Positions 1 to 64,000 of a stretch of DNA of 64,000 nt are shown here, piece after piece (the first letter of the stretch is position 1; each line of letters begins with the position of its first letter). The position numbers and the translations under genes are program-made. This DNA comes from Lacrimispora xylanolytica (GTDB lineage: Bacteria > Bacillota > Clostridia > Lachnospirales > Lachnospiraceae). The notes beneath the pieces were generated by a model that made no database searches, was not told the origin of the DNA, and saw only the letters and a program-made list of their open reading frames with translations. The stretch spans positions 806,001 to 870,000 of the forward strand of contig NZ_CP113524.1 of the NCBI RefSeq assembly GCF_026723765.1, given 5' to 3'.

Positions 1-12
1 ATTTTGATTCAT
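1..12 (-). CDS. start of an unidentified gene downstream of thiC (partial)
   Basis: An ATG at 12-10 on the minus strand is preceded by a good GGAGG ribosome binding site seven bases upstream (complement of 20-24) and begins a frame reading M-N-Q-N before the window ends. It starts 37 bases after the thiC stop, so it is probably the next gene of the thiC transcription unit, plausibly another thiamine gene. Four codons are too few to identify it. Confidence 0.45.
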
Positions 13-49
13 GATAATTCCTCCATTTCCGATTGTTTAGAAAAAACCA

Positions 50-1357
50 TCATTCATCAAAGATCGTAATTTTTTCCCCTTCCAGAATTCGGTTCATGTT
101 TTTCATGGCGCAGAAATTTCCGCACATGGAGCAGGTATCCTCTTTTTCGGGTTTTGATGTTTCCCGGTAACGTCTTGCTTTTTCCGGATCAATGGCTAGC
201 TTAAACATGGTTTCCCAGTCAAGACGCTTTCTGGCATCGCTCATCTGACGGTCCCATTCCTTTGCTCCCTTTATTCCCTTTGCAATATCAGCCGCATGGG
301 CCGCGATCCTAGCAGAGATGATTCCTTCCTTCACATCATCCCCGTCAGGCAGCCTTAAATGCTCCGCTGGGGTGACATAGCATAAAAAGGCAGCTCCTGC
401 GGCAGCGGCTATGGCTCCTCCGATGGCAGAAGTAATGTGGTCATATCCAGGGGCAATATCAGTGACCAGAGGACCAAGAACATAAAAAGGGGCTCCCTTG
501 CAGATCGTCTCCTGAATCTTCATATTGGCAGCAATCTGATCCAGAGGCATATGTCCCGGCCCTTCAATGATAACCTGTACATCTTTCTCCCAGGCTCTCC
601 GGGTCAGCTCTCCAAGTGTAACAAGCTCTTCAATCTGAGAAATATCAGACGCGTCTTCAATACAGCCCGGACGACAGGCATCTCCAAGGCTTAAGGTGAC
701 ATCATGCTCCTGACAAATTTCTAAAATACGATCATAATGCTCGTAAAATGGATTTTCTTCCCCGGTCATTTCCATCCAGGCAAAGATTATGGAGCCGCCT
801 CTGGATACGATGTTGGTCAGCCGCTGGGCATCCTTAAACCTGCGGGCGGTCTGCTTGTTGATGCCGACATGAATGGTCATAAAATCCACTCCGTCCTTTG
901 CATGCATTTCTACAATATCAATCCACTCCTTGGCAGTAATCTCACCAAGGGCCTTGTGGTAATAAACAACCGCGTCGTAGATGGGAACGGTGCCAATGAT
1001 GGCGGGACATTCCTCGGTCAGTTTTCTGCGGAATTTTCTGGTGTCCCCGAAAGAACTTAAATCCATAATGGATTCTGCTCCCATGGAAACGGCGTCCTGA
1101 ACCTTTTTAAGCTCCAGGTTCAAATCATTTAAATCCCTGGAGGTGCCAAGGTTTACGTTGATCTTTGTCTTTAACATGGACCCGATTCCATTGGGGTTTA
1201 AGCAGGTGTGATGCTTATTAGCCGGTATGGCAACCTTGCCTTCTGCCACCAGGGGAAGAAGCTTTTCTGGCTCCCATTGCTCTTTTTCTGCGACCGCCAT
1301 TAATTCCTTTGTCCGAATGCCTTTTCTGGCAGCATCCATCTGTGTGGTGTAATTCAT
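50..1357 (-). CDS. thiC: phosphomethylpyrimidine synthase ThiC
   Basis: Cytoplasmic radical-SAM enzyme that rearranges aminoimidazole ribotide to hydroxymethylpyrimidine phosphate, the pyrimidine half of thiamine. The 435-residue product is the short form of the family, without the long N-terminal domain of proteobacterial ThiC. Visible hallmarks are the [11 protein letters not shown] segment, [14 protein letters not shown] and a C-terminal cluster-binding motif CSMCGNFC. The last cysteine is spaced CX2CX3C rather than the CX2CX4C of the best studied enzymes, which may be normal for the short form. The start at 1357 is supported by AGGAGGATC just upstream. A TPP riboswitch and an intrinsic terminator lie in its leader, so expression should be shut off by thiamine pyrophosphate. 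Confidence 0.96.
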
Positions 1358-1407
1358 TTGTGATCCTCCTTTTATTTTGCCGGAGGGACTGACGAGAACA
1401 TGTGCAA

Positions 1408-1440
1408 ATAAAAAGAGCCCATACCAACAGGCACAGGCTC
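1408..1440 (-). terminator. riboswitch-controlled intrinsic terminator in the thiC leader
   Basis: The minus strand carries an 11-bp stem (arms 1440-1430 and 1425-1415, several G-U pairs) closed by a four-base loop and followed by a T run (complement of 1414-1408). It lies between the TPP aptamer and the thiC start codon, the expected place for the expression platform of a transcription-attenuating riboswitch. Confidence 0.85.
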
Positions 1441-1459
1441 AGAGAATAGATTCGTCTCG

Positions 1460-1556
1460 TATAAATCCCTACGTTGGCATTACCCAAATCAGGTTATAAA
1501 GGTCGAAGTTTGATTACTTCCTCTCAGCCCGCTTACGAGCTCCCTCTTGTGGCATT
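1460..1556 (-). promoter_or_regulatory. TPP (thi-box) riboswitch
   Basis: Read on the minus strand the segment contains the two conserved thi-box cores: GGGCTGAGAGG near 1530-1520 and ACCTGATTTGGGTAATGCCA with CGTAGGGA near 1495-1466. These form the pyrimidine- and pyrophosphate-sensing helices of the TPP aptamer. The predicted transcription start from the adjacent promoter is only a few bases upstream of the aptamer. The downstream terminator hairpin supports control by premature termination when TPP is bound. Exact helix ends were judged by eye. Confidence 0.93.
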
Positions 1557-1585
1557 AGTGTAACACCGGGGCAAATCATTGTCAA
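1557..1585 (-). promoter_or_regulatory. sigma-A-type promoter of thiC
   Basis: TTGACA (1585-1580) is separated by exactly 17 bases from TACACT (1562-1557) on the minus strand, directly ahead of the TPP aptamer. The -35 begins only 15 bases after the trpA stop codon and no terminator hairpin separates the two, so some trp transcripts may read into the thiC leader. Confidence 0.8.
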
Positions 1586-1599
1586 GATGAAAAAGGGGA

Positions 1600-2370
1600 T
1601 TATGATATGGCAGCTTTCATTTCTCTCACATAGGAGCAGATTGGCTCGATGCAGTCAGCACCGTATCTGGCAGCCAGTTTAACAATGGCACTGCCAACGA
1701 TCACCCCATCTGCATACCGGCTCATTTCCGCTGCCTGCTCCGTGGTGGATATCCCAAATCCGATGGCGCAGGGAATGTTCTTAGTCTCCTTTACCAGAGA
1801 AATCATATCTCCAAGATTCGTGGTGATTTCTTTTCTTACTCCGGTAACGCCCATGGAGGAGACGCAGTAGACAAAGGCTTCTGCCTCAGCCGCGATGGTC
1901 TTTATTCTCTCCTTAGAGGTAGGTGCGATCAGGGAAATGAGATCGATGCCGTACTGATTGCAGTAGGGTTTTAATTCCTCTTTTTCCTCAAATGGCATAT
2001 CAGGAACAATAAGGGCATCAATGCCGCATTCAGCCGCATTTTTTATGAACCGTTCACTGCCGTAAACGAAGATTGGGTTTAAGTAAGTCATGAAAGCCAG
2101 TGGAACGCTGGTCTTCATGCGGATTCTTTTTACGGACTCAAAAATCTTATCCGTTGTGGTGCCGGCCAAAAGAGCACGGGCATCCGCTTCCTGAATTACA
2201 ATGCCTTCTGCCACCGGATCGGAAAATGGTATCCCGATTTCAATTAAGTCTGCTCCGGCCTTGGCCATGGCAGGGATCAGTTCTTCTGTGACAGAGAGAT
2301 GGGGATCCCCTGCTGTGATAAATGGGATAAATGCTTTTCCTTTTGAAAATACGTCTGTAACTCTACTCAT
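1600..2370 (-). CDS. trpA: tryptophan synthase alpha chain
   Basis: Cleaves indole-3-glycerol phosphate to indole and glyceraldehyde-3-phosphate; indole is channelled to TrpB in the alpha2beta2 complex. The 256-residue TIM barrel is of usual length, with FITAGDP near the N-terminus and the catalytic Glu in [12 protein letters not shown]. The second acid, Asp60 in the Escherichia coli enzyme (SDPLADG), is Glu here (SDPVAEG), a substitution I believe is common in Clostridia. It is the last gene of the trp operon; its start overlaps the trpB end by eight bases. No hairpin terminator is visible after its stop. Confidence 0.96.
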
Positions 2371-3547
2371 AAATTTGTACCCCCTTATAACGGGCTATGG
2401 CAGCGACATCCTTATCGCCACGCCCGGATAGATTAATGACAATGACTTCATCTTTTCCCATGGAAGGCGCAATTTTCCTGGCATGAGCAATGGCATGAGA
2501 GCTTTCGATGGCAGGGATAATTCCTTCCACCCGGGATAAATATTCAAATGCCTCTACCGCCTCATTGTCAGTAACTGGAACATATTGTGCACGTCCGGAA
2601 TCATGGAGATTTGCGTGCTCCGGCCCGATACCAGGATAATCAAGACCTGCGGAAATGGAGTATACAGGAGCAATCTGTCCGTATTCATCCTGGCAGAAGT
2701 AGGATTTCATGCCATGAAAGATACCAAGAGTCCCTTTTGATATGGTAGCCGCATGTTGATCGGTATCAATGCCGTGTCCAGCCGCCTCACAGCCAATCAT
2801 CTTTACAGAAGATTCTTTAAGGAATTCATAAAAAAGTCCCATGGCATTGCTGCCGCCGCCCACACAGGCGATTAAAAGATCAGGCAGCTTCCCCTCTGCT
2901 TTTAAGATCTGAGAGCGGACTTCCTTGCCAATGATGCTTTGAAAGTCCCTGACAATGGTAGGGAAAGGGTGAGGGCCCATAACAGAACCAAGGACATAGT
3001 GAGTATCCTCCACTCGGTTGGTCCATTCCCTCATAGTTTCATTGACGGCATCTTTTAAGGTCTTTGTTCCGCTGGTTACAGGGTGGACTTTGGCACCTAA
3101 AAGCTCCATGCGGAATACATTTAAGGCCTGGCGCTCTGTGTCCTCTTCTCCCATGTATATCTCACATTCCATTCCCATGAGAGCCGCAGCGGTAGCAGTC
3201 GCCACACCGTGCTGTCCGGCACCGGTTTCTGCAATGACTCGGGTCTTGCCCATTTTTTTAGCAAGAAGAACCTGCCCCAGGGCGTTATTGATCTTATGGG
3301 ATCCGGTGTGGTTTAAATCCTCTCGTTTTAGATAGATTTTCGCTCCACCTAAGTCCTTTGTCATTTTTTCTGCGTAGTAAAGCAGGGAGGGACGTCCTGT
3401 GTAGGTCTCGTGAAGCGTTTGAAGCTCTGAAAGAAATGCTTCGTCATGACTATATTTTTCATAAGCTTCTAAAAGTTCTTCCACTGCGTTCATCAGCGTT
3501 TCCGGGACAAATTGTCCGCCGTGCTGTCCAAATCTTCCTTTTGACAT
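2363..3547 (-). CDS. trpB: tryptophan synthase beta chain
   Basis: PLP enzyme joining indole and L-serine to give L-tryptophan in complex with TrpA. The product has about 394 residues. The PLP lysine is in [13 protein letters not shown], and the phosphate-binding [10 protein letters not shown] loop and the AETGAGQHG segment are intact, so it is a TrpB1-type subunit. Two in-frame ATGs lie at 3553 and 3547. The second is spaced nine bases from the AGGAG site and gives the usual MSKGRFG start, so it is preferred. The 3553 ATG overlaps the trpF stop as ATGA, so translational coupling is likely either way. Confidence 0.96.
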
Positions 3548-3549
3548 TT

Positions 3550-4176
3550 TCATTCACTCCTTAATATTTGTATGATTTCTTTTATTTTCTCCGGGTCTTT
3601 TCTGCCCTCTGTCTCAAGACTGCTGCTTAAATCGAGACAAAAAGCATCCGTAGCTGCCGCTTTTAGAATGTTCTCTGCCCCAATTCCACCCGCCAGGAAC
3701 CAGGGCTTTTTTATGACAGGAATGGAAGACCAGTCAAAGCTTTTTCCGCTTCCTCCGTATACCTCTTTTGAATAAGTATCAAAGAGCAGATAGTCCGAAG
3801 GAAAGCTTTCCGCTTTTGCCATATCGTCACCAGACCGGACTCTGATGGCTTTTATAATGGGCACCGGAATCTCCATTTGTTCTTTCAAAGTAGTGGTGTA
3901 GTCCGAATCCTCATCTCCATGAAGCTGCACCATTTTAATGGTCCCGTCCTTTATGAGAGCTAAGATATCCTCTGTGGGACTATTTACAAAAACACCGACT
4001 GACGGGATTTCCGGCAGCAGGGCTTCTCTTAGCTGCCTTGCTTGCCCTTTCGTGAGCTGTCTTTTTCCAGGGGCAAATACAAAGCCTGCATAATCTGGTT
4101 TCCAGAGATTAACAGCTTCTATATCCTCTGCCCTGGTGAGCCCGCATATTTTAATCCGCCTTTTCCTGTCATTCAC
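3550..4176 (-). CDS. trpF: phosphoribosylanthranilate isomerase
   Basis: Catalyses the Amadori rearrangement of N-(5'-phosphoribosyl)anthranilate to CdRP, the fourth step of tryptophan synthesis. The protein of about 208 residues is a TIM barrel with the catalytic Cys in [11 protein letters not shown], the catalytic Asp in LLFDTYS and the phosphate-binding [11 protein letters not shown]. The open frame can start from TTG at 4182. GTG at 4176 is preferred because it sits seven bases after GGAGG and overlaps the trpC stop as GTGA. It is separate from trpC, unlike the enterobacterial fusion. Confidence 0.93.
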
Positions 4177-4973
4177 CTGCAAGCCTCCTTAAAATGGTGG
4201 AGCAGGGCCTGCTTGTTGAACGCGCGCATCAGGCTTTCTCCTAAGAGGATTCCATGAACACCTGCCTCGGCCAGAGTCCGAATCTGCGCCTGGGTACTGA
4301 TTCCGCTTTCCGCTACAAAAAGTACTTCCTCAGGCACCATGGCTCTCAGCCTTAAAGAGGTTTCAAAGTCCACCTGAAATGTCTTTAAATTCCGGTTGTT
4401 CACACCAATGATTCTTGCACCGGCTGATAATGCGGAATGAACCTCTTCTTCATTATGGGCCTCCACCAGTGAACTTAAGCCAAGGCTGTCACAGATTTTT
4501 ATATAGTCCTTTAACTCATCCGTGGAGAGGAGAGCGCAGATGAGAAGAACGGCTGAGGCACCAATCACCTTTGCTTCATAAATTTGGTAAGGGTCAACGG
4601 TGAAATCTTTTCTTAAAAGGGGAAGAGATACGGTCTTTTGTATGTCGCTTAGGTACGCATTGCTCCCCATAAAATAATCCGGTTCCGTGAGAACTGAGAT
4701 GGCATCAGCCCCTGCCATTTCATACTCCCTGGCAATCTCAAGGTAGGGGAAATTAGGTGCAATCAGACCCTTAGAGGGGGAAGCGCGTTTCACCTCGCAG
4801 ATAAAGGAGATACCGGGAGCCTTCAGCTTTTTTTCCAGTGGGAAAATTTTGGTTTCTTCCTGAGAGGCCAGACACGCTGCCTCCGCCTGTCTTTTCATTT
4901 CCTCAAGGGAAATAATTTCTTTTGCTGCCTCTGCTCTTTTTTTAGAGGCAGCAGCCAATGTATCTAATATCAT
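4173..4973 (-). CDS. trpC: indole-3-glycerol phosphate synthase
   Basis: Ring-closing decarboxylase converting CdRP to indole-3-glycerol phosphate. The 266-residue TIM barrel is of family length. It has the conserved FICEVKRASPSKG (catalytic Lys), LLRKDFTVDPYQI, IGVNNRNLKTF and FVAESGI blocks. The start ATG overlaps the trpD stop as ATGA, implying coupled translation. It is a stand-alone enzyme, not fused to trpF. Confidence 0.96.
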   Translation of the reverse strand: MILDTLAAASKKRAEAAKEIISLEEMKRQAEAACLASQEETKIFPLEKKLKAPGISFICEVKRASPSKGLIAPNFPYLEIAREYEMAGADAISVLTEPDYFMGSNAYLSDIQKTVSLPLLRKDFTVDPYQIYEAKVIGASAVLLICALLSTDELKDYIKICDSLGLSSLVEAHNEEEVHSALSAGARIIGVNNRNLKTFQVDFETSLRLRAMVPEEVLFVAESGISTQAQIRTLAEAGVHGILLGESLMRAFNKQALLHHFKEACR

Positions 4974-5989
4974 AACTCAACCTCCGTAGTGGCATTTACA
5001 AACTGATTTAGCTTCTCCAATGCCTTTCCAGAATCAATTAAGTCCTCCGCCTTTTTGATGCACTGGGAAATGGTACAGTCATCAATGCCAAGATACAGGC
5101 TTAAAGCTGAATTTAAGATGACGATATCACGCTTTGGACCTTTTATGGCTCCGCTTAATATATCTCTGGTGATCTGGGCATTTTCTATAGGGGTTCCTCC
5201 CAGAAGATCAGACAGTGAGGAACGGCTTAAGCCGAACTCCTCTGGAGTGATATCGTAAGGAATCAGTTCTCCAAACCGGATTTCACAGACATGGGTAATT
5301 CCCGTGACCGTGGCTTCATCAAGCCCATCATCGCCGCATACCACAAGTCCGCGCTTCACACCAAGGTTACTTAAGACCTGTGCCAGCGGCTCCACCAGCT
5401 TCCGGTCATAGACCCCTAACAGCTGCATGGTGGCTCCTGCTGGGTTGGAAAGAGGGCCGAGAATATTAAAAATGGTACGGACACCAAGCTCTTTTCTCAC
5501 CGGGCCGGCGTATTTCATGGAAGAGTGATACGCCTGGGCAAACAGGAAACACATGCCGGTATTTTTAAGAATTTCTCCTGATTGTTCTGCCGATAAGTTT
5601 AAATTGACGCCCAGACATTCCAAAACATCTGCAGCACCGCTTTTACTGGATACACTGCGGTTTCCATGCTTTGCAACAGGAACGCCTCCAGCGGCTACTA
5701 CAAAGGCACTGGTGGTGGAAATATTAAAGGTGCCCACTTCGTCGCCTCCTGTGCCTACAATATCAATCACTGGAAAATCAGGTTCCAGCCGCAGGGCTTT
5801 TTCCCTTATAACCGTGGCGCAGGCTGTGATCTCATCAATGGTTTCCCCTTTCATCCGGAGTCCTGTTAAAAATGCTGCCATTTGTGCCGGAGTGGTTTCC
5901 CCGCTCATAATTTCGTTCATGACTTCCCTTGCAGCTTCAAAGCTTAAGTTCTGTCCTTCAATTACTTCATGAATTGCTTGCTGGATCAT
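4970..5989 (-). CDS. trpD: anthranilate phosphoribosyltransferase
   Basis: Transfers the phosphoribosyl group of PRPP to anthranilate. The 339-residue protein has the helical N-terminal domain and the PRPP-binding GTGGDEVGTFNIS motif, followed by AKHGNRSVSSKSGAADVLE and RTIFNILGPLSNPA, all typical of TrpD. A strong AAGGAGG site precedes the ATG at 5989. It follows trpG by 15 bases and is not fused to it. Confidence 0.96.
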   Translation of the reverse strand: MIQQAIHEVIEGQNLSFEAAREVMNEIMSGETTPAQMAAFLTGLRMKGETIDEITACATVIREKALRLEPDFPVIDIVGTGGDEVGTFNISTTSAFVVAAGGVPVAKHGNRSVSSKSGAADVLECLGVNLNLSAEQSGEILKNTGMCFLFAQAYHSSMKYAGPVRKELGVRTIFNILGPLSNPAGATMQLLGVYDRKLVEPLAQVLSNLGVKRGLVVCGDDGLDEATVTGITHVCEIRFGELIPYDITPEEFGLSRSSLSDLLGGTPIENAQITRDILSGAIKGPKRDIVILNSALSLYLGIDDCTISQCIKKAEDLIDSGKALEKLNQFVNATTEVEL

Positions 5990-6004
5990 TTTGATTACCT
6001 CCTT

Positions 6005-6583
6005 TTAGTGGCCAATGGATATGGATAAGAAATTTTTCAGTATGGTTTCTCCGTCGGGGGTAAGTATGGATTCCGGGTGAAACTGCAGTCCATAAACTGC
6101 ACAATCCTTATGTTTCACTGCCATGATTTCTCCCATATCGTCGGTACCAATGGGAGTAAGACAGGCAGGAAGGGTTTCCTTTTTTGCAATGAGTGAGTGG
6201 TATCTGGCAGCAGGTATCTGCTTTTCTAAGCCCAGAAACAAGGGATCCGAGGCATCAATGGTGATGATGCTCTGCTTTCCATGCATCAGCTTTCTGGCAT
6301 GGGTGATTTGTGCACCAAATACCTCACAGATTCCCTGATGACCGAGACATACTCCAAGAATAGGCACTTTTCCTTTTAAGGCACTGACCACGTCTTCACA
6401 AACACCGGCATCCTTTGGATAGCCAGGACCGGGAGAGAGAACGATGTGACTTGGAGATAATGCCTCAATTTCGGCTACGGTCAGTTCGTCGTTTCGAATT
6501 ACCTTAATGTCTGGATTTAATCCCCCTATCATCTGAACCAGGTTGTAGGTAAAGCTGTCGTAATTATCAATAAAGAGAATCAT
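6005..6583 (-). CDS. trpG: anthranilate synthase glutamine amidotransferase subunit
   Basis: Class I glutamine amidotransferase that supplies ammonia to TrpE. The 192-residue protein carries the full catalytic triad: Cys in GVCLGHQGI, and His and Glu in QFHPES. The start overlaps the trpE stop as ATGA, so it is translationally coupled to its partner. Since no pabB is nearby, it could also serve p-aminobenzoate synthase, as in some Firmicutes, but nothing here shows that. Confidence 0.95.
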   Translation of the reverse strand: MILFIDNYDSFTYNLVQMIGGLNPDIKVIRNDELTVAEIEALSPSHIVLSPGPGYPKDAGVCEDVVSALKGKVPILGVCLGHQGICEVFGAQITHARKLMHGKQSIITIDASDPLFLGLEKQIPAARYHSLIAKKETLPACLTPIGTDDMGEIMAVKHKDCAVYGLQFHPESILTPDGETILKNFLSISIGH

Positions 6584-8064
6584 AAGTCATTCACCTCCCC
6601 GGCTCTTAAAAGAGCAGTGATCACTGCCTTTGCCTTATTTTCCGATTCCTCGTATTCCCGTTCCGGTATGCTGTCGACAACAATACCGCCTCCTGCCTGG
6701 ACGGAGACAATCCCGTTTTTTCTCACCGCCATTCGGATGGCAATGCAGGTATCCATATTTCCGGTAAAATCAACATATCCCAAGGCTCCGCCGTAAATGC
6801 CTCTTGGTTCCGCTTCCAGTTCGTCAATGATCTGGCAGGCCCGAATCTTCGGGGCACCGGAAAGGGTTCCGGCAGGGAGAACAGATTCGATGGCAGAAAA
6901 GGCGTCACAATCCTTACGGATATCCGATTCCACCTGGGAGCAGATGTGCATGATGCGGGAATAGCGGTGGATCATCTGATATCCGGTCACTTCTACGGAG
7001 GAAAATTCTGAGATTTTTCCAAGGTCATTTCTTCCTAGGTCCACCAGCATATTGTGCTCCGCCAGCTCTTTCTCATCGGCCAGAAGCTCCTTTTCCAGTC
7101 TGATATCCTCTGCCTCGTCTTTTCCTCTTGGCCTGGAGCCTGCCACCGGGAAGGTGGTAAGCCTGTGATTCTTTAACCGCACCAGGGTTTCCGGTGAGGT
7201 GCTCATGATTTCCATATCCCCGGTGCTTAGATATACCATGTAAGGAGATGGATTGGTGGTTCTTAAGATTCGGTAGGCATTTAAAAGACTGTCTGGATAA
7301 GGACTTTCAAACTTCCTCGATAGGACCGCCTGGAAGATATCACCGTTTACGATGTACTCCTTTGCTTTTTCTACCATCTGGCAGTAATCCTCTTTTGTCA
7401 CATTGCAGTGAAAGGAGGGAGTATTTAAAACCGCAGATTTTTGAAGAGGAGCCATATCCCCGATCATTCGGGCGATGCTTTCCAGCTTTGTACAAGCCTT
7501 TCCGTAATTTTCCATGACCTGATCCGTTTTCATGTTGACAACAATGCTGATCTTCTGGGTCAAATGATCATAGGCAATGACCGTGTCAAACAGCATCAGG
7601 TCAAAATCATTGCAGTCGCCCTTTTGGATGGAAAGTACCGGCTCTGCGTATCCGATCATGCTGTAAGCAAAGTATCCTACAAATCCTCCGGTAAATGGTG
7701 GAAGGCCGGGAATCTTAGGAGAGCGGTAGTCTTTCAGGATATTCCTTAATACCTCATAAGGCTGGTCTGTTACTATGGTTTTGTCCTGGGGACCACCTTC
7801 TTCCAGTCTGTAAGGATGGATAGATACCTTCCCATCTTTACAGGAGACGCTCATGACCGGGTCATATCCCAGAAAGGAGTAGCGGCCCCAGGTCTCACCG
7901 CCCTCAATGCTTTCTAACAGATAGTATCGGCTGCTTAAGGCTGCGATTTTACGCAGCAGGGTAATGGGGGTAACAATGTCTGCAAATATTTCCCTGCAGA
8001 CCGGGATTACGGGATAAGAGGCAGCCAGCGCCCCGATTTCCCGGCAGTCCGGTGTAAGATTCAT
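6580..8064 (-). CDS. trpE: anthranilate synthase component I
   Basis: Chorismate-using subunit that makes anthranilate with ammonia from TrpG, the first committed and feedback-regulated step. The product from 8064 is 494 residues. It has the N-terminal LLES-type tryptophan-binding motif (YLLESIEGG), which predicts feedback inhibition, and the chorismate-binding domain with [28 protein letters not shown] and GGGIVVDS. The frame stays open to 8181, but that extension reads through the T-box terminator stem. The ATG at 8064 lies behind AAAGGAG and is clearly the start. It is the first gene of trpEGDCFBA. Confidence 0.96.
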
Positions 8065-8102
8065 GGTATAGACTCCTTTCTTCAAATAAACTGAAATAAA
8101 AT

Positions 8103-8157
8103 AAAAAAAGCTCCCGTCCCTCCTTCCATACAAATATGGAAAAGAGGGACGGAAGCT
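8103..8157 (-). terminator. attenuator hairpin of the trp T-box leader
   Basis: On the minus strand a long, nearly perfect stem is followed by seven T (complement of 8109-8103). The lower part pairs AGCTTCCGTCCCTC with GAGGGACGGGAGCT; the upper part pairs CCATA with TATGG. The 5' arm (TTCCGTCCCT) can pair alternatively with the T-box AGGG...ACGGAA segment at 8184-8170, the classic mutually exclusive antiterminator. Confidence 0.93.
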
Positions 8158-8400
8158 ATAATTACGGTTCCGTGGTACCACCCTGATTGGAAAAGTTAGA
8201 CTTTTCCCACTTATAACACACTAACATGTGCCTCCCCTTGGTAACGGATAGGAACCCCGTCGTCATCTACTCCCAGAATCTGGTTTCAAGCCGCCCTCGC
8301 AGGTCCATTCAGATCAGACATCAACGCTTCCTCTCACCAACCGGAAGCTCTCTGTGCATGATATAGAGATCTTACTTACTCCTGCTCATCAGTTTATCAC
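8158..8400 (-). promoter_or_regulatory. tRNA-Trp-sensing T-box leader of the trp operon
   Basis: The minus strand contains the T-box consensus AGGGTGGTACCACGG (8184-8170), a Stem I region with GGTGAGAG-type sequence near 8340, and the Specifier Loop sequence CTGAATGGACCTGC. The specifier codon is TGG (8307-8305), followed by A as usual, so the leader should bind uncharged tRNA-Trp and switch on trpEGDCFBA under tryptophan starvation. The attenuator is directly downstream. Stem boundaries are approximate. Confidence 0.93.
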
Positions 8401-8413
8401 TTTGTTTTGCTAC

Positions 8414-8442
8414 AGTATATGAGATAGAAAATGAAATGTCAA
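8414..8442 (-). promoter_or_regulatory. sigma-A-type promoter of the trp operon
   Basis: TTGACA (8442-8437) and TATACT (8419-8414) with a 17-base spacer on the minus strand, just upstream of the T-box leader. It diverges from the proC promoter; the two -35 boxes are 27 bases apart. Confidence 0.85.
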
Positions 8443-8469
8443 TACATATTTTTAAAATTTCTCACAACA

Positions 8470-8498
8470 TTGACATTTTAAAAAAGGATGGTTAGAAT
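8470..8498 (+). promoter_or_regulatory. sigma-A-type promoter of proC
   Basis: TTGACA (8470-8475), 17-base spacer, TAGAAT (8493-8498). Predicted transcription begins near 8505, leaving a leader of about 40 bases to the proC ATG at 8547. This rules out the longer in-frame start at 8511. Confidence 0.75.
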
Positions 8499-8546
8499 GG
8501 TCCTAATTGATTGCAGTATTTTAGTGAGAATGAGGAGGAATATTTT

Positions 8547-9341
8547 ATGGCGAAAATAGGGATCATTGGAATTGGAAATATGGGCTATGCCATATTAAAA
8601 GGCTTACTGGGTGTATACGGTAAGGAAGATATTATATTTACAGATGTGAACCTTGATCGGTGCCAACAGATTACAAAGGAGCTGGGAGTGGCTCACACAG
8701 AAAGTAACGGTCAATTGGCAGGAGAGGCAAAATATATTGTCCTGGCTGTAAAGCCCCAGTATTTTAATCCGGTCCTTGCAGATATCCGTCACTGTGTTAC
8801 AGAGAAAAATGTAATCATTTCCATTGCGCCGGGAATTACCACCACTCAGCTTAAGGAAAAACTGGGAGATGAAAAAAGAGTGGTCCGTGCCATGCCAAAT
8901 ACTCCGGCTCTCTTAGGAGAAGGAATGACAGGCGTCTGCTATGAGGAAAAGGCATTTACCCAGGAAGAGAAGGACTCTATCAAAGATATTTTCAGTTCTC
9001 TTGGCAGAATGAGGATTGTGGAAGAACGGCTTATGAATGCGGTGGTATGTGTCAGCGGCAGCTCACCGGCCTATGTATATATGTTTATTGAAGCCCTTGC
9101 AGACAGTGCGGTCAAATACGGACTGCCAAGAGATGCGGCCTATGAGATGGCTGCCCAGGCAGTGCTTGGAAGCGCGAAAATGGTTCTGGAAACAGGGGAG
9201 CATCCCGGAGCATTAAAGGATAAGGTCTGCTCGCCTGGAGGAACTACCATTGCAGCGGTATCCGCGCTGGAAGAGTCAGGCTTTCGCAGTGCAGTCATAA
9301 AAGCAGCCGATGCCTGCTACAAAAAATGCACGGAAATTTAA
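8547..9341 (+). CDS. proC: pyrroline-5-carboxylate reductase
   Basis: Reduces 1-pyrroline-5-carboxylate to L-proline with NAD(P)H, the last step of proline synthesis. The 264-residue protein has the N-terminal Rossmann motif IGIIGIGNMGYAI, the VRAMPNTPALLGEG block and the C-terminal signature near KDKVCSPGGTTIAAV. ATG 8547 follows AGGAGG and is preferred to the upstream ATG at 8511, which would lie almost at the transcription start. It is followed after 21 bases by a Nudix gene, probably in the same transcript. Confidence 0.95.
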   Translation: MAKIGIIGIGNMGYAILKGLLGVYGKEDIIFTDVNLDRCQQITKELGVAHTESNGQLAGEAKYIVLAVKPQYFNPVLADIRHCVTEKNVIISIAPGITTTQLKEKLGDEKRVVRAMPNTPALLGEGMTGVCYEEKAFTQEEKDSIKDIFSSLGRMRIVEERLMNAVVCVSGSSPAYVYMFIEALADSAVKYGLPRDAAYEMAAQAVLGSAKMVLETGEHPGALKDKVCSPGGTTIAAVSALEESGFRSAVIKAADACYKKCTEI

Positions 9342-9362
9342 GCAGGAGCCGGAGGTACTACC

Positions 9363-9911
9363 ATGAAACAACCACCAGTCGTTCGATTGGACAGAACATT
9401 CAAATACCAGGGGAGCATCTTAAAGTTTTATGAGGATACCATCCTTGCAAACGGTCATATCGCCCATTGGGATTTTATTCACCACATTGGTGCCGCAGCA
9501 GTGGTTCCTGTGACAAAGGAAGGCAAAATCTTAATGGTACGCCAATACCGAAACGCCCTGGACCGTTATACTCTGGAGGTCCCAGCCGGAGCACTGGACA
9601 CAGCAGATGAGCCAAAGATTGACTGTGCCCACAGGGAACTGGAGGAGGAGACAGGATTTAAGACAGAGATAGAAAATCTTGAATTCCTGGTCAGAGTCAA
9701 CACCACGGTGGCATTCTGTGATGAAGCCATAGATATCTTTGTGGCAAGAAATCTGGTGCCCTCAAAGCAGAATCTTGATGAAGAAGAATGCATCGAGGTG
9801 GAGGAGTGGACGGTAAAGGAATTAGAGGAGAAGATTTTTCAGGGTGAGATTACAGATGGAAAGACCATTGCCGCTATTTTAGCCTATGCCCGTAAATATG
9901 ATGTGAAATAA
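9363..9911 (+). CDS. Nudix hydrolase, ADP-ribose pyrophosphatase type
   Basis: The 182-residue protein resembles the ADP-ribose pyrophosphatase (NudF/YqkG) branch: a beta strand region with ILMVRQYR, then PAGALDTADEP and the Nudix box ending in RELEEETGF with its metal-binding glutamates. The Gly-to-Glu spacing at the start of the box is one residue longer than the GX5E consensus. The expected reaction is ADP-ribose to AMP and ribose-5-phosphate, but other nucleoside diphosphate substrates cannot be excluded. It follows proC closely and precedes spoIIM. Confidence 0.88.
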   Translation: MKQPPVVRLDRTFKYQGSILKFYEDTILANGHIAHWDFIHHIGAAAVVPVTKEGKILMVRQYRNALDRYTLEVPAGALDTADEPKIDCAHRELEEETGFKTEIENLEFLVRVNTTVAFCDEAIDIFVARNLVPSKQNLDEEECIEVEEWTVKELEEKIFQGEITDGKTIAAILAYARKYDVK

Positions 9912-9924
9912 GTATTGAATAAAT

Positions 9925-9973
9925 ATCCCCCGAAAGGCATAAATTGTGACAAGACCTGTAGGGGGATTTTTTT
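9925..9973 (+). terminator. possible terminator hairpin overlapping the spoIIM leader
   Basis: ATCCCCC (9925-9931) can pair with GGGGGAT (9961-9967), followed by a seven-T run that ends at the spoIIM start codon. Inner AGG/CCT pairing could extend the stem. It looks like an intrinsic terminator after the Nudix gene, but its 3' arm is also the only SD-like sequence (GGGGGA) for spoIIM. Confidence 0.5.
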
Positions 9974-10570
9974 ATGGCCAGTTTATTACATCAAATAAGA
10001 TTTCGTTTTGGCAGAAGAACGGAGAACAATTATTGGAAGGTTTACCGGAGCACCAGGACTTGGGATATCTACCTGATCTGCTTTTTTATCGGTCTCACCA
10101 CAGGAACGGTCATGGCAAATTTGTGGTATTCTTCCTTTGCAGATGAGGCAGGATATTATTTAGGGCTGCTTAACCGGAATGTGAACCTGGGAAAAGAAGA
10201 ACGCATGCAGCTTTTTGGACAGGTCGTAAGCCAAAGAGTGATGGAGGTATGGATTATCTGGCTTATAGGCATGACAGCTTATGCACTTCCGTTATTTTGT
10301 ACCTTCATGGGCCTGGCAGGGTTTTCCATGGGATTTGTCCTTTCTGTTATAACCGTTCAAAAAGGGCTTATGGGGCTTCCCATTTTCTTTATGACAATCA
10401 TGCCACAAAGCCTGTGTTACCTTCCTGTTTTTGGGATTTTACTGTTTTGGGGAATCCAAAAGGAGAGGCGTTTTCGGATTCCGGCATTGATTCTGCTCCT
10501 GCTCCTGACAGCGGCCGGGAGCGCGTTTGAAGCATGGATTAACCCGTTTTTCTTAAAATTTGTCCTGTAG
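9974..10570 (+). CDS. spoIIM: stage II sporulation protein M family membrane protein
   Basis: The 198-residue protein has a short basic N-terminus and about five hydrophobic segments (residues near 30-50, 92-115, 118-140, 145-165 and 170-190), matching the SpoIIM/DUF95 family. SpoIIM works with SpoIID and SpoIIP in peptidoglycan remodelling during engulfment, so this is a marker of sporulation ability. The motif-like YALPLFCTFMGLAGFSMGF segment is typical. The start ATG is preceded by GGGGG, which also forms half of a hairpin. It sits between a Nudix gene and a xerD-like gene, a common clostridial neighbourhood. Confidence 0.85.
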   Translation: MASLLHQIRFRFGRRTENNYWKVYRSTRTWDIYLICFFIGLTTGTVMANLWYSSFADEAGYYLGLLNRNVNLGKEERMQLFGQVVSQRVMEVWIIWLIGMTAYALPLFCTFMGLAGFSMGFVLSVITVQKGLMGLPIFFMTIMPQSLCYLPVFGILLFWGIQKERRFRIPALILLLLLTAAGSAFEAWINPFFLKFVL

Positions 10571-10702
10571 ACTGGAAAAATTAATGGGAAAATAACATCA
10601 ACAGAATTACCACATCTTGCGAATAGAACCATAAGGCGACCAATATCTTGTATGTATTATGTAAATTGAAGGAAGAACACTGGTAAAGTGGGAAAAATGT
10701 GT

Positions 10703-10731
10703 TTGATTTTATCGAAAATAGTCTATATAAT
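10703..10731 (+). promoter_or_regulatory. promoter of the xerD-like gene
   Basis: TTGATT (10703-10708), a 17-base spacer and a perfect TATAAT (10726-10731), about 50 bases before the recombinase gene. Confidence 0.75.
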
Positions 10732-10790
10732 GGTAGGAAGAAGCCTTATTTTAGGGCATTTTTTAAACCGAACGGTTAGGGAGTATAGAA

Positions 10791-11678
10791 ATGGTAGTTG
10801 AGATCAATCACTTTATTATTTATTTAAGAGAGATAAAAAAAACTTCAAAGAACACTGAGGTTTCTTATCAGCGGGATTTGTTGCAGATGGCATCCTTTTT
10901 AGGACAGCAGGGAATTATGGAGGTTGGGAAGGTAACAAAGACCAGCTTAAACTCCTATATCCTATACCTGGAAAAAGAAGGAAGGGCGACTACTACCATT
11001 TCAAGAACACTGGCATCCATGAAGGCATTCTTTCATTATGAATGCGCGCAGGGCAACATCGGCAAGGATCCGGCAGAACTGATTAAGGCTCCCAAGGTGG
11101 AAAAGAAGGAACCTACCATATTGACGGTGGATGAGGTCAACTGTCTTTTAAGCCAGCCGGACGGGGAATCACCGAAAGAGCTTAGGGACAGGGCCATGCT
11201 GGAGCTTCTCTATGCCACAGGAATCCGGGTATCTGAACTCATTAATTTGAGAAAAGCCGATGTGAACCTTACGGTAGGCTATATCACCTGCCGGGACGAG
11301 CATAAGGAGCGCATGATTCCCTTTGGCAAGGTGGCTAAGCTGGCACTTTCTGCCTACATGGAACGAGGAAGAGAGTATCTTTTAAAAGAACAGGACTGCG
11401 AATGGCTGTTTACCAATTGTAACGGAAAGGCCATGAGCCGTCAGGGATTTTGGAAGATTGTCAAATTCTACGGAGATAAGGCTGGGATTAAGGCAGATAT
11501 CACGCCTCACTCCTTACGACATTCCTTTGCTGCCCATCTTTTACGAAACGGAGCAGACATCCATGTGGTACAGGCCATGCTTGGACATTCGGATATGGCT
11601 ACCACCCAGATGTATATGAATTACGCTCAAAAAGAAGCAGTTCGCCGGGCCTATACGGGAGTCCATCCCAGAGGCTAG
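10791..11678 (+). CDS. xerD: tyrosine recombinase, XerD/XerC type
   Basis: Site-specific recombinase, probably resolving chromosome dimers at dif. The 295-residue protein has an N-terminal SAM-like core-binding domain (residues 1-85) and a C-terminal catalytic domain. The catalytic Arg is in YATGIRVSEL, HxxR in TPHSLRHSFA, and the second His and nucleophilic Tyr in LGHSDMATTQMY. Length and the lack of phage or integron neighbours favour the housekeeping role; single XerD-type proteins next to spoIIM are usual in Clostridia. It has its own promoter and ends in a terminator. Confidence 0.9.
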   Translation: MVVEINHFIIYLREIKKTSKNTEVSYQRDLLQMASFLGQQGIMEVGKVTKTSLNSYILYLEKEGRATTTISRTLASMKAFFHYECAQGNIGKDPAELIKAPKVEKKEPTILTVDEVNCLLSQPDGESPKELRDRAMLELLYATGIRVSELINLRKADVNLTVGYITCRDEHKERMIPFGKVAKLALSAYMERGREYLLKEQDCEWLFTNCNGKAMSRQGFWKIVKFYGDKAGIKADITPHSLRHSFAAHLLRNGADIHVVQAMLGHSDMATTQMYMNYAQKEAVRRAYTGVHPRG

Positions 11679-11696
11679 GTTTTTTGGAACATTCCT

Positions 11697-11734
11697 ATGC
11701 CTTCCGCCATATAATGCGGAAGGCATTCCTTTTG
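11697..11734 (+). terminator. terminator after the xerD-like gene
   Basis: A perfect 11-bp stem (ATGCCTTCCGC / GCGGAAGGCAT; 11697-11707 and 11716-11726) with an 8-base loop is followed by a weak T-rich tail (TCCTTTTG). Confidence 0.75.
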
Positions 11735-11764
11735 TAAAAATATGAAATTGGGAAAAAACAATAT

Positions 11765-11793
11765 TTGCCTGGAAACAAGGTTTGCGCTATAAT
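11765..11793 (+). promoter_or_regulatory. promoter of apt
   Basis: TTGCCT (11765-11770), 17-base spacer, TATAAT (11788-11793); predicted start near 11800, about 48 bases upstream of the apt ATG. Confidence 0.75.
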
Positions 11794-11847
11794 AGGTAAG
11801 GTTGTGCTTTAACACTGATGAAAACTATAAAACATGAGGTATAAGAA

Positions 11848-12372
11848 ATGAAAAAATTAGAAGATTATGTCGCTAGTATTCCGGATTTTCCGGAAGAAGG
11901 AATCATATTCCGTGACGTGACTACCATACTGGAAGATCCCGACGGACTCTCCCTGGCAGTCGATGGTGTTCGCAAGATGCTTGAAGGAGTAGAGTATGAT
12001 TCTGTCATTGGACCAGAATCCAGAGGCTTTATATTCGGCGTTCCAGTGGCATATGCAGAACATAAGGGCTTTATTCCCGTACGTAAAAAAGGAAAGCTTC
12101 CAAGAGAAGTGCTTTCCATGGATTATGCGCTGGAGTACGGCACTGCAACCATTGAGATCCACAAAGATTCCATTAAACCGGGCCAGAAGATCGTTATCAT
12201 TGATGACCTGATTGCCACTGGCGGAACCATTGAAGCAATCATCAAGCTGGTGGAAGAGCTGGGCGGAGAGATTGTTAAAATCTGCTTTATCATGGAGCTT
12301 GCCGGATTAGAAGGAAGAGAAAAACTTAAGGACTATGATGTGGAATCACTGATTGTCTACGAAGGAAAGTAA
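11848..12372 (+). CDS. apt: adenine phosphoribosyltransferase
   Basis: Purine salvage enzyme making AMP from adenine and PRPP. The 174-residue protein matches the family length and has the N-terminal FPEEGIIFRDVT, the ESRGFIFG loop and the PRPP-binding signature VIIDDLIATGGT. It has its own promoter and is probably monocistronic. In many Clostridia apt is directly upstream of rel; here a GltD-like gene, a transporter and adenosine deaminase lie between. Confidence 0.95.
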   Translation: MKKLEDYVASIPDFPEEGIIFRDVTTILEDPDGLSLAVDGVRKMLEGVEYDSVIGPESRGFIFGVPVAYAEHKGFIPVRKKGKLPREVLSMDYALEYGTATIEIHKDSIKPGQKIVIIDDLIATGGTIEAIIKLVEELGGEIVKICFIMELAGLEGREKLKDYDVESLIVYEGK

Positions 12373-12384
12373 ATAGATAGAAGG

Positions 12385-12444
12385 TAAACAGGGAATGCGA
12401 AAGGCTGCGTGTATCATACACCTGCTTTTGGTATTCCCTGTTTA
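12385..12444 (+). terminator. long hairpin after apt
   Basis: TAAACAGGGAAT (12385-12396) pairs perfectly with ATTCCCTGTTTA (12433-12444); an inner GTGTAT/ATACAC pair lies in the loop. No T run follows, so it may act as a weak terminator or an mRNA 3'-end stabiliser rather than a classic intrinsic terminator. Confidence 0.5.
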
Positions 12445-12535
12445 TGAATAGAATGACAATTTTATCACACAATTCAGGGTTATATCGATATATTTTTATC
12501 AAAATTTATTTTTTTCGATACATTTTGTGTGGCTA

Positions 12536-12565
12536 TTGATTTTATGATTTTTACTATGTTATAGT
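12536..12565 (+). promoter_or_regulatory. promoter of the GltD-like gene
   Basis: TTGATT (12536-12541) with TTATAG (12559-12564, 17-base spacer) or TATAGT one base further. A perfect 12-base palindrome, TATATCGATATA, lies upstream at 12481-12492. The -35 and -10 are moderately good. Confidence 0.55.
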
Positions 12566-12634
12566 ATGAATTAAAACACATGCTGACCATATTGCAGCAA
12601 TTTCATAAACACAGTTAGAGAAAGGAAAACTCCA

Positions 12635-13858
12635 ATGGCCGTACATGTAATTGATGAAGCAAATAGATGTTTAAATTGTAAGAAACCTTTGTGCCGTCAG
12701 GGCTGCCCCATTAATACTCCAATTCCTCAGATGATTCAGGCTTTTAAGAACGGAGATCTTAATGATGCAGGAGAGATGTTATTTAGCAACAATCCTCTGT
12801 CTCTCGTATGTTCTCTGGTGTGCAATCATGAAAAACAATGCGAGGGCCACTGCATTCTTGGAAAAAAAGGACAGTCGGTTCATATCAGCAGCATTGAAAA
12901 TTATATATCGGATACTATTTTTGATAAAATCAAGATCGAATGCAAGCCAAAGAACGGGAAGAAAGTAGCAGTCATCGGTGCAGGTCCTGCAGGAATCACC
13001 ATTGCCATTTACTTGACCAAGGAAGGCTACAGCGTAACCATATTTGATGCAAAGGATAAGGTTGGAGGCGTTCTCCAGTATGGAATCCCGGATTTCAGAC
13101 TGCCAAAGACAATCCTGGAACGTTATAAAAAGAAACTGGTGGATATCGGAGTGAAGATTCGCCCCAACACAGCCATCGGAACCGCCTTGGAAATCAAAGA
13201 CCTGGTTCGGGATGGTTACCAGAGTATTTTTATCGGAACCGGAGTATGGAGACCAAAGACCCTGGGTGTTAAGGGAGAATCCCTTGGTAATGTTCACTAT
13301 GCCATTGATTATCTGGCAAATCCGGATGCTTATGATTTAGGAGACAGGGTGGCCATCATTGGAATGGGCAACTCTGCCATGGATGTGGCCAGAACCGTTA
13401 TCCGTCATGGAGCAAGAAAGGTGACACTTTACGCCAGAGGTCTCCACAGCAATGCCAGCGAACATGAGACAGCCTATGCAAAGCTTGACGGAGCTAATTT
13501 TCAGTTTGGTAAGCAGATTGCTGAAATCACAGATGACGGTCCTGTATTTGAGACAATACTTTATGATGAAGAAGGAAAACAGATTGGAATGGAAGAGGAG
13601 CGGGATCAGGTTTATGCGGATTCCACCATCATCTCCATCAGCCAGGGGCCAAAGAGCAAGCTGGTGAGCACCACAGAGGGCTTAAAGGCCAGCCAGAACG
13701 GTCTACTTATGACCGACGAGGATGGACGTACTACAATACCAGGTGTTTTTGCTTCCGGTGATGTGGTTCTGGGAGCCAGAACGGTTGTTGAGGCAGTGGC
13801 TTATTCTAAGAGAGTCGCGCAGGCCATGGACGAATATATGAAATTTAAAGAAGAGTGA
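12635..13858 (+). CDS. GltD-like NAD(P)-dependent flavoprotein oxidoreductase
   Basis: The 407-residue protein resembles the small subunit of glutamate synthase and the NfnB-like reductases. An N-terminal Fe-S region carries CLNCKKPLCRQGCP and a second Cys group (CSLVCNHEKQCEGHC). The FAD-binding Rossmann motif is AVIGAGPAGI near residue 110. A second NAD(P)-binding motif, VAIIGMGNSAMDVA, lies near residue 245, and a C-terminal FASGDV ends the flavin site. No gltB-like large subunit is adjacent, so it may use another electron partner such as ferredoxin. Substrate is unknown. The next gene begins at its stop codon. Confidence 0.8.
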   Translation: MAVHVIDEANRCLNCKKPLCRQGCPINTPIPQMIQAFKNGDLNDAGEMLFSNNPLSLVCSLVCNHEKQCEGHCILGKKGQSVHISSIENYISDTIFDKIKIECKPKNGKKVAVIGAGPAGITIAIYLTKEGYSVTIFDAKDKVGGVLQYGIPDFRLPKTILERYKKKLVDIGVKIRPNTAIGTALEIKDLVRDGYQSIFIGTGVWRPKTLGVKGESLGNVHYAIDYLANPDAYDLGDRVAIIGMGNSAMDVARTVIRHGARKVTLYARGLHSNASEHETAYAKLDGANFQFGKQIAEITDDGPVFETILYDEEGKQIGMEEERDQVYADSTIISISQGPKSKLVSTTEGLKASQNGLLMTDEDGRTTIPGVFASGDVVLGARTVVEAVAYSKRVAQAMDEYMKFKEE

Positions 13859-13863
13859 CAGGA

Positions 13864-14772
13864 ATGGATTACAGCAGTCTAATGAATCTCCAGGGAATGC
13901 TATTTCTGCTTGTGGCAGCAGGCATTATTCTTCGGAAACAAGGGATTCTTCATGAGGAAGCAAAGGCAGTGCTTACGGATCTGGTGATTTACCTTATCCT
14001 GCCCTGTAATATTATCAGCTCCTTTTTGATTGAATTCAATATAACGGTTTTAAAAAAGTTTGCTGTCATACTGGTGATTGCGACCTTGATTCAGGTGGTG
14101 TGCCTCTTCCTTGCGAATGTACTATATAACAAGGAGGAGGAGGGACGGAAAAAAGTACTCCAATACGGTACGGTCTGTTCCAATGCAGGATTTATGGGCA
14201 ACCCCATTGCCGAAGGTGTTTACGGGGCACAGGGACTTATGTTTGCCTCTATATTCCTAATCCCCCAGAGAATAGTCATGTGGTCTGCCGGAGTATCCTA
14301 TTTTACAGAGAGTCCGGATAGAAAGACCATAGTGAAAAAGGTTATGACCCACCCTTGTATCATAGCAGTCTATATCGGAATGTTCTTTTTAATCACCCAG
14401 ATTCAGATGCCTCTGTTTCTGGAGCATACCATAAGAGGCGTGGGTGGCTGTACTACTACAGTTTCCATGGTATTAATTGGAACCATACTGGCAGAGGTGA
14501 AGCTTAAGAGTATCCTGGACTGGGGAATTGTTAAATATACGGTAATCCGTTTATTTTTCATTCCCCTCCTTGTGTTTCTTTCCTGCCGTCTCTTTTCCGT
14601 TGATCCAATGCTACTTGGAGTATCTGTATTGTTAGCTGGAATGCCTGCGGGAAGTACCACTGCTATATTGGCAGCAAAATACGGCGGTGATTATATTTTT
14701 GCTACAAAGTGTGTTGTCGTAACAACTCTTTTATCTTTAGTGACCATTCCTTTGTGGTGTATGTTTCTATAG
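13864..14772 (+). CDS. AEC (auxin efflux carrier) family transporter
   Basis: Integral membrane protein of about 302 residues with some ten hydrophobic helices in two halves, matching the AEC family. The characteristic polar breaks are LVIYLILPCNIISSF near residue 45 and MPAGSTTAILAAKYGGD near residue 265. Family members export or import small organic anions such as malate; the substrate here cannot be read from sequence. Start could be GTG at 13855, overlapping the previous stop, or ATG at 13864; the latter has a better-spaced GAAGAG. It ends in a strong terminator. Confidence 0.85.
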   Translation: MDYSSLMNLQGMLFLLVAAGIILRKQGILHEEAKAVLTDLVIYLILPCNIISSFLIEFNITVLKKFAVILVIATLIQVVCLFLANVLYNKEEEGRKKVLQYGTVCSNAGFMGNPIAEGVYGAQGLMFASIFLIPQRIVMWSAGVSYFTESPDRKTIVKKVMTHPCIIAVYIGMFFLITQIQMPLFLEHTIRGVGGCTTTVSMVLIGTILAEVKLKSILDWGIVKYTVIRLFFIPLLVFLSCRLFSVDPMLLGVSVLLAGMPAGSTTAILAAKYGGDYIFATKCVVVTTLLSLVTIPLWCMFL

Positions 14773-14773
14773 C

Positions 14774-14803
14774 TGGCAGGCGGTTAAGACCGTCTGCCAT
14801 TTT
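14774..14803 (+). terminator. terminator after the AEC transporter
   Basis: An 11-bp stem (14774-14784 with 14789-14799, one G-U pair) with loop TAAG is followed by TTTT. Confidence 0.85.
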
Positions 14804-14822
14804 AAGTAATAAATAAAACTAA

Positions 14823-14851
14823 TTGTTGCATGGACGGGAATATGATAAAAT
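14823..14851 (+). promoter_or_regulatory. promoter of add
   Basis: TTGTTG (14823-14828), 17-base spacer, TAAAAT (14846-14851). Predicted start near 14858 excludes the in-frame upstream start at 14823 and supports ATG 14880. Confidence 0.65.
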
Positions 14852-14879
14852 GTTTCCATTGAAGGAAGGAGGAATCGTT

Positions 14880-15875
14880 ATGAAACGACTGGAAACTGAT
14901 CTCCATCTGCATTTGGACGGCTCCTTATCAACAGATGTGGTGAGGCTGCTTGCAGCAGAAATCGGATATGATTTTGAAGGACGGAGTGTAAAGGAAAGTA
15001 TTTCCGTAGGAGAGGATTGCAAAAGCCTGGTGGATTACTTAAAATGCTTTGATCTTCCAGCACAGCTTTTGCAGACAGAGGCTGCACTGGAGCTGGCATC
15101 AAAGGATCTGGTGGTACGTCTGGCGAAGCAAGGTCTTATTTACACTGAGATCCGGTTCGCGCCTCAGCTTCACATGAGAAAAGGGCTGACAAAAGAAAAG
15201 GTTGTGGAAGCCGTAATCCGTGGAGTGGATAAGGGCGTAAAGGAAGCGGGGTCTATAAAGGCAGGTATTTTACTTTGCTCTATGGTCAATGGCTCTGATA
15301 AAGAAAATGAAGAGACCTTTGATATTGCAGGTGGGTATTTAAACCGTGGAGTGGTTGGCGTAGATATTGCAGGACCTGAAGGTATGGTGCCCATGGCTCA
15401 CTTTGAACCTCTCTTTAAAAAGGTTTATGAGAAGGACATTCCTTTTACCATCCATGCTGGAGAATGCGGGGATTGTGAAAATATAATCAAGGCAGTGAGT
15501 TACGGTGCCAAAAGAATCGGCCACGGCTGTGCGGCCATACAGTCGGATGCATGTATGGACCTATTAAAAAAGGAAAAGATTACATTAGAAATGTGTGTGA
15601 TCAGCAACCTACAGACAAAGGCAGTGGCTTCCATTGAGGAGCACCCTTTAAAGGCATTTTATGACAGAGGGATTCGTGTGACTTATAACACCGATAACAT
15701 AACGGTTTCCGACACAAGCCTTTTAAAGGAAGCAGAGCTTATGAAAAAGCACATGGGCTTTACAGAGGCAGATTTAAGGCAGATGAACCGGTATGCTTTG
15801 GAAGGTGCCTTTTTAAACCAGGAAGAGAAAGAAAAAATAATTGCATTTTTCGACAATAATAATTATAATGAATGA
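14880..15875 (+). CDS. add: adenosine deaminase
   Basis: Zn-dependent hydrolytic deamination of adenosine to inosine. The 331-residue amidohydrolase TIM barrel has the N-terminal metal motif HLHLDGSL, the catalytic HAGE near residue 197, KRIGHG, and SNLQT followed by YNTDN near the C-terminus. Where textbook enzymes have NTDDP this one has NTDN, so the Asp that binds the metal is kept but its neighbour differs. GAAGGAGGAAT precedes ATG 14880. With apt upstream it forms a purine salvage neighbourhood. Confidence 0.92.
   Translation: MKRLETDLHLHLDGSLSTDVVRLLAAEIGYDFEGRSVKESISVGEDCKSLVDYLKCFDLPAQLLQTEAALELASKDLVVRLAKQGLIYTEIRFAPQLHMRKGLTKEKVVEAVIRGVDKGVKEAGSIKAGILLCSMVNGSDKENEETFDIAGGYLNRGVVGVDIAGPEGMVPMAHFEPLFKKVYEKDIPFTIHAGECGDCENIIKAVSYGAKRIGHGCAAIQSDACMDLLKKEKITLEMCVISNLQTKAVASIEEHPLKAFYDRGIRVTYNTDNITVSDTSLLKEAELMKKHMGFTEADLRQMNRYALEGAFLNQEEKEKIIAFFDNNNYNE
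15841..15869 (+). promoter_or_regulatory. promoter of the rel gene cluster
   Basis: TTGCAT (15841-15846), 17-base spacer, TATAAT (15864-15869), overlapping the last codons of add. It would transcribe rel and probably the genes to aspS. Confidence 0.65.
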
Positions 15876-15931
15876 TAACTACGTTTAAAAAACGATGAAT
15901 ACTGGGAATGCTAGAAAAAAGGTGATGGCAT

Positions 15932-18256
15932 ATGGCAGATTATCCAATGATGGAAAATAATAATAAGGCAGCTTTGGAGAGTGCAAAGCGGGAGAAGCGG
16001 GGACTTGATACTGAATTGGAGGCTCCTGCAGATTTTACGAGCCCTGAGGTGCTTTATGAAGAGTTGGTAAAAAGTATCAAACGATACCATCCTTCCGATG
16101 ATCTAACCATGATCAAAAAGGCATATCAGATCGCTTACGATGCACATAAAGACCAGAAACGAAAATCGGGTGAACCTTACATCATTCACCCTCTTTGTGT
16201 TGCAATTATTTTAGCGGATCTTGAGATGGACAAAGAGACCATTGCCGCTGGGATTCTACATGATGTGGTAGAGGACACCGTAATGTCCTTAGATGAGCTG
16301 AAGGCAGAGTTTGGCGAAGAAGTGGCCCTTTTGGTGGATGGCGTTACAAAGCTGACCCAGATATCCTGGTCCATGGATAAGATGGAGCTTCAGGCAGAGA
16401 ATTTAAGAAAGATGTTCCTTGCCATGGCAAAGGACATCCGTGTAATCATAATAAAGCTTTCTGACCGCCTCCATAACATGCGTACCCTTCAGTATATGAA
16501 GCCGGAAAAGCAAAAGGATAAGGCCAGGGAGACCATGGAAATCTATGCTCCCATTGCCCACCGTCTCGGTATTTCCAAGATAAAGATCGAGCTTGACGAT
16601 CTGTCCTTAAAGTATCTTCACCCCGAAACTTACTATGAACTGGCAGAGAAAATATCACTAAAAAAGGATGCCAGGGAATACTTTGTAAAGAGCATTGTAG
16701 ATGAGGTTTCGGAGCATCTTAGTGCTTCCGGGATTGAAGGCAAGGTGGACGGCCGCGTCAAGCATTTTTTCAGTATCTATAAAAAGATGGTAAACCAGAA
16801 TAAAACCCTGGATCAGATCTATGACTTATTTGCTGTCAGGATTATAGTGGAAAGCGTAAAGGACTGCTATGCAGCCCTCGGTGTGATTCACGAGCTTTAT
16901 AAACCCATTCCAGGCCGTTTTAAAGATTATATTGCCATGCCAAAGCCCAATATGTACCAATCATTACACACCACTCTGATTGGCAATAACGGTCAGCCGT
17001 TTGAAATTCAGATCCGTACGTATGAGATGCACCGCACTGCGGAATACGGTATTGCGGCCCACTGGAAGTATAAGGAGAGCGGAAGCGGTCAGGTGGCTGC
17101 GGCGAAAGAGGAAGAGAAGCTTAGCTGGCTGCGCCAGATTCTGGAATGGCAGAAGGACATGTCCGACAACATGGAGTTTTTAAACATGGTAAAGGGCGAC
17201 TTAGACTTATTCTCTGACAGCGTTTACTGCTTTACCCCTTCCGGCGACGTAAAGAACTTACCAAGCGGTTCCACCCCCATTGACTTTGCATACTCCATCC
17301 ACAGTGCGGTAGGCAATAAGATGGTAGGCGCACGAGTGAATGGGAAGCTGGTGAACATTGAGTATGTGATCCAGAACGGAGATCAGGTTGAGATCATTAC
17401 TTCTCAAAACAGCAAGGGTCCCAGCAGGGACTGGCTGAATATGGTGAAAAGTACTCAGGCCAAGAATAAGATCAACCAGTGGTTCAAGACGGAGCTTAAG
17501 GAAGATAACATTCTCCGTGGCAAGGAAATGGTGGACCGTTACTGTAAGACAAAGGGAATTAATTATCCTGACATCAACAAGCCGGAATATCAGGAAAAAG
17601 TAATGAAGCGTTATGCCTTCCGTGACTGGGAATCTGTGCTTGCTTCCATTGGACACGGCGGCTTAAAAGAAGGCCAGGTCATCAATAAGATGATTGATGA
17701 ACGGGATAAAAAGCTGAAAAAGGACGTAACGGATCATACCATTTTAAATGATATTGAGGACATGAGCAGTAAACTGCCCATTAAGAGACGTTCTGGCAGC
17801 GGAATTGTGGTAAAGGGCATTCATGACCTTGCGGTTCGTTTTTCCAAGTGCTGCAGTCCGGTACCTGGAGATGAGATCGTAGGCTTCGTAACCAGAGGAA
17901 GAGGAATTTCCATTCACAGAACTGACTGCGTGAACGTGTTCAATCTTCCGGAAGATGAAAGAAACCGTCTCATTGATGCAGAATGGCAGGAGCAGGAAGG
18001 CGAGGCAACGAAAGAGCGTTATTCCTCAGAAATCAAGATTTTTGCAAACAACCGTATCGGTATGTTCGTAGATATTTCAAAGGTATTTACGGAACGTCAG
18101 ATTGATATCACCTCTATGAATTCCAGAACCAACAAGCAGGGCAAGGCTACGATTACCATGACCTTTGACATTCATGGAGTGGAGGAGCTTGGAAAACTGG
18201 TAGATAAACTGAGACAAATCGAAGGAGTTATAGACATTGAGAGGACTGCGGGATAG
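15932..18256 (+). CDS. relA: bifunctional (p)ppGpp synthetase/hydrolase (Rel/SpoT family)
   Basis: Makes and degrades the stringent-response alarmone. The 774-residue protein has the full long RSH layout. The HD hydrolase domain has ILHDVVEDT near residue 110. The synthetase domain has GRFKDYIAMPKPN and YQSLHTT near residue 340; its RxKD-type loop is characteristic of bifunctional enzymes. A TGS domain lies near 400-460 (VYCFTPSGDVKNLP), then a conserved-Cys region (KCCSPVPGDEI) and a C-terminal ACT domain (700-774). Both catalytic centres look intact. It starts the rel-...-hemZ-hisS-aspS cluster. Confidence 0.96.
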   Translation: MADYPMMENNNKAALESAKREKRGLDTELEAPADFTSPEVLYEELVKSIKRYHPSDDLTMIKKAYQIAYDAHKDQKRKSGEPYIIHPLCVAIILADLEMDKETIAAGILHDVVEDTVMSLDELKAEFGEEVALLVDGVTKLTQISWSMDKMELQAENLRKMFLAMAKDIRVIIIKLSDRLHNMRTLQYMKPEKQKDKARETMEIYAPIAHRLGISKIKIELDDLSLKYLHPETYYELAEKISLKKDAREYFVKSIVDEVSEHLSASGIEGKVDGRVKHFFSIYKKMVNQNKTLDQIYDLFAVRIIVESVKDCYAALGVIHELYKPIPGRFKDYIAMPKPNMYQSLHTTLIGNNGQPFEIQIRTYEMHRTAEYGIAAHWKYKESGSGQVAAAKEEEKLSWLRQILEWQKDMSDNMEFLNMVKGDLDLFSDSVYCFTPSGDVKNLPSGSTPIDFAYSIHSAVGNKMVGARVNGKLVNIEYVIQNGDQVEIITSQNSKGPSRDWLNMVKSTQAKNKINQWFKTELKEDNILRGKEMVDRYCKTKGINYPDINKPEYQEKVMKRYAFRDWESVLASIGHGGLKEGQVINKMIDERDKKLKKDVTDHTILNDIEDMSSKLPIKRRSGSGIVVKGIHDLAVRFSKCCSPVPGDEIVGFVTRGRGISIHRTDCVNVFNLPEDERNRLIDAEWQEQEGEATKERYSSEIKIFANNRIGMFVDISKVFTERQIDITSMNSRTNKQGKATITMTFDIHGVEELGKLVDKLRQIEGVIDIERTAG

Positions 18257-18306
18257 CGCAGTTTTCTCTATTTTGGCCGATGTTTCTTGATCGAAAGGAG
18301 AATCTT

Positions 18307-19329
18307 ATGATTCAGGGTGTTTATTACAATCCATTTACGATCAGACAGGCGACGGTGTGTCCGCTGCCGGTACCAGGAACAGACAAAACGTTTCCCCTTT
18401 TGCAGCTGGATATTGACAGCTACATTGTAGGTGCTGAGATCCAGTCTGGAATTAATTTTAATTATGCAGAAGGTGTACATTGTATACAAATCGGTAAATA
18501 CTGCGCTCTCGCAGAGAAAATCACATTCCTCGTCAATTTAAACCATGATTATAAATCCGTATTTCAGGGAAGCCCTTCTCTTCTTCAGGAGGCAAGACCC
18601 AGCAGGCTGAAACGAAAGGGCAGTGTGCTCATTCAAAATGACGTCTGGGTGGGGCATGGCGTTACCATTATAAGCGGCATCACCATTCATAACGGTGCCA
18701 TCATAGGCGCGGAAAGCGTGGTGACAAAGGATGTCCCGGCTTACGCCATTGTGGCAGGGAATCCGGCAAAGATCATTGGATACCGGTTTCCCGAAGAACA
18801 GAGAGAAGCTTTTAGTGAGATCGGGTGGTGGAACTGGGATCAGGAAACCATTCAGTCCCGGAGAGAGGATTTCTTTCAGCCGGTGGAGACCTTTATCGGC
18901 AAATGGCATCAGAATGCCAGAGATTCCTGGAATCAGGTGATTCCTGTTTTTGAGAAAGAGGAAAGAAAGAACATACTTTTTATTATGGATCATAAGGAGC
19001 CCTTCTCTGTTTGGCAGAAGGTCTTAAAGGAATTTTATGCCTATCCAAAGACGCCTCACAGCTTAAGGCTGATTCTTTATCTTCCCACAGTGCCAGAGGG
19101 TGAGGGAGACAAAGCTGCACTCTTAGATGCGTTAAAGGATTATAATGGCTGGGAAGAGGATATCATGATAATAGACTCCGTACCCCAAGGCGATGTAAGA
19201 GGCCTGTTTACCAATGCAGATTATTTTATAACCACCAGACAGGAGAAGAACCTGCTATGGACGGAATATGCAGATCATTATGGGGTTAAGCTCTTATACG
19301 GCACAGACATTCCGGTATTATCCTTATAA
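18307..19329 (+). CDS. hexapeptide-repeat acyltransferase fused to an unassigned C-terminal domain
   Basis: Residues 1-180 form a left-handed beta-helix acetyltransferase of the CatB/Vat (xenobiotic acetyltransferase) group. The YIVGAEIQSG start, hexapeptide repeats, LVNLNHDY with the presumed catalytic His, WVGHGVTIISGI and AGNPAKIIGYRF are all visible. Residues about 205-340 are an extra alpha/beta domain beginning NILFIMDHKEP and ending with NADYFITTRQEK and a GVKLLYGTDIPVL tail. That tail recalls small GT-B-like modules of glycan-modifying enzymes; this is inference. The start at 18307 follows AAAGGAG; an in-frame ATG at 18280 has no such site. It may O-acetylate a surface glycan; antibiotic acetylation is possible but less likely. 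Confidence 0.7.
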   Translation: MIQGVYYNPFTIRQATVCPLPVPGTDKTFPLLQLDIDSYIVGAEIQSGINFNYAEGVHCIQIGKYCALAEKITFLVNLNHDYKSVFQGSPSLLQEARPSRLKRKGSVLIQNDVWVGHGVTIISGITIHNGAIIGAESVVTKDVPAYAIVAGNPAKIIGYRFPEEQREAFSEIGWWNWDQETIQSRREDFFQPVETFIGKWHQNARDSWNQVIPVFEKEERKNILFIMDHKEPFSVWQKVLKEFYAYPKTPHSLRLILYLPTVPEGEGDKAALLDALKDYNGWEEDIMIIDSVPQGDVRGLFTNADYFITTRQEKNLLWTEYADHYGVKLLYGTDIPVLSL

Positions 19330-19367
19330 ATAGTTACATACAGACAATTTAAGTCAGGAGAGAGAAC

Positions 19368-20015
19368 ATGAGCGATTTCAGAATAAAAACCTATGCGGTG
19401 GGACAGATCGGCACCAACTGCTATATCCTGTTCCTTGAATCACGTAAAGAAGCAGTCTTAGTCGATCCTGGGGCACAGGGCGGTTATCTGGTTGAAACAT
19501 GCAAAGAGCATGGAGTTACGCCAAAAGCGATATTCTTAACACACGGACATTTTGACCACATACTTGGAATAGATGAAGTAAAACGCTGGTATCCGGATAT
19601 CAAAATCTACGCGGGAGAGCATGAAAAGAACACGCTCATGGACCCGTCTGTTAATTTATCCGGCGGATTTGGCGGCAGCGGGTATACCGTTCTGGCTGAT
19701 GTTTGGTTAAAGGACGGAGAACAGGTAACGGTAGCTGGAATTGACTTTAAAGTCATTCACACACCCGGCCATACCACAGGCTCTGTCTGCTTCCTGATCC
19801 CAGAGGAAGAGGTGCTCATAAGCGGAGATACCTTATTCCAGGAATCGTTAGGAAGAACAGACTTTCCGATGGGAAATCAGTCCCAAATTATTCAATCCAT
19901 CAGAGAAAAGCTATTTGTGCTGCCTCAGAACACCCTTGTCTATCCGGGACATGGAGATATGACAACCATTGGCCATGAATTAGTTTATAATCCGGTGGCA
20001 TTATACAGAGGATAG
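19368..20015 (+). CDS. MBL-fold metallo-hydrolase, glyoxalase II-like
   Basis: The 215-residue metallo-beta-lactamase-fold protein has the metal motif THGHFDH near residue 60, HTPGHTTGS with the third His, the bridging Asp in ISGDTLF, and a late His in YPGHGD. It belongs to the small glyoxalase-II-like group of Firmicutes, often annotated as hydroxyacylglutathione hydrolase. Clostridia usually lack glutathione, so another thioester or a lactone is the likelier substrate. It lies between rel and hemZ, a common clostridial order, and is only eight bases from hemZ. Confidence 0.87.
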   Translation: MSDFRIKTYAVGQIGTNCYILFLESRKEAVLVDPGAQGGYLVETCKEHGVTPKAIFLTHGHFDHILGIDEVKRWYPDIKIYAGEHEKNTLMDPSVNLSGGFGGSGYTVLADVWLKDGEQVTVAGIDFKVIHTPGHTTGSVCFLIPEEEVLISGDTLFQESLGRTDFPMGNQSQIIQSIREKLFVLPQNTLVYPGHGDMTTIGHELVYNPVALYRG

Positions 20016-20023
20016 GAAAACAC

Positions 20024-21478
20024 ATGATAGGATTATTTTTAGATGACCAGTCCTTTGAACAGGATATCAGAGAGTTATTAATGGCCTTTTATCCAGGGGA
20101 AAGCTTTGCCCATGAGGAAACAGAGGGAGAAGATTACCGTCTCAAGGTGCAAAGCCAGACCCGGGAGGACAGCTTTTTACTTAAAATCAGGGATATGGAA
20201 GGCGATGAGGAAATTGCGGATTTTGTAAACGTCCATTATCCCGACCGTTTCGAAACAAAGAACCGGATCAAGCGAATGCTTTATCAGATGGCAAGGAAAC
20301 TGACGGGAATGGAGCTACCCTGGGGTACCCTGACCGGAATCCGGCCGACTAAGATTGCAATGACAAAGCTTTTGGAAGGACATTCCAAAGAGGAGGTTAA
20401 ATCTCATATGAAAGAGACATACCTTGCAAGTGATGCCAAGACCGATTTAAGCATTGAAATCGCAAGCCGGGAAATCAGCCTTCTTTCGGAGATTGATTAT
20501 GAAAATGGCTACAGTCTTTATGTAGGAATCCCATTTTGCCCCACTACCTGCCTCTACTGCTCCTTTACGTCCTTCCCCATCGGACAGTGGGAAAAACGTA
20601 TGGAGCTATATCTGGAGGCATTGTTTCGTGAGATGGACTATACTGCCGAAAAGATGAAGGGCAGAGTCCTTGATACCGTTTATATCGGCGGCGGCACTCC
20701 TACGTCTCTTTCCGCCCAACACCTTAATGTACTGATTAAGAGGCTATATGATACCTTTGATTTTAGTACGGTCAAGGAATTTACAGTGGAAGCCGGAAGG
20801 CCGGACAGCATTACAGAGGACAAGCTGAGAGTATTAAAAGCTCATGGAGTGACCCGTATTTCTATCAATCCACAGACCATGAAGCAGGAGACCCTTTCCA
20901 TCATCGGAAGAAGGCATACCGTTGATATGGTAAAGGAACAGTTCCATCTGGCAAGAAAGCTTGGATTTGATAATATAAACATGGATTTAATCATCGGTCT
21001 GCCGGAAGAAGATATGGAAGACGTGAGAAATACCATGGAAGAAATAAAGGCCTTATCCCCTGACAGCATCACCGTTCATTCCCTGGCAATCAAGCGTGCG
21101 GCACGCCTTAATATGTTTAAGGAAAAGTATGGCGATTATAAGATGGTGAACACCCAGGAGATGATCGACTTAACCGCAGAGTATGCCAGGAAGATGGGAC
21201 AAGAGCCGTATTACTTATACCGGCAGAAAAACATGGCAGGAAATTTTGAAAATGTGGGCTATTCCCAGCCAGGCAAGGCATGTATCTACAACATTCTCAT
21301 TATGGAAGAAAAGCAGACCATAATTGCCCTAGGCGCAGGAACCACCACAAAGGTGGTATTCCCCAGTGAGAATCGACTGGAACGTGTGGAAAATGTCAAA
21401 GATGTGGAGCAGTACATCACAAGAATTGACGAAATGCTGGAAAGAAAAGAAAAAATGCTTGCAAAATTAGAAATGTAA
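20024..21478 (+). CDS. hemZ: coproporphyrinogen dehydrogenase HemZ-like radical SAM protein
   Basis: The 484-residue protein has an N-terminal extension of about 160 residues typical of HemZ, then a radical SAM core with PFCPTTCLYCSF (CX3CX2C cluster motif), YIGGGTPTSL and the HemN-like INMDLIIGLP segment. The family is oxygen-independent coproporphyrinogen oxidase, but HemZ proteins in anaerobes may have other tetrapyrrole roles, since no other haem genes are seen here. The gene follows the MBL gene by eight bases and precedes hisS. Confidence 0.88.
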   Translation: MIGLFLDDQSFEQDIRELLMAFYPGESFAHEETEGEDYRLKVQSQTREDSFLLKIRDMEGDEEIADFVNVHYPDRFETKNRIKRMLYQMARKLTGMELPWGTLTGIRPTKIAMTKLLEGHSKEEVKSHMKETYLASDAKTDLSIEIASREISLLSEIDYENGYSLYVGIPFCPTTCLYCSFTSFPIGQWEKRMELYLEALFREMDYTAEKMKGRVLDTVYIGGGTPTSLSAQHLNVLIKRLYDTFDFSTVKEFTVEAGRPDSITEDKLRVLKAHGVTRISINPQTMKQETLSIIGRRHTVDMVKEQFHLARKLGFDNINMDLIIGLPEEDMEDVRNTMEEIKALSPDSITVHSLAIKRAARLNMFKEKYGDYKMVNTQEMIDLTAEYARKMGQEPYYLYRQKNMAGNFENVGYSQPGKACIYNILIMEEKQTIIALGAGTTTKVVFPSENRLERVENVKDVEQYITRIDEMLERKEKMLAKLEM

Positions 21479-21532
21479 TTTAAAATAGAGGCAGGATTCA
21501 TCAATTAAATTTAGAAAAACGGAGTGAATGAG

Positions 21533-22792
21533 ATGGCATTGAAAAAGAAACCGGTTACCGGAATGAAGGATATTCTGCCCGCGGAAATGCAGGTGCGTGA
21601 ATACGTAATGAACCAGATACGTGAAACTTACGGTGGCTTTGGCTTTCATTCCATTGAAACTCCCTGCGTGGAACACATTGAAAATCTGTCCAGCAAACAG
21701 GGCGGAGACAATGAAAAGCTGATCTTTAAGATTATGAAGCGGGGAGAAAAGTTAAATGTGGAGGAAGCTAGGGAAGAAAATGATTTGACAGACAGCGGGC
21801 TCCGCTACGATTTAACTGTCCCCTTATCCAGATATTATTCCAACAATGCAGCTTCCCTTCCGGCTCCTTTTAAATCCCTTCAGATGGGAAGTGTCTGGAG
21901 AGCTGACCGCCCTCAAAAAGGACGTTTCAGACAGTTCGTTCAGTGCGATATCGACATCCTTGGAGATGCCAGCAGACTGGCGGAAATCGATCTGATTCTG
22001 GCTACCACAACCCTTCTTGGTAAGATTGGTTTTAAAGGATATACGGTAAGAATCAATGACCGTAACATCTTAAAGGGAATGGCAGCATTTTGTGGATTTC
22101 CGGAAGAGTCCTATGACCAGGTATTTATTATTCTGGATAAGATGGACAAGATCGGCATGGATGGCGTTGAAAGAGAGCTTAAGGAAGCTGGCTATGAAGA
22201 AGAAAAGGTCAAGAAATATTTATCCCTGTTTGAGTCTGTAACACGGGATGCATCTGGAGTCAGAAGCCTTGGGGAAACTTTAAAGGGCTCCATGGACCCA
22301 GAGCAGGCAGAAAATCTTGCGGCTATCATTGATAGTGTGACTGGAATTTCTACTTGCCAGTTCTCCATTCAGTTTGACCCTACCTTAGTACGAGGCATGT
22401 CCTACTATACCGGAACCATTTTTGAGATTCAGGTAGATGGATTCCCAGGCTCAGTAGGCGGCGGCGGACGCTATGATAAGATGATCGGTAAATTTACGGG
22501 AATGGATACTCCGGCATGCGGTTTTTCCATTGGCTTTGAGCGCATCATCACCATCTTAATGGATGAAGGCTTTACCGTACCCGGCAGTCAGGAAAAAATA
22601 GCATTTCTTCTTGAAAAAGGCGTAAGCGATGAGGTGACCAATCAGGCCATGAAGGAGGCCATGGAAGAGCGGGCTAAGGGAGTGACCGTACTGGTTTCCC
22701 AGATGAATAAAAATAAAAAATTCCAGAAGGATAGTCTTTTAAAAGAAGGCTATACCCAGTTTAAAGAATTTTATAAAGAAAGTTTGAAATAA
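21533..22792 (+). CDS. hisS: histidine--tRNA ligase
   Basis: Class II aminoacyl-tRNA synthetase charging tRNA-His. The 419-residue product has motif 1 around EYVMNQIRE, motif 2 near WRADRPQKGRFRQF, the histidine-binding FDPTLVRGMSYYTG and motif 3 GFSIGFERI, followed by an anticodon-binding domain. ATG 21533 is eight bases from GGAG; a GTG at 21524 is an alternative that lacks a properly spaced site. The hisS-aspS pair is a standard Firmicutes arrangement. Confidence 0.95.
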   Translation: MALKKKPVTGMKDILPAEMQVREYVMNQIRETYGGFGFHSIETPCVEHIENLSSKQGGDNEKLIFKIMKRGEKLNVEEAREENDLTDSGLRYDLTVPLSRYYSNNAASLPAPFKSLQMGSVWRADRPQKGRFRQFVQCDIDILGDASRLAEIDLILATTTLLGKIGFKGYTVRINDRNILKGMAAFCGFPEESYDQVFIILDKMDKIGMDGVERELKEAGYEEEKVKKYLSLFESVTRDASGVRSLGETLKGSMDPEQAENLAAIIDSVTGISTCQFSIQFDPTLVRGMSYYTGTIFEIQVDGFPGSVGGGGRYDKMIGKFTGMDTPACGFSIGFERIITILMDEGFTVPGSQEKIAFLLEKGVSDEVTNQAMKEAMEERAKGVTVLVSQMNKNKKFQKDSLLKEGYTQFKEFYKESLK

Positions 22793-22811
22793 GGATAAGC
22801 AGGAGGAAAAT

Positions 22812-24602
22812 ATGGCAGAGTCAATGCTGGGATTAAAAAGATCCCATAGGTGTACAGAGGTTACCACAGCTGATGCAGGCAAAGAAGTGACTGTTATGGG
22901 CTGGGTTCAGAAAAGCAGAAACAAAGGAGGAATTATCTTTGTTGATTTAAGAGATCGTTCCGGAATTCTGCAGATTATTTTTGAAGAAAGCGAATGCGGA
23001 GCGGAAAGCTTTGCAAAAGCAGAACGGTTAAGAAGCGAATTTGTAATTGCAGTTACCGGTGTTGTTGAGAGCCGGGCAGGTGGTGTCAATGAAAACCTGG
23101 CTACCGGTGCCATTGAAGTGCGCGCAAAGAGCTTAAGAATCCTCTCTGAATCCGAGACTCCGCCATTTCCGATTGAAGAGAATAGTAAGACTAAGGAAGA
23201 ACTGAGATTAAAATATCGTTACCTGGATTTAAGAAGACCAGATCTTCAAAAGAATATTATGGTAAGAAGCCAGGTGGCTACTCTCGCAAGAGCATTTCTT
23301 GCAGAAGAGGGATTTTTAGAGATTGAAACACCTACCATGATTAAGAGTACACCAGAAGGCGCCAGAGATTATCTGGTACCTAGCCGTGTACATCCAGGTT
23401 CCTTTTATGCTCTTCCCCAGTCTCCACAGCTTTATAAACAGCTTTTGATGTGCTCTGGCTATGACCGTTACTTCCAGCTTGCCAGATGTTACAGGGATGA
23501 AGACTTAAGAGCCGACAGACAGCCGGAATTTACTCAGATCGATATGGAGCTTTCCTTTGTTGACGTTGACGATGTATTAAATGTCAATGAAAGACTGTTA
23601 AAGAAATTATTTAAAGAAATCTGCAACTATGACCTTTCCCTTCCAATCACAAGACTGACCTGGAGAGAGGCCATGGACCGCTTTGGTTCCGATAAGCCGG
23701 ATATGCGATTTGGCATGGAGCTTACCAATGTTTCTGATGTGGTAAAGGATACAGAATTTGCTGTATTTAAGGGCGCTTTAGAACAGGGCGGCTCTGTTCG
23801 TGGAATCAATGCTGAAGGCCAGGGAGCTATGCCTCGTAAGAAGATTGATGCCCTGGTGGAATATGCCAAAGGCTTTGGAGCCAAGGGACTTGCTTACCTT
23901 GCTATTGGTGAAGACGGAACTTACAAATGTTCCTTTGCAAAGTTCATGACAGAGGAAGAGCTAAAAACTCTGGCAGCAGCCATGGGCGGAAAGCCAGGAG
24001 ATTTACTCCTGTTCGCAGCAGACAGAGATAAAGTAGTATTTGATGTATTAGGAAATTTAAGACTTGAGCTTGCAAGACAGCTTGAGCTTTTGAAAAAAGA
24101 TGATTTCAAGTTCTTATGGGTAACTGAATTCCCACTGTTAGAGTACTCTGAGGAGCAGGGCCGTTTTACCGCTATGCACCATCCATTTACCATGCCTATG
24201 GATGAGGACTGGGCTCTGATCGACAGCGATCCTGGCGCAGTGCGTGCCAAAGCATATGATATCGTTCTTAACGGAACGGAGCTTGGCGGTGGTTCTGTCC
24301 GTATCCATCAGGCAAACATTCAGTCCAAAATGCTTGAAGTTCTTGGCTTTACCAAAGAGCAGGCTCAGGAGCAGTTCGGATTCCTCCTTGATGCATTCAA
24401 ATTCGGTGTCCCACCTCACGCAGGACTTGCCTATGGACTTGACCGTGTGGTCATGCTCATGGTAGGAGCGGACAGCATTCGTGATGTAATGGCATTCCCG
24501 AAAGTTAAGGATGCTTCCTGTCTCATGTCAGAAGCTCCGGCTCCGGTTGATCCAAAGCAGCTGGAAGAACTTCGAATTGGAATTAGTAAAGAAAATGAAT
24601 AA
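22812..24602 (+). CDS. aspS: aspartate--tRNA ligase
   Basis: Bacterial-type class II synthetase of 596 residues. It has an N-terminal OB-fold anticodon-binding domain (residues 1-110), motif 1 in FLEIETPTMIKSTPEGARD, motif 2 in RCYRDEDLRADRQPEFTQ, the bacterial GAD insertion (about residues 300-420) and motif 3 GLAYGLDRVVML. A strong AGGAGG precedes the ATG. Whether it also charges tRNA-Asn depends on a GatCAB elsewhere. It closes the rel cluster before a strong terminator. Confidence 0.96.
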   Translation: MAESMLGLKRSHRCTEVTTADAGKEVTVMGWVQKSRNKGGIIFVDLRDRSGILQIIFEESECGAESFAKAERLRSEFVIAVTGVVESRAGGVNENLATGAIEVRAKSLRILSESETPPFPIEENSKTKEELRLKYRYLDLRRPDLQKNIMVRSQVATLARAFLAEEGFLEIETPTMIKSTPEGARDYLVPSRVHPGSFYALPQSPQLYKQLLMCSGYDRYFQLARCYRDEDLRADRQPEFTQIDMELSFVDVDDVLNVNERLLKKLFKEICNYDLSLPITRLTWREAMDRFGSDKPDMRFGMELTNVSDVVKDTEFAVFKGALEQGGSVRGINAEGQGAMPRKKIDALVEYAKGFGAKGLAYLAIGEDGTYKCSFAKFMTEEELKTLAAAMGGKPGDLLLFAADRDKVVFDVLGNLRLELARQLELLKKDDFKFLWVTEFPLLEYSEEQGRFTAMHHPFTMPMDEDWALIDSDPGAVRAKAYDIVLNGTELGGGSVRIHQANIQSKMLEVLGFTKEQAQEQFGFLLDAFKFGVPPHAGLAYGLDRVVMLMVGADSIRDVMAFPKVKDASCLMSEAPAPVDPKQLEELRIGISKENE

Positions 24603-24615
24603 GAAATAGAAGATA

Positions 24616-24663
24616 AGATGTTCTCTCCGTATGGAATAAATAAAGGGGGGAACATCTTTTTTT
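24616..24663 (+). terminator. terminator after aspS
   Basis: A 14-bp stem (24616-24629 with 24646-24659, two G-U pairs) is followed by a run of T to 24663. Confidence 0.92.
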
Positions 24664-24753
24664 GTTGAAATGAATGGATTTAGATGGGTTATACAAGGGT
24701 ATTCAGAATAAATTAAAGTTTTAATAAAATTATATAGTCTTTTTACATGAATC

Positions 24754-24762
24754 TGGTATAAT
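24754..24762 (+). promoter_or_regulatory. extended -10 promoter of the 5'-nucleotidase gene
   Basis: TGGTATAAT is an extended -10 (TGn TATAAT); no convincing -35 lies at the normal distance. It is about 39 bases before the start codon. Confidence 0.55.
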
Positions 24763-24800
24763 AAGGTAAAAATAAGCATTTCCAAAGGAGGATTCAAGCA

Positions 24801-26630
24801 ATGAAAGGAAGTATGAAAAGAAGGTTTCTGTCACTGTGGATAGCTCTTTTAATGGTACTCTCTCTTACTACGGGCATATCCATCCCTTCATTTGCCGCGG
24901 ACAAGGATATTGTGGTTTTATACACCAACGATGTCCATTGCGGGGTGGATGACAACATTGGATATGCAGGACTTGCTCTCTATAAAAAAGAGATGCTGGC
25001 CCAGACTCCTTATGTTGCCCTGGTAGATGGTGGAGATGCCATACAGGGTGCCCCCATTGGAACACTTTCTGATGGTGGATATTTAATCGACATTATGAAT
25101 AAAGTCGGTTATGATTTCGCGGTTCCAGGCAACCATGAATTTGATTATGGAATGCCCCGTTTTCTGGAGCTGGCAGAAAAGCTAAACTGCGGCTATTACT
25201 CCAGCAATTTTATGGATCTTCGGACAGGCTCTGCTGTATTTGCCCCTTATAAGATGTTTACCTATGGAAATACCAAGGTTGCATTTGTAGGAGCCACCAC
25301 GCCAGAAAGCTTTACAAAGTCAACTCCAACCTATTTTCAGGATGGAAACGGAACCTACATCTATGGGTTCTGTGAAGATGAAAGCGGTAAAAAGCTCTAT
25401 ACCCAGATTCAGGCTTCTGTAGATCATGCAAAAGCAGAAGGTGCAGAAATCGTTGTTTTAGTCGGCCATCTTGGAGAGAACGGAACCACAGACCAGTGGA
25501 CCTCTGACAACGTCATTAAAAATACGGCAGGAATTGATGCTGTCATCGACGGTCATTCTCATGAAGTCTACAATAAATACGTAAAGAACAAAGATGGTAA
25601 GGACGTGCTTCTTACCCAGACAGGAACAAAACTTAAGAATATCGGCAAGCTTACCATTAAAACAGATGGAACCATGACCAGTGAGATGGTCACCAAGGTA
25701 CCAGAAGGAGTTGTTACAAGTACCTATACTGTGAAAAAGGGAGATTCCTTAAGCCGAATTGCGAAAAGAGAATTAGGCTCCTATGACCGTTACCGGGAAA
25801 TATATAATTCCAACCGAGCCGTATTAAAGGACCCCAACGTGTTAACCGTCGGTTCTCAGCTTATAATTCCGGCAAAGAGTGCAGTAACAGCCGATGGAAA
25901 AGCCATTGATTACGATACAGACCGTTTCATAAAAGCAATCCAGTCCCAGTATAACGAAACCTTAAAAACAGTCATCGGGCGCACGGACACAGAACTTACC
26001 ATTAATAATCCGGCTACGGGAAACCGGGCAGTCAGAAGCGGAGAAACAAATCTTGGAGATCTTTGCGCAGATGCCTACCGCGTGGTGCTTGGAGCTGATA
26101 TCGGCCTTTCAAACGGTGGTGGAGTCAGAGCCAGCATAAAGCCGGGAAATATTACATATAACGATACCCTTACCGTATTCCCCTTTGGAAACATGGGCTG
26201 TGTAGCAGAAGTAAAGGGACAGCAGATAAAGGATGCACTTGAAATGGCTTCCAAGAATTATCCCAAGGAAAGCGGCGGCTTCCTTCAGGTATCCGGTCTT
26301 ACCTATACCATCAATTCTCAGACTCCTTCCAGTGTCCAGGTAGATGAGAAAGGGAACTTCCTTAAGGTAAATGGAGCTTACCGGGTTTCTGATATTATGG
26401 TGGGGGGAACACCTCTTGACGTAAATAAGACCTACACCGTTGCTTCTCATAACTACATGCTGAAATCAGGCGGTGACGGAATGACCATGTTTAAAGGAAG
26501 CAAAATAATCCGTGATGAGGTCATCACTGATGTTGACCTTTTATCCTCCTATATCCGCAATCAGTTAGGCGGAAATGTAGGCAGCGATTATGCAAATCCA
26601 GCAGGCCAAGGCAGAATCACCACAAAGTAA
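24801..26630 (+). CDS. secreted 5'-nucleotidase/UDP-sugar hydrolase-type metallophosphoesterase with internal LysM
   Basis: The 609-residue exported protein has a signal peptide (basic start, hydrophobic core, cleavage probably after SFAA near residue 33). A calcineurin-like metallophosphoesterase domain follows, with YTNDVHC, DGGDAIQG, PGNHEFDYG and DGHSHE. A LysM module (about residues 312-358: YTVKKGDSLSRIAKRELG to LIIPAK) sits between the two nucleotidase domains. The C-terminal 5'-nucleotidase domain (about 390-590) has SNGGGVRASI and KSGGDGMTMF. It should hydrolyse extracellular nucleotides while held on peptidoglycan by LysM. No LPXTG or lipobox is present. RBS is AAAGGAGG. Confidence 0.9.
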   Translation: MKGSMKRRFLSLWIALLMVLSLTTGISIPSFAADKDIVVLYTNDVHCGVDDNIGYAGLALYKKEMLAQTPYVALVDGGDAIQGAPIGTLSDGGYLIDIMNKVGYDFAVPGNHEFDYGMPRFLELAEKLNCGYYSSNFMDLRTGSAVFAPYKMFTYGNTKVAFVGATTPESFTKSTPTYFQDGNGTYIYGFCEDESGKKLYTQIQASVDHAKAEGAEIVVLVGHLGENGTTDQWTSDNVIKNTAGIDAVIDGHSHEVYNKYVKNKDGKDVLLTQTGTKLKNIGKLTIKTDGTMTSEMVTKVPEGVVTSTYTVKKGDSLSRIAKRELGSYDRYREIYNSNRAVLKDPNVLTVGSQLIIPAKSAVTADGKAIDYDTDRFIKAIQSQYNETLKTVIGRTDTELTINNPATGNRAVRSGETNLGDLCADAYRVVLGADIGLSNGGGVRASIKPGNITYNDTLTVFPFGNMGCVAEVKGQQIKDALEMASKNYPKESGGFLQVSGLTYTINSQTPSSVQVDEKGNFLKVNGAYRVSDIMVGGTPLDVNKTYTVASHNYMLKSGGDGMTMFKGSKIIRDEVITDVDLLSSYIRNQLGGNVGSDYANPAGQGRITTK

Positions 26631-26642
26631 ATGTATATAGGC

Positions 26643-26675
26643 AGCCTGTTCCGGTTTGACCGGGACAGGCTTTTT
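26643..26675 (+). terminator. terminator after the 5'-nucleotidase gene
   Basis: A 13-bp stem (26643-26655 with 26659-26671, one mismatch or G-U) with loop TTG is followed by TTTTT. Confidence 0.92.
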
Positions 26676-26677
26676 GC

Positions 26678-26706
26678 TTGTTTCTTCCCTCCGGAAATGG
26701 TACACT
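26678..26706 (+). promoter_or_regulatory. promoter of the GNAT gene
   Basis: TTGTTT (26678-26683), 17-base spacer, TACACT (26701-26706) with TGG directly before the -10, an extended -10 feature. Confidence 0.6.
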
Positions 26707-26743
26707 AAAAGGAGAATTCATATATGATTAGGAGATAATTGTT

Positions 26744-27274
26744 ATGCTGTTAAAACACCCGAAGTCCCGATTTGAGGAAATATACCAGGTTTATGAAGAA
26801 GCTTTTCCAGCTATTGAGCGGCGAACCAGAGAGGGACAGGAAAGAGTCTTTGATCATCCTCTTTACCGTATCCGCATCGTGGAAGAAGAGGGAAGGGTTT
26901 TTGCCTTCTTAGGATACTGGGAGCTTTCTGGCTGTATTTTCTTAGAGCATCTTGCCACCTTAAAGCAGTCCAGAGGCAAGGGATATGGAAAACGCCTTGT
27001 GGAGGAGGTTTTAAAAGAGACAGAAAAACCAGTATTTCTTGAGATAGAGCCTGTGACAGAAGCTGACCCAATGACTGGCCGCAGAGCTGGTTTCTATGAA
27101 AGACTAGGGTTTCACTTAAATCCATTTTTCTATGAGCAGATGCCTCTAAAGCCAGAAGACAATCCCCTCAGGCTCATGATCATGAGCTATGGGGGCCCCA
27201 TGACGAAAGAGGAGTTTCTGCCCTATAAAAAGGAAATATATGAAATGGTCTACGGAGTAAAAGTAACGGATTAA
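26744..27274 (+). CDS. GNAT family N-acetyltransferase
   Basis: The 176-residue protein has the acetyl-CoA binding core of the GNAT fold: the beta-4 strand region IFLEHLATLKQSRGKGYGKRL (motif A, Q/RxxGxG/A as SRGKGYG) and a later YERLGF motif. The acceptor substrate is unknown. AGGAGA lies nine bases before the ATG. It has its own promoter and appears monocistronic, with about 140 bases to the following glycosyltransferase. Confidence 0.83.
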   Translation: MLLKHPKSRFEEIYQVYEEAFPAIERRTREGQERVFDHPLYRIRIVEEEGRVFAFLGYWELSGCIFLEHLATLKQSRGKGYGKRLVEEVLKETEKPVFLEIEPVTEADPMTGRRAGFYERLGFHLNPFFYEQMPLKPEDNPLRLMIMSYGGPMTKEEFLPYKKEIYEMVYGVKVTD

Positions 27275-27414
27275 CCCTATCGTTTCACAGAACAAGTCCT
27301 ATCTGCATATACTTAATTTAGCAAATAAAATGGGGGCAGGAATCCGGTTATCTGGAGGGAATAAGGTACGTATAATGAAATATAAGTATGGATCCCCAAA
27401 AGGAGTTGGTCAAA

Positions 27415-28527
27415 GTGAATCGATATAAGGTATGTGTATACGCAATCAGTAAGAATGAAGTAGAATTTGTGGACCGATGGATGGACGCGGTATCAGAAGC
27501 AGATGAAGTGATTGTAACTGATACCGGTTCCACAGATAAAACCGTGGAAAAGCTTCGGCAACGCGGAGCCATTGTTTATGAGGAAACCATTTCTCCCTGG
27601 CGCTTTGATACCGCCAGAAATGTGGCCATGAACCATATTCCAGAAGATGCAGATATCTGCGTTTCCAATGATCTTGATGAAGTATTTGAACCAGGGTGGA
27701 GACAGAAGCTGGAGGCTCAGTGGAAACCGGGACAGACAAGAGCACGCTATTTATTTTCCTTCAGCTGCAATCCTGACGGAAGTCCGAAGAAACAGTTTCC
27801 CATGGAAAAAATTCACGCAAGAAACCATTACAAATGGATTCATCCCGTACATGAAATTTTAGAATACAGCGGGGAAACACCGGAAATATCTGGCTGGATC
27901 AGTGGTATGGTGCTGAATCATTTTCCGGATGAATCGAAACCAAGAAGTCAGTATCTTCCCCTCCTGGAATTATCTGTGGAGGAAAATCCCTTAGATGACA
28001 GAGCCACGTTCTGGCTGGGCAGAGAGTATGTATTTCATGGTCAATATGAGAAAGCAATCAGTACTTTAAAACGTCACCTTTCCCTTCCAACTGCGAAATG
28101 GCTGGAGGAGAGAAGTGCTTCCATGCGTTTTATTGCTCACAGCTTTGAAGAGCTTGGCAATAAAAGAGAAGCAAGGTCCTGGCTTTTTAAAGCGCTTGCT
28201 GAGGACCCTGATGTAAGAGAACCTTATCTGGCCCTTGCAAAAGCCGGATACTTGGAAGGCGACTGGCCCCTTTGCTATGCGATGGCAGAAAAAGGTCTCA
28301 CAATTACAGAGAGCACGGGAAGTTATCTGGTAGATCCAGTGAGCTGGGGCTATGCGTTTTATGATTATTGTGCCATCAGCGGATATCGGATGGGCATGTA
28401 TGAAAAAGCAAGGGAACATGCAAAGAAAGCCCTTTCCATGGATCCTGACAATGCAAGGCTTAAGAGCAATCTTGCCTTAATCGAAGACCGGTGCAAGAAA
28501 GAAACCAGTGAGGAGGTATCCTCATGA
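27415..28527 (+). CDS. GT2 family glycosyltransferase with TPR-like C-terminus (paralogue 1)
   Basis: The N-terminal third is a GT-A fold family 2 glycosyltransferase: VCVYAISKNE, the nucleotide-binding TDTGSTDKT, and DLDE as the metal-binding acidic motif near residue 85. The C-terminal 170 residues are helical repeats (AREHAKKALSMDPDNARLK is a clear TPR). GTG 27415 is the likely start because AAAGGAG precedes it and the next gene's N-terminus aligns from that codon; an ATG at 27388 lies almost at the predicted transcription start (-10 TATAAT at 27371-27376). Its stop overlaps the start of its paralogue. It probably glycosylates a surface structure or flagellin; this is inference. Confidence 0.82.
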   Translation: MNRYKVCVYAISKNEVEFVDRWMDAVSEADEVIVTDTGSTDKTVEKLRQRGAIVYEETISPWRFDTARNVAMNHIPEDADICVSNDLDEVFEPGWRQKLEAQWKPGQTRARYLFSFSCNPDGSPKKQFPMEKIHARNHYKWIHPVHEILEYSGETPEISGWISGMVLNHFPDESKPRSQYLPLLELSVEENPLDDRATFWLGREYVFHGQYEKAISTLKRHLSLPTAKWLEERSASMRFIAHSFEELGNKREARSWLFKALAEDPDVREPYLALAKAGYLEGDWPLCYAMAEKGLTITESTGSYLVDPVSWGYAFYDYCAISGYRMGMYEKAREHAKKALSMDPDNARLKSNLALIEDRCKKETSEEVSS

Positions 28528-29636
28528 GCGGATTAAAGATATGTGTCTATGCCATCTGTAAGAATGAAGTTGCCTTTGTGGATCAATGGATGGATTCCAT
28601 GAACGAGGCTGACCTTATTGTTGTGACGGATACAGGTTCTGATGATGGCACCGTAGAGAAGCTTCGGGAAAGAGGCGCTGTGGTTTACGTGGATATCGTA
28701 AAGCCATGGAGATTTGATGTTGCCAGAAACATTTCTCTGGATCACGTTCCGGAAGATGTGGACGTTTGCGTCTGTACAGATTTAGATGAGCTTTTTGAAC
28801 CCGGCTGGAGAAAAAAACTGGAGGAAGCATGGTTAAATCACAAGCCAGTGCACCAGGGAGATATTTCAAAGACCGGCCGTTATCTTTATAACTGGAGCCT
28901 TAAGGCAGACGGAACCCCGGATATTCAGTTCTACTACTTTAAGGTGCATGAGCGTAAGAACTTCCGCTGGAAATGTCCTATCCATGAATTCGTTCAGTAT
29001 GTGGGAACTCAGCCTCTGGAAACCGTATATATCGAAGGTATGGTACTCAACCATCATCCCGATCCTACAAAATCCAGAGGGTCTTATCTGCCCCTTTTAG
29101 AGCTTGCTGTGGAGGAAACGCCTGAGGATGAGCGGATGCGGTATTATCTTGGCAGGGAATATATGTATAAAAGCCAGTGGCAGAAATGCATTGATACCTT
29201 AAATGAGTATCTGAATCTTCCGTCCGCTAACTGGCCGGATGAACGATGTGCAGCCATGCGCTGGATTGCAAGAGCCTATTACCGGCTTGGAAAGACGAAG
29301 GAAGCATACAGCTGGTATTACCGCGCCATAGCCGAGGTACCCACCATGAGGGATCCTTATGTGGAATTTGCAAGAATGTGCTACGAGCTGAAGGACTGGA
29401 CCATGAGCTACTATATGGCAAAGGAAGCATTAAAAATAACAGAAAAATCCAGAACGTTTGTAAATATGGGCTATTCCTGGGATTATACCCCGGATGATCT
29501 TTGCTCCATAGCTGCATACCGTATGGGAATGCTTGATGAGTCCGAAGAGCATGCGAAAAGAGCATTAGAGCATGCCCCGGAGGATGCCCGATTAAAGAAT
29601 AATCTGCAAATGGTAATTGCAACAAAGAAAGGTTAA
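28524..29636 (+). CDS. GT2 family glycosyltransferase with TPR-like C-terminus (paralogue 2)
   Basis: The 370-residue tandem paralogue of the preceding gene has the same layout: ICVYAICKNE, TDTGSDDGT, DLDELFEPGW, the WKCPIHEF substrate-domain segment, then TPR-like helices ending SEEHAKRALEHAPEDARLK. It overlaps the first copy by four bases (ATGA), so the pair is co-translated. Similarity is continuous over the whole length, indicating a gene duplication with divergence rather than recent copying. Retained catalytic motifs in both suggest different sugars or acceptors. Confidence 0.82.
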   Translation: MSGLKICVYAICKNEVAFVDQWMDSMNEADLIVVTDTGSDDGTVEKLRERGAVVYVDIVKPWRFDVARNISLDHVPEDVDVCVCTDLDELFEPGWRKKLEEAWLNHKPVHQGDISKTGRYLYNWSLKADGTPDIQFYYFKVHERKNFRWKCPIHEFVQYVGTQPLETVYIEGMVLNHHPDPTKSRGSYLPLLELAVEETPEDERMRYYLGREYMYKSQWQKCIDTLNEYLNLPSANWPDERCAAMRWIARAYYRLGKTKEAYSWYYRAIAEVPTMRDPYVEFARMCYELKDWTMSYYMAKEALKITEKSRTFVNMGYSWDYTPDDLCSIAAYRMGMLDESEEHAKRALEHAPEDARLKNNLQMVIATKKG

Positions 29637-29645
29637 ATCTTTCTT

Positions 29646-29698
29646 AAAATGTGCCTTGAACCCAACAAGCCTTGGGTCAGGGCGCATTTTTTCTTTTG
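29646..29698 (+). terminator. terminator after the glycosyltransferase pair
   Basis: AAAATGTGCC...GAACCCAA pairs with TTGGGTC...GGCGCATTTT to give a long interrupted stem (29646-29690) followed by TTCTTTTG. Confidence 0.85.
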
Positions 29699-30047
29699 TG
29701 CTATTTGATTGTAAGAGCAGATAATGAATTCCTGCGCTTTCAACTGGTGTGGATTATTGATGGTTATAAAACAGAATAAACCTATATTTTTCGCAGTTTT
29801 TTAGTATCTGTTCTATATTTGTCTGAATTGTGTATTGTAAAGTCTTTTGTGTAAGAAAACAGCTTATATTGATGGTGAAGCTTAAATTATGATACAAGTA
29901 TAGAATTATAATTTTTATAAAAAGATAAAATAAGACATAAAAGTAAAAAGTTATACATTATTACACCAAACTCGCGTTGCACTTGTCAGATATTGGATGT
30001 ATCATAATGAATATTATTAAGTCTATGCAATCATGGAGGAATACATA
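29699..30047 (+). other. AT-rich intergenic leader ahead of the chemoreceptor gene
   Basis: About 350 bases without a gene. It is strongly AT-rich and must hold the chemoreceptor promoter. TTGTCA at 29983-29988 is a possible -35, but no -10 fits at 16-18 bases. No convincing sigma-28 (TAAA-N15-GCCGATAT) site, riboswitch or repeat was recognised. Confidence 0.5.
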
Positions 30048-31787
30048 ATGGAGACGCAAAAGAAGAAACGATTGCAGGTCAGGGGAAAACTGATTTTATT
30101 TGTCAGTGCCATGTTGTTCACTACAATTTTTGTATTAACAGTAATTTCCTACATCAGCTTGGACCGTGCATATCAAAACTGGATTAAGTCCAGTTATGAA
30201 AGCTATGATCAGAATATTAAGACGGCAGTTGAAAATCTTGTCAGTGTATTGGATGACAACTATAAGCGCTATGAAAGCGGTGAGCTTACGGAGCAGCAGG
30301 CGAAAAAGAATGCAGAAAGCATAGTCCGTAATGCCAGATACGATGGAGGAAGCGGTTATTTCTGGGCAGATACGTCGAACGGTCTTTGCGCCGTGCACAT
30401 GAATCCTGAATATGAAGGAAAAGAACGGTTCGATGAGACGGATAAAGCAGGCAATTATTATATCAGAAGCTTTATTGAGAATGGCGCAAAATCAGGAGGC
30501 GGATTTACTGATTTTTATTTCACGAAGCCTGGTCAGGATGGAGTGTACGCAAAGAGAGCCTACACACTCAGATTCGCGCCTTATGACTGGAATATCAGCA
30601 CCGGAAATTACATTGACGATATCAATGACGCGGTGGCTGCTCACCAGAAGGAGAAGCTGATGGAAATGGCTTTCCTTCTTTTGGTTTCGCTTGGGATTTG
30701 CGCAGCAGGCCTTTTCATTCTTACTGGCCGTCTGAGTAAGATTACCGCACCCTTAACCCCTGTTGCTAAACGTCTTAAGCTATTGGCAGAGGGAGATGTT
30801 CATACACCCCCTGTGACCATCAGCGAGACAAAAGATGAGCTGGAAGTCCTCTCAAAGGCAACGGATGAGCTGATAGGACAAATGGCAGAGGTAGTTGCAG
30901 ATATTACCAATCACATGGAGCATATGTCACGGGGAGATATGACCCTTCCTGTGGAAAAAAGATATGCAGGAGATTTTGCACCGATCCATAATTCTCTGAC
31001 TCTTATTTACCAGCAGTTAAACCGGACGCTGAAAATCATACGTCAGTCAGCTGACCAGGTAAATGCAGGTTCTACCCAGGTGGCAGATGCCGCTCAGGCT
31101 CTGGCTGCCGGTGCCACAGAGCAGGCTGGAACCATAGAAGAGCTTTCTTCCTCCATAACAGTGGTTTCCTCTCAGGTAGAGCAGAATACCACTCATATAG
31201 AAGAAGCTGTTGACTATGTGGAGCAGACCGTATCTCGTGTGGAAGAGAGCAATGATAAGATGAAGCAGATGCTAAATGCCATGGATGAAATCAAGATTAC
31301 CTCAGATGAAATAGGAAAGATCACGAAGGACATCGATGGAATTGCTTCCCAGACAAACCTCCTGGCTTTAAATGCTGCGGTGGAAGCTGCCCGGGCAGGC
31401 GAAGCCGGAAAGGGATTTGCTGTGGTAGCTGACGAGGTAAGAAGTCTTGCGGCAAAGGCAGCCGAGGCAGCAAAACGTACAGCACTTCTGGTTGAGAATG
31501 CGACCCGTGCCGTAGAAGACGGACTTACCACGGCAAAAGAAAATGCAGAGCTTCTCTCCGATGCGACCAATCAGGCCAAGCATGTCAAAGAGCTTATGGA
31601 GACGGTAGAGCAGGCTTCCAGGGAGCAGTCAGTGGCTATGGAGCAGGTTACCTCTTCAATTAATCAGATATCCGCTGTGGTGCAAAGCAATGCAGCTACG
31701 GCAGAGCAAAGCTCTGCTTCCAGTGAAGAGCTGTCGGCACAGGCAAATCTGCTGCGTGATGAAGTGGCTAAATTTCACATTCTTTAA
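30048..31787 (+). CDS. methyl-accepting chemotaxis protein with Cache sensor
   Basis: Transmembrane chemoreceptor of 579 residues. It has TM1 near residues 12-35, an extracellular single-Cache domain (about 40-205; [18 protein letters not shown] and [17 protein letters not shown] are typical), TM2 near 208-232, a HAMP domain and a long signalling helix bundle. The hairpin tip is [35 protein letters not shown], given here only as a family hallmark starting near residue 432. ATG 30048 follows GGAGG; ATG 30033 upstream would itself contain that site. Ligand is unknown; Cache domains often bind organic acids. Confidence 0.92.
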
Positions 31788-31858
31788 ATAAGTGAATGAT
31801 TTTACTTCATGGAAAACAGGATTTGTTGTTGGTTTTTCACAATAAATCTAAGAACCGG

Positions 31859-31887
31859 TTGAATTAAAAACCTGCTTGTGATACCAT
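31859..31887 (+). promoter_or_regulatory. promoter of kduI
   Basis: TTGAAT (31859-31864), 17-base spacer, TACCAT (31882-31887); about 45 bases before kduI. Confidence 0.5.
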
Positions 31888-31933
31888 GAGAGTGGTCAGT
31901 TATTTCTAAATACAACAAGGAGGGTTTTAATAA

Positions 31934-32776
31934 ATGGATATCCGTTACTCAGCAAATCAAAGAGATTTCAAGCGCTACACAACAGAAGAAACAAGAAATG
32001 AATTTTTAATTGAAAATTTATACGTTGCCAATGAAGTGGTAGCTGTATATTCCCATGTAGATCGTATGGTTACATTAGGTTGTATGCCTACAACAGAATC
32101 TGTTTCTATTGACAAAGGTATTGATGTTTGGAAAAATTTTGGTACAAGCTATTTCCTTGAGAGACGTGAGATCGGTATTTTTAATATCGGTGGAGCAGGA
32201 ACCATTGTTGCAGATGGGGAAGAGTTCAAGATGAATTACAAAGACTGCTTATACATCACAAAAGGAACAAAGGAAGTTACCTTCTCCAGTGCAGATGCAG
32301 CAAACCCTGCCAAGTTCTATATGGTAAGTGCACCAGCTCACAAGGCATGCAAAACAACCTTTATTCCTATTGAAAAGGCAGCGAAAAAGCCTCTTGGAGC
32401 AATGGAAACAGCAAACAAGCGTGTCATCAACCAGTTCATTCACCCAGACGTACTGGAAACCTGTCAGCTTTCCATGGGTATGACTGTTTTAGATGCAGGA
32501 AGCGTTTGGAACACCATGCCATCCCACACTCATGAGAGACGTATGGAAATCTATATGTACTTCGAGATTCCGGAGAACAATGTAGTATTCCACATGATGG
32601 GAGAAGGCAATGAAACAAGACATATCGTAATGCAGAATGAGCAGGCAGTGATCAGCCCATCCTGGAGCATCCATTCCGGAGCAGGTACCAGCAATTACAC
32701 CTTCATCTGGGCAATGGGTGGAGAGAATCAGGCATTTGACGATATGGATACCATTCCAACTACTGAATTAAGATAA
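31934..32776 (+). CDS. kduI: 5-dehydro-4-deoxy-D-glucuronate isomerase
   Basis: Cupin-fold isomerase that converts 5-keto-4-deoxyuronate to 2,5-diketo-3-deoxygluconate in pectin and other polyuronate breakdown. The 280-residue protein matches family length. It shows the zinc motif around MPSHTHERRMEIYMYF and the typical N-terminal MDIRYSANQRDFKRY and C-terminal SIHSGAGTSNYTFIW. No kduD or pectinase genes are adjacent; it stands alone between a chemoreceptor and a two-component system, with its own promoter and terminator. Confidence 0.95.
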   Translation: MDIRYSANQRDFKRYTTEETRNEFLIENLYVANEVVAVYSHVDRMVTLGCMPTTESVSIDKGIDVWKNFGTSYFLERREIGIFNIGGAGTIVADGEEFKMNYKDCLYITKGTKEVTFSSADAANPAKFYMVSAPAHKACKTTFIPIEKAAKKPLGAMETANKRVINQFIHPDVLETCQLSMGMTVLDAGSVWNTMPSHTHERRMEIYMYFEIPENNVVFHMMGEGNETRHIVMQNEQAVISPSWSIHSGAGTSNYTFIWAMGGENQAFDDMDTIPTTELR

Positions 32777-32790
32777 TATTTATATATAGA

Positions 32791-32822
32791 AGCAGATGCA
32801 CCTTTGGTGTATCTGCTTTTTT
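32791..32822 (+). terminator. terminator after kduI
   Basis: A 12-bp stem (32791-32802 with 32806-32817, one G-U pair), loop TTT, followed by a T run. Confidence 0.92.
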
Positions 32823-32924
32823 ATGGAATATAACCCTGTAATTGGGGGAATTATTCCATGGACAGTCATTTCTCGCTTATTCGTGTGAAATCTCTGTGAA
32901 AATGTAGAAATTCCTCTTTTCATT

Positions 32925-32933
32925 TGTTACAAT
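32925..32933 (+). promoter_or_regulatory. extended -10 promoter of the two-component operon
   Basis: TGTTACAAT is an extended -10 (TGn TACAAT) about 50 bases upstream of the response-regulator start; no strong -35 is seen. Confidence 0.5.
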
Positions 32934-32983
32934 ATGCTCAGAAATACATGAAAAGAAAAAGGATCTGATTTCAGGAGGTTGCG

Positions 32984-33661
32984 ATGGAACAGCTAAAAAT
33001 ATTAGTGGTTGATGATGAATCCAGAATGAGAAAGCTGGTAAAGGATTTTTTGAGTGTGAAGGGATTTACCGTAGTAGAGGCTGCCAATGGAGAGGAGGCT
33101 GTGGACGTATTCTTTGAACAGAAAGATATCGTTCTGATTATCCTTGATGTTATGATGCCTAAGATGGACGGTTGGGAAACCCTTAAGACCATCCGCAAAT
33201 ATTCTCAGGTCCCGATTATCATGCTGACGGCAAGAGGAGAAGAAAGAGATGAGCTTCAGGGCTTTGACCTTGGTGTGGATGAATATATCTCAAAGCCTTT
33301 CAGCCCTAAGATTTTAGTTGCAAGAGTAGAGGCCATCTTAAGAAGAAGCAATGCAGTTCCAGCCGATGAGGTGGAGATCGGAGGAATCTGTATTGATAAG
33401 GCTGCCCATCAGGTAACCATTGACGGAACCTACATTGAACTAAGCTTTAAGGAATTTGAACTGTTAGCTTATTTCCTTGAAAATCAGGGAATCGCCCTGT
33501 CCAGGGAAAAGATTTTAAATAATGTATGGAATTACGATTATTTTGGAGATGCCAGAACCATAGATACCCATGTAAAGAAGCTTCGAAGCAAGATGGGGGA
33601 AAAGGGAGATTACATCAAAACCATATGGGGAATGGGATATAAATTTGAGGTGAGTCAATGA
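32984..33661 (+). CDS. OmpR/PhoB-family response regulator
   Basis: The 225-residue protein has a REC domain (VVDDE acidic pocket, phosphoacceptor Asp in IILDVMMPKMDG near residue 52, conserved Lys in SKPFSP) and a C-terminal winged-helix DNA-binding domain (about residues 128-223, ending in RTIDTHVKKLRSKMG and IWGMGYKFE). It is cotranscribed with the histidine kinase, whose start overlaps its stop. The regulon is unknown. Confidence 0.94.
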   Translation: MEQLKILVVDDESRMRKLVKDFLSVKGFTVVEAANGEEAVDVFFEQKDIVLIILDVMMPKMDGWETLKTIRKYSQVPIIMLTARGEERDELQGFDLGVDEYISKPFSPKILVARVEAILRRSNAVPADEVEIGGICIDKAAHQVTIDGTYIELSFKEFELLAYFLENQGIALSREKILNNVWNYDYFGDARTIDTHVKKLRSKMGEKGDYIKTIWGMGYKFEVSQ

Positions 33662-35193
33662 AACATTCCATAAAAGCACGATACGCCATTATTTTTGTAG
33701 GACTGATGGCGTTTGTGCTTATTTCTACCTGGTGCGTCAACAGCTGGTTTTTAGAAAGCTTCTACACCATAGATAAAGTGCACATTCTGGAACGCGCCTA
33801 TAATGAGATTGACCAAGTGGTAGCAGAAGCCAATGAAAGCGGAAAAGGAATTATTGGGTATTATAAGGATACCTATGATAAGGACTTTAAAAATGAAGGT
33901 CCTGTCCAAAAGATGTTCCGCATCATGGGAGAGAAATATAACCTTGCCATGGTCTTAATCGACAGCTCCACAGATGAAGCTCTTATGTCAACCAGCGGAG
34001 ACCGCCAGTTTTTAACCAATCGTGTGGAGGATTATATCTTTGGAAAAGATATGCCGCACACGAATATAATGAAGAAGTACGACAATTACGTAATTCAAAA
34101 GACCTATGATACAAGGTCGGATTCTTACTATCTGGAAAGCTGGGGATATTTCTCCGATAACAGGACTATTTTCCTCATATCCATACCCCTTGCCAGCATC
34201 CGGGAAAGTGTGTCCTTATCCAATCGGTTTCTTGCTTATGTGGGCGGCGTCGCACTTTTGGTCGGAAGCATTATTACCTATTTTACCACCAAAAGAGTCA
34301 CTTCCCCCATACTTGCATTGTCTAACCTGTCGGAAAAGATGTCCGGCCTGGATTTTGATGCTAAGTATACGGGAAAAGAAGAAGATGAAATCGGCATTTT
34401 AGGAAACAGTATGAACAAGCTTTCTGACCGGTTAAAGGATACCATAGGAGAGCTGCGGGCTGCCAATGAGGAGCTTCAAAAGGATATTGAAGAGAAAGTC
34501 AAAATCGACGACATGCGTAAGGATTTTATTGCAAACGTATCTCATGAATTAAAAACGCCCATTGCCTTAATCCAGGGATATGCCGAGGGGCTCACCGAGG
34601 GAATGGCAGATGATCCTGAAAGCAGGGAATACTACTGTGAAGTAATTATAGATGAAGCCAATAAGATGAACAAGATGGTCCGTCAGCTATTAAATCTTAC
34701 CGCCATCGAATTTGGAAACGACGCTCTCCAGCAGGAACGGTTTGATATAACGGAGCTCATTCGTGGAGTGATAAACTCAGCGGGAATCTTGATTCAGCAT
34801 AACAATGCAACCGTAAAGCTTGAGGAGTGCGGACCCATTTACGTCTGTGCCGATGAATTTAAAATAGAAGAAGTCATTACCAATTATCTGAATAATGCCT
34901 TAAACCATCTGGGCGGAGATAGAACTATTATCATTACCGCAGAAGAAAAAGGAGCGGAAGCCCTTGTAACCGTGTTTAACACAGGTCAGAACATTCCGGA
35001 AGAAGACATACCTAAACTATGGACTAAATTCTTTAAGGTTGATAAGGCCCACACAAGGGAATATGGTGGCAGCGGCATCGGACTTTCTATCGTTAAGGCC
35101 ATTATGGATTCCCATAAGAAATCCTGCGGGGTGCGCAATGTCTTAGGTGGTGTTGAATTCTGGTTTACCCTGGATCTTTATAAAGAATCGTAA
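33658..35193 (+). CDS. membrane sensor histidine kinase
   Basis: The 511-residue partner of the preceding regulator has TM1 near residues 9-30, an extracytoplasmic sensor of about 150 residues and TM2 near 183-205. A HAMP linker follows, then a HisKA domain with the phosphorylated His in VSHELKTPIALIQGY, and a HATPase domain with the N box NYLNNALNH and G boxes including GGSGIGLSIVKAIM. The start codon overlaps the regulator stop as ATGA. The sensor domain has no motif I recognise. Confidence 0.94.
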   Translation: MKHSIKARYAIIFVGLMAFVLISTWCVNSWFLESFYTIDKVHILERAYNEIDQVVAEANESGKGIIGYYKDTYDKDFKNEGPVQKMFRIMGEKYNLAMVLIDSSTDEALMSTSGDRQFLTNRVEDYIFGKDMPHTNIMKKYDNYVIQKTYDTRSDSYYLESWGYFSDNRTIFLISIPLASIRESVSLSNRFLAYVGGVALLVGSIITYFTTKRVTSPILALSNLSEKMSGLDFDAKYTGKEEDEIGILGNSMNKLSDRLKDTIGELRAANEELQKDIEEKVKIDDMRKDFIANVSHELKTPIALIQGYAEGLTEGMADDPESREYYCEVIIDEANKMNKMVRQLLNLTAIEFGNDALQQERFDITELIRGVINSAGILIQHNNATVKLEECGPIYVCADEFKIEEVITNYLNNALNHLGGDRTIIITAEEKGAEALVTVFNTGQNIPEEDIPKLWTKFFKVDKAHTREYGGSGIGLSIVKAIMDSHKKSCGVRNVLGGVEFWFTLDLYKES

Positions 35194-35227
35194 TTTCATA
35201 TCAGCCTGTTATCAGAAGCTTTTTATA

Positions 35228-35235
35228 TCCGATAT
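35228..35235 (+). promoter_or_regulatory. sigma-28-like -10 element before the yjfB-like gene
   Basis: TCCGATAT matches seven of eight bases of the Firmicutes sigma-D -10 (GCCGATAT) and lies about 60 bases before a YjfB-like motility gene. The expected TAAA 15 bases upstream is poor (TTAT), and a TATAAT at 35235-35240 offers a sigma-A alternative. Confidence 0.35.
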
Positions 35236-35295
35236 ATAATAAGAAGCAAAAGATAATGGGGATTGCAGTTACGACTGCATGAAAGGAGAACGAAT

Positions 35296-35487
35296 ATGGA
35301 TGTTGCTGCATTTAGCATGGATATGAGCATGGCAAGGGTTCAGCAGGAGGCAGGTCTCTCTATTGCAAAAAAGGCCATGAATCAGCAAGAACAGCAGGCA
35401 GCCGGACTTCTCGATATGATAAGCCGTGCAGCTCCTGGTCAGATACCTCCTGGTGGTGTTGGACAGATCGTAGATACAAGAGCATAA
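35296..35487 (+). CDS. YjfB-family putative motility protein
   Basis: The 63-residue protein has the family layout: MDVAAFSMDMSMARVQQEAGL-type N-terminus followed by an amphipathic helix (VGLSIAKKAMNQQEQQA-like), LLDMI and a short Pro/Gly-rich tail. The family is known from Bacillus subtilis YjfB, a sigma-D regulon member of unknown role. The ATG at 35296 follows AAAGGAG; the in-frame ATG at 35263 does not. It is a single gene ending in a terminator, with a sigma-28-like -10 upstream. Confidence 0.75.
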   Translation: MDVAAFSMDMSMARVQQEAGLSIAKKAMNQQEQQAAGLLDMISRAAPGQIPPGGVGQIVDTRA

Positions 35488-35495
35488 TGATAAGT

Positions 35496-35547
35496 CTCCC
35501 TGTTAAGGCAGAAGATATACTTTCTGCCCTGACAGGGAGTTTTGTTT
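35496..35547 (+). terminator. terminator between convergent genes
   Basis: CTCCCTGT (35496-35503) pairs with ACAGGGAG (35532-35539), and GGCAGAA with TTTCTGCC inside it; a T-rich tail follows on the plus strand. The T tail overlaps the stop codon of the convergent minus-strand gene. Confidence 0.88.
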
Positions 35548-37360
35548 ATTTTGGCTTTGTTGCAAGGACCAGATACCGATTTAGGTGCTCTGACCTGTTT
35601 GGCATTAAAATAGACGGCAGATTTGCCTCAAAGATGCCACTCGCGTTGGGCTTCAATCCCTGTTCCATTAGGATTGATACCACTTCGTTTAAAGGAATGA
35701 GTGTCATGGAATGCTTTCCATTTAGAAGTCTCTCTTCCTCCAGCTCCCTTTTTAAGCCAAGAGAATAGGGGTTGGTTAAATAAAAGGATATCACCCCTCC
35801 AGGTTTCAAGCGAGAAGCACATGCCTTTAACAGTTCCGAATAATCCGGGTAAAGAGATATTTCCTTTCCAATGGAGATATACTGATAGCTTCCAGCCGGG
35901 AGCGCGCGGTGCATATCATACCTTGACTCTGCAATAGAGACAGTCCCCTTTAATGGCTTTAAGTCATCAGCCAGATTGGAATCACCAATGGCAAAGGAAA
36001 AGGTAACCTTTTTCCCCAACCGCCTTAATCCGGTCATAAGCTGTATCACATCAGCTCCAAAGCCGGGGTCAATGGAAAGAATCGGGGTGTCCTCAGGAAG
36101 ATCAGGAAAGGTAGTCTCTAAATGAGTCAAAAGGTAAGGATCATAGCAGAAGTTATGCCCCCATGGGTCCACACCGTGTTTCTGAATAAACAGACTTCTT
36201 CCATTTTGCAGCGTCCGGTATTTTAACTGGTCTTCCTTTCCGGAAATACTGCCAAAGTGGTAACACCAGGTATCCTTGCACAGTATTTGCTTGTAACCAG
36301 CCCTCCGCGCCCGAAGGCTGAAATCATCATCCCAAAATTCCATGGTATAATAAAACCGGTCTGCAAACCCTATGGTATTTACCTTATCAATATCATAAAG
36401 GGCAATTACAGGCATAAGCCGGCATTTCTCTTCCCATAAGTAGGGACATTTGACGTTATGGGACTTTGCTTTTTCTTCCGCATTCTCCGGTGTAAATTCA
36501 TCCGCCATGCCCTGGAGGTTGCTGGTATTTGGCGTACTGGGAGCCACGGAAATGATATCCGGATCGGATTGAATGCAGGTCAGCAGATTATCCAGCCAGT
36601 TGCTTGTTAATATGGTATCGTTATTAATAAAGGCAGCATATTTTCCTTCACATACCCGGTACATTAGGGAAAAAATCATGGCTTTTACATTTCGTTTTAA
36701 AGTCAGTACCTTACGAATGCCCAATTCCTTGAAATATTCTTCCGTTTCGTCCGTAGAGCCATCATTCAGCAGAATCAGCTCGCAGGAGTGTTTGGCGAAA
36801 TCTGTATTTCGAAACAGGCTTTCCAGACATTTTTTTGTATACTCTACCTTATTATAAACAGGAATGAAAATAGAGACCAGGTAGTTCTTACCCCTGTCTT
36901 CATAGGTGTTCCGGTGATTTGGTATAAACTCATGTTCATAATAATGACTCATTTTTTCTTTATCAGGATAAATCAACAGCCAGAAATAGGTATCCTCCTT
37001 CCATTCTTTAAGAAATGGGATCAATTGAAATTCTGCCAGATCCTCCGCTTTCTTTAGCTGGTCTGTCTCTATAAATTCCGTTAATTTGTCAATGGTCCAC
37101 TTGGAGTTTTCATACATGGCCAGGTAGGAGACTGGAATTTCCAGTATTTTCGGATCATGGCAGATGAATTCTAATCTGGAAAGTCCAATGGAGAGAATTC
37201 TTATATGACTTTTGCTATAAGTAAGCTCTTTATTACTTATAGCAGCTGGAAGCTGGCAGGCAATGGAAATAAGAAACTCCTGAAGTTTGACCGCTTCCTC
37301 ATACTGCTTTTTGGAAGCGTCTTCCTGAGTGGCATCTGCAGTTGAATTTTCTATATTCAT
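35546..37360 (-). CDS. glycosyltransferase family 2 protein with methyltransferase-like C-terminus
   Basis: The 604-residue protein appears to have three parts. Residues 1-155 are an uncharacterised helical region. Residues about 160-400 are a GT2 domain (VSIFIPVYNKVEYT, LNDGSTDET, FINNDT as the metal motif, and a WDDDFSLRARRAGYK segment). Residues about 420-600 resemble a degenerate SAM-dependent methyltransferase (ILSIDPGFGADV, then SRLKPGGVISFYL). The start at 37360 follows GAGGAAG; ATG 37378 is possible. A -10 TATAAT (37427-37422, minus) lies upstream. It sits beside the flagellar cluster and may modify flagellin; that role is inferred only from location and domain type. Confidence 0.78.
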   Translation of the reverse strand: MNIENSTADATQEDASKKQYEEAVKLQEFLISIACQLPAAISNKELTYSKSHIRILSIGLSRLEFICHDPKILEIPVSYLAMYENSKWTIDKLTEFIETDQLKKAEDLAEFQLIPFLKEWKEDTYFWLLIYPDKEKMSHYYEHEFIPNHRNTYEDRGKNYLVSIFIPVYNKVEYTKKCLESLFRNTDFAKHSCELILLNDGSTDETEEYFKELGIRKVLTLKRNVKAMIFSLMYRVCEGKYAAFINNDTILTSNWLDNLLTCIQSDPDIISVAPSTPNTSNLQGMADEFTPENAEEKAKSHNVKCPYLWEEKCRLMPVIALYDIDKVNTIGFADRFYYTMEFWDDDFSLRARRAGYKQILCKDTWCYHFGSISGKEDQLKYRTLQNGRSLFIQKHGVDPWGHNFCYDPYLLTHLETTFPDLPEDTPILSIDPGFGADVIQLMTGLRRLGKKVTFSFAIGDSNLADDLKPLKGTVSIAESRYDMHRALPAGSYQYISIGKEISLYPDYSELLKACASRLKPGGVISFYLTNPYSLGLKRELEEERLLNGKHSMTLIPLNEVVSILMEQGLKPNASGIFEANLPSILMPNRSEHLNRYLVLATKPK

Positions 37361-37950
37361 TATTACTTCCTCTTTCATTCTAAAATTTGATTTCAGATTT
37401 CATAATTTTGTTTATCGTTCTATTATATGAAGACAAATCTCATTTCTTGAATCCAGCTTTTCTCGAAAAAAATTATCTTTTGCTCTTTACTTTTTATGTT
37501 TTCACATGGCCTGACAGCTGCATTTTCAAGCGTTTATCCTCTATTCCTGGTTAATGAGTATTAAGATACTGATAAAATGACAAAAATCGACTAAAATCGC
37601 TTATTATTTTGACTTAGGTTTCGATATAAATATAGAAAAGTTAATAATTGATAGAAATATAACCAAAAAGTGAAACCAAAACTTATGAGAGGTATCAAAA
37701 TATATGCCTTTGATACCATATACTTTCTTGGTAACAAAAAGTAAATGTTCCTATTAAAAGAATATATAAAAATTATTGTGGATTCTTCAGATTCTCTTTT
37801 TATTGATACAACCAGTATAGGATTGGAGGGTGAAGAATTTACTGAATTTCATAAAAGACACTATGTATCTTAGTCACAATGTGTGGGGTAAGGAAAGCGC
37901 AGCAAGAAGGGTTGTGCTGGAGGCGGCTTTTAAAGTAAGGGGGGAGAGGC
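37361..37950 (+). other. 590-bp AT-rich divergent intergenic region
   Basis: No convincing gene. It separates the minus-strand glycosyltransferase from the plus-strand HD-GYP regulator. It holds a likely minus-strand -10 (TATAAT, 37427-37422), a perfect 9-bp inverted repeat at 37691-37717, and a 47-codon GTG frame at 37830-37973 without a properly spaced RBS. No clear plus-strand promoter was found. Confidence 0.6.
37691..37717. repeat. perfect inverted repeat, possible operator
   Basis: GGTATCAAA, nine-base spacer, TTTGATACC. The length, symmetry and spacing suit a dimeric regulator; no T run follows, so it is not an obvious terminator. Confidence 0.6.
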
Positions 37951-38958
37951 TTGTACAGAATATTGGCAATTGATGACACTTCTTTTTTTCTTAGGGTATT
38001 AGAAGACATGCTCTCAGAATATTATGAGGTGTTTACTACTGTTTCCGGAGAAATTGCATTCCGGTACATGGAACAGATAAGACCGGACCTGATTCTTTTG
38101 GATCTGGCAATGCCTAAGATTGATGGCTGGCAGATTATGAAACAGCTAAAAACCAGACCGGACTGTTCTGACATACCAGTTATTTTCATAACATCACAAA
38201 CGGATAAGGCCATTGAAGCGGAATGCTTAAAGATGGGAGCCTACGATTTCATCTCGAAACCAGTGGTAAAGGAAGTCCTTTTATGCAGAGTCAGGCGGGC
38301 TCTGGATACAAAAGATTCTAACAGACAGCTTAAGAGAAAGCTGGAGCAAAAGACAAAAGAGCTGGAGACCATTTCACTGGCTTCTGTCAATGCCATAGCG
38401 GCTTTAATAGACGCCAGAGATAACTACACAAAAGGACACTCAGAGCGAGTGGCCAGATATTCTGTCTTAATTGGGGAGAATATGAATTGGTGTAATGAGG
38501 AAATCAGGCGTTTATATGAGATTGCCCTACTTCATGATGTGGGAAAAGTAGGAGTGCCGGACGAGATACTTCTAAAAACCACGGAGCTTACAGCGGAAGA
38601 AAAGGAAATCATGAAAACCCATACGGTCATTGGGGGAGATATTTTAAAAGACATATCCACCGTCAGAGACTTAGAACTGGGAGCAAGGTATCATCACGAG
38701 CGGTTTGATGGGAAAGGATACCCGGAAGGACTGATGGGAGCTCAAATCCCTTTACTTGCAAGAATCATCTGCGTAGCAGATTCCTTTGATGCCATGAGCA
38801 GCAACCGGTGCTACCGACCAAAGCTTGACCCTGAGGTAATAAAAAAGGAGCTGCTTAGAGGAAGCGGAAAGCAGTTTGACCCGGAGGTAGTATGGGCATT
38901 TTTGAAAACCTGGGAAGACCTGCCTGTCATGGGAGAAAAAAAGCAACGGAGAGTCTAA
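37951..38958 (+). CDS. response regulator with HD-GYP domain (cyclic-di-GMP phosphodiesterase type)
   Basis: The 335-residue protein has a REC domain (residues 1-120; DD pair in ILAIDDTSFF, phosphoacceptor Asp in LILLDLAMPKIDG, Lys in SKPVVK), a short coiled linker and an HD-GYP domain (about 140-325). The HD is in LLHDVGKVGVPDE and the GYP motif in HHERFDGKGYPEG, all metal ligands apparently kept. Family members hydrolyse cyclic di-GMP. The start is TTG at 37951 behind GGGGGGAG; a stop at 37936 rules out a longer form. It lies 250 bases before the flagellar cluster, suggesting control of motility by c-di-GMP. Confidence 0.88.
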   Translation: MYRILAIDDTSFFLRVLEDMLSEYYEVFTTVSGEIAFRYMEQIRPDLILLDLAMPKIDGWQIMKQLKTRPDCSDIPVIFITSQTDKAIEAECLKMGAYDFISKPVVKEVLLCRVRRALDTKDSNRQLKRKLEQKTKELETISLASVNAIAALIDARDNYTKGHSERVARYSVLIGENMNWCNEEIRRLYEIALLHDVGKVGVPDEILLKTTELTAEEKEIMKTHTVIGGDILKDISTVRDLELGARYHHERFDGKGYPEGLMGAQIPLLARIICVADSFDAMSSNRCYRPKLDPEVIKKELLRGSGKQFDPEVVWAFLKTWEDLPVMGEKKQRRV

Positions 38959-39046
38959 TGGCGATCTAGGTAAACTCATTATACAAAATGCCGGATAGTA
39001 AGCAAGATTATAACCAGTATTTGGATATTGGCTTACTAGAACTTTC

Positions 39047-39075
39047 TTGACAATATATGTAATAAAATGTAAAAT
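39047..39075 (+). promoter_or_regulatory. sigma-A-type promoter of the flagellar cluster
   Basis: TTGACA (39047-39052), 17-base spacer, TAAAAT (39070-39075). Predicted start near 39082 leaves a leader of about 128 bases before flgB. No other strong promoter was found inside the cluster. Confidence 0.8.
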
Positions 39076-39155
39076 AAAGTAAGTTTTGAATTACAAAAAA
39101 AATATAATTTTGGAAGAGCTTGTCGAAATTTTAACTACATTTAGAAGTTTACAGC

Positions 39156-39171
39156 CCTAAAATGTTTTAGG
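39156..39171. repeat. inverted repeat in the flagellar leader
   Basis: CCTAAAA-TG-TTTTAGG, a perfect 7-bp inverted repeat in the untranslated leader, about 40 bases before the flgB start. The two-base loop disfavours an RNA hairpin, so a protein-binding site is possible. Confidence 0.5.
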
Positions 39172-39209
39172 AGCATTTTCTGGAAGAAGTGAAAGTGAGG
39201 AACAATCCG

Positions 39210-39590
39210 ATGAATTTAATATTTGGAAACAATATTTCCATGGCGGAGAAGACTCTGGATTATCTGTGGTCAAAGCAGAAGGTTACCCTTAACAACATAG
39301 CCAATGGAGATACTCCGGGATACAAAGCCCAGTATGTAACGTTTGAAGATGAATTCCGCAAACGTTTGATGACAGGAAGAGAGGGCACATCTCAGGACAT
39401 AGGCAATATCATTGGAAGTTCCAGACATTTCATTAGAAATACGGATAATGAATCAGCAAGAATGGATGGAAATAATGTGAATATGGACGTGGAGAATGTG
39501 GAATTAGCAAGAACAACGTTGCAGTACCAATATGAACTTAATGCTTTAAACAGCGAGATAAGCAGACTACGTACGATAATTAAAGGTTAA
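39210..39590 (+). CDS. flgB: flagellar basal-body rod protein FlgB
   Basis: Proximal rod component exported by the flagellar secretion system. The product of about 126 residues has the N-terminal rod-family motif LNNIANGDTPGYKAQYVTF-like sequence and the C-terminal helix VELARTTLQYQYELNALNSEI. The frame can begin at GTG 39189; ATG 39210 with GTGAGG nine bases upstream is preferred. It is the first gene of the long flagellar cluster. Unusually it is followed by fliE and not by flgC. Confidence 0.93.
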   Translation: MNLIFGNNISMAEKTLDYLWSKQKVTLNNIANGDTPGYKAQYVTFEDEFRKRLMTGREGTSQDIGNIIGSSRHFIRNTDNESARMDGNNVNMDVENVELARTTLQYQYELNALNSEISRLRTIIKG

Positions 39591-39607
39591 AACAGGAGGT
39601 ACATAAT

Positions 39608-39919
39608 ATGGAACAGATGTTCATAACACCCATCATTCCCTTGGATTCCATAGGAAATATTGGAAGTGACAAGAAGGTAACATCCGGAAATGCAGGAAGT
39701 ACTGTATTTCAGGATGTTTTTAGAGAGGCCATTCAGAATGTAAAAGCGACGGATAAGGAATTGACCACCCAGGAATATTTACTGTCCACAGGTCAGATCG
39801 ATGACGCTCATACCGTTCCGGCAGCAGCAGCAAAAGCCCAGTTATCAGTAGAACTTTTAACAGCACTTCGTAATAAGGCACTGGAATCTTATAACGAAAT
39901 GATGAGAATTAGTATTTAA
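39608..39919 (+). CDS. fliE: flagellar hook-basal body protein FliE
   Basis: Links the MS ring to the rod. The 103-residue protein has the FliE pattern: a variable N-terminus, FQDVFREAIQNV, then KAQLSVELLTALRNKALESYNEMMRISI, the conserved C-terminal helix. A strong AGGAGG precedes the ATG, 18 bases after flgB. Confidence 0.93.
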   Translation: MEQMFITPIIPLDSIGNIGSDKKVTSGNAGSTVFQDVFREAIQNVKATDKELTTQEYLLSTGQIDDAHTVPAAAAKAQLSVELLTALRNKALESYNEMMRISI

Positions 39920-39945
39920 GATGGATAACGGGGCGGACAGAGGCG

Positions 39946-41571
39946 ATGGAAAAAATTAAGGAATTTATAAACGGTCTTAGCAGTAAGACAAAGAAGATTG
40001 CAATAGCCTCAATCGTAGGCGTATTGGTTGTGGCCGGATCAGTGATCCTGGCATTGTCCATGAGAGCTAAGCCTTTTGAAGTAATGTTTACAGGCATTGG
40101 CAACGAGGAAGCCAAGCAGATTATAGGTAAACTGCAAGAGGATGGGGTTTCTTATCAATATGAAAACGGAGATATTCTGGTACCGGTAGAGCAGATGGAC
40201 GTGACCAGAGCCAAGCTGGTTTCAGAAGGGTATCCCAAAAGTGGATTTACATACGATGTATTTAAAAATAATGTTAACTTAATGACTACAGATTCCGATC
40301 GTAAGACCTTTAAGCTTTACGATCTGGAGACCAGAATTGGTTCAACCATTCAGCTTTTTGATGGTGTAAAAGAAGCATATGTAACGATAGCCCTGGGAGA
40401 GACTTCCAAGTATGCGCTGTCTGAGGATAGTGCTAAGGAAGCGAGCGCCCAGGCTGTTGTTGTGATGAAAGACGGCGGATCACCTTCCGAGGAGCAGGCA
40501 AAATCCATTCAGCTTCTTATTTCCAGAAGTATCCCTGGAATGGTCATTGACAATGTTTCTGTCTTTGACGGGAACGGCAGAGAGATTACCGTAGATTCCG
40601 AAGAAGAGGATATTAATACAGGAAAAGCAAGCGAGGAAATTGCTAAAGTAATTGAAGACCAGATTTCAGCCAAGGTAATCAATGTGCTGGGACCGGTATA
40701 CGGCAACGGAAACGTAAAGGTTTCCGCTAAATGTACGGTCAATATGGATAAATTAATCCGTGAGAGCATTGTATATAATACTCCGGATAAGATTGACGAG
40801 AAGGACAAAACAGGTATTATTTCAGAAGAGTCCATTAACAGAGAATTCTCCGGAGATAAGCAGACAGCATCTGGCGTTGCCGGATCAGAAGCAAATGCTG
40901 ATATACCGGAATATAATGCAGCAGGAACAGGAACCGGCGGAGATGGTTCCTACGCTTCCAGTGGTCTAAACAGAAAGTACCTCATTAATCAGATTAAGGA
41001 GCAGGGACAGATAAATCCCGGAAGTCTTGAAAATCTTACAGTTTCCGTAGTTGTGAATGGGACTGATTTTGGTACGCTGACAGTGGATGATATCCGTAAT
41101 CTGGCTGGTAATGCAGCAGGAATTGCCCAGGCGGACAGAGCGGAGAAAATCACTGCAGTCGCTGCACCGTTCTATACGGTTGATGTACCAAAACAGCCGG
41201 AAACATCAGAAGTAGCAGGGGCTAAGGGTATGATTGTGAATCAGTGGATACTGATTGCGGCTGCAGTCGGTGTGTTATTGCTTGTATTGATCGTCATATT
41301 GGCAATTAGAAGGGCAAACAAAAAGAAAGCCATGATTGTTGAAACAGAGGACAGTCAGGAGGATGTTCCAGTGATTCCCGACATACCAGAAGTGGAAGAA
41401 GAAACAGTGGAAGAAGAAGTGGAACCGGTTGAACCTGAGATTTTCGTTCCGGAAGTGGATCGGGGCGCAGAACTGCGTGAAAGCATCCGTGAGTTTGCAG
41501 ACCAAAATCCTGAGATTTCGGCCCAGTTGCTGAAAGCATGGTTGAACGGAGGAGACAATAATGACAACTAG
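39946..41571 (+). CDS. fliF: flagellar MS-ring protein FliF
   Basis: Forms the membrane ring on which rod and switch assemble. The 541-residue protein has TM1 near residues 18-38, ring-building motifs (GYPKSGFTYDVF, LYDLETRIGSTI, AYVTIALGETS), TM2 near 430-452 and a very acidic cytoplasmic segment (about 460-510). It ends in FADQNPEISAQLLKAWLN, the FliG-binding peptide. Length is usual. It overlaps fliG by 11 bases, consistent with coupled synthesis of partner proteins. Confidence 0.95.
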   Translation: MEKIKEFINGLSSKTKKIAIASIVGVLVVAGSVILALSMRAKPFEVMFTGIGNEEAKQIIGKLQEDGVSYQYENGDILVPVEQMDVTRAKLVSEGYPKSGFTYDVFKNNVNLMTTDSDRKTFKLYDLETRIGSTIQLFDGVKEAYVTIALGETSKYALSEDSAKEASAQAVVVMKDGGSPSEEQAKSIQLLISRSIPGMVIDNVSVFDGNGREITVDSEEEDINTGKASEEIAKVIEDQISAKVINVLGPVYGNGNVKVSAKCTVNMDKLIRESIVYNTPDKIDEKDKTGIISEESINREFSGDKQTASGVAGSEANADIPEYNAAGTGTGGDGSYASSGLNRKYLINQIKEQGQINPGSLENLTVSVVVNGTDFGTLTVDDIRNLAGNAAGIAQADRAEKITAVAAPFYTVDVPKQPETSEVAGAKGMIVNQWILIAAAVGVLLLVLIVILAIRRANKKKAMIVETEDSQEDVPVIPDIPEVEEETVEEEVEPVEPEIFVPEVDRGAELRESIREFADQNPEISAQLLKAWLNGGDNNDN

Positions 41572-42565
41572 TCTGAGACCAGAACAAAAAGCGGCAACTG
41601 TTATTGTTTCGCTCGGAGTAGAGAAAGCGTCAAAAATATATAAATATCTTACGGAAGAGGAAATTGAAAAGCTTACAGTCGAAGTGGCAAAACTGGGACA
41701 TGTAGAAGCTAAGGCCACAGAAGAAGTGCTGGATGATTTCTATAAGACCTGTCTGACTCAGAAGGTCGTGACCGATGGTGGTCTTGAATATGCCAGAACC
41801 GTATTAGAGAAAGCATTTGGTGAAAGCACAGCAAGCAACCTCCTCCAAAAGGTGACACAGTCACTGAAATCCAGATCCTTTGGATTTATCAGAAAAAGTG
41901 ATTCTAAGAATCTGTTTTCTATCCTGCAGCATGAGAGACCTCAGACCATTGCTTTGGTGCTTTCCTATACCACAGAGGATATGACAGCAGAGCTTATTTC
42001 AGAGCTGCCTCCTGAGAAGAGATTTAAAGTAGTAGAGGCCATAGCCCGAATGGAGAGTGCTTCTCCCGATGGCATTAAGATTGTGGAAGATGAGATCAAA
42101 AGGAAGTTCTCCGGTATCATTACCACCGATTACACAACGGTGGGCGGTATCGATTACATTGCAAACGTAATGAACCGTATGGACCGTGGAAACGAAAAGC
42201 TTATCTTCGAAGAGCTGGGAAAAAAGGATTCCGATCTGGCAGATACCATCCGCAAGAAGATGTTCGTATTCGAGGATATCGTTACTATGGACAATCGTTC
42301 CATTCAGCGTTTCATTCGCGAGTGCGATATGAAGGATATGGTTTATGCTCTTAAAGGAACCAATGAGCAGATTTCTGAATCTATCTTTGCTAATATGTCC
42401 AGCCGTATGAGAGAAAGTATTATGTCTGATATGGAAGTTACCGTTAATGTTCGTGTGAAGGATGTACAGGAAGCTCAGCAGAGAATCGTTGCTACCATCA
42501 GACGTCTGGAAGAAGAAGGCGAGCTGATTATCAGCAAGGGTGGAAAGGATGATATCATTGCCTAA
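41561..42565 (+). CDS. fliG: flagellar motor switch protein FliG
   Basis: Rotor protein that contacts FliF, FliM and the stator. The 334-residue protein has the N-terminal domain (AATVIVSLGVEKASKIYKYL), the middle domain with ERPQTIALVLSY and the EHPQ-like motif, and the C-terminal torque domain (FVFEDIVTMDNRSIQRFIRE) with alternating charges. It overlaps fliF upstream and fliH downstream. Given the altered MotB downstream, its intact stator-contact helix shows the rotor side is not obviously decayed. Confidence 0.96.
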   Translation: MTTSLRPEQKAATVIVSLGVEKASKIYKYLTEEEIEKLTVEVAKLGHVEAKATEEVLDDFYKTCLTQKVVTDGGLEYARTVLEKAFGESTASNLLQKVTQSLKSRSFGFIRKSDSKNLFSILQHERPQTIALVLSYTTEDMTAELISELPPEKRFKVVEAIARMESASPDGIKIVEDEIKRKFSGIITTDYTTVGGIDYIANVMNRMDRGNEKLIFEELGKKDSDLADTIRKKMFVFEDIVTMDNRSIQRFIRECDMKDMVYALKGTNEQISESIFANMSSRMRESIMSDMEVTVNVRVKDVQEAQQRIVATIRRLEEEGELIISKGGKDDIIA

Positions 42566-43355
42566 TATTATTAAGGGGATAAAGACAGAAGAACGTGTTC
42601 TGGAATATGCATTTGAAAGAACATTTGATGATATCATTAAAGTTGCAAAAGAAGAAGAACATCTGGAAGAACTGGCAGTTGAAGAATTTGTTGATAACAT
42701 TACAGATAAGCTGAAAGAAGAAGCAGAAATCATATACAAGCAGGCTTCTGATGCATATGAGGAAGCCACAAGGCGTTCGGAAGAGATACTTTTGCAGGCC
42801 AGAGAAGAAGCCGCGAGGCTTCTGGAGGAAGCCAGAGAGAATGGTTACCGGGAAGGATACGAAGCAGGTCTTCTTGACGGAACCAACAAAGCATATGAGG
42901 ATCATAAGAGTGAACTGAATCTTCATATGGATGAGTTTAAGCTGGCTGTAAAGACTACCATTGAAAGCATTACAGTAGAAAAAGACAAGCTTCTTGATAA
43001 GTATATCGACGATTTAAAGAAAATCACCCTGACCATAGCAGAAAAGGTGATCCAGACAAGCTTAAAATCAAGCGGTGAAATCATAAAACGAATGATCGTT
43101 GGTGCTGCTGGAAAGCTTAAAAAAACCCAGTGGGTCAAGATCTATGTGTCGCAAAAGGATGCAGGAATGATGATACAGGGAGATGTGGGACTTCTCAATG
43201 AATTATCCCACATCTCCGGTAATATTAAAATAATTGCAATGGATCATGCTGAGGATGGCAGCTGTATTATTGAGCTTCCGGAAGAGATTATTGATGTCAG
43301 CGTCAATACCCAGATTGAGAATATCAAAGGAATACTCAATAATGCCAGACTGTAG
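42549..43355 (+). CDS. fliH: flagellar assembly protein FliH
   Basis: Peripheral stalk and regulator of the FliI export ATPase. The protein of about 268 residues has a long charged coiled-coil N-terminal half with GYREGYEAGLLDG, and a C-terminal V-ATPase subunit E-like domain (KITLTIAEKVIQTSLK). The start is uncertain: GTG 42540, ATG 42549 and TTG 42558 (giving MPNIIKG) are all in frame and overlap fliG. AAAGGAT suits the TTG, while ATG is listed as the conventional codon. Confidence 0.88.
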   Translation: MISLPNIIKGIKTEERVLEYAFERTFDDIIKVAKEEEHLEELAVEEFVDNITDKLKEEAEIIYKQASDAYEEATRRSEEILLQAREEAARLLEEARENGYREGYEAGLLDGTNKAYEDHKSELNLHMDEFKLAVKTTIESITVEKDKLLDKYIDDLKKITLTIAEKVIQTSLKSSGEIIKRMIVGAAGKLKKTQWVKIYVSQKDAGMMIQGDVGLLNELSHISGNIKIIAMDHAEDGSCIIELPEEIIDVSVNTQIENIKGILNNARL

Positions 43356-43369
43356 CAGGAGGAACCCCC

Positions 43370-44671
43370 ATGTTTAAGGAACTTTCTGATCTTATAATGA
43401 AGACAGAGACGATTGACCATATTGGTAAGATTGAAAATATTGTAGGAATGTCCATGGAAGCATCGGGCGGTAAAGCAAGTATCGGTGACATTGCTTATAT
43501 CTATAACGAAGACAAGCAGGAACAGATACCGGTTGAGGTTGTGGGTTTTAAAGATGATAAGATTCAGCTGATGGCTTATGAAAATATGAATGGTATTGCA
43601 GCGGGCAGTTTTGTAAGAAATACGAAACGCCGTTTAAAAATACCGGTTGGTGAATTTCTAAGGGGACGTATCATTGATGCAAAAGGAGAGCCTATGGATG
43701 GAAAAGGTCCTTTTGAATCCCCTAAATTTTACTATGTGGAGAACCCATACATAAATCCAATGGAGCGTCCTCCTATTTCTGAAAAACTGGAATTCGGAGT
43801 CAAGGCAATTGATGGAATGAATACCATTGGAAAAGGACAGCGTATCGGAATCTTTGCAGGTAGTGGTGTTGGAAAGAGTACCCTGCTTGGAATGATTGCA
43901 AGAAATGTAAAAGCAGATATCAATGTAGTAGCTCTCGTTGGAGAGCGAGGCAGAGAGGTCCGGGAATTTATTGAAAAGGATCTCGGCCCAGAGGGAATGA
44001 AGCGTTCCGTTTTAGTCGTGGCTACCTCTGACCAGCCAGCCATGCTTCGTATGAAGTGTCCGCTGGTTGCAACCACCATTGCAGAGTATTTTAAAAATCA
44101 GGGCAAGGATGTTTTGCTCATGATGGATTCCCTCACCCGTTTTGCCATGGCACAGCGCGAAATTGGTCTGGCCATTGGAGAACCTCCGGTAGCACGTGGA
44201 TATACTCCTTCCATTTATGCAGAGTTTCCCAAGCTTCTGGAACGAAGCGGTAATTTTAAAGAGGGTTCCATTACTGGAATCTATACGGTTCTGGTAGAAG
44301 GTGATGATACCAATGAGCCCATTGCAGATACGGTACGAGGAATTGTAGACGGACATATTGTACTGAGCCGAAAGCTGGCGAATGCAAACCATTTCCCGGC
44401 CATTGATGTAAGCGCCAGTATTTCACGATTGATGAACAATATCGTATCAGACGAGCATCGGGAGATGGCTTCCCGTGTCAGGGATATTTTGAGCATTTAT
44501 GAGAAGAATGAAGATCTCATTTCCATCGGTGCTTATAAAAGTGGCACCAATCCAAAGCTCGATGTAGCAATCGCTAAAATAGATAAAATCAACGAATTCC
44601 TGTGTCAGGGAATACAGGAAAACAACAGCTACGAAGAAATCCTTGACAAGATGAAAGAAATTTTAAGGTAA
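43370..44671 (+). CDS. fliI: flagellar export ATPase FliI
   Basis: Energises unfolding and export of flagellar substrates. The 433-residue F1-beta-like ATPase has Walker A GIFAGSGVGKST near residue 162, VALVGERGREV, Walker B VLLMMDSLTRFA and the RGYTPSIYAEFPKLLERSG segment. Length is normal and all catalytic motifs are intact. AGGAGG precedes the ATG. Confidence 0.96.
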   Translation: MFKELSDLIMKTETIDHIGKIENIVGMSMEASGGKASIGDIAYIYNEDKQEQIPVEVVGFKDDKIQLMAYENMNGIAAGSFVRNTKRRLKIPVGEFLRGRIIDAKGEPMDGKGPFESPKFYYVENPYINPMERPPISEKLEFGVKAIDGMNTIGKGQRIGIFAGSGVGKSTLLGMIARNVKADINVVALVGERGREVREFIEKDLGPEGMKRSVLVVATSDQPAMLRMKCPLVATTIAEYFKNQGKDVLLMMDSLTRFAMAQREIGLAIGEPPVARGYTPSIYAEFPKLLERSGNFKEGSITGIYTVLVEGDDTNEPIADTVRGIVDGHIVLSRKLANANHFPAIDVSASISRLMNNIVSDEHREMASRVRDILSIYEKNEDLISIGAYKSGTNPKLDVAIAKIDKINEFLCQGIQENNSYEEILDKMKEILR

Positions 44672-44692
44672 GATTGAGAAAGCAGGCTGCAA

Positions 44693-45142
44693 ATGAAAAA
44701 GTTTAATTTTCCTTTAGATACCGTTTTAAATTACAAAGATCAGACTCTGGATAATTTAAAAAGCGAACATGCCATCATCCTGGCTCAGGTCGTTCAACAG
44801 GAGCAGACCATTCATGCATTATCAGAACAGAGAATGGCCGCCTGTACCCGTTTCCGGGAGGAGACTCATTGCGGTATGACAGTAAGTGCCATGCGGGAAT
44901 ATGAATCATATATCACTTACATGCAGCAGCGGATTCTATATGAAGAAGTAACCTTAAAAAAGCTTAGGGTGAAAGAAGAGCAAAAGCGCAATGAGGTTGT
45001 TGAAGCCAGAAAAGAAAAGACTTCTATTGAAAAGCTAAAGGAAAAAAAGCTGGATCATTATAACAAAGAGGTGCTGCGCAGCGAGGAGCTGTTCATTGAG
45101 GAGTTCGTTTCCAATACCATGTCAGTTCGTAACAGCAGGTAA
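44693..45142 (+). CDS. fliJ: flagellar export protein FliJ
   Basis: Coiled-coil stalk of the FliI hexamer, analogous to F1 gamma. The 149-residue protein starts KKFNFPLDTVLNYKDQ, characteristic of FliJ, and is almost wholly helical and charged. It lies between fliI and fliK as usual. Confidence 0.88.
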   Translation: MKKFNFPLDTVLNYKDQTLDNLKSEHAIILAQVVQQEQTIHALSEQRMAACTRFREETHCGMTVSAMREYESYITYMQQRILYEEVTLKKLRVKEEQKRNEVVEARKEKTSIEKLKEKKLDHYNKEVLRSEELFIEEFVSNTMSVRNSR

Positions 45143-45215
45143 TTCTGTCAGAGAAATCTCTGCCAGTTACCATATAAAATCAGCCTTATGGCAAAAAAAG
45201 AAAGGAGGCGAAGAG

Positions 45216-46454
45216 ATGAATATCAATACGAGTTATGTGGATCTGATTGAGAAACCGAAACCGGAAGCTCAAAAGAAAGATGGGAAAACGGAAGATAGTA
45301 TCTCAGGCTTTAAAAATCTGCTGAAAGATAAGACCCAGAAGAAGAGTGCAGGGCCTGAAAAATCCAAGCCGGAAGCAAAAGATAGCGGGGAAGAGGCGGC
45401 AATGCAGTACATTGGCAGCAATCCTACTAATAATAAGGTTGTTGATAATAATGCACCGATCCAGGAACAAAAACTGCCGGAAGAATATCTGCAGACCATG
45501 TTTTCAACTGGAATCTTTCAGGGGAACAAAAATTCTCTTGAACTGTCAGGAAAAGTTAACCCAGCTCAGCTTTTAAAATCACTGAATCCAAACAATGAGT
45601 CAGAAGAAACGGAAGGCCCAGGTGTGACGGCAAACGGATTTGAGAATCTGATTTCAGATGAGTCACAAAAGCAAACGGACGCTGTTTTACCAAAAGGTCC
45701 CGGATTACATCTGATGGGAAAGAAATCAGAACTAGATGAAGCCATTACTCCTGATAAGAACCAGGAAGTACTAAAAGGTCCTGGCGTTGTAAAAAAAGAT
45801 ACCTTAACCGGCCCTGGATTTGCTGAGGCTGTTAAGGAAAACGCTGGCCCGGCATTTGTGAAAAATGAAAAGGCAGAAGCAAATGAAGGGAAAGAAGTCA
45901 AAGAAGAAGACGGAATCACTTTAAAGGCTTTTGAAAATCTTCAAAGCAGAAATACGCAGCCAATACACGCCGTACAAAGACAAGAAGAAAAAGCTGTGAC
46001 TATGCCTGTGAATGAAAACGATCCGGAAGAAATGGAAGCCAGATTGTCAAAGCAAATCCTTAGTCAGATTAAGACTGGCAAAGACAGCATGGAGCTTCAG
46101 CTGGAGCCTCACAATTTAGGAAAGATCCTTCTTAAGATTTCCAATGAGAACAATCAGGTACACGTATCTATTGTCTGCTCTGAAAGTAAGACGTTAAAGC
46201 TTATTTCTCAATCAGCAGCTGAAATTGGAAACATATTGGAATCCAATATGGAACGTCCATTCCAGGTGGTAGTAGATAAATCAGAAGCCGATTATCTCAA
46301 TAACCGGAACCAGGACCAGCAAGGTGGCGGACAGGATCAACAGCACCAGCAGCAGAACCAGAAACAATCTGATGACGGTATCGATGATTTTGCTCAAAAG
46401 CTGAGACTGGGAATGTTTGGCTCCTACAGCGGAGAATTCAAAGAGGCAGAATAG
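45216..46454 (+). CDS. fliK: flagellar hook-length control protein FliK
   Basis: Secreted ruler and substrate-specificity switch that contacts FlhB. The 412-residue protein has a low-complexity, hydrophilic N-terminal two-thirds and a conserved C-terminal domain (about 280-360) with LQLEPHNLGKILLKI and VHVSIVCSES. A Gln-rich stretch follows (near 370-390). The ruler part carries repeated GPG motifs (EGPGV, KGPGL, KGPGV, TGPGF) and three FxNL motifs (SGFKNLL, NGFENLI, KAFENLQ). The start at 45216 has a strong AAAGGAGG; the open frame extends to 45096 over fliJ without one. Confidence 0.88.
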   Translation: MNINTSYVDLIEKPKPEAQKKDGKTEDSISGFKNLLKDKTQKKSAGPEKSKPEAKDSGEEAAMQYIGSNPTNNKVVDNNAPIQEQKLPEEYLQTMFSTGIFQGNKNSLELSGKVNPAQLLKSLNPNNESEETEGPGVTANGFENLISDESQKQTDAVLPKGPGLHLMGKKSELDEAITPDKNQEVLKGPGVVKKDTLTGPGFAEAVKENAGPAFVKNEKAEANEGKEVKEEDGITLKAFENLQSRNTQPIHAVQRQEEKAVTMPVNENDPEEMEARLSKQILSQIKTGKDSMELQLEPHNLGKILLKISNENNQVHVSIVCSESKTLKLISQSAAEIGNILESNMERPFQVVVDKSEADYLNNRNQDQQGGGQDQQHQQQNQKQSDDGIDDFAQKLRLGMFGSYSGEFKEAE

Positions 46455-46472
46455 GGATAAGGAGATAAAACA

Positions 46473-47180
46473 ATGGCAGTGGATGGAATAAATTCAGCAG
46501 CTAAAACCAACCCGATGACTGGGGAAACGACAACCAAGAAAAACAGTGATCTAAGTACTGAAAGCTTTTTTAAGCTGTTAGCAGCTCAGCTTCAGAACCA
46601 GGATATGTCAAGCCCTATGGATAATTCGGAGATGATGACCCAGATGACTCAGATTGCCATGATGCAGGCGATGCAGAACTTCTCAACAGCGATGGATGAT
46701 TCTGCGAAGGTCAACACCATTAATTATGGAACTTCCATGATTGGTAAGAAAGTGTCGATTTCGTATATGGATAAAGATGGAAGTCTGGTCAAAAAAGAAG
46801 GAAAAGTAGAGCGGGTAGATATTTATAACGGTTCTCCGAGACTGTTCCTGAGTGGCGATACGTCATCAGATGGCTATGCTGTCTCAAGTATCATGTCTGT
46901 TCATAACAATGAATCTACAGCAATGGATGATTTTTCAAAGATAAACACCATTAATTATGGAACATCTATGGTTGGTAAGAAAATAATGGTGACTGGTAAA
47001 GACAGTAATGGCAATACGGTAAATAAAGAGGGAATTGTAGCTAAAATAGAGATTCACGAAGGCGTTCCCAAACTTTACCTGGAGGGAGATACAACAAACA
47101 GTTATGCTGTTTCTGATATTGTCACTGTCTATGATATGGACACTGATAAAGGAACGGCTGATGATAACACCAAAAAATAG
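46473..47180 (+). CDS. flgD: flagellar hook capping protein FlgD with internal duplication
   Basis: Scaffold for hook polymerisation. The 235-residue protein has the conserved N-terminal domain (STESFFKLLAAQLQNQDMSSPMDN-like, residues 25-60, with MTQMTQIAMMQAM). Two copies of a 77-residue unit follow (about 72-148 and 149-225), each containing TINYGTSM-GKK, a mid-unit KEG and a closing YAVS segment. At the DNA level 20 bases are identical between copies at 46713-46732 and 46944-46963, 231 bases apart. The canonical FlgD Ig-like domain was not recognised. Confidence 0.88.
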   Translation: MAVDGINSAAKTNPMTGETTTKKNSDLSTESFFKLLAAQLQNQDMSSPMDNSEMMTQMTQIAMMQAMQNFSTAMDDSAKVNTINYGTSMIGKKVSISYMDKDGSLVKKEGKVERVDIYNGSPRLFLSGDTSSDGYAVSSIMSVHNNESTAMDDFSKINTINYGTSMVGKKIMVTGKDSNGNTVNKEGIVAKIEIHEGVPKLYLEGDTTNSYAVSDIVTVYDMDTDKGTADDNTKK

Positions 47181-47194
47181 ACAGGTGATGCTAC

Positions 47195-47569
47195 ATGATT
47201 GAAAAGATAAACCAATATGAAGACGTCAGGCAGCTGAAGCTGCGAAGCTCTGCGGCACTGTCAGAATGTGGCAGCAGCTTTAGTGATATGCTTCATGACC
47301 GTATTCAAAAAAGCGGGGAACTTCATTTTTCCCGACATGCGGCAGAACGGGTGAATGAAAGAGGGATTGAGATGTCTGATGCATTTTTAAATGACTTAAA
47401 ATCCGCAGTTGACAAAGCCCGTGTAAAAGGTGCGAAGGATGTGGTAATCATAAGTGAACGGGGAGCTTTCATTGTGAATGTACCCAACAACACAGTTGTA
47501 ACTACCATGTCTGGAAATGAAATGAAAGATAATATTTTTACTAAGATTGACAGTGCCGTTTTATTATAG
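47195..47569 (+). CDS. flagellar operon protein (TIGR02530-type)
   Basis: The 124-residue protein has the central block LHFSRHAAERVNERGIEMSD and the DVVIISERGAFIVNVPNNTVVTTM-like ending of the small conserved protein found between flgD and flgE in many Firmicutes. Its role is unproven; location suggests hook assembly. It starts 15 bases after flgD. Confidence 0.82.
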   Translation: MIEKINQYEDVRQLKLRSSAALSECGSSFSDMLHDRIQKSGELHFSRHAAERVNERGIEMSDAFLNDLKSAVDKARVKGAKDVVIISERGAFIVNVPNNTVVTTMSGNEMKDNIFTKIDSAVLL

Positions 47570-47646
47570 CCGGACCGTTAAGGGGGCTTATCCTGTATGT
47601 CCGATTGACATAAGGAGAACGGCGAAGGGAAGAAAGGAAAAAGCAT

Positions 47647-49263
47647 ATGGTTAAATCAATGTTCGCTGGTGTGGCAGGACTTAGAGCACATCAGTCAAAG
47701 ATGGACGTTATCGGTAATAATATTGCGAATGTAAATACATGGGGGTATAAATCAGCCAATATGTCCTTTAAGGATGCTATGTATCAGTCAACTTCTGCTG
47801 GATCAGCAGGTGATACAAAGAACGGAGGATACGGTGCGGTAAATGCAAACCAGATAGGTTATGGTGTTACAACTGGTTCTATTGCCTATGATTTTGGTAC
47901 AGGTGGTATGTCTCCTTCCGCAAACGGACTGGACTGTATGATTGATGGAACGGGATTCTTCCTGGTAGGTCCGATGCTGAATGGTGGCAGCATTTCTCTT
48001 GATTCAGAAGATGCAGTAAAATCCAGTGGATTGTATTTATCCAGAGTTGGAAAATTTAAAGTAGATCCCAATGGTTACTTAGTTGATGATAGTGGTAATT
48101 ATGTTTATGGCTTTCAGAATGGTAAGTATGATGGTGATGCAGAATTTGCAAAAGGTGCACTGTCACCACTAAAACTTCCTACCAATGCTGATATGGAAGC
48201 AGTTACAAAAGGTAATAGCAGCTCAGCACTCGCTAATGCAAAAACAGCACTGGATAAGGCCCAGGCAGCAGTAAATACTGCGATTATTGCAGCGGGTACT
48301 GCTAGACAGGAATATTTCGAAGCGAAAGCAGTTTATGATAATGCATATAAGAATAATAGCATTGGAAATATAGGAACTCTCATTGTGGAAGCTAATACTC
48401 TGAAAGACGCTATGGATAAGTTATATTCAGAGTATAAAAATGATACGACTGGAGATCCGGGCAGCACTAAATTGAAGGCTTATACTCAGGCTAAGCTGGA
48501 ATATGATGAGAAGAATTTTGAATTGCTCAGGGCGAAATCTAAGGTAAATTTGAAAGACTCCCTTGGAAGTTATACTGAAGTAACATTAGGTGATGTTATT
48601 AAAAAATATGCCGAAGATTATACAGCTCTTCAAAACGGTGATCCAACTGATACAGCTGCTTATGCCATCTTAAAAACGAATTTAGCAAATTCAACTGTGG
48701 AACTGGAAAAAGCACAAACATTTCTTTCGAAATCAGACAGCGATTCTTTACAAGGAATCATGACATCAAAGGAATTGGATGTTGCTGATAAGGATGCAAA
48801 ATTAAAAGCCGCTCAGGATGCTCTGAAATCAGCACAAAGTACATATGACACTGCATTGAAAGCAAATTCCAATTCCCAGGGGACTTCTTCCTCTAATCCA
48901 GACGGGGTAGCTGAATTTTCAAATTATAAAATTCAGGAAGATGGAACCATTGTCGGAACAACAAGTAGTAATGCACCTGTTGTTATCGGAAAGATTGCTT
49001 TAGGAAGCGTACCGAATACGGGCGGTCTTGAAAAAGACAGTGGATACTATTACACCATCGGAGCCAGTGCAGGTAATGTAAGTGTCAATGAAGCGGGTGG
49101 TTCTGAGGGAAGAATCCTTGGAAACTACTTAGAGATGGCAAAGGTAGACCTTGCAACTGAAATGACCGATATGATCACCACTCAGAGAGGTTTCCAGGCA
49201 AACTCAAAGATTATTACCGTAACAGACCAGATGCTGGAAGAATTAGTTAATCTGAAACGATAA
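47647..49263 (+). CDS. flgE: flagellar hook protein FlgE with a long central insertion
   Basis: Hook subunit. The ends are canonical: N-terminal SMFAGVAGLRAHQSKMDVIG, GNNIANVNTWGYKS and C-terminal LATEMTDMITTQRGFQANS with IITVTDQMLEELVNLKR. Between about residues 195 and 410 lies a region rich in Ala, Lys, Asp and Glu that reads as long helices, for example ALANAKTALDKAQAAVNTA and AAQDALKSAQSTYDTAL. It interrupts the beta-rich D1/D2 region. The 538-residue length is above the 400-430 common for Firmicutes. AGAAAGGAAA precedes the ATG. Confidence 0.9.
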   Translation: MVKSMFAGVAGLRAHQSKMDVIGNNIANVNTWGYKSANMSFKDAMYQSTSAGSAGDTKNGGYGAVNANQIGYGVTTGSIAYDFGTGGMSPSANGLDCMIDGTGFFLVGPMLNGGSISLDSEDAVKSSGLYLSRVGKFKVDPNGYLVDDSGNYVYGFQNGKYDGDAEFAKGALSPLKLPTNADMEAVTKGNSSSALANAKTALDKAQAAVNTAIIAAGTARQEYFEAKAVYDNAYKNNSIGNIGTLIVEANTLKDAMDKLYSEYKNDTTGDPGSTKLKAYTQAKLEYDEKNFELLRAKSKVNLKDSLGSYTEVTLGDVIKKYAEDYTALQNGDPTDTAAYAILKTNLANSTVELEKAQTFLSKSDSDSLQGIMTSKELDVADKDAKLKAAQDALKSAQSTYDTALKANSNSQGTSSSNPDGVAEFSNYKIQEDGTIVGTTSSNAPVVIGKIALGSVPNTGGLEKDSGYYYTIGASAGNVSVNEAGGSEGRILGNYLEMAKVDLATEMTDMITTQRGFQANSKIITVTDQMLEELVNLKR

Positions 49264-49276
49264 AATTTCATAATGC

Positions 49277-49299
49277 GGAGAGGCAGGTAATGCCTCTCC
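49277..49299 (+). other. strong RNA hairpin between flgE and flbD
   Basis: GGAGAGGCA (49277-49285) pairs perfectly with TGCCTCTCC (49291-49299) around a five-base loop. No T run follows, so it is not a standard terminator; it could protect the 3' end of a processed hook mRNA. Confidence 0.65.
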
Positions 49300-49324
49300 T
49301 GACATAAGGGGAGGGGACCACGCT

Positions 49325-49528
49325 GTGATACGTTTGACTAGACTAAATGGGGAAGAGTTTGTGATTAACTGCGTGCAGATTGAGCGGATTGAATCCATAC
49401 CGGAATCCAATGTCATATTGGTGAACGGAAAGCACTATGTTGTACAGGAGAGTGTGGAGGAAATTATTTCAAGAACAGTGGATTTCAATGCTAGAATCTT
49501 GGCCAGCGCACAGAGGCTGAAGGACTGA
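49325..49528 (+). CDS. flbD: flagellar protein FlbD
   Basis: The 67-residue protein MIRLTRLNGEEFVINCVQIE... matches the small FlbD family (also called SwrD in Bacillus subtilis, where it raises flagellar motor power). It starts with GTG at 49325 behind GGAGGGG. It lies directly before motA, fitting a stator-related job. Confidence 0.88.
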   Translation: MIRLTRLNGEEFVINCVQIERIESIPESNVILVNGKHYVVQESVEEIISRTVDFNARILASAQRLKD

Positions 49529-49559
49529 TCCTGGATTAAATGAAAATGGGAGGTTATTC

Positions 49560-50369
49560 ATGGATGTATCTTTGATAGTGGGGTGGATACTGGGAGCTGT
49601 CTTAATTGTCTTAGGAATAGGGACAGATAAAGTGGCAAATTTTATACATATCCCCAGTGTGATCATCGTTATCGGAGGAACAGCGGCAGCACTTATCGCC
49701 AGTTATCCATTTCGAATGCTTGCCCAGATTCCCAAACACATTGGAATCATGTTTGGAGCTCAGAAATACAATGCTGGCGAAGTTATTTACAAGTTTGCAG
49801 ACATGGCACAGACTGCCAGAAAAAGAGGACTTCTTATTTTAGAAGAACAGGCAGGGTCTATACGTGATCCTTTTTTAAAGCAAAGTGTCATGCTCATTGT
49901 AGATGCAGTGGATGCGGAGCGAATCAGGGAAATCCTGGAAGGTGAAGTAAACGCATTGATTGACCGCCATGAACAGCAGATCAGTATCTTTGAGAGGTGT
50001 ACCTCACTGGCACCGGCATTTGGTCTTGTAGGAACACTGGTAGGTCTCGTAAACATGCTGAAGGGACTTAATGTAGAGCAAGGTGCAGGAGGCATTGGGG
50101 CAGATATGTCCACAGCATTGCTGTCCACATTTTATGGTTGTATCCTGGCCCATATGCTTTTTGCACCAATGGCAAAAAAGCTTCGTATCCGCAATGAGGA
50201 AGAGGTTCTTTATAAGCAGATCATTATAGAAGGTGTTTTATCAATACAAGCCGGAGATAATCCCAAATTTTTGGTGGAGAAGCTTTTCTCTTATTTGTCC
50301 CAGGACCAGCAGAAAAAATATATGAAACATGGTAGTATCGGGACAGACGACACAGGTGCTGTTTCATAG
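49560..50369 (+). CDS. motA: flagellar motor stator protein MotA
   Basis: Membrane stator subunit that couples ion flow to torque. The 269-residue protein has four hydrophobic segments (near 5-25, 33-52, 155-175 and 188-205). It keeps both conserved prolines, in LAPAFGLVGTLVGLVNMLKG and in MLFAPMAKKL, and a cytoplasmic loop with charged residues that contact FliG. Nothing in it appears degraded, which makes the altered MotB next to it more noteworthy. AGGTT and GGGAGG precede the ATG. Confidence 0.94.
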   Translation: MDVSLIVGWILGAVLIVLGIGTDKVANFIHIPSVIIVIGGTAAALIASYPFRMLAQIPKHIGIMFGAQKYNAGEVIYKFADMAQTARKRGLLILEEQAGSIRDPFLKQSVMLIVDAVDAERIREILEGEVNALIDRHEQQISIFERCTSLAPAFGLVGTLVGLVNMLKGLNVEQGAGGIGADMSTALLSTFYGCILAHMLFAPMAKKLRIRNEEEVLYKQIIIEGVLSIQAGDNPKFLVEKLFSYLSQDQQKKYMKHGSIGTDDTGAVS

Positions 50370-50408
50370 ACCGGTTCCAGCTACAAGATTAAAAAAACAG
50401 GTGGTTAT

Positions 50409-51191
50409 ATGATAAAGAAGGACAGGAAACAGGAAGAGCCTGGGGGATGGCTGGATACATATGGCGGTATTGTTACTCTGCTTTTATGTTTTTTTATCCT
50501 TTTATATTCTGTTTCTTACATTGACCAAAGTAAGTGGAAGATACTTGTGGGGAATGTAAACCCGGACGCAGCCGTAGGAGAGGGACAGGAAACTCCTTCG
50601 GCAGGAGCGCAGGGTGAGCCCGCTTCTGATACAGCTTCAGAGGCTGGTACAATCGCAGATTTTGACCAGCTTTCCATCGTGTTAAAGCAGGTGATTGAAG
50701 AACGGAATCTGCAGGATTCTATAGAGATTACCCCAGGAGATGACTTCACATTTATAGCATTTCGTGATAGAGTATTTTTTGATGGTGACGGCTCGGTTCT
50801 TCGCCAGGAGGGGAAAGAACTGCTTGATCAGTTTGCTGGAGTGCTATCAAGGGCAAACGGAACGATTAAAGAAGTTAAGGTGTTGGGACACACTTCTCAG
50901 TTCAATCCGGAGCGGCCTAACAATATCCGAAGTGACAGGATGCTTTCTGCCCAGCGTTCCGCAGAATTGGTCATTTATCTACAGAGCAGGAATGCTGTTT
51001 CTCCGGAAAAACTGGTGAGTATGAGTTTTGGTCAGTTTCGTCCTATCGCACCACTTGACACAGAAGATGGGGGAGAGAGAAACCGCCGTGTGGAGATCCT
51101 GATTACTCAAAGCAACAAAGTGGAGAGATCCCTGGAGGAATATTACCGCCAGGTATATCATCAGAATCAGCAAGAAACGGACAACAAATAA
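50409..51191 (+). CDS. motB: flagellar motor stator protein MotB with atypical ion-binding site
   Basis: Stator subunit anchoring MotA to peptidoglycan. The 260-residue protein has one N-terminal TM helix (residues 20-38), a plug/linker region and a C-terminal OmpA-like peptidoglycan-binding domain (VLGHTSQFNPERPNNIRSD, GGERNRRVEILI). The TM motif reads WLDTYGGIVTLLLCFF. Family members have Asp at the second Gly (WxxxYxD), the essential ion-binding residue; here residue 20 is Gly (codon GGT, 50466-50468). An Asp at residue 16, one helical turn earlier, might substitute. A single A-to-G change from GAT would explain it. Confidence 0.92.
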   Translation: MIKKDRKQEEPGGWLDTYGGIVTLLLCFFILLYSVSYIDQSKWKILVGNVNPDAAVGEGQETPSAGAQGEPASDTASEAGTIADFDQLSIVLKQVIEERNLQDSIEITPGDDFTFIAFRDRVFFDGDGSVLRQEGKELLDQFAGVLSRANGTIKEVKVLGHTSQFNPERPNNIRSDRMLSAQRSAELVIYLQSRNAVSPEKLVSMSFGQFRPIAPLDTEDGGERNRRVEILITQSNKVERSLEEYYRQVYHQNQQETDNK

Positions 51192-51209
51192 AAAGCGGGA
51201 GTGAAACAG

Positions 51210-52229
51210 ATGGCTGAAGTATTATCCCAAAGTCAAATTGATGCACTGCTCAATTCCCTTCAGGGAGCAGATGAGCCGATCGATGAGATTGATAAAAAAG
51301 CAAATGATACAAAATACAGGAAGTATGACTTTTATAGTCCTAAAAAGTTTACCAAAGATAAACTGAAAATATTAAAGAGCATATTTGATAATTATTCCAG
51401 AATGGCTGGCTCTCAGATTAACGGTTTATTCCGCACATCAAGTGAATTGTCAGTCGTAACGGTTGAAGAGCAGCGGTATTATGAATTTGCCAATGCTCTC
51501 GGTGATAATGATGTACTTACCATCGTTAATGTAACGGTGCCAAATATTTCCCAGAGTCCGCCTCTTTTAATCAATGCCAGCATGAGCCTGATGTTAAGTC
51601 TTATTGACCGTATGCTTGGAGGTGTAGGGGAAGAAGCTGATATCGATGAATATTATACATATACAGAAATTGAGATGGCTCTTTACCGCAAGGTAATTCA
51701 ATACTTAATTGGAGCACTGAAGGATTCATGGTCCAGTTATATCAACCTTAATTTCGTGATGGACAGACTAGAAGAAAATCCAGGCATGTTTCAGGAAATT
51801 GGCGTTGATGAAACCATTGTCATTGTGGTGATCGATGTGGAATTAAAAGAATGTACCGGCAGATTGAATGTCTGCATTCCAGGATCATTGCTTATGAACA
51901 TATTCGAGATTATGGATAAGAAGAAACACAATGCACTGGGAGATGAGCTTAAGAGTCAGGATAACAGACAGGAAATCCTTAACAGCATTAAGAGTTCTGA
52001 TCTTTTGGTTCAGGCAAAAGTGGGAGATGCTGTTATCACTCTTGATGATATTTATAATCTTCATGTGGGCGATGTCATCAATCTGAATACTCCAAAGGAT
52101 TCGGATATTCAGCTTTATATAGAAAGCCAGCCGTGGTTTAAAGGCCAGTTGGGAGTTCATAAGCGGAATGTAGCTGTGCAGATTGATGATCTGATTGAAA
52201 CGGGAAATTACCAGGCCAGTGAAAACTGA
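51210..52229 (+). CDS. fliM: flagellar motor switch protein FliM
   Basis: C-ring protein that binds CheY-P. The 339-residue protein starts with the CheY-binding peptide LSQSQIDALLNSLQG. A CheC-like middle domain carries the GGVG motif in RMLGGVGEEADIDEY, and a C-terminal SpoA domain includes VGDVINLNTPKDS. ATG 51210 is favoured over GTG 51201 because of the spacing to GGGAG. It follows motB by 18 bases, with no fliL between. Confidence 0.95.
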   Translation: MAEVLSQSQIDALLNSLQGADEPIDEIDKKANDTKYRKYDFYSPKKFTKDKLKILKSIFDNYSRMAGSQINGLFRTSSELSVVTVEEQRYYEFANALGDNDVLTIVNVTVPNISQSPPLLINASMSLMLSLIDRMLGGVGEEADIDEYYTYTEIEMALYRKVIQYLIGALKDSWSSYINLNFVMDRLEENPGMFQEIGVDETIVIVVIDVELKECTGRLNVCIPGSLLMNIFEIMDKKKHNALGDELKSQDNRQEILNSIKSSDLLVQAKVGDAVITLDDIYNLHVGDVINLNTPKDSDIQLYIESQPWFKGQLGVHKRNVAVQIDDLIETGNYQASEN

Positions 52230-52277
52230 GTCAGGGATTATATAAAGTAACATAGGATAATAAAGGAGATGTTAAAA

Positions 52278-52637
52278 ATGGCAAAAATATTATTAGTAGA
52301 TGATGCAGCTTTTATGAGAATGATGATTAAGGACACGTTATCTAAGAACGGATATACGGATTTATATGAGGCTTCTGATGGAGTTCAGGCAGTACAGATG
52401 TTTTCAGAGATCAATCCAGATCTTGTTATCATGGATATTACCATGCCAAATATGGATGGACTTGAAGCGTTAAAGGCTATTAAGGCAAAATCACCAGATG
52501 CAGCTGTTGTTATGTGTTCTGCTATGGGACAGGAAAGTATGGTTATTGAAGCAATCAAATCCGGAGCAAAGGATTTCATTGTAAAGCCATTTAAGCCGGA
52601 CCGTATTCTTAAGACAGTAACTGGCATTATCGGCTAA
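52278..52637 (+). CDS. cheY: chemotaxis response regulator CheY
   Basis: The 119-residue stand-alone REC domain has ILLVDDAAFMR (acidic pocket), the phosphoacceptor Asp in LVIMDITMPNMDG, the switch Ser in VVMCSAMGQ, and KPFKP. It is the Firmicutes flagellar-operon CheY. ATG 52278 lies nine bases after AAAGGAG; the in-frame ATG at 52269 overlaps that site. Neighbours fliM, fliY and cheC are its binding partners or phosphatases. Confidence 0.95.
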   Translation: MAKILLVDDAAFMRMMIKDTLSKNGYTDLYEASDGVQAVQMFSEINPDLVIMDITMPNMDGLEALKAIKAKSPDAAVVMCSAMGQESMVIEAIKSGAKDFIVKPFKPDRILKTVTGIIG

Positions 52638-52661
52638 AGCTGATATTTGAGGAGGGTACAT

Positions 52662-53108
52662 ATGTCATTTTTGAGTTCTATGAACATAAGTGCGTCAGCA
52701 ATGACTGCACAACGTCTTCGTTTGGATGTCGCATCTCAAAACATAGCTAATATTGATACGACCAGAACAGAAGCTGGGGGTCCTTATCGAAGAAAAATGG
52801 TAGTACTTGAAGCCAGAAACGAAAACAGTTTTAAGAAAGTACTTATGAATGCAGCAGGTAAAAGCTGGCAGCAGAGTACAGGGGGTGTCAGGGTCTCACA
52901 GCTTGTGGAAGACACTAGTCCTCTAAAGTCTGTTTATAACCCGGAGCATCCCGATGCGGATGAAAACGGCTACGTGCAGATGCCGAATGTGGATCTGATC
53001 AAGGAAACCGTGGACAGTATGTCTGCAACCAGGTCCTATGAAGCGAATATTACTGCATTTAATGCCATAAAGATGATGGCTTCTAAGGCGTTGGATATCG
53101 GGAAATAA
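52662..53108 (+). CDS. flgC: flagellar basal-body rod protein FlgC (displaced)
   Basis: Proximal rod protein. The 148-residue product has the rod motif LRLDVASQNIANIDTTRTEAG, the FlgC-type PYRRKMVVLEA, NPEHPDADENGYVQMPNVD and the C-terminal helix SYEANITAFNAIKMMASKALDIG. It lies between cheY and fliY instead of after flgB, its nearly universal place. A good GAGGAGGG precedes ATG 52662. Confidence 0.94.
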   Translation: MSFLSSMNISASAMTAQRLRLDVASQNIANIDTTRTEAGGPYRRKMVVLEARNENSFKKVLMNAAGKSWQQSTGGVRVSQLVEDTSPLKSVYNPEHPDADENGYVQMPNVDLIKETVDSMSATRSYEANITAFNAIKMMASKALDIGK

Positions 53109-53158
53109 GGCAAAATATGGCATAGAGGGCTAAATGAGTATAAAGGGAGAAAAGTTAT

Positions 53159-54523
53159 ATGGATTCGAAGAATTTTAGCGCATTTGAGATTGATGCCATA
53201 GGTGAAATACTAAATATAAGCCTGGGTGCCTCAGCCACTGCAGTATCTACCATGCTCAATGCCAGAGTTGACATAACTACACCAGTGGTCAGAGTATTAA
53301 CAAGGGAAGAATTTGAAATATCAAATCTGGAGCCTGCAGTAGGCGTAGAAATTACATATACTGCTGGATTAAGCGGAAGCAATATTATGCTTTTAAAAAA
53401 GCATGATGTAAAGATTATCGTAGATATGATGATGGGAATGGAAACTCCGGAAGAAGAGTTTGAGTTAAATGAGCTGAACATCAGCGCCATCTGCGAAGTC
53501 ATGAACCAGATGATGGGAGCATCAGCAACAGCACTCTCCGAGTTCTTATCAAAAGCAGTTAATATTTCCACGCCCAGTTCTTTTGAAATTGGGGACCTTG
53601 ATGATTTTAAGGAAAAGTATTACGACAAAGATGAGGTCATGGTGGTCGTCGGCTTTACATTAAAGATAGCCGATCAGATGGAAAGTGAATTTATAAATGT
53701 TATGCCTCCAAGCCTGGCAAAGGAATTGGTAGGTGGATTTTTCACTGAGGACGATCAGGTATCAGAGCCTGAACCAGTGAGTAAGCCTGAACCAGTGCGT
53801 GAACCGGAAAAGCCGGCGGCAGGTTCGGGAGGGGGCATTCTTTCTCAGGAGGAGATTGAAAAGCTTTTATCAGGCGGTACAGCGAAGGAACCAGAAGTAG
53901 AGCCACAGCCCGTGGAAAAACCGCAGCCGGTTTCTGAATCGTCAGGCGGAGCGTTATCACAGGCTGAAATTGAAAAGCTTCTGGCTGGTAATCAGAATAC
54001 TGAGCCTGCTAAAGTGGAACAGCCTTTAACAGCAGTACCTACAGCAGTACCTACAGCAGGAGGGCAGATGGCAGGAGCAGATCAAACAAACATGCAGAAT
54101 CTGATGAATCAGTTACAGATGCAGCAGCAGATGATGAACCAAATGCAGCAAATGATTTCACAGCTTCAGGGTGGACAGCAGAATGCAGCGAAGGAAACGC
54201 ATGATCCTAAAACAATCAATGTGAAACCAATTCCTCAGAAGAATTTAAATGATAGCGTTGGTAATTACGAAGAACAGGAAGAAAACAGAGAGTTAATTAT
54301 GGGAGTGCCCCTGGAGGTTTCCGTAGAAATCGGAAGAACCAGAAAACTGGTAAAGGACATTCTTGAATTTACGAAAGGCTCCCTTGTGGTTCTTGATAAA
54401 CTGGCTGGAGATCAGGTGGATTTATATGTAAACGGCCGCTGTATAGCAAAAGGCGATGTCGTAGTAGTAGATGATAATTTCGGTATTCGAATTACAGAAA
54501 TTGTAAAAGGGAATATCCAGTAG
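53159..54523 (+). CDS. fliY: flagellar motor switch phosphatase FliY (CheC-like + FliN)
   Basis: C-ring protein with CheY-P phosphatase activity in Firmicutes. The 454-residue protein has a CheC-like domain (residues 1-200) with both phosphatase motifs (EILN and EVMN), a long linker and a C-terminal FliN domain (about 375-450, VPLEVSVEIGRTRKLVKDIL). The linker carries two FliM-like CheY-binding motifs: ILSQEEIEKLLSGG (near 227) and ALSQAEIEKLLAGN (near 266). It also has Pro/Glu repeats, a 12-base DNA repeat (54029-54060) and a Gln/Met-rich stretch (near 315-340). The usual N-terminal motif is absent. Confidence 0.94.
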   Translation: MDSKNFSAFEIDAIGEILNISLGASATAVSTMLNARVDITTPVVRVLTREEFEISNLEPAVGVEITYTAGLSGSNIMLLKKHDVKIIVDMMMGMETPEEEFELNELNISAICEVMNQMMGASATALSEFLSKAVNISTPSSFEIGDLDDFKEKYYDKDEVMVVVGFTLKIADQMESEFINVMPPSLAKELVGGFFTEDDQVSEPEPVSKPEPVREPEKPAAGSGGGILSQEEIEKLLSGGTAKEPEVEPQPVEKPQPVSESSGGALSQAEIEKLLAGNQNTEPAKVEQPLTAVPTAVPTAGGQMAGADQTNMQNLMNQLQMQQQMMNQMQQMISQLQGGQQNAAKETHDPKTINVKPIPQKNLNDSVGNYEEQEENRELIMGVPLEVSVEIGRTRKLVKDILEFTKGSLVVLDKLAGDQVDLYVNGRCIAKGDVVVVDDNFGIRITEIVKGNIQ

Positions 54524-54540
54524 AGAGGAAGTGGCAGTCG

Positions 54541-54900
54541 TTGAACAGTATAATTAGTCTGGCATCGGTATTAATTCTCACGATTTTAATTTTGTACTTA
54601 AGCTACATATTTACAAAGAGTCTTGGGAAGGGCATCGGGTTAAAGCGCGGGGGTACACATATGCAGATGCTGGACAGGCTTCCGCTGGGGCAGGATAAGG
54701 CGGTTGCTATTGTTCAACTTAGCAGTCATTACTATCTTATTGGTATTGCAGCTTCTCAGATTACACTTCTGGCTGAAATACCGGAAGAGGAAATAGATTT
54801 AGAAGGGTATGAATCCTCACCGCTTTCCGGCGCTGAGGGTTATCTCGATTTTAAAAAACTACTTAAGAAGTATTCAGACAGACACAAGAAAGATGAGTAA
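54541..54900 (+). CDS. fliO: flagellar biosynthetic protein FliO
   Basis: The 119-residue membrane protein has one N-terminal hydrophobic helix (residues 5-28), then a basic RGGTHMQMLDRLPLGQDKAVAIVQL segment typical of the FliO/FliZ family, which aids FliP assembly. It begins with TTG at 54541, behind AGAGGAAG. It immediately precedes fliP. Confidence 0.85.
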   Translation: MNSIISLASVLILTILILYLSYIFTKSLGKGIGLKRGGTHMQMLDRLPLGQDKAVAIVQLSSHYYLIGIAASQITLLAEIPEEEIDLEGYESSPLSGAEGYLDFKKLLKKYSDRHKKDE

Positions 54901-54911
54901 GGAGGAACAGA

Positions 54912-55574
54912 ATGAATACAGATGCCTTGATTAATATCAATGGGGGCCGAATGCCAACGCTTGAGTTGTTTCTCATTCTGACCATCATTTCGTTGATGCC
55001 TTCTATCTTAGTGATGATGACATCCTTTACAAGGATAGTCATTATCTTGTCTTTTACAAGAAATGCTCTGGGAATCCAGCAAACGCCGCCAAATATGGTT
55101 TTGGTGGGAATTGCATTGTTTTTAACCCTGTTTATCATGGATCCGGTGATAAAGGATATCAACACAAATGCTTATCAGCCCTATCTGAAAGAAGAGATAA
55201 AACAGGAAGAAGCCATAAAACGAGCAGAGGTTCCCATGAAACGTTTTATGCTAAAGCAGACAGAGACCTCCACGTTAAATGTTTTTACTGATTTATCCAA
55301 AATAGAAAAGCCTGAAAACTTAGAAGACCTTCCAATGACCGTAGTCATTCCTTCCTTTATGACCTCTGAGCTAAAGAGAGCATTTACCGCAGGATTTATG
55401 ATTTTCCTGCCATTTATGCTTGTGGATATCATTGTATCCAGTACGCTAATGTCCATGGGTATGGTAATGCTTCCGCCAGCAATGATCTCACTTCCTTTTA
55501 AGCTCCTTTTATTTGTGACGATCAATGGCTGGGAGCTATTGTTTACGAATCTGGTTAAAAGCTTTCATTACTGA
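54912..55574 (+). CDS. fliP: flagellar export gate protein FliP
   Basis: Core of the export gate. The 220-residue protein has the conserved FTRIVIILSFTRNALGIQQTPPNMVL-type segment (split here: FTRIVIILSF then ALGIQQTPPN), the VIPSFMTSELKRAF loop and SMGMVMLPPAMISLPFKLLLF at the end. The leading signal-like helix of enteric FliP is short. AAGGAGG precedes the ATG. Confidence 0.95.
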   Translation: MNTDALININGGRMPTLELFLILTIISLMPSILVMMTSFTRIVIILSFTRNALGIQQTPPNMVLVGIALFLTLFIMDPVIKDINTNAYQPYLKEEIKQEEAIKRAEVPMKRFMLKQTETSTLNVFTDLSKIEKPENLEDLPMTVVIPSFMTSELKRAFTAGFMIFLPFMLVDIIVSSTLMSMGMVMLPPAMISLPFKLLLFVTINGWELLFTNLVKSFHY

Positions 55575-55588
55575 CGGGAGGAATTAAA

Positions 55589-55849
55589 ATGACAGAAGTT
55601 GCACTTAGCAGTCTGATGTATGAAATGTTTGGGGCAGCGGTAAAGCTTGCAGGTCCCGTTTTAATTGTAAGTATGATCATTGGTATCGTAATATCCATTT
55701 TGCAGGCAGCAACCCAGATTCACGAACAGACCATCACATTTGTGCCAAAGCTGTTGGTAATTGGACTGATGCTGCTGATCATGGGAAGCAATATGATGGA
55801 CATGCTTTGTGATTTTACAATACGTATTTTTAATACCATGCTGGGGTAG
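55589..55849 (+). CDS. fliQ: flagellar export gate protein FliQ
   Basis: The 86-residue protein has two TM helices (near 15-40 and 50-72) separated by QAATQIHEQTITFVPKL, the signature of FliQ. It follows fliP by 14 bases and precedes fliR, the invariant order. Confidence 0.94.
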   Translation: MTEVALSSLMYEMFGAAVKLAGPVLIVSMIIGIVISILQAATQIHEQTITFVPKLLVIGLMLLIMGSNMMDMLCDFTIRIFNTMLG

Positions 55850-55876
55850 GGAAAAGCGACAGAAAGGAAGAATTCA

Positions 55877-56638
55877 ATGCCGGAAATAGGACAGATTATG
55901 CTGTTTTCCCTGATTTTTATGAGAATGTCAGGATTCATTCTGCTGAACCCTATTCTGGGAAGAAAGAACATCCCGGTACAGGTAAAAGCCGGAATGGTCA
56001 TGGTGTTCACGCTTCTTATTTACTCCTTTTCTTCCGCACAAGTACCGGAGCCAGTCAATTCCATTGAATATTCCGTGCTTCTCATGAAAGAGTTTGCTAT
56101 GGGGTATGCGATCGGATTTGTAATTGATCTCTTTTTCTTAGTCATTACCTTTGCAGGCTCCGTAATTGATTACCAGATGGGACTTTCCATGGCTACGATC
56201 TTTGATCCGCAAAGCAATGCTCAGATCGCTTTAAGCGGCAGCCTTTACCATACGTATTTCATGCTGTTGTTTTTCGCAGTTGACGGTCACCTGGCACTTT
56301 TTAAGCTTTTGATCACATCGGCTGAATTTGTTCCTTATGGTCAGGTGGTTATAGGCCCTCAGGTAGCATGGGCAATGATTGAGGTGTTTATCCAATGCAT
56401 GATCATGGCTGTTAAATTTTCATTTCCAATCGTGGCTATTGAGTTTCTGGTGGAAATTGCTGTTGGTATTCTGATGAAGATCATACCGCAGATCAACATA
56501 TTTGTTGTTAATATACAGGCAAAGCTCATTGTTGGCTTATTAATGCTTATTTTCTTATTTTCACCCATGTCAGATTATTTGGGTGACATTATAAGCCAGA
56601 TGCTTTTAACGGTGCAGCATATTATCAAGCTATTATAA
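55877..56638 (+). CDS. fliR: flagellar export gate protein FliR
   Basis: The 253-residue membrane protein has about six TM helices and the FliR motifs FMRMSGFILLNPILGRKNIP, GYAIGFVIDLFF, DYQMGLSMATIFDP and LSPMSDYL near the end (FSPMSDYLGDII here). It is a separate gene, not fused to flhB. Confidence 0.94.
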   Translation: MPEIGQIMLFSLIFMRMSGFILLNPILGRKNIPVQVKAGMVMVFTLLIYSFSSAQVPEPVNSIEYSVLLMKEFAMGYAIGFVIDLFFLVITFAGSVIDYQMGLSMATIFDPQSNAQIALSGSLYHTYFMLLFFAVDGHLALFKLLITSAEFVPYGQVVIGPQVAWAMIEVFIQCMIMAVKFSFPIVAIEFLVEIAVGILMKIIPQINIFVVNIQAKLIVGLLMLIFLFSPMSDYLGDIISQMLLTVQHIIKLL

Positions 56639-56662
56639 GTGCAAAGGATGTGAGGAACGAAA

Positions 56663-57724
56663 ATGGCAGATAGTTCAAAGACCGAGAAGGCCACGCCGAA
56701 AAAGCGGCGGGACGAACGAAAGAAAGGCCATGTTGCAGTCAGTAAAGATGTGGTAATGATATGTTCTCTTCTTGGAACATTTGTAATGTTAAAGATGCTG
56801 TTTCCTCTCATTTACCGAACCATGCGGGACTTTATGATAAAATATATCAGCCTGGCTCCAATGGCTGAAACACTTTCTGACCATACGAAGCGGGCATACT
56901 TAGACATGGCTACAGCAGTTTTAAAGGGGGCAGTCCCCATCGTGGTTGTTTCCATGGTGCTGGCAATCCTCGGAACAGCATTGCAGACTAAATTTATATT
57001 TACAAAGAAGAATATGGTACCTCAGTTTAGCAGGCTGAGCCCCTTAAAAGGGATAAAGAATATGTTCTCTTTGAAAAGCCTGGTGGAGCTAACAAAGAAT
57101 TTAATAAAAATCACACTTTTGATTGTAATTTTATATCAGATCATTATGGGAGATTTAAGGGGCGTTGCCAGAACCATTGATATGGATATCCGGGATTCCG
57201 CAGTTTTTGTACTTGATTCTGTCATGAGTATGGTATATAAGGTCTGCATTGTATTTATAGCGGTAGCGGCCTTTGACTATTTTTATCAATGGTGGGATTA
57301 TGAACGCCAGATTAAGATGTCAAAGCAGGATTTAAAAGAAGAATTTAAACAGACAGAGGGTAATCCCGAGATCAAGGGAAAGATCCGAAGCATTCAGAGA
57401 GAGCGGGCCAGATCCCGTATGATGCAGGCGGTACCCACTGCAGACGTTATTATCCGTAACCCCACCCACTACGCAGTGGCCCTGCGTTACGATCTGGAAA
57501 AGGACAATGCTCCAATGCTGGTTGCCAAAGGCCAGGATGAGCTGGCTCTCAGGATCGTGGCAGTTGGTGAGGAACATGGAGTATACGTACTGGAAAATAA
57601 ACCTTTGGCCAGAGGTATTTTTGCCAGTACTCAGGTCGGGGCGGAGATTTCTCCGGAGTATTATGGTATGGTTGCAGAGATTCTGGTTTATGTATACCGT
57701 ATGAATAACAAAATCATCGAATAG
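56663..57724 (+). CDS. flhB: flagellar export switch protein FlhB
   Basis: Export component that switches from hook to filament substrates after autocleavage. The 353-residue protein starts KTEKATPKKRRDERKKG, has four TM helices and carries the self-cleaving NPTH motif in VIIRNPTHYAVALRY near residue 265. The usual substrate is FliK, encoded in the same cluster. Confidence 0.95.
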   Translation: MADSSKTEKATPKKRRDERKKGHVAVSKDVVMICSLLGTFVMLKMLFPLIYRTMRDFMIKYISLAPMAETLSDHTKRAYLDMATAVLKGAVPIVVVSMVLAILGTALQTKFIFTKKNMVPQFSRLSPLKGIKNMFSLKSLVELTKNLIKITLLIVILYQIIMGDLRGVARTIDMDIRDSAVFVLDSVMSMVYKVCIVFIAVAAFDYFYQWWDYERQIKMSKQDLKEEFKQTEGNPEIKGKIRSIQRERARSRMMQAVPTADVIIRNPTHYAVALRYDLEKDNAPMLVAKGQDELALRIVAVGEEHGVYVLENKPLARGIFASTQVGAEISPEYYGMVAEILVYVYRMNNKIIE

Positions 57725-57765
57725 AAAAAAGCAGCAGAGATACTTGAAAGAAATGGTGTAAAAGA

Positions 57766-59835
57766 ATGAAGAACTTACTGAAAAATTCCGTAGTAGTATT
57801 TGTCATTATGATTGTACTTCTGTTGATTATTCCATTGCCTCCGTTCTTTATGGATGTAATGATTATCATAAATATATCCCTGTCCATGATTATCTTGCTG
57901 ATAAGCATGAACATTAGAGAGCCATTGGAATTTTCCATATTCCCTTCCCTGCTCTTGATTACTACCCTTTTGCGTCTGGGATTAAACGTGTCTTCCACCA
58001 GAAATATTTTGGCGAACCACGGGTCCTCAGGACAGGTAATCAAAGCATTTGGTGACTTCGTTTTACAGGGAAATATTGTTGTTGGTTTTATCATATTCAT
58101 TATCATTGTTTTGATGAACTTTCTTGTTATTACCAAAGGTACGGAACGTGTATCAGAAGTAGCAGCCAGATTTACTCTGGATGCCATGCCTGGTAAACAG
58201 ATGGCCATAGATGCAGATTTAAGTTCTGGTTTAATCGATGAGCAGGAGGCAAAGCTCAGACGATATAAAATCCAGAAGGAAGCCGATTTCTACGGAGCCA
58301 TGGATGGTGCCACCAAGTTCGTAAAGGGAGACGCTATCATGTCTCTTATTATCGCAGCGGTAAACTTTATCGGTGGCGCGGTAATTGGTATGGTTCAGGC
58401 TACTATGCCATTTTCCGAGGTAATGACGGTATACAGCATTGCTACGGTAGGTGATGGCCTTGTCAGCCAGATTCCCTCCCTATTAATTGCAACAGCCACC
58501 GGTATGATTGTAACCAGAGCGGTATCCGAGGGCAGCTTAAATGAAGATGTATCCTCCCAGTTCACCGCACAGCCAAAAGCAATTATGCTTACCGGATTTG
58601 TTATGGTAATACTTATGCTCGTGCCTGGAATGCCTAAGGTACAGCTGGCTCTTATGGCAGTTATGCTTGTTGCTTCCGGTTTTCACCTTGAGAGGAAAGT
58701 AAAACAGTCAGCTGTCAGGGACCAGATGCTAGAAGCCACTCAGGCAGTCGAGGAAGCAGCTCAGCAGCCCTCTGATGAGGAATCCTATTACCGTGATGTC
58801 AATAATGTTTATTCTTTAATTAATGTTGAACCAATAGAGATGGAATTTGGTTACAGTTTAATCCCGCTGATTGATGAGAGCAGCGGCGGAAAGATGATTA
58901 ACCGTATCGTTATATTCCGCAGACAGTACGCCCAGGATATGGGATTTGTAATACCATCTGTTAGATTGAGAGACAGTTCCAGCTTAAACACCAATCAGTA
59001 TGTGATTAAGATCAGAGGAGAAGAAGTGTCTAAGGGCGAAATTCTGGTAGATTATTATCTGGCCCTGGAACCTCCAATGCTATCTGGAGAAGTAGATGGA
59101 ATTGAAACCGTGGAACCTGCCTATGGAATTCCAAGTAAATGGATTCGCCCTGAGAATAAGGAGATGGCTGAGATTTACGGGTATACGGTTATTGATCCGC
59201 TGTCTGTTATGCTTACTCATCTTTCAGAGACCATCAAGCAGCATGCATATGAACTGCTTGGACGCCAGGAGGTCATGCAGCTGCTAGATAATGTGAAGAA
59301 GCATTCAGCAGAGCTGGTTGATGAACTGATCCCCAGCCAGTTTACATATGGAAATCTTCAAAAGATCCTTAATAACCTTTTAAAAGAGGGCGTGCCCATT
59401 AAGGATATGGAGACAATTCTTGCGACAATTGTAGATTCCATCCCTGTCACCAGGGATATCGATGTTATAACTGAAAATATTAGAATCGCCTTAAAGAGAA
59501 CGATTACAAGAATGTTCTGTGACGGAGGGCAGATGAAGGTTCTAACCCTGGACGCGGATTTGGAGAAAAATATCATCAGCAGTATGGCAAAGGGCGAACA
59601 AGGAGTGTATCTTGCCCTCAGCCCTGATGTAATGCAGTCGGTAATCGGACAGATGGGTGAACACATCAAGAAATTCAGTGATTTAAATCAGAAGCCGGTC
59701 GTTTTAACAAGCCAGGTGGTCAGACTGTATTTTTATCGTTTGATTGAACAGTTCTATCCCAATGTATATGTCCTTTCGTTTAATGAGATTGCAAATAATA
59801 TTCAGATTCAGGCAGTCGGAAATATTACCGTTTGA
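57766..59835 (+). CDS. flhA: flagellar export protein FlhA
   Basis: Large export-gate ring. The 689-residue protein has about eight TM helices in the first 320 residues, the LRLGLNVSSTR and FHIPEP-region equivalents, and the cytoplasmic FHIPEP loop TLDAMPGKQMAIDADL...LIDEQEAKLRR. A C-terminal cytoplasmic domain with NLLKEGVPIKDMETIL follows. It ends just before the sigma factor gene; flhF and flhG, which usually follow in Firmicutes, are absent. Confidence 0.95.
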   Translation: MKNLLKNSVVVFVIMIVLLLIIPLPPFFMDVMIIINISLSMIILLISMNIREPLEFSIFPSLLLITTLLRLGLNVSSTRNILANHGSSGQVIKAFGDFVLQGNIVVGFIIFIIIVLMNFLVITKGTERVSEVAARFTLDAMPGKQMAIDADLSSGLIDEQEAKLRRYKIQKEADFYGAMDGATKFVKGDAIMSLIIAAVNFIGGAVIGMVQATMPFSEVMTVYSIATVGDGLVSQIPSLLIATATGMIVTRAVSEGSLNEDVSSQFTAQPKAIMLTGFVMVILMLVPGMPKVQLALMAVMLVASGFHLERKVKQSAVRDQMLEATQAVEEAAQQPSDEESYYRDVNNVYSLINVEPIEMEFGYSLIPLIDESSGGKMINRIVIFRRQYAQDMGFVIPSVRLRDSSSLNTNQYVIKIRGEEVSKGEILVDYYLALEPPMLSGEVDGIETVEPAYGIPSKWIRPENKEMAEIYGYTVIDPLSVMLTHLSETIKQHAYELLGRQEVMQLLDNVKKHSAELVDELIPSQFTYGNLQKILNNLLKEGVPIKDMETILATIVDSIPVTRDIDVITENIRIALKRTITRMFCDGGQMKVLTLDADLEKNIISSMAKGEQGVYLALSPDVMQSVIGQMGEHIKKFSDLNQKPVVLTSQVVRLYFYRLIEQFYPNVYVLSFNEIANNIQIQAVGNITV

Positions 59836-59870
59836 CAGGATTTTATGTCAGAAAGGCAGTGTTAGTCGGA

Positions 59871-60647
59871 ATGGAACAGGATTTTAGCCAAAGCACCAAT
59901 GAAGAGTTACTAATTAAATATAAGCGGAGTAAGGATATTAAAATCAAGCATGAGCTGGTAATGCGTTATATGTATATGGTCAAGAGCATATCCATTCAAA
60001 TGCGTGATGTATATTTAAGCTTTGCTCAGGTGGAAGACATTGTAAATGAAGGTGTGCTTACAATCATGAGCGGGATTGAGAAATTTGATCCTGAGATGAA
60101 TGTAAAGTTTGAAACGTATATTTCCAAGCGGATACGCGGTATGATTATTGACATGGCAAGAAAACAGGACTGGATTCCAAGAAGTGTGAGGAAGAATGCC
60201 AAGGATCTTGATAATGCTGCCATGGAATTGTGCAACCGTCTTGGCCGTTTTCCAACACCCAAGGAAACCGCAGACCATATGAATATCAGTCTGGAAAAGT
60301 ATCAGGAGGCCGTAGGCAAAACCAATATTTACAGCGTGCTCTCCTTAGATATGGTTTTAGAGGCCGGAAGTGAGAATAAAAAGGTGCTTCAGCTTCCCGC
60401 CATCAATGAAAATGACCAGCCGGAGGACCATTATCTCCAGGAAGAATTCAAGCAGGTTCTTGTTTCTGCCATAAATAATTTAAAAGAAAATGAACAAAAG
60501 GTTATTTCTTTGTATTATATGGACGAATTAAATATGAAGGAGATTGCTCAGGTTATGAGTGTCAGTGAGCCCAGAATCTCCCAGATTCATTCGAATGCCA
60601 TACAAAAGCTAAGGCTTTATTTGACCAATTTTATAAATGGGAAATAA
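59871..60647 (+). CDS. sigD: sigma-28 family RNA polymerase sigma factor (FliA/SigD type)
   Basis: Directs transcription of late flagellar and chemotaxis genes. The 258-residue protein has sigma region 2 (YLSFAQVEDIVNEGVL, then FDPEMNVKFETYISKRIRG), region 3 (WIPRSVRKNAKDLDNA, GRFPTPKETADHM) and region 4 (LKENEQKVISLYYMDELNMKEIAQVM, then EPRISQIHSNAI). The order and lengths match FliA/WhiG. Start ATG 59871 lacks a strong RBS; the frame is open from TTG 59832, which overlaps flhA, so coupling to flhA translation is possible. Confidence 0.93.
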   Translation: MEQDFSQSTNEELLIKYKRSKDIKIKHELVMRYMYMVKSISIQMRDVYLSFAQVEDIVNEGVLTIMSGIEKFDPEMNVKFETYISKRIRGMIIDMARKQDWIPRSVRKNAKDLDNAAMELCNRLGRFPTPKETADHMNISLEKYQEAVGKTNIYSVLSLDMVLEAGSENKKVLQLPAINENDQPEDHYLQEEFKQVLVSAINNLKENEQKVISLYYMDELNMKEIAQVMSVSEPRISQIHSNAIQKLRLYLTNFINGK

Positions 60648-60663
60648 GGAAGGGGATAAAAAT

Positions 60664-61467
60664 ATGTTTCATGGGTTTTATAATCTGGCGTCTGGAATGC
60701 TATATCAGAACCGGAACTTGAATACAATCAGTAATAACATGGTAAACGTGAGCACCCCAGGATATAAGTCAGATCAGATGGTCAGTACCACATTTAAGGA
60801 CGAATTGCTCTACCGCAATGGAAATCGTAACAAAAGCAATCCCACCCAGATTGGTTCTGTCTCCATGATACGTTCTGTAGGAGAAACCAAAACCAGCTAT
60901 AATCAGGGCAATGTAGAAGAAACAGGCAATAACCTGGATTTTGCATTGACACAGCCTGGTTTCTTTGCCGTTCAGGATAAAGACGGTAACCGGCTCTATA
61001 CGAGAAATGGTTCTTTTACCACAGACCAGGAAGGTTATTTAAGCTTACCCTCTATCGGAAGAGTACTTGGTGAAGATGGAAATCCCATTGAGATGACCTC
61101 AGACCGTATTTCCGTAGATCAATCAGGAAATATTTATGAGGTACCGGTAAAGGGGTTAGGCGGTGAGGAAGAAGGAACATCATCCGAAGAAACAGAGCCA
61201 GTACTTCTTGGAAAAATAGGCGTCTTTAACTTTAATGACTATACCCAGTTGGTAAAAGGAAACAATGGAACCTTTAAAGCAACAGAAGACGGTACAGCAG
61301 TGAATGGCGGAATTCAGTGGAAATCCCTGGAACGGTCTAACATTGATCCCATTGATCAGATGACAGCGATGATGACCAGTCAGAGGGCATCTCAAAGTGC
61401 AGCCCAGGTACTTAAAATGTATGACCAGCTTATGGGAAAAATCGTAAGTGATATAGGCAGAATCTAA
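60664..61467 (+). CDS. flgF: flagellar basal-body rod protein, FlgF type
   Basis: Rod protein of the FlgF/FlhO group. The 267-residue product has the N-terminal NLNTISNNMVNVSTPGYKSDQ, TGNNLDFALTQPGFFAVQD, TRNGSFTTDQEGYL and C-terminal RSNIDPIDQMTAMMTSQRA. An acidic insertion (GGEEEGTSSEETEP) lies near residue 170. ATG 60664 follows AAGGGGAT; the 60637 ATG would overlap the sigma gene and has no proper site. Confidence 0.88.
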   Translation: MFHGFYNLASGMLYQNRNLNTISNNMVNVSTPGYKSDQMVSTTFKDELLYRNGNRNKSNPTQIGSVSMIRSVGETKTSYNQGNVEETGNNLDFALTQPGFFAVQDKDGNRLYTRNGSFTTDQEGYLSLPSIGRVLGEDGNPIEMTSDRISVDQSGNIYEVPVKGLGGEEEGTSSEETEPVLLGKIGVFNFNDYTQLVKGNNGTFKATEDGTAVNGGIQWKSLERSNIDPIDQMTAMMTSQRASQSAAQVLKMYDQLMGKIVSDIGRI

Positions 61468-61481
61468 GGGAGGAATATCCG

Positions 61482-62255
61482 ATGAATCAATCTTTTTACA
61501 TAGGAGCATTGGGGGCAATGAATCAGCAGACAAAACTGAATATTGTGTCCAATAATATTGCAAATGTCAACACCGTTGGTTTTAAACCTCAAAACGGTGT
61601 ATTTTCTGATTTAGTATATGAAAAAGTGAGAAATGCCAAAGGTGAAAATGGTGCCATGTCAGGAAGCGGTACCAGAATAGAGACTGTAAAGTCAAATATG
61701 AGTACCATGCCATATACTGAAACAGGTCTTGATAACGATTATGCTATTCCAGGAGAAGGATTTTTCATGTTAAAGGATCCGGTGACCGGAGAAGTCACTT
61801 ACTCAAGAGATGGCCGGTTTCAGCTTGCAAAGACAGAAGATAAGTTCTATCTTGTAAACACAGAAGGAAAGAGGGTCATGAACATGGATCAGGAAGAAGT
61901 ATCCTACGATGTGAAACCAGCTTCCTATCCTGAAAACCAAGAAGACGCAGAGGATGAAGAGAAAGAAGAGCTAAACGAGGGAGAGCACGATCCCAAGGCA
62001 ATTGGTGTCTATACATTTTCAAGAATGGACGGTCTTCAGGATGTAGGCGGAAATGCTTTTGTAGCTTCTGCTAAAAACGGTGATCCCATACTTCTTGAGA
62101 AAGCAAAAGTAGTAAAAGGGGCTCTGGAGAGTTCAGGCACGGATTTTGCCCTTGAAATGACAAGAATGATGGAGGCGCAAAGAGCCTATTCCTATGCACT
62201 AAAGATGGTACAGACTTCAGACGAAGTAGAAACCACAATCAATTCGCTGCGATAA
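61482..62255 (+). CDS. flgG: flagellar distal rod protein, FlgG type
   Basis: The 257-residue product has LNIVSNNIANVNTVGFKPQN, IPGEGFFMLKDP, SRDGRFQLAKT and the C-terminal SGTDFALEMTRMMEAQRAYSYALKMVQTSDE of FlgG-type rod proteins. A strongly acidic stretch (ENQEDAEDEEKEELNEGEH, near 148-166) interrupts the middle, at a place comparable to the insertion in flgF. It is 15 bases after flgF, as in the Bacillus flhO-flhP pair. Which of the two is FlgF or FlgG is judged by order. Confidence 0.87.
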   Translation: MNQSFYIGALGAMNQQTKLNIVSNNIANVNTVGFKPQNGVFSDLVYEKVRNAKGENGAMSGSGTRIETVKSNMSTMPYTETGLDNDYAIPGEGFFMLKDPVTGEVTYSRDGRFQLAKTEDKFYLVNTEGKRVMNMDQEEVSYDVKPASYPENQEDAEDEEKEELNEGEHDPKAIGVYTFSRMDGLQDVGGNAFVASAKNGDPILLEKAKVVKGALESSGTDFALEMTRMMEAQRAYSYALKMVQTSDEVETTINSLR

Positions 62256-62288
62256 ATATCGTAAGCGTTAAGGAAAGAGGGCGATGAA

Positions 62289-62915
62289 ATGAAAATTAGA
62301 CGTTATGATGAAATGAATGGATTGGGCCTTGATTTGATTCGTGAAATAGGCAGCATTGGAACAGGAAACTCTGCAACAGCGTTATCATCCATGCTTGGAA
62401 AATCCGTGAGAATGACACTGCCGGATGTCCAGATCCTTGGTTATAACGAAGCCATTCAATTCCTTGGTGATCCGGAAGAAATTGTCGCGGCTATTCTTGT
62501 AAAGATGACAGGTGAAATCAACGGACTGATGCTGTTTATTCTGAAGCTTGATTTTATTAATGAAGTGCTTAGCAGCGTTCTGCAGAAGGAAATCGAGGAT
62601 TACTACCAGCTGAATGTACTTGAAACCTCTGCTCTTGAAGAAATTGGAAATATCATAATTTCATCTTATGTTAGTGCCATGTCAACCTTAAGTGAGGTAA
62701 CCATAAACTTATCCGTTCCTGACATAGCTGTTAACATGTTAGGTGGAATTTTAAGTGTACCGATGGTAGAATTCGGTTATCAGACAGATAAAATGATGAT
62801 GATCAGCGGCCAGTTTGTGATTGGCGGAAAAGTACTTCACAGTGACCTCCTCATGATGCCGGATATTGAATCACTGAACTTTTTAATGGAGAAACTGGGG
62901 ATTACGAATGGATAA
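62289..62915 (+). CDS. cheC: chemotaxis CheY-P phosphatase CheC
   Basis: Adaptation protein that dephosphorylates CheY-P and binds CheD. The 208-residue protein has the pseudo-repeat of CheC. The second active-site motif is intact (LEEIGNIIISSY; EIGN). The first reads IREIGSIGTGNSATALS, where the Asn of ExxN is Ser (residue 22, 62352-62354). This suggests one working phosphatase site. It overlaps cheD by eight bases, consistent with their known complex. Confidence 0.93.
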   Translation: MKIRRYDEMNGLGLDLIREIGSIGTGNSATALSSMLGKSVRMTLPDVQILGYNEAIQFLGDPEEIVAAILVKMTGEINGLMLFILKLDFINEVLSSVLQKEIEDYYQLNVLETSALEEIGNIIISSYVSAMSTLSEVTINLSVPDIAVNMLGGILSVPMVEFGYQTDKMMMISGQFVIGGKVLHSDLLMMPDIESLNFLMEKLGITNG

Positions 62916-63390
62916 GCAAATTACAGTAGGGATCGCAGATATGAAGTTTGCCAGACAGGAAGGGACTCTTATTACATATGCACTTGGTTCTTGTATCGGC
63001 ATCAGCTTATATGATCCCATGATTAAGCTGGGAGCTCTCGTACATATTATGCTCCCGGAAGTGTACGGCACTGGTGATGGCAATATATTTAAATATGCAG
63101 ATACCGGTCTTAATGAGACCTTTCGAAAGATAGAGGTTCTGGGGGCCAGAAAACCTCGTTTGGTAGCAAAGATAGCTGGCGGAGCCAAGATGTTCGAGCT
63201 GCAGGGAAACAGCACTCTTGGTAATATTGGTGCAAGAAATATAGTCAGTGTAAAACAGATATTAAAAAATGCTGGTGTCAGATTGGCTGCGGAGGATGTA
63301 GGCGAAAATTATGCCCGCACCATGTCAGTTGATATCAGCACCGGGGCGGTAAAGATTCGTACCTATGGGAGAGCGGAAATTGTTTTGTAA
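62908..63390 (+). CDS. cheD: chemoreceptor glutamine deamidase CheD
   Basis: Deamidates receptor glutamines and binds CheC. The 160-residue protein has the catalytic Cys in YALGSCIGISLYD, the His in GALVHIMLP, the Thr/Asn-type KIAGGAKMF and the IGARNI end motif. It overlaps the cheC end, so the pair is translationally coupled. Confidence 0.94.
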   Translation: MDKQITVGIADMKFARQEGTLITYALGSCIGISLYDPMIKLGALVHIMLPEVYGTGDGNIFKYADTGLNETFRKIEVLGARKPRLVAKIAGGAKMFELQGNSTLGNIGARNIVSVKQILKNAGVRLAAEDVGENYARTMSVDISTGAVKIRTYGRAEIVL

Positions 63391-63473
63391 GCATTATGAA
63401 CCAGCAGAAAAATGTCGATAAGTAGGTAAGCAGTTGTTTTTGCTGGATTATATTGGGATAAAGGAGAAAGAGT

Positions 63474-64000
63474 ATGGCAGAAACAGAGATTTTGTTAGAA
63501 TCAGGGACCAATGAAATTGAGATAATGGAATTTACCATATATGGTGAGTTGTATGGTATTAATGTTGCTAAAGTACGTGAAATTATGATGTCAGAGAAGG
63601 TAAAGCCTATTCCGCATTCCCATCCTTCCGTAGAAGGTATTTTTAAACCCAGGGATCTCTTACTTACAGTCATTGATCTTCCTCACTATCTGACAGGAAG
63701 TGTTTCTGAGAAGCAGCCCAAGGATTTATTTATAGTTACCAACTTCAATAAATTACATATTGCATTTCGTGTCCATAGTGTGGTTGGTATCAGCCGTATT
63801 TCCTGGGAGAGCATTCAGAAGCCTGACGACACCATCAGCCGCGGAGAAGAAGGCGTAGCCACTGGAATCGCTCAATGCGGAGATAATCTGGTTACCATAC
63901 TGGACTTTGAAAAAATTGTTGCAGAGATTGCACCAGAAACAGGAATTCAGCTGGACGAGATTAATAAACTTGGAAAAAGAACAGAAGTGAATTATCCTAT
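63474..64000 (+). CDS. cheV: chemotaxis coupling protein CheV (partial)
   Basis: The frame opens at ATG 63474 behind AAGGAG and runs off the window after 175 codons without a stop. It starts MAETEILLESGTNEIEIMEF, continues with the CheW fold (YGINVAKVREIMM, GIFKPRDLLLTVIDL, VTILDFEKI) and is about to leave the CheW domain at the edge. The LLESGTNE leader and the linker after DFEKIVAEI favour CheV (CheW + REC) over plain CheW; the REC part is outside the window. Confidence 0.85.
   Translation, partial: MAETEILLESGTNEIEIMEFTIYGELYGINVAKVREIMMSEKVKPIPHSHPSVEGIFKPRDLLLTVIDLPHYLTGSVSEKQPKDLFIVTNFNKLHIAFRVHSVVGISRISWESIQKPDDTISRGEEGVATGIAQCGDNLVTILDFEKIVAEIAPETGIQLDEINKLGKRTEVNYP

Follow-up and report, generated by a model that had tools for sequence, protein, structure and literature searches.

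A MotB without the ion-binding aspartate in the flagellar operon of a Lacrimispora clade, possibly kept as a passive stator subunit

The aspartate in the membrane helix of MotB is treated as indispensable for the flagellar motor, and its laboratory change to asparagine paralyses the motor. The window analysed here, a 64,000-nucleotide stretch of Lacrimispora xylanolytica DNA (contig NZ_CP113524.1, positions 806,001 to 870,000), contains a flagellar operon with glycine at this position of MotB, which raises the question of what such a stator unit can still do. A preliminary description of the DNA had reported the absence of the aspartate, residue 20 being encoded by GGT at 50466–50468, and this was borne out by the codon as read and by alignment. 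We propose that MotB lost the aspartate in the ancestor of a clade and, together with MotA, was likely kept as a passive, non-conducting unit, torque being supplied by two Asp-bearing MotAB pairs. To this explanation as a whole we give an even chance of being correct.

The motB gene (50409..51191, + strand) encodes a protein of 260 aa that starts with MIKKDRKQEEPGGWLDTYGGIVTLLLCFFILLYSVS. Pfam models assign a MotB_plug domain (PF13677, residues 3–49, 48 bits) and an OmpA domain (PF00691, residues 123–226, 42 bits), and the partner gene motA (49560..50369, + strand, 269 aa), adjacent upstream, matches MotA_ExbB (PF01618, 96 bits); all three matches are above the cut-off. By domain content and the adjacency of motA and motB, the pair is a flagellar MotAB stator by descent, but the aspartate of the B-subunit membrane helix that characterises an ion-driven stator is replaced by glycine. 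Codon 20 (50466..50468, + strand) falls in the column of the ion-binding Asp: in an alignment with solved chains, Asp stands here in MotB of Clostridium sporogenes (6ysf) and Bacillus subtilis (6ysl) and in one Vibrio PomB chain (8zyv), but Asn in another Vibrio chain, 8zyz. Codon 16 (50454..50456, + strand) is GAT, for an Asp that lies one turn of the helix closer to the cytoplasm. The wall-binding motif at MotB residues 161–164 (50889–50900) reads HTS, versus HTD in the aligned solved MotB/PomB relatives; all 11 aligned Asp-less MotB proteins have this Ser, which is also present in the Asp-bearing genome G003.

The remaining motor genes, described earlier as intact, are present with open frames. 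The fliM gene (51201..52229, + strand) lies directly 3′ of motB with no fliL in between. FliL usually helps stators. No FliL (PF03748) was found in the 25 genus genomes, and four control genomes gave matches. In two order-level relatives (L030 and L032), a candidate fliL-looking ORF is located downstream of motB. A helper role of FliL is likewise mentioned as possible in the available text of PMC10374538.

The MotB proteins of close relatives were aligned at the Asp column, a check proposed in the preliminary description. All genus genomes but one (24/25) contain the operon MotB; the exception is G005, 82% complete, where the only MotB found was of the S1 type described below. Asp is present in 18/24 and absent in 6/24. 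Among the six, Gly occurs in the window's genome, in G061 of the same species, in G021 and in G022, and Val occurs in G007 and G011. Clostridium sp. 12(A) (L034) has the same MotB as the window, residue for residue, and the MotB of [Clostridium] aerotolerans DSM 5434 (L035) shares 96% identity with it; codon 20 is GGT in both. The codon is GTT in L. algidixylanolytica (L036, the genome G007) and UBA7603 (L037, the genome G011) and GGA in G022. All 18 Asp-bearing genus genomes use GAC, so that the GAT to GGT change suggested earlier does not agree with the sister codon. The stator Asp has thus been lost naturally across a Lacrimispora clade comprising several species.

This distribution leaves practically no room for a mistake in sequencing or a laboratory strain with a paralysed motor, the other origin considered in the preliminary description. 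GGT is indeed one base away from an Asp codon. However, separately sequenced species also carry a non-acidic residue here, either Gly as in the window or Val, which rules out a read error. [Clostridium] aerotolerans is now named Lacrimispora aerotolerans, and a table in PMC13286285 gives its type strain, DSM 5434, as motile. Since this strain carries Gly, motility is recorded in a Gly carrier, for the strain and not per stator. The loss is common to related species, with Gly in some and Val in others, and a Gly carrier is listed as motile; a one-base strain mutation is therefore rejected along with a read error.

The search was extended to more distant proteins. Among the best 120 of 158 homologues found by protein search, Asp is present in 107 and absent from 12, and one is a fragment without the region; the replacing residues are Gly in five proteins, Val, His and Asn in two each and Tyr in one. 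A profile-based search (best 120 of 507) added 49 further proteins among the matches listed, all with Asp. A careful tree of 65 of the 120 homologues, built without columns 16 and 20, requires two changes for the 12 Asp-less proteins, and forcing them into a single clade was rejected (p-AU 0.014); the row of P0077 was dropped from one homologue comparison. The two changes can be read as two losses or as one loss and one regain in P0046 and P0048, Asp20 proteins nested in the Asp-less region of the tree and adjoining the His/Tyr group, where a regain of Asp is possible. In a limited search of the open-licence literature, no report of a natural Asp-less flagellar MotB was recognised.

It had also been suggested that Asp16 took over ion binding. 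A shifted site of this kind, formed by Asp16 or Glu16 in a stator that still conducts, appears improbable to us. Among the best 120 of 158 homologues, an acid is kept at column 16 in 11 of the 12 Asp-less proteins (Asp in five, Glu in six, Tyr in one). Glu16 is confined to these proteins (6/12 versus 0/107 in Asp20 proteins), requires three changes on the 65-row tree and is the best support for a moved site. Asp16, however, is no new gain, because it is ancestral in this MotB type and already present in 99/107 Asp20 proteins. The best evidence against a moved site is P0006, which has Tyr16 and Gly20 and therefore no acid at either column.

The ion-site residues of MotA bear on the same alternative. 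The PomA T158 and T186 columns (MotA T159 and T190) hold Thr in 22/22 aligned MotA proteins, in line with a site that still binds ions, while the PomA T185 column, another ion-site position, was changed in the clade that lost the Asp: it is Thr in 16/16 Asp-bearing genus MotA proteins (16 of 18, G004 and G023 being omitted with split frames) and Ala or Ser in 5/5 Asp-less ones. The residue (MotA 189) is Ser in the window and Ala in the other four aligned clade genomes. The PomA M155 column likewise differs, with Met in Asp-bearing genus MotA and Leu in Asp-less MotA (L156 in the window). In Vibrio, motility and ion flow are lost with either PomA T185A or PomB D24N, and T185A additionally disturbs complex formation (PMC6677748). 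According to PMC10374538, all sodium-driven units conserve T158, T185 and T186, and Ala occurs at the T185 column in proton-driven stators. Ala at this column also occurs in the two other stators of the genome, S1 and S2, and in Paenibacillus MotA1, so the T185-column change alone is not proof of ion death. With MotPS/PomAB units of the Na+ type, the operon pair shares the motA-motB gene order, the domains and Thr at the T158 and T186 columns, and MotP is the best NCBIfam model for the window MotA, with a score below the cut-off. It differs from them by the absence of the MotB Asp and of Thr at the T185 column, where Ser189 leaves the set of three Thr residues incomplete.

The surface facing the rotor is retained in MotA. 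Besides T159 and T190, the window MotA keeps P152, R87 and E95, and the last two are conserved in 22/22 aligned MotA proteins. We take R87 and E95 to be the columns of E. coli R90 and E98, as placed by spacing from the E. coli MotA sequence. The E. coli residues R90 and E98 are charged residues that contact FliG (PMC12505986), and on this assignment the FliG-contacting charges are present.

A search of the genome for a second stator pair, also proposed in the preliminary description, found two. The genome of the window, assembled as a single contig of 4.52 Mb with 99.89% completeness, encodes three MotA and three MotB proteins and a single FliG (two matches in one frame). The pairs S1 (C1:1543703) and S2 (C1:2250126) each consist of adjacent motA and motB genes, and both MotB proteins have the Asp. 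The best PDB match of S1 MotA is 6ysl of B. subtilis (E 7e-79), and the S1 MotB, unlike that of the operon, retains WLLPYSD including the Asp. S2 resembles the Paenibacillus sp. TCA20 MotA1B1 stator, the best PDB match of its MotA being 9lu9 (E 1e-39), and S2 also differs from the operon unit in retaining the Asp. The six genes scanned around the S1 pair (L067, 4363–15036) include those for glycosyltransferases and for a GGDEF, a DUF2334 and a putative adhesive protein, and none of the six was recognised as flagellar. L080, L081 and L082 (G008, G014 and G006) contain a fourth MotB-like protein; it carries the motif WQDSYSDLMTDLLAIFVILFAF, matches the MotB_plug model weakly and has a MotA-like match alongside.

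S1 and S2, both with Asp, are present in 5/5 near-complete Asp-less genomes; in G011, Asp-less and 67% complete, only the operon pair was found. Of the 18 Asp-bearing genomes, four have the operon MotB only, eight have two MotB proteins and six have three or four. Wherever the operon MotB is the sole MotB, the Asp is kept (4/4: G002, G010, G012 and G013). The link between Asp loss and extra stators is nevertheless weak, because both extra pairs also occur in 6/18 Asp-bearing genomes and the Asp-less genomes form one clade. The co-occurrence of three MotB types in each near-complete Asp-less genome would also allow the Asp-less MotB to pair with an Asp-bearing MotB of another stator, producing a motor with one ion site. 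Such mixed dimers seem very unlikely, given that the S1 and S2 MotB proteins are only 29% and 32% identical to the operon MotB and that each is encoded beside its own MotA.

With two further stators in the cell, the operon pair might be redundant and slowly decaying under relaxed selection, the Asp being an early casualty. We regard this as unlikely, though less so than the shifted site, and part of the evidence agrees with it. Median dN/dS values are descriptive, because genome pairs share ancestry, and for the whole motB gene they are 0.178 in the Asp-less group (8/10 pairs usable) versus 0.093 in the Asp-bearing group (134/153). By part, the medians are 0.387 (7/10 pairs) versus 0.203 in the linker and 0.147 (9/10 pairs) versus 0.055 in the wall-binding part. 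The vacated site is variable (G, V, H, N, Y), as relaxed selection would allow. The operon pair also looks interrupted in some Asp-bearing relatives that have other stators: motB of G003 (L018) is open for 193 codons, motA of G004 (L020) is split between two frames, 159 and 166 codons long, and motA of G023 (L013) is open for 223 codons, all three interruptions being possibly assembly errors.

MotA and the N-terminal and membrane part of MotB are under purifying selection. For motA, the median dN/dS is 0.038 in the five Asp-less genomes (6/10 pairs usable), so that constraint is no weaker than in the Asp-bearing ones (0.071, 40/120), and MotB residues 1–45, which include the membrane helix, give 0.072 (7/10 pairs) versus 0.102. 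No motA or motB copy is interrupted inside its domains in the six Asp-less genomes; the MotB of G021 (254 aa) stops six residues before the end of the window MotB, at the very C-terminus. MotA and the N-terminus and membrane helix of MotB are therefore firmly held, and the periplasmic part of MotB is looser. The operon pair does not appear to be simply decaying.

A further indication came from the changes fixed on the stem of the clade. For 21 flagellar-region genes in 18 genus genomes, five Asp-less and 13 Asp-bearing, the differences fixed between the two groups were compared with all parsimony changes; the per-gene comparison set comprised 20 of the 25 genus genomes and G036, and G004, G023 and G036 were left out of the burst counts. 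In the 18 other operon genes, 223 of 6699 changes (3.3%) are fixed on the stem. The share is raised in motA (42/305, p 1.1e-13), fliG (21/156, p 1.2e-7) and motB (30/367, p 1.7e-5); these p values assume independent changes and are uncorrected for 21 genes, but the three genes survive such a correction. The excess is marginal in fliK (p 0.007) and fliM (p 0.04), and the remaining genes are not significantly raised. In maximum-likelihood branch lengths on a fixed tree, in which the motA rows of G004 and G023 are fragments, motA, motB and fliG again rank highest. These three genes were jointly remodelled at the base of the clade.

The burst in fliG (41561..42565, + strand), the sole FliG gene found in the genome, thus falls on the same branch as those of the stator genes. 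A general acceleration of stators was rejected, as S1 MotA (7/200), S1 MotB (10/236) and S2 MotA (5/117) are all near the 3.3% baseline. S2 MotB is raised (18/198), with only seven Asp-bearing genomes in its set, so that fixed differences arise more easily. A rewiring of the FliG torque helix was also considered and rejected: the 21 fixed differences of FliG are scattered over the protein instead of being concentrated on that helix. The columns which we take to be those of E. coli R281 and D289, from an alignment by eye, are not among the 21.

Within the clade, the rates of motA and fliG are ordinary again after the burst on the stem, contrary to what relaxed selection would predict, whereas motB evolves faster (125/367, p 6e-11), as relaxed selection would have it. 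The dN/dS values and the stem and crown counts together disfavour plain decay, MotA and the MotB helix being retained, though motB as a whole is looser.

The acid was lost, yet both stator genes are under selection and changed together with FliG; the operon unit is therefore likely to be a passive part of the motor. From these patterns we infer both the loss of conduction and the passive role at the rotor. The operon MotAB would assemble as a MotA5:MotB2 ring, with its conserved charged residues docking to FliG and the OmpA-like domain of MotB anchoring it to the wall. As no ion would be bound or released, we propose that the unit either turns freely as an idler or holds the rotor as a brake. 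It may in this way tune the number of active stators engaged, torque coming presumably from the two other intact, Asp-bearing stators. A narrower version is offered tentatively and is, in our estimation, rather doubtful: a natural idler, that is, a 5:2 unit without an ion site, might mesh with FliG and turn passively, the rotor having co-evolved with it, and powered and unpowered units mixed in one ring might set torque or steady the C-ring.

The nearest known parallel to a passive unit comes from engineered stators. MotB with Asp changed to Asn partly assembles around the Borrelia motor without producing torque (PMC6663468). Laboratory Asp-to-Asn stators (MotB D32N/D24N, PomB D24N) likewise carry an uncharged residue at the ion site of an otherwise intact unit, and they lose torque (PMC6663468, PMC6677748). 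They are engineered, whereas the operon MotB is natural, is found in more than one species and varies together with MotA and FliG. Several features count against a passive role: the faster evolution of motB as a whole, as would be expected from weakening constraint; Glu16, which could be a moved carboxylate as it is seen only in Asp-less proteins; the Thr kept at the T158 and T186 columns and the Ala found at the T185 column of other stators; the scatter of the FliG changes; and the weak link between Asp loss and the extra pairs.

If the passive role is true, a lineage with a motile member that keeps an Asp-less operon stator, and in which rotor and stator changed jointly, would demonstrate that a stator unit can be useful even when it does not drive the rotor. 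The clade would then provide natural material for asking how a 5:2 unit without power acts on the rotor, and the ion-site and rotor-docking roles of the stator would become separable for study.
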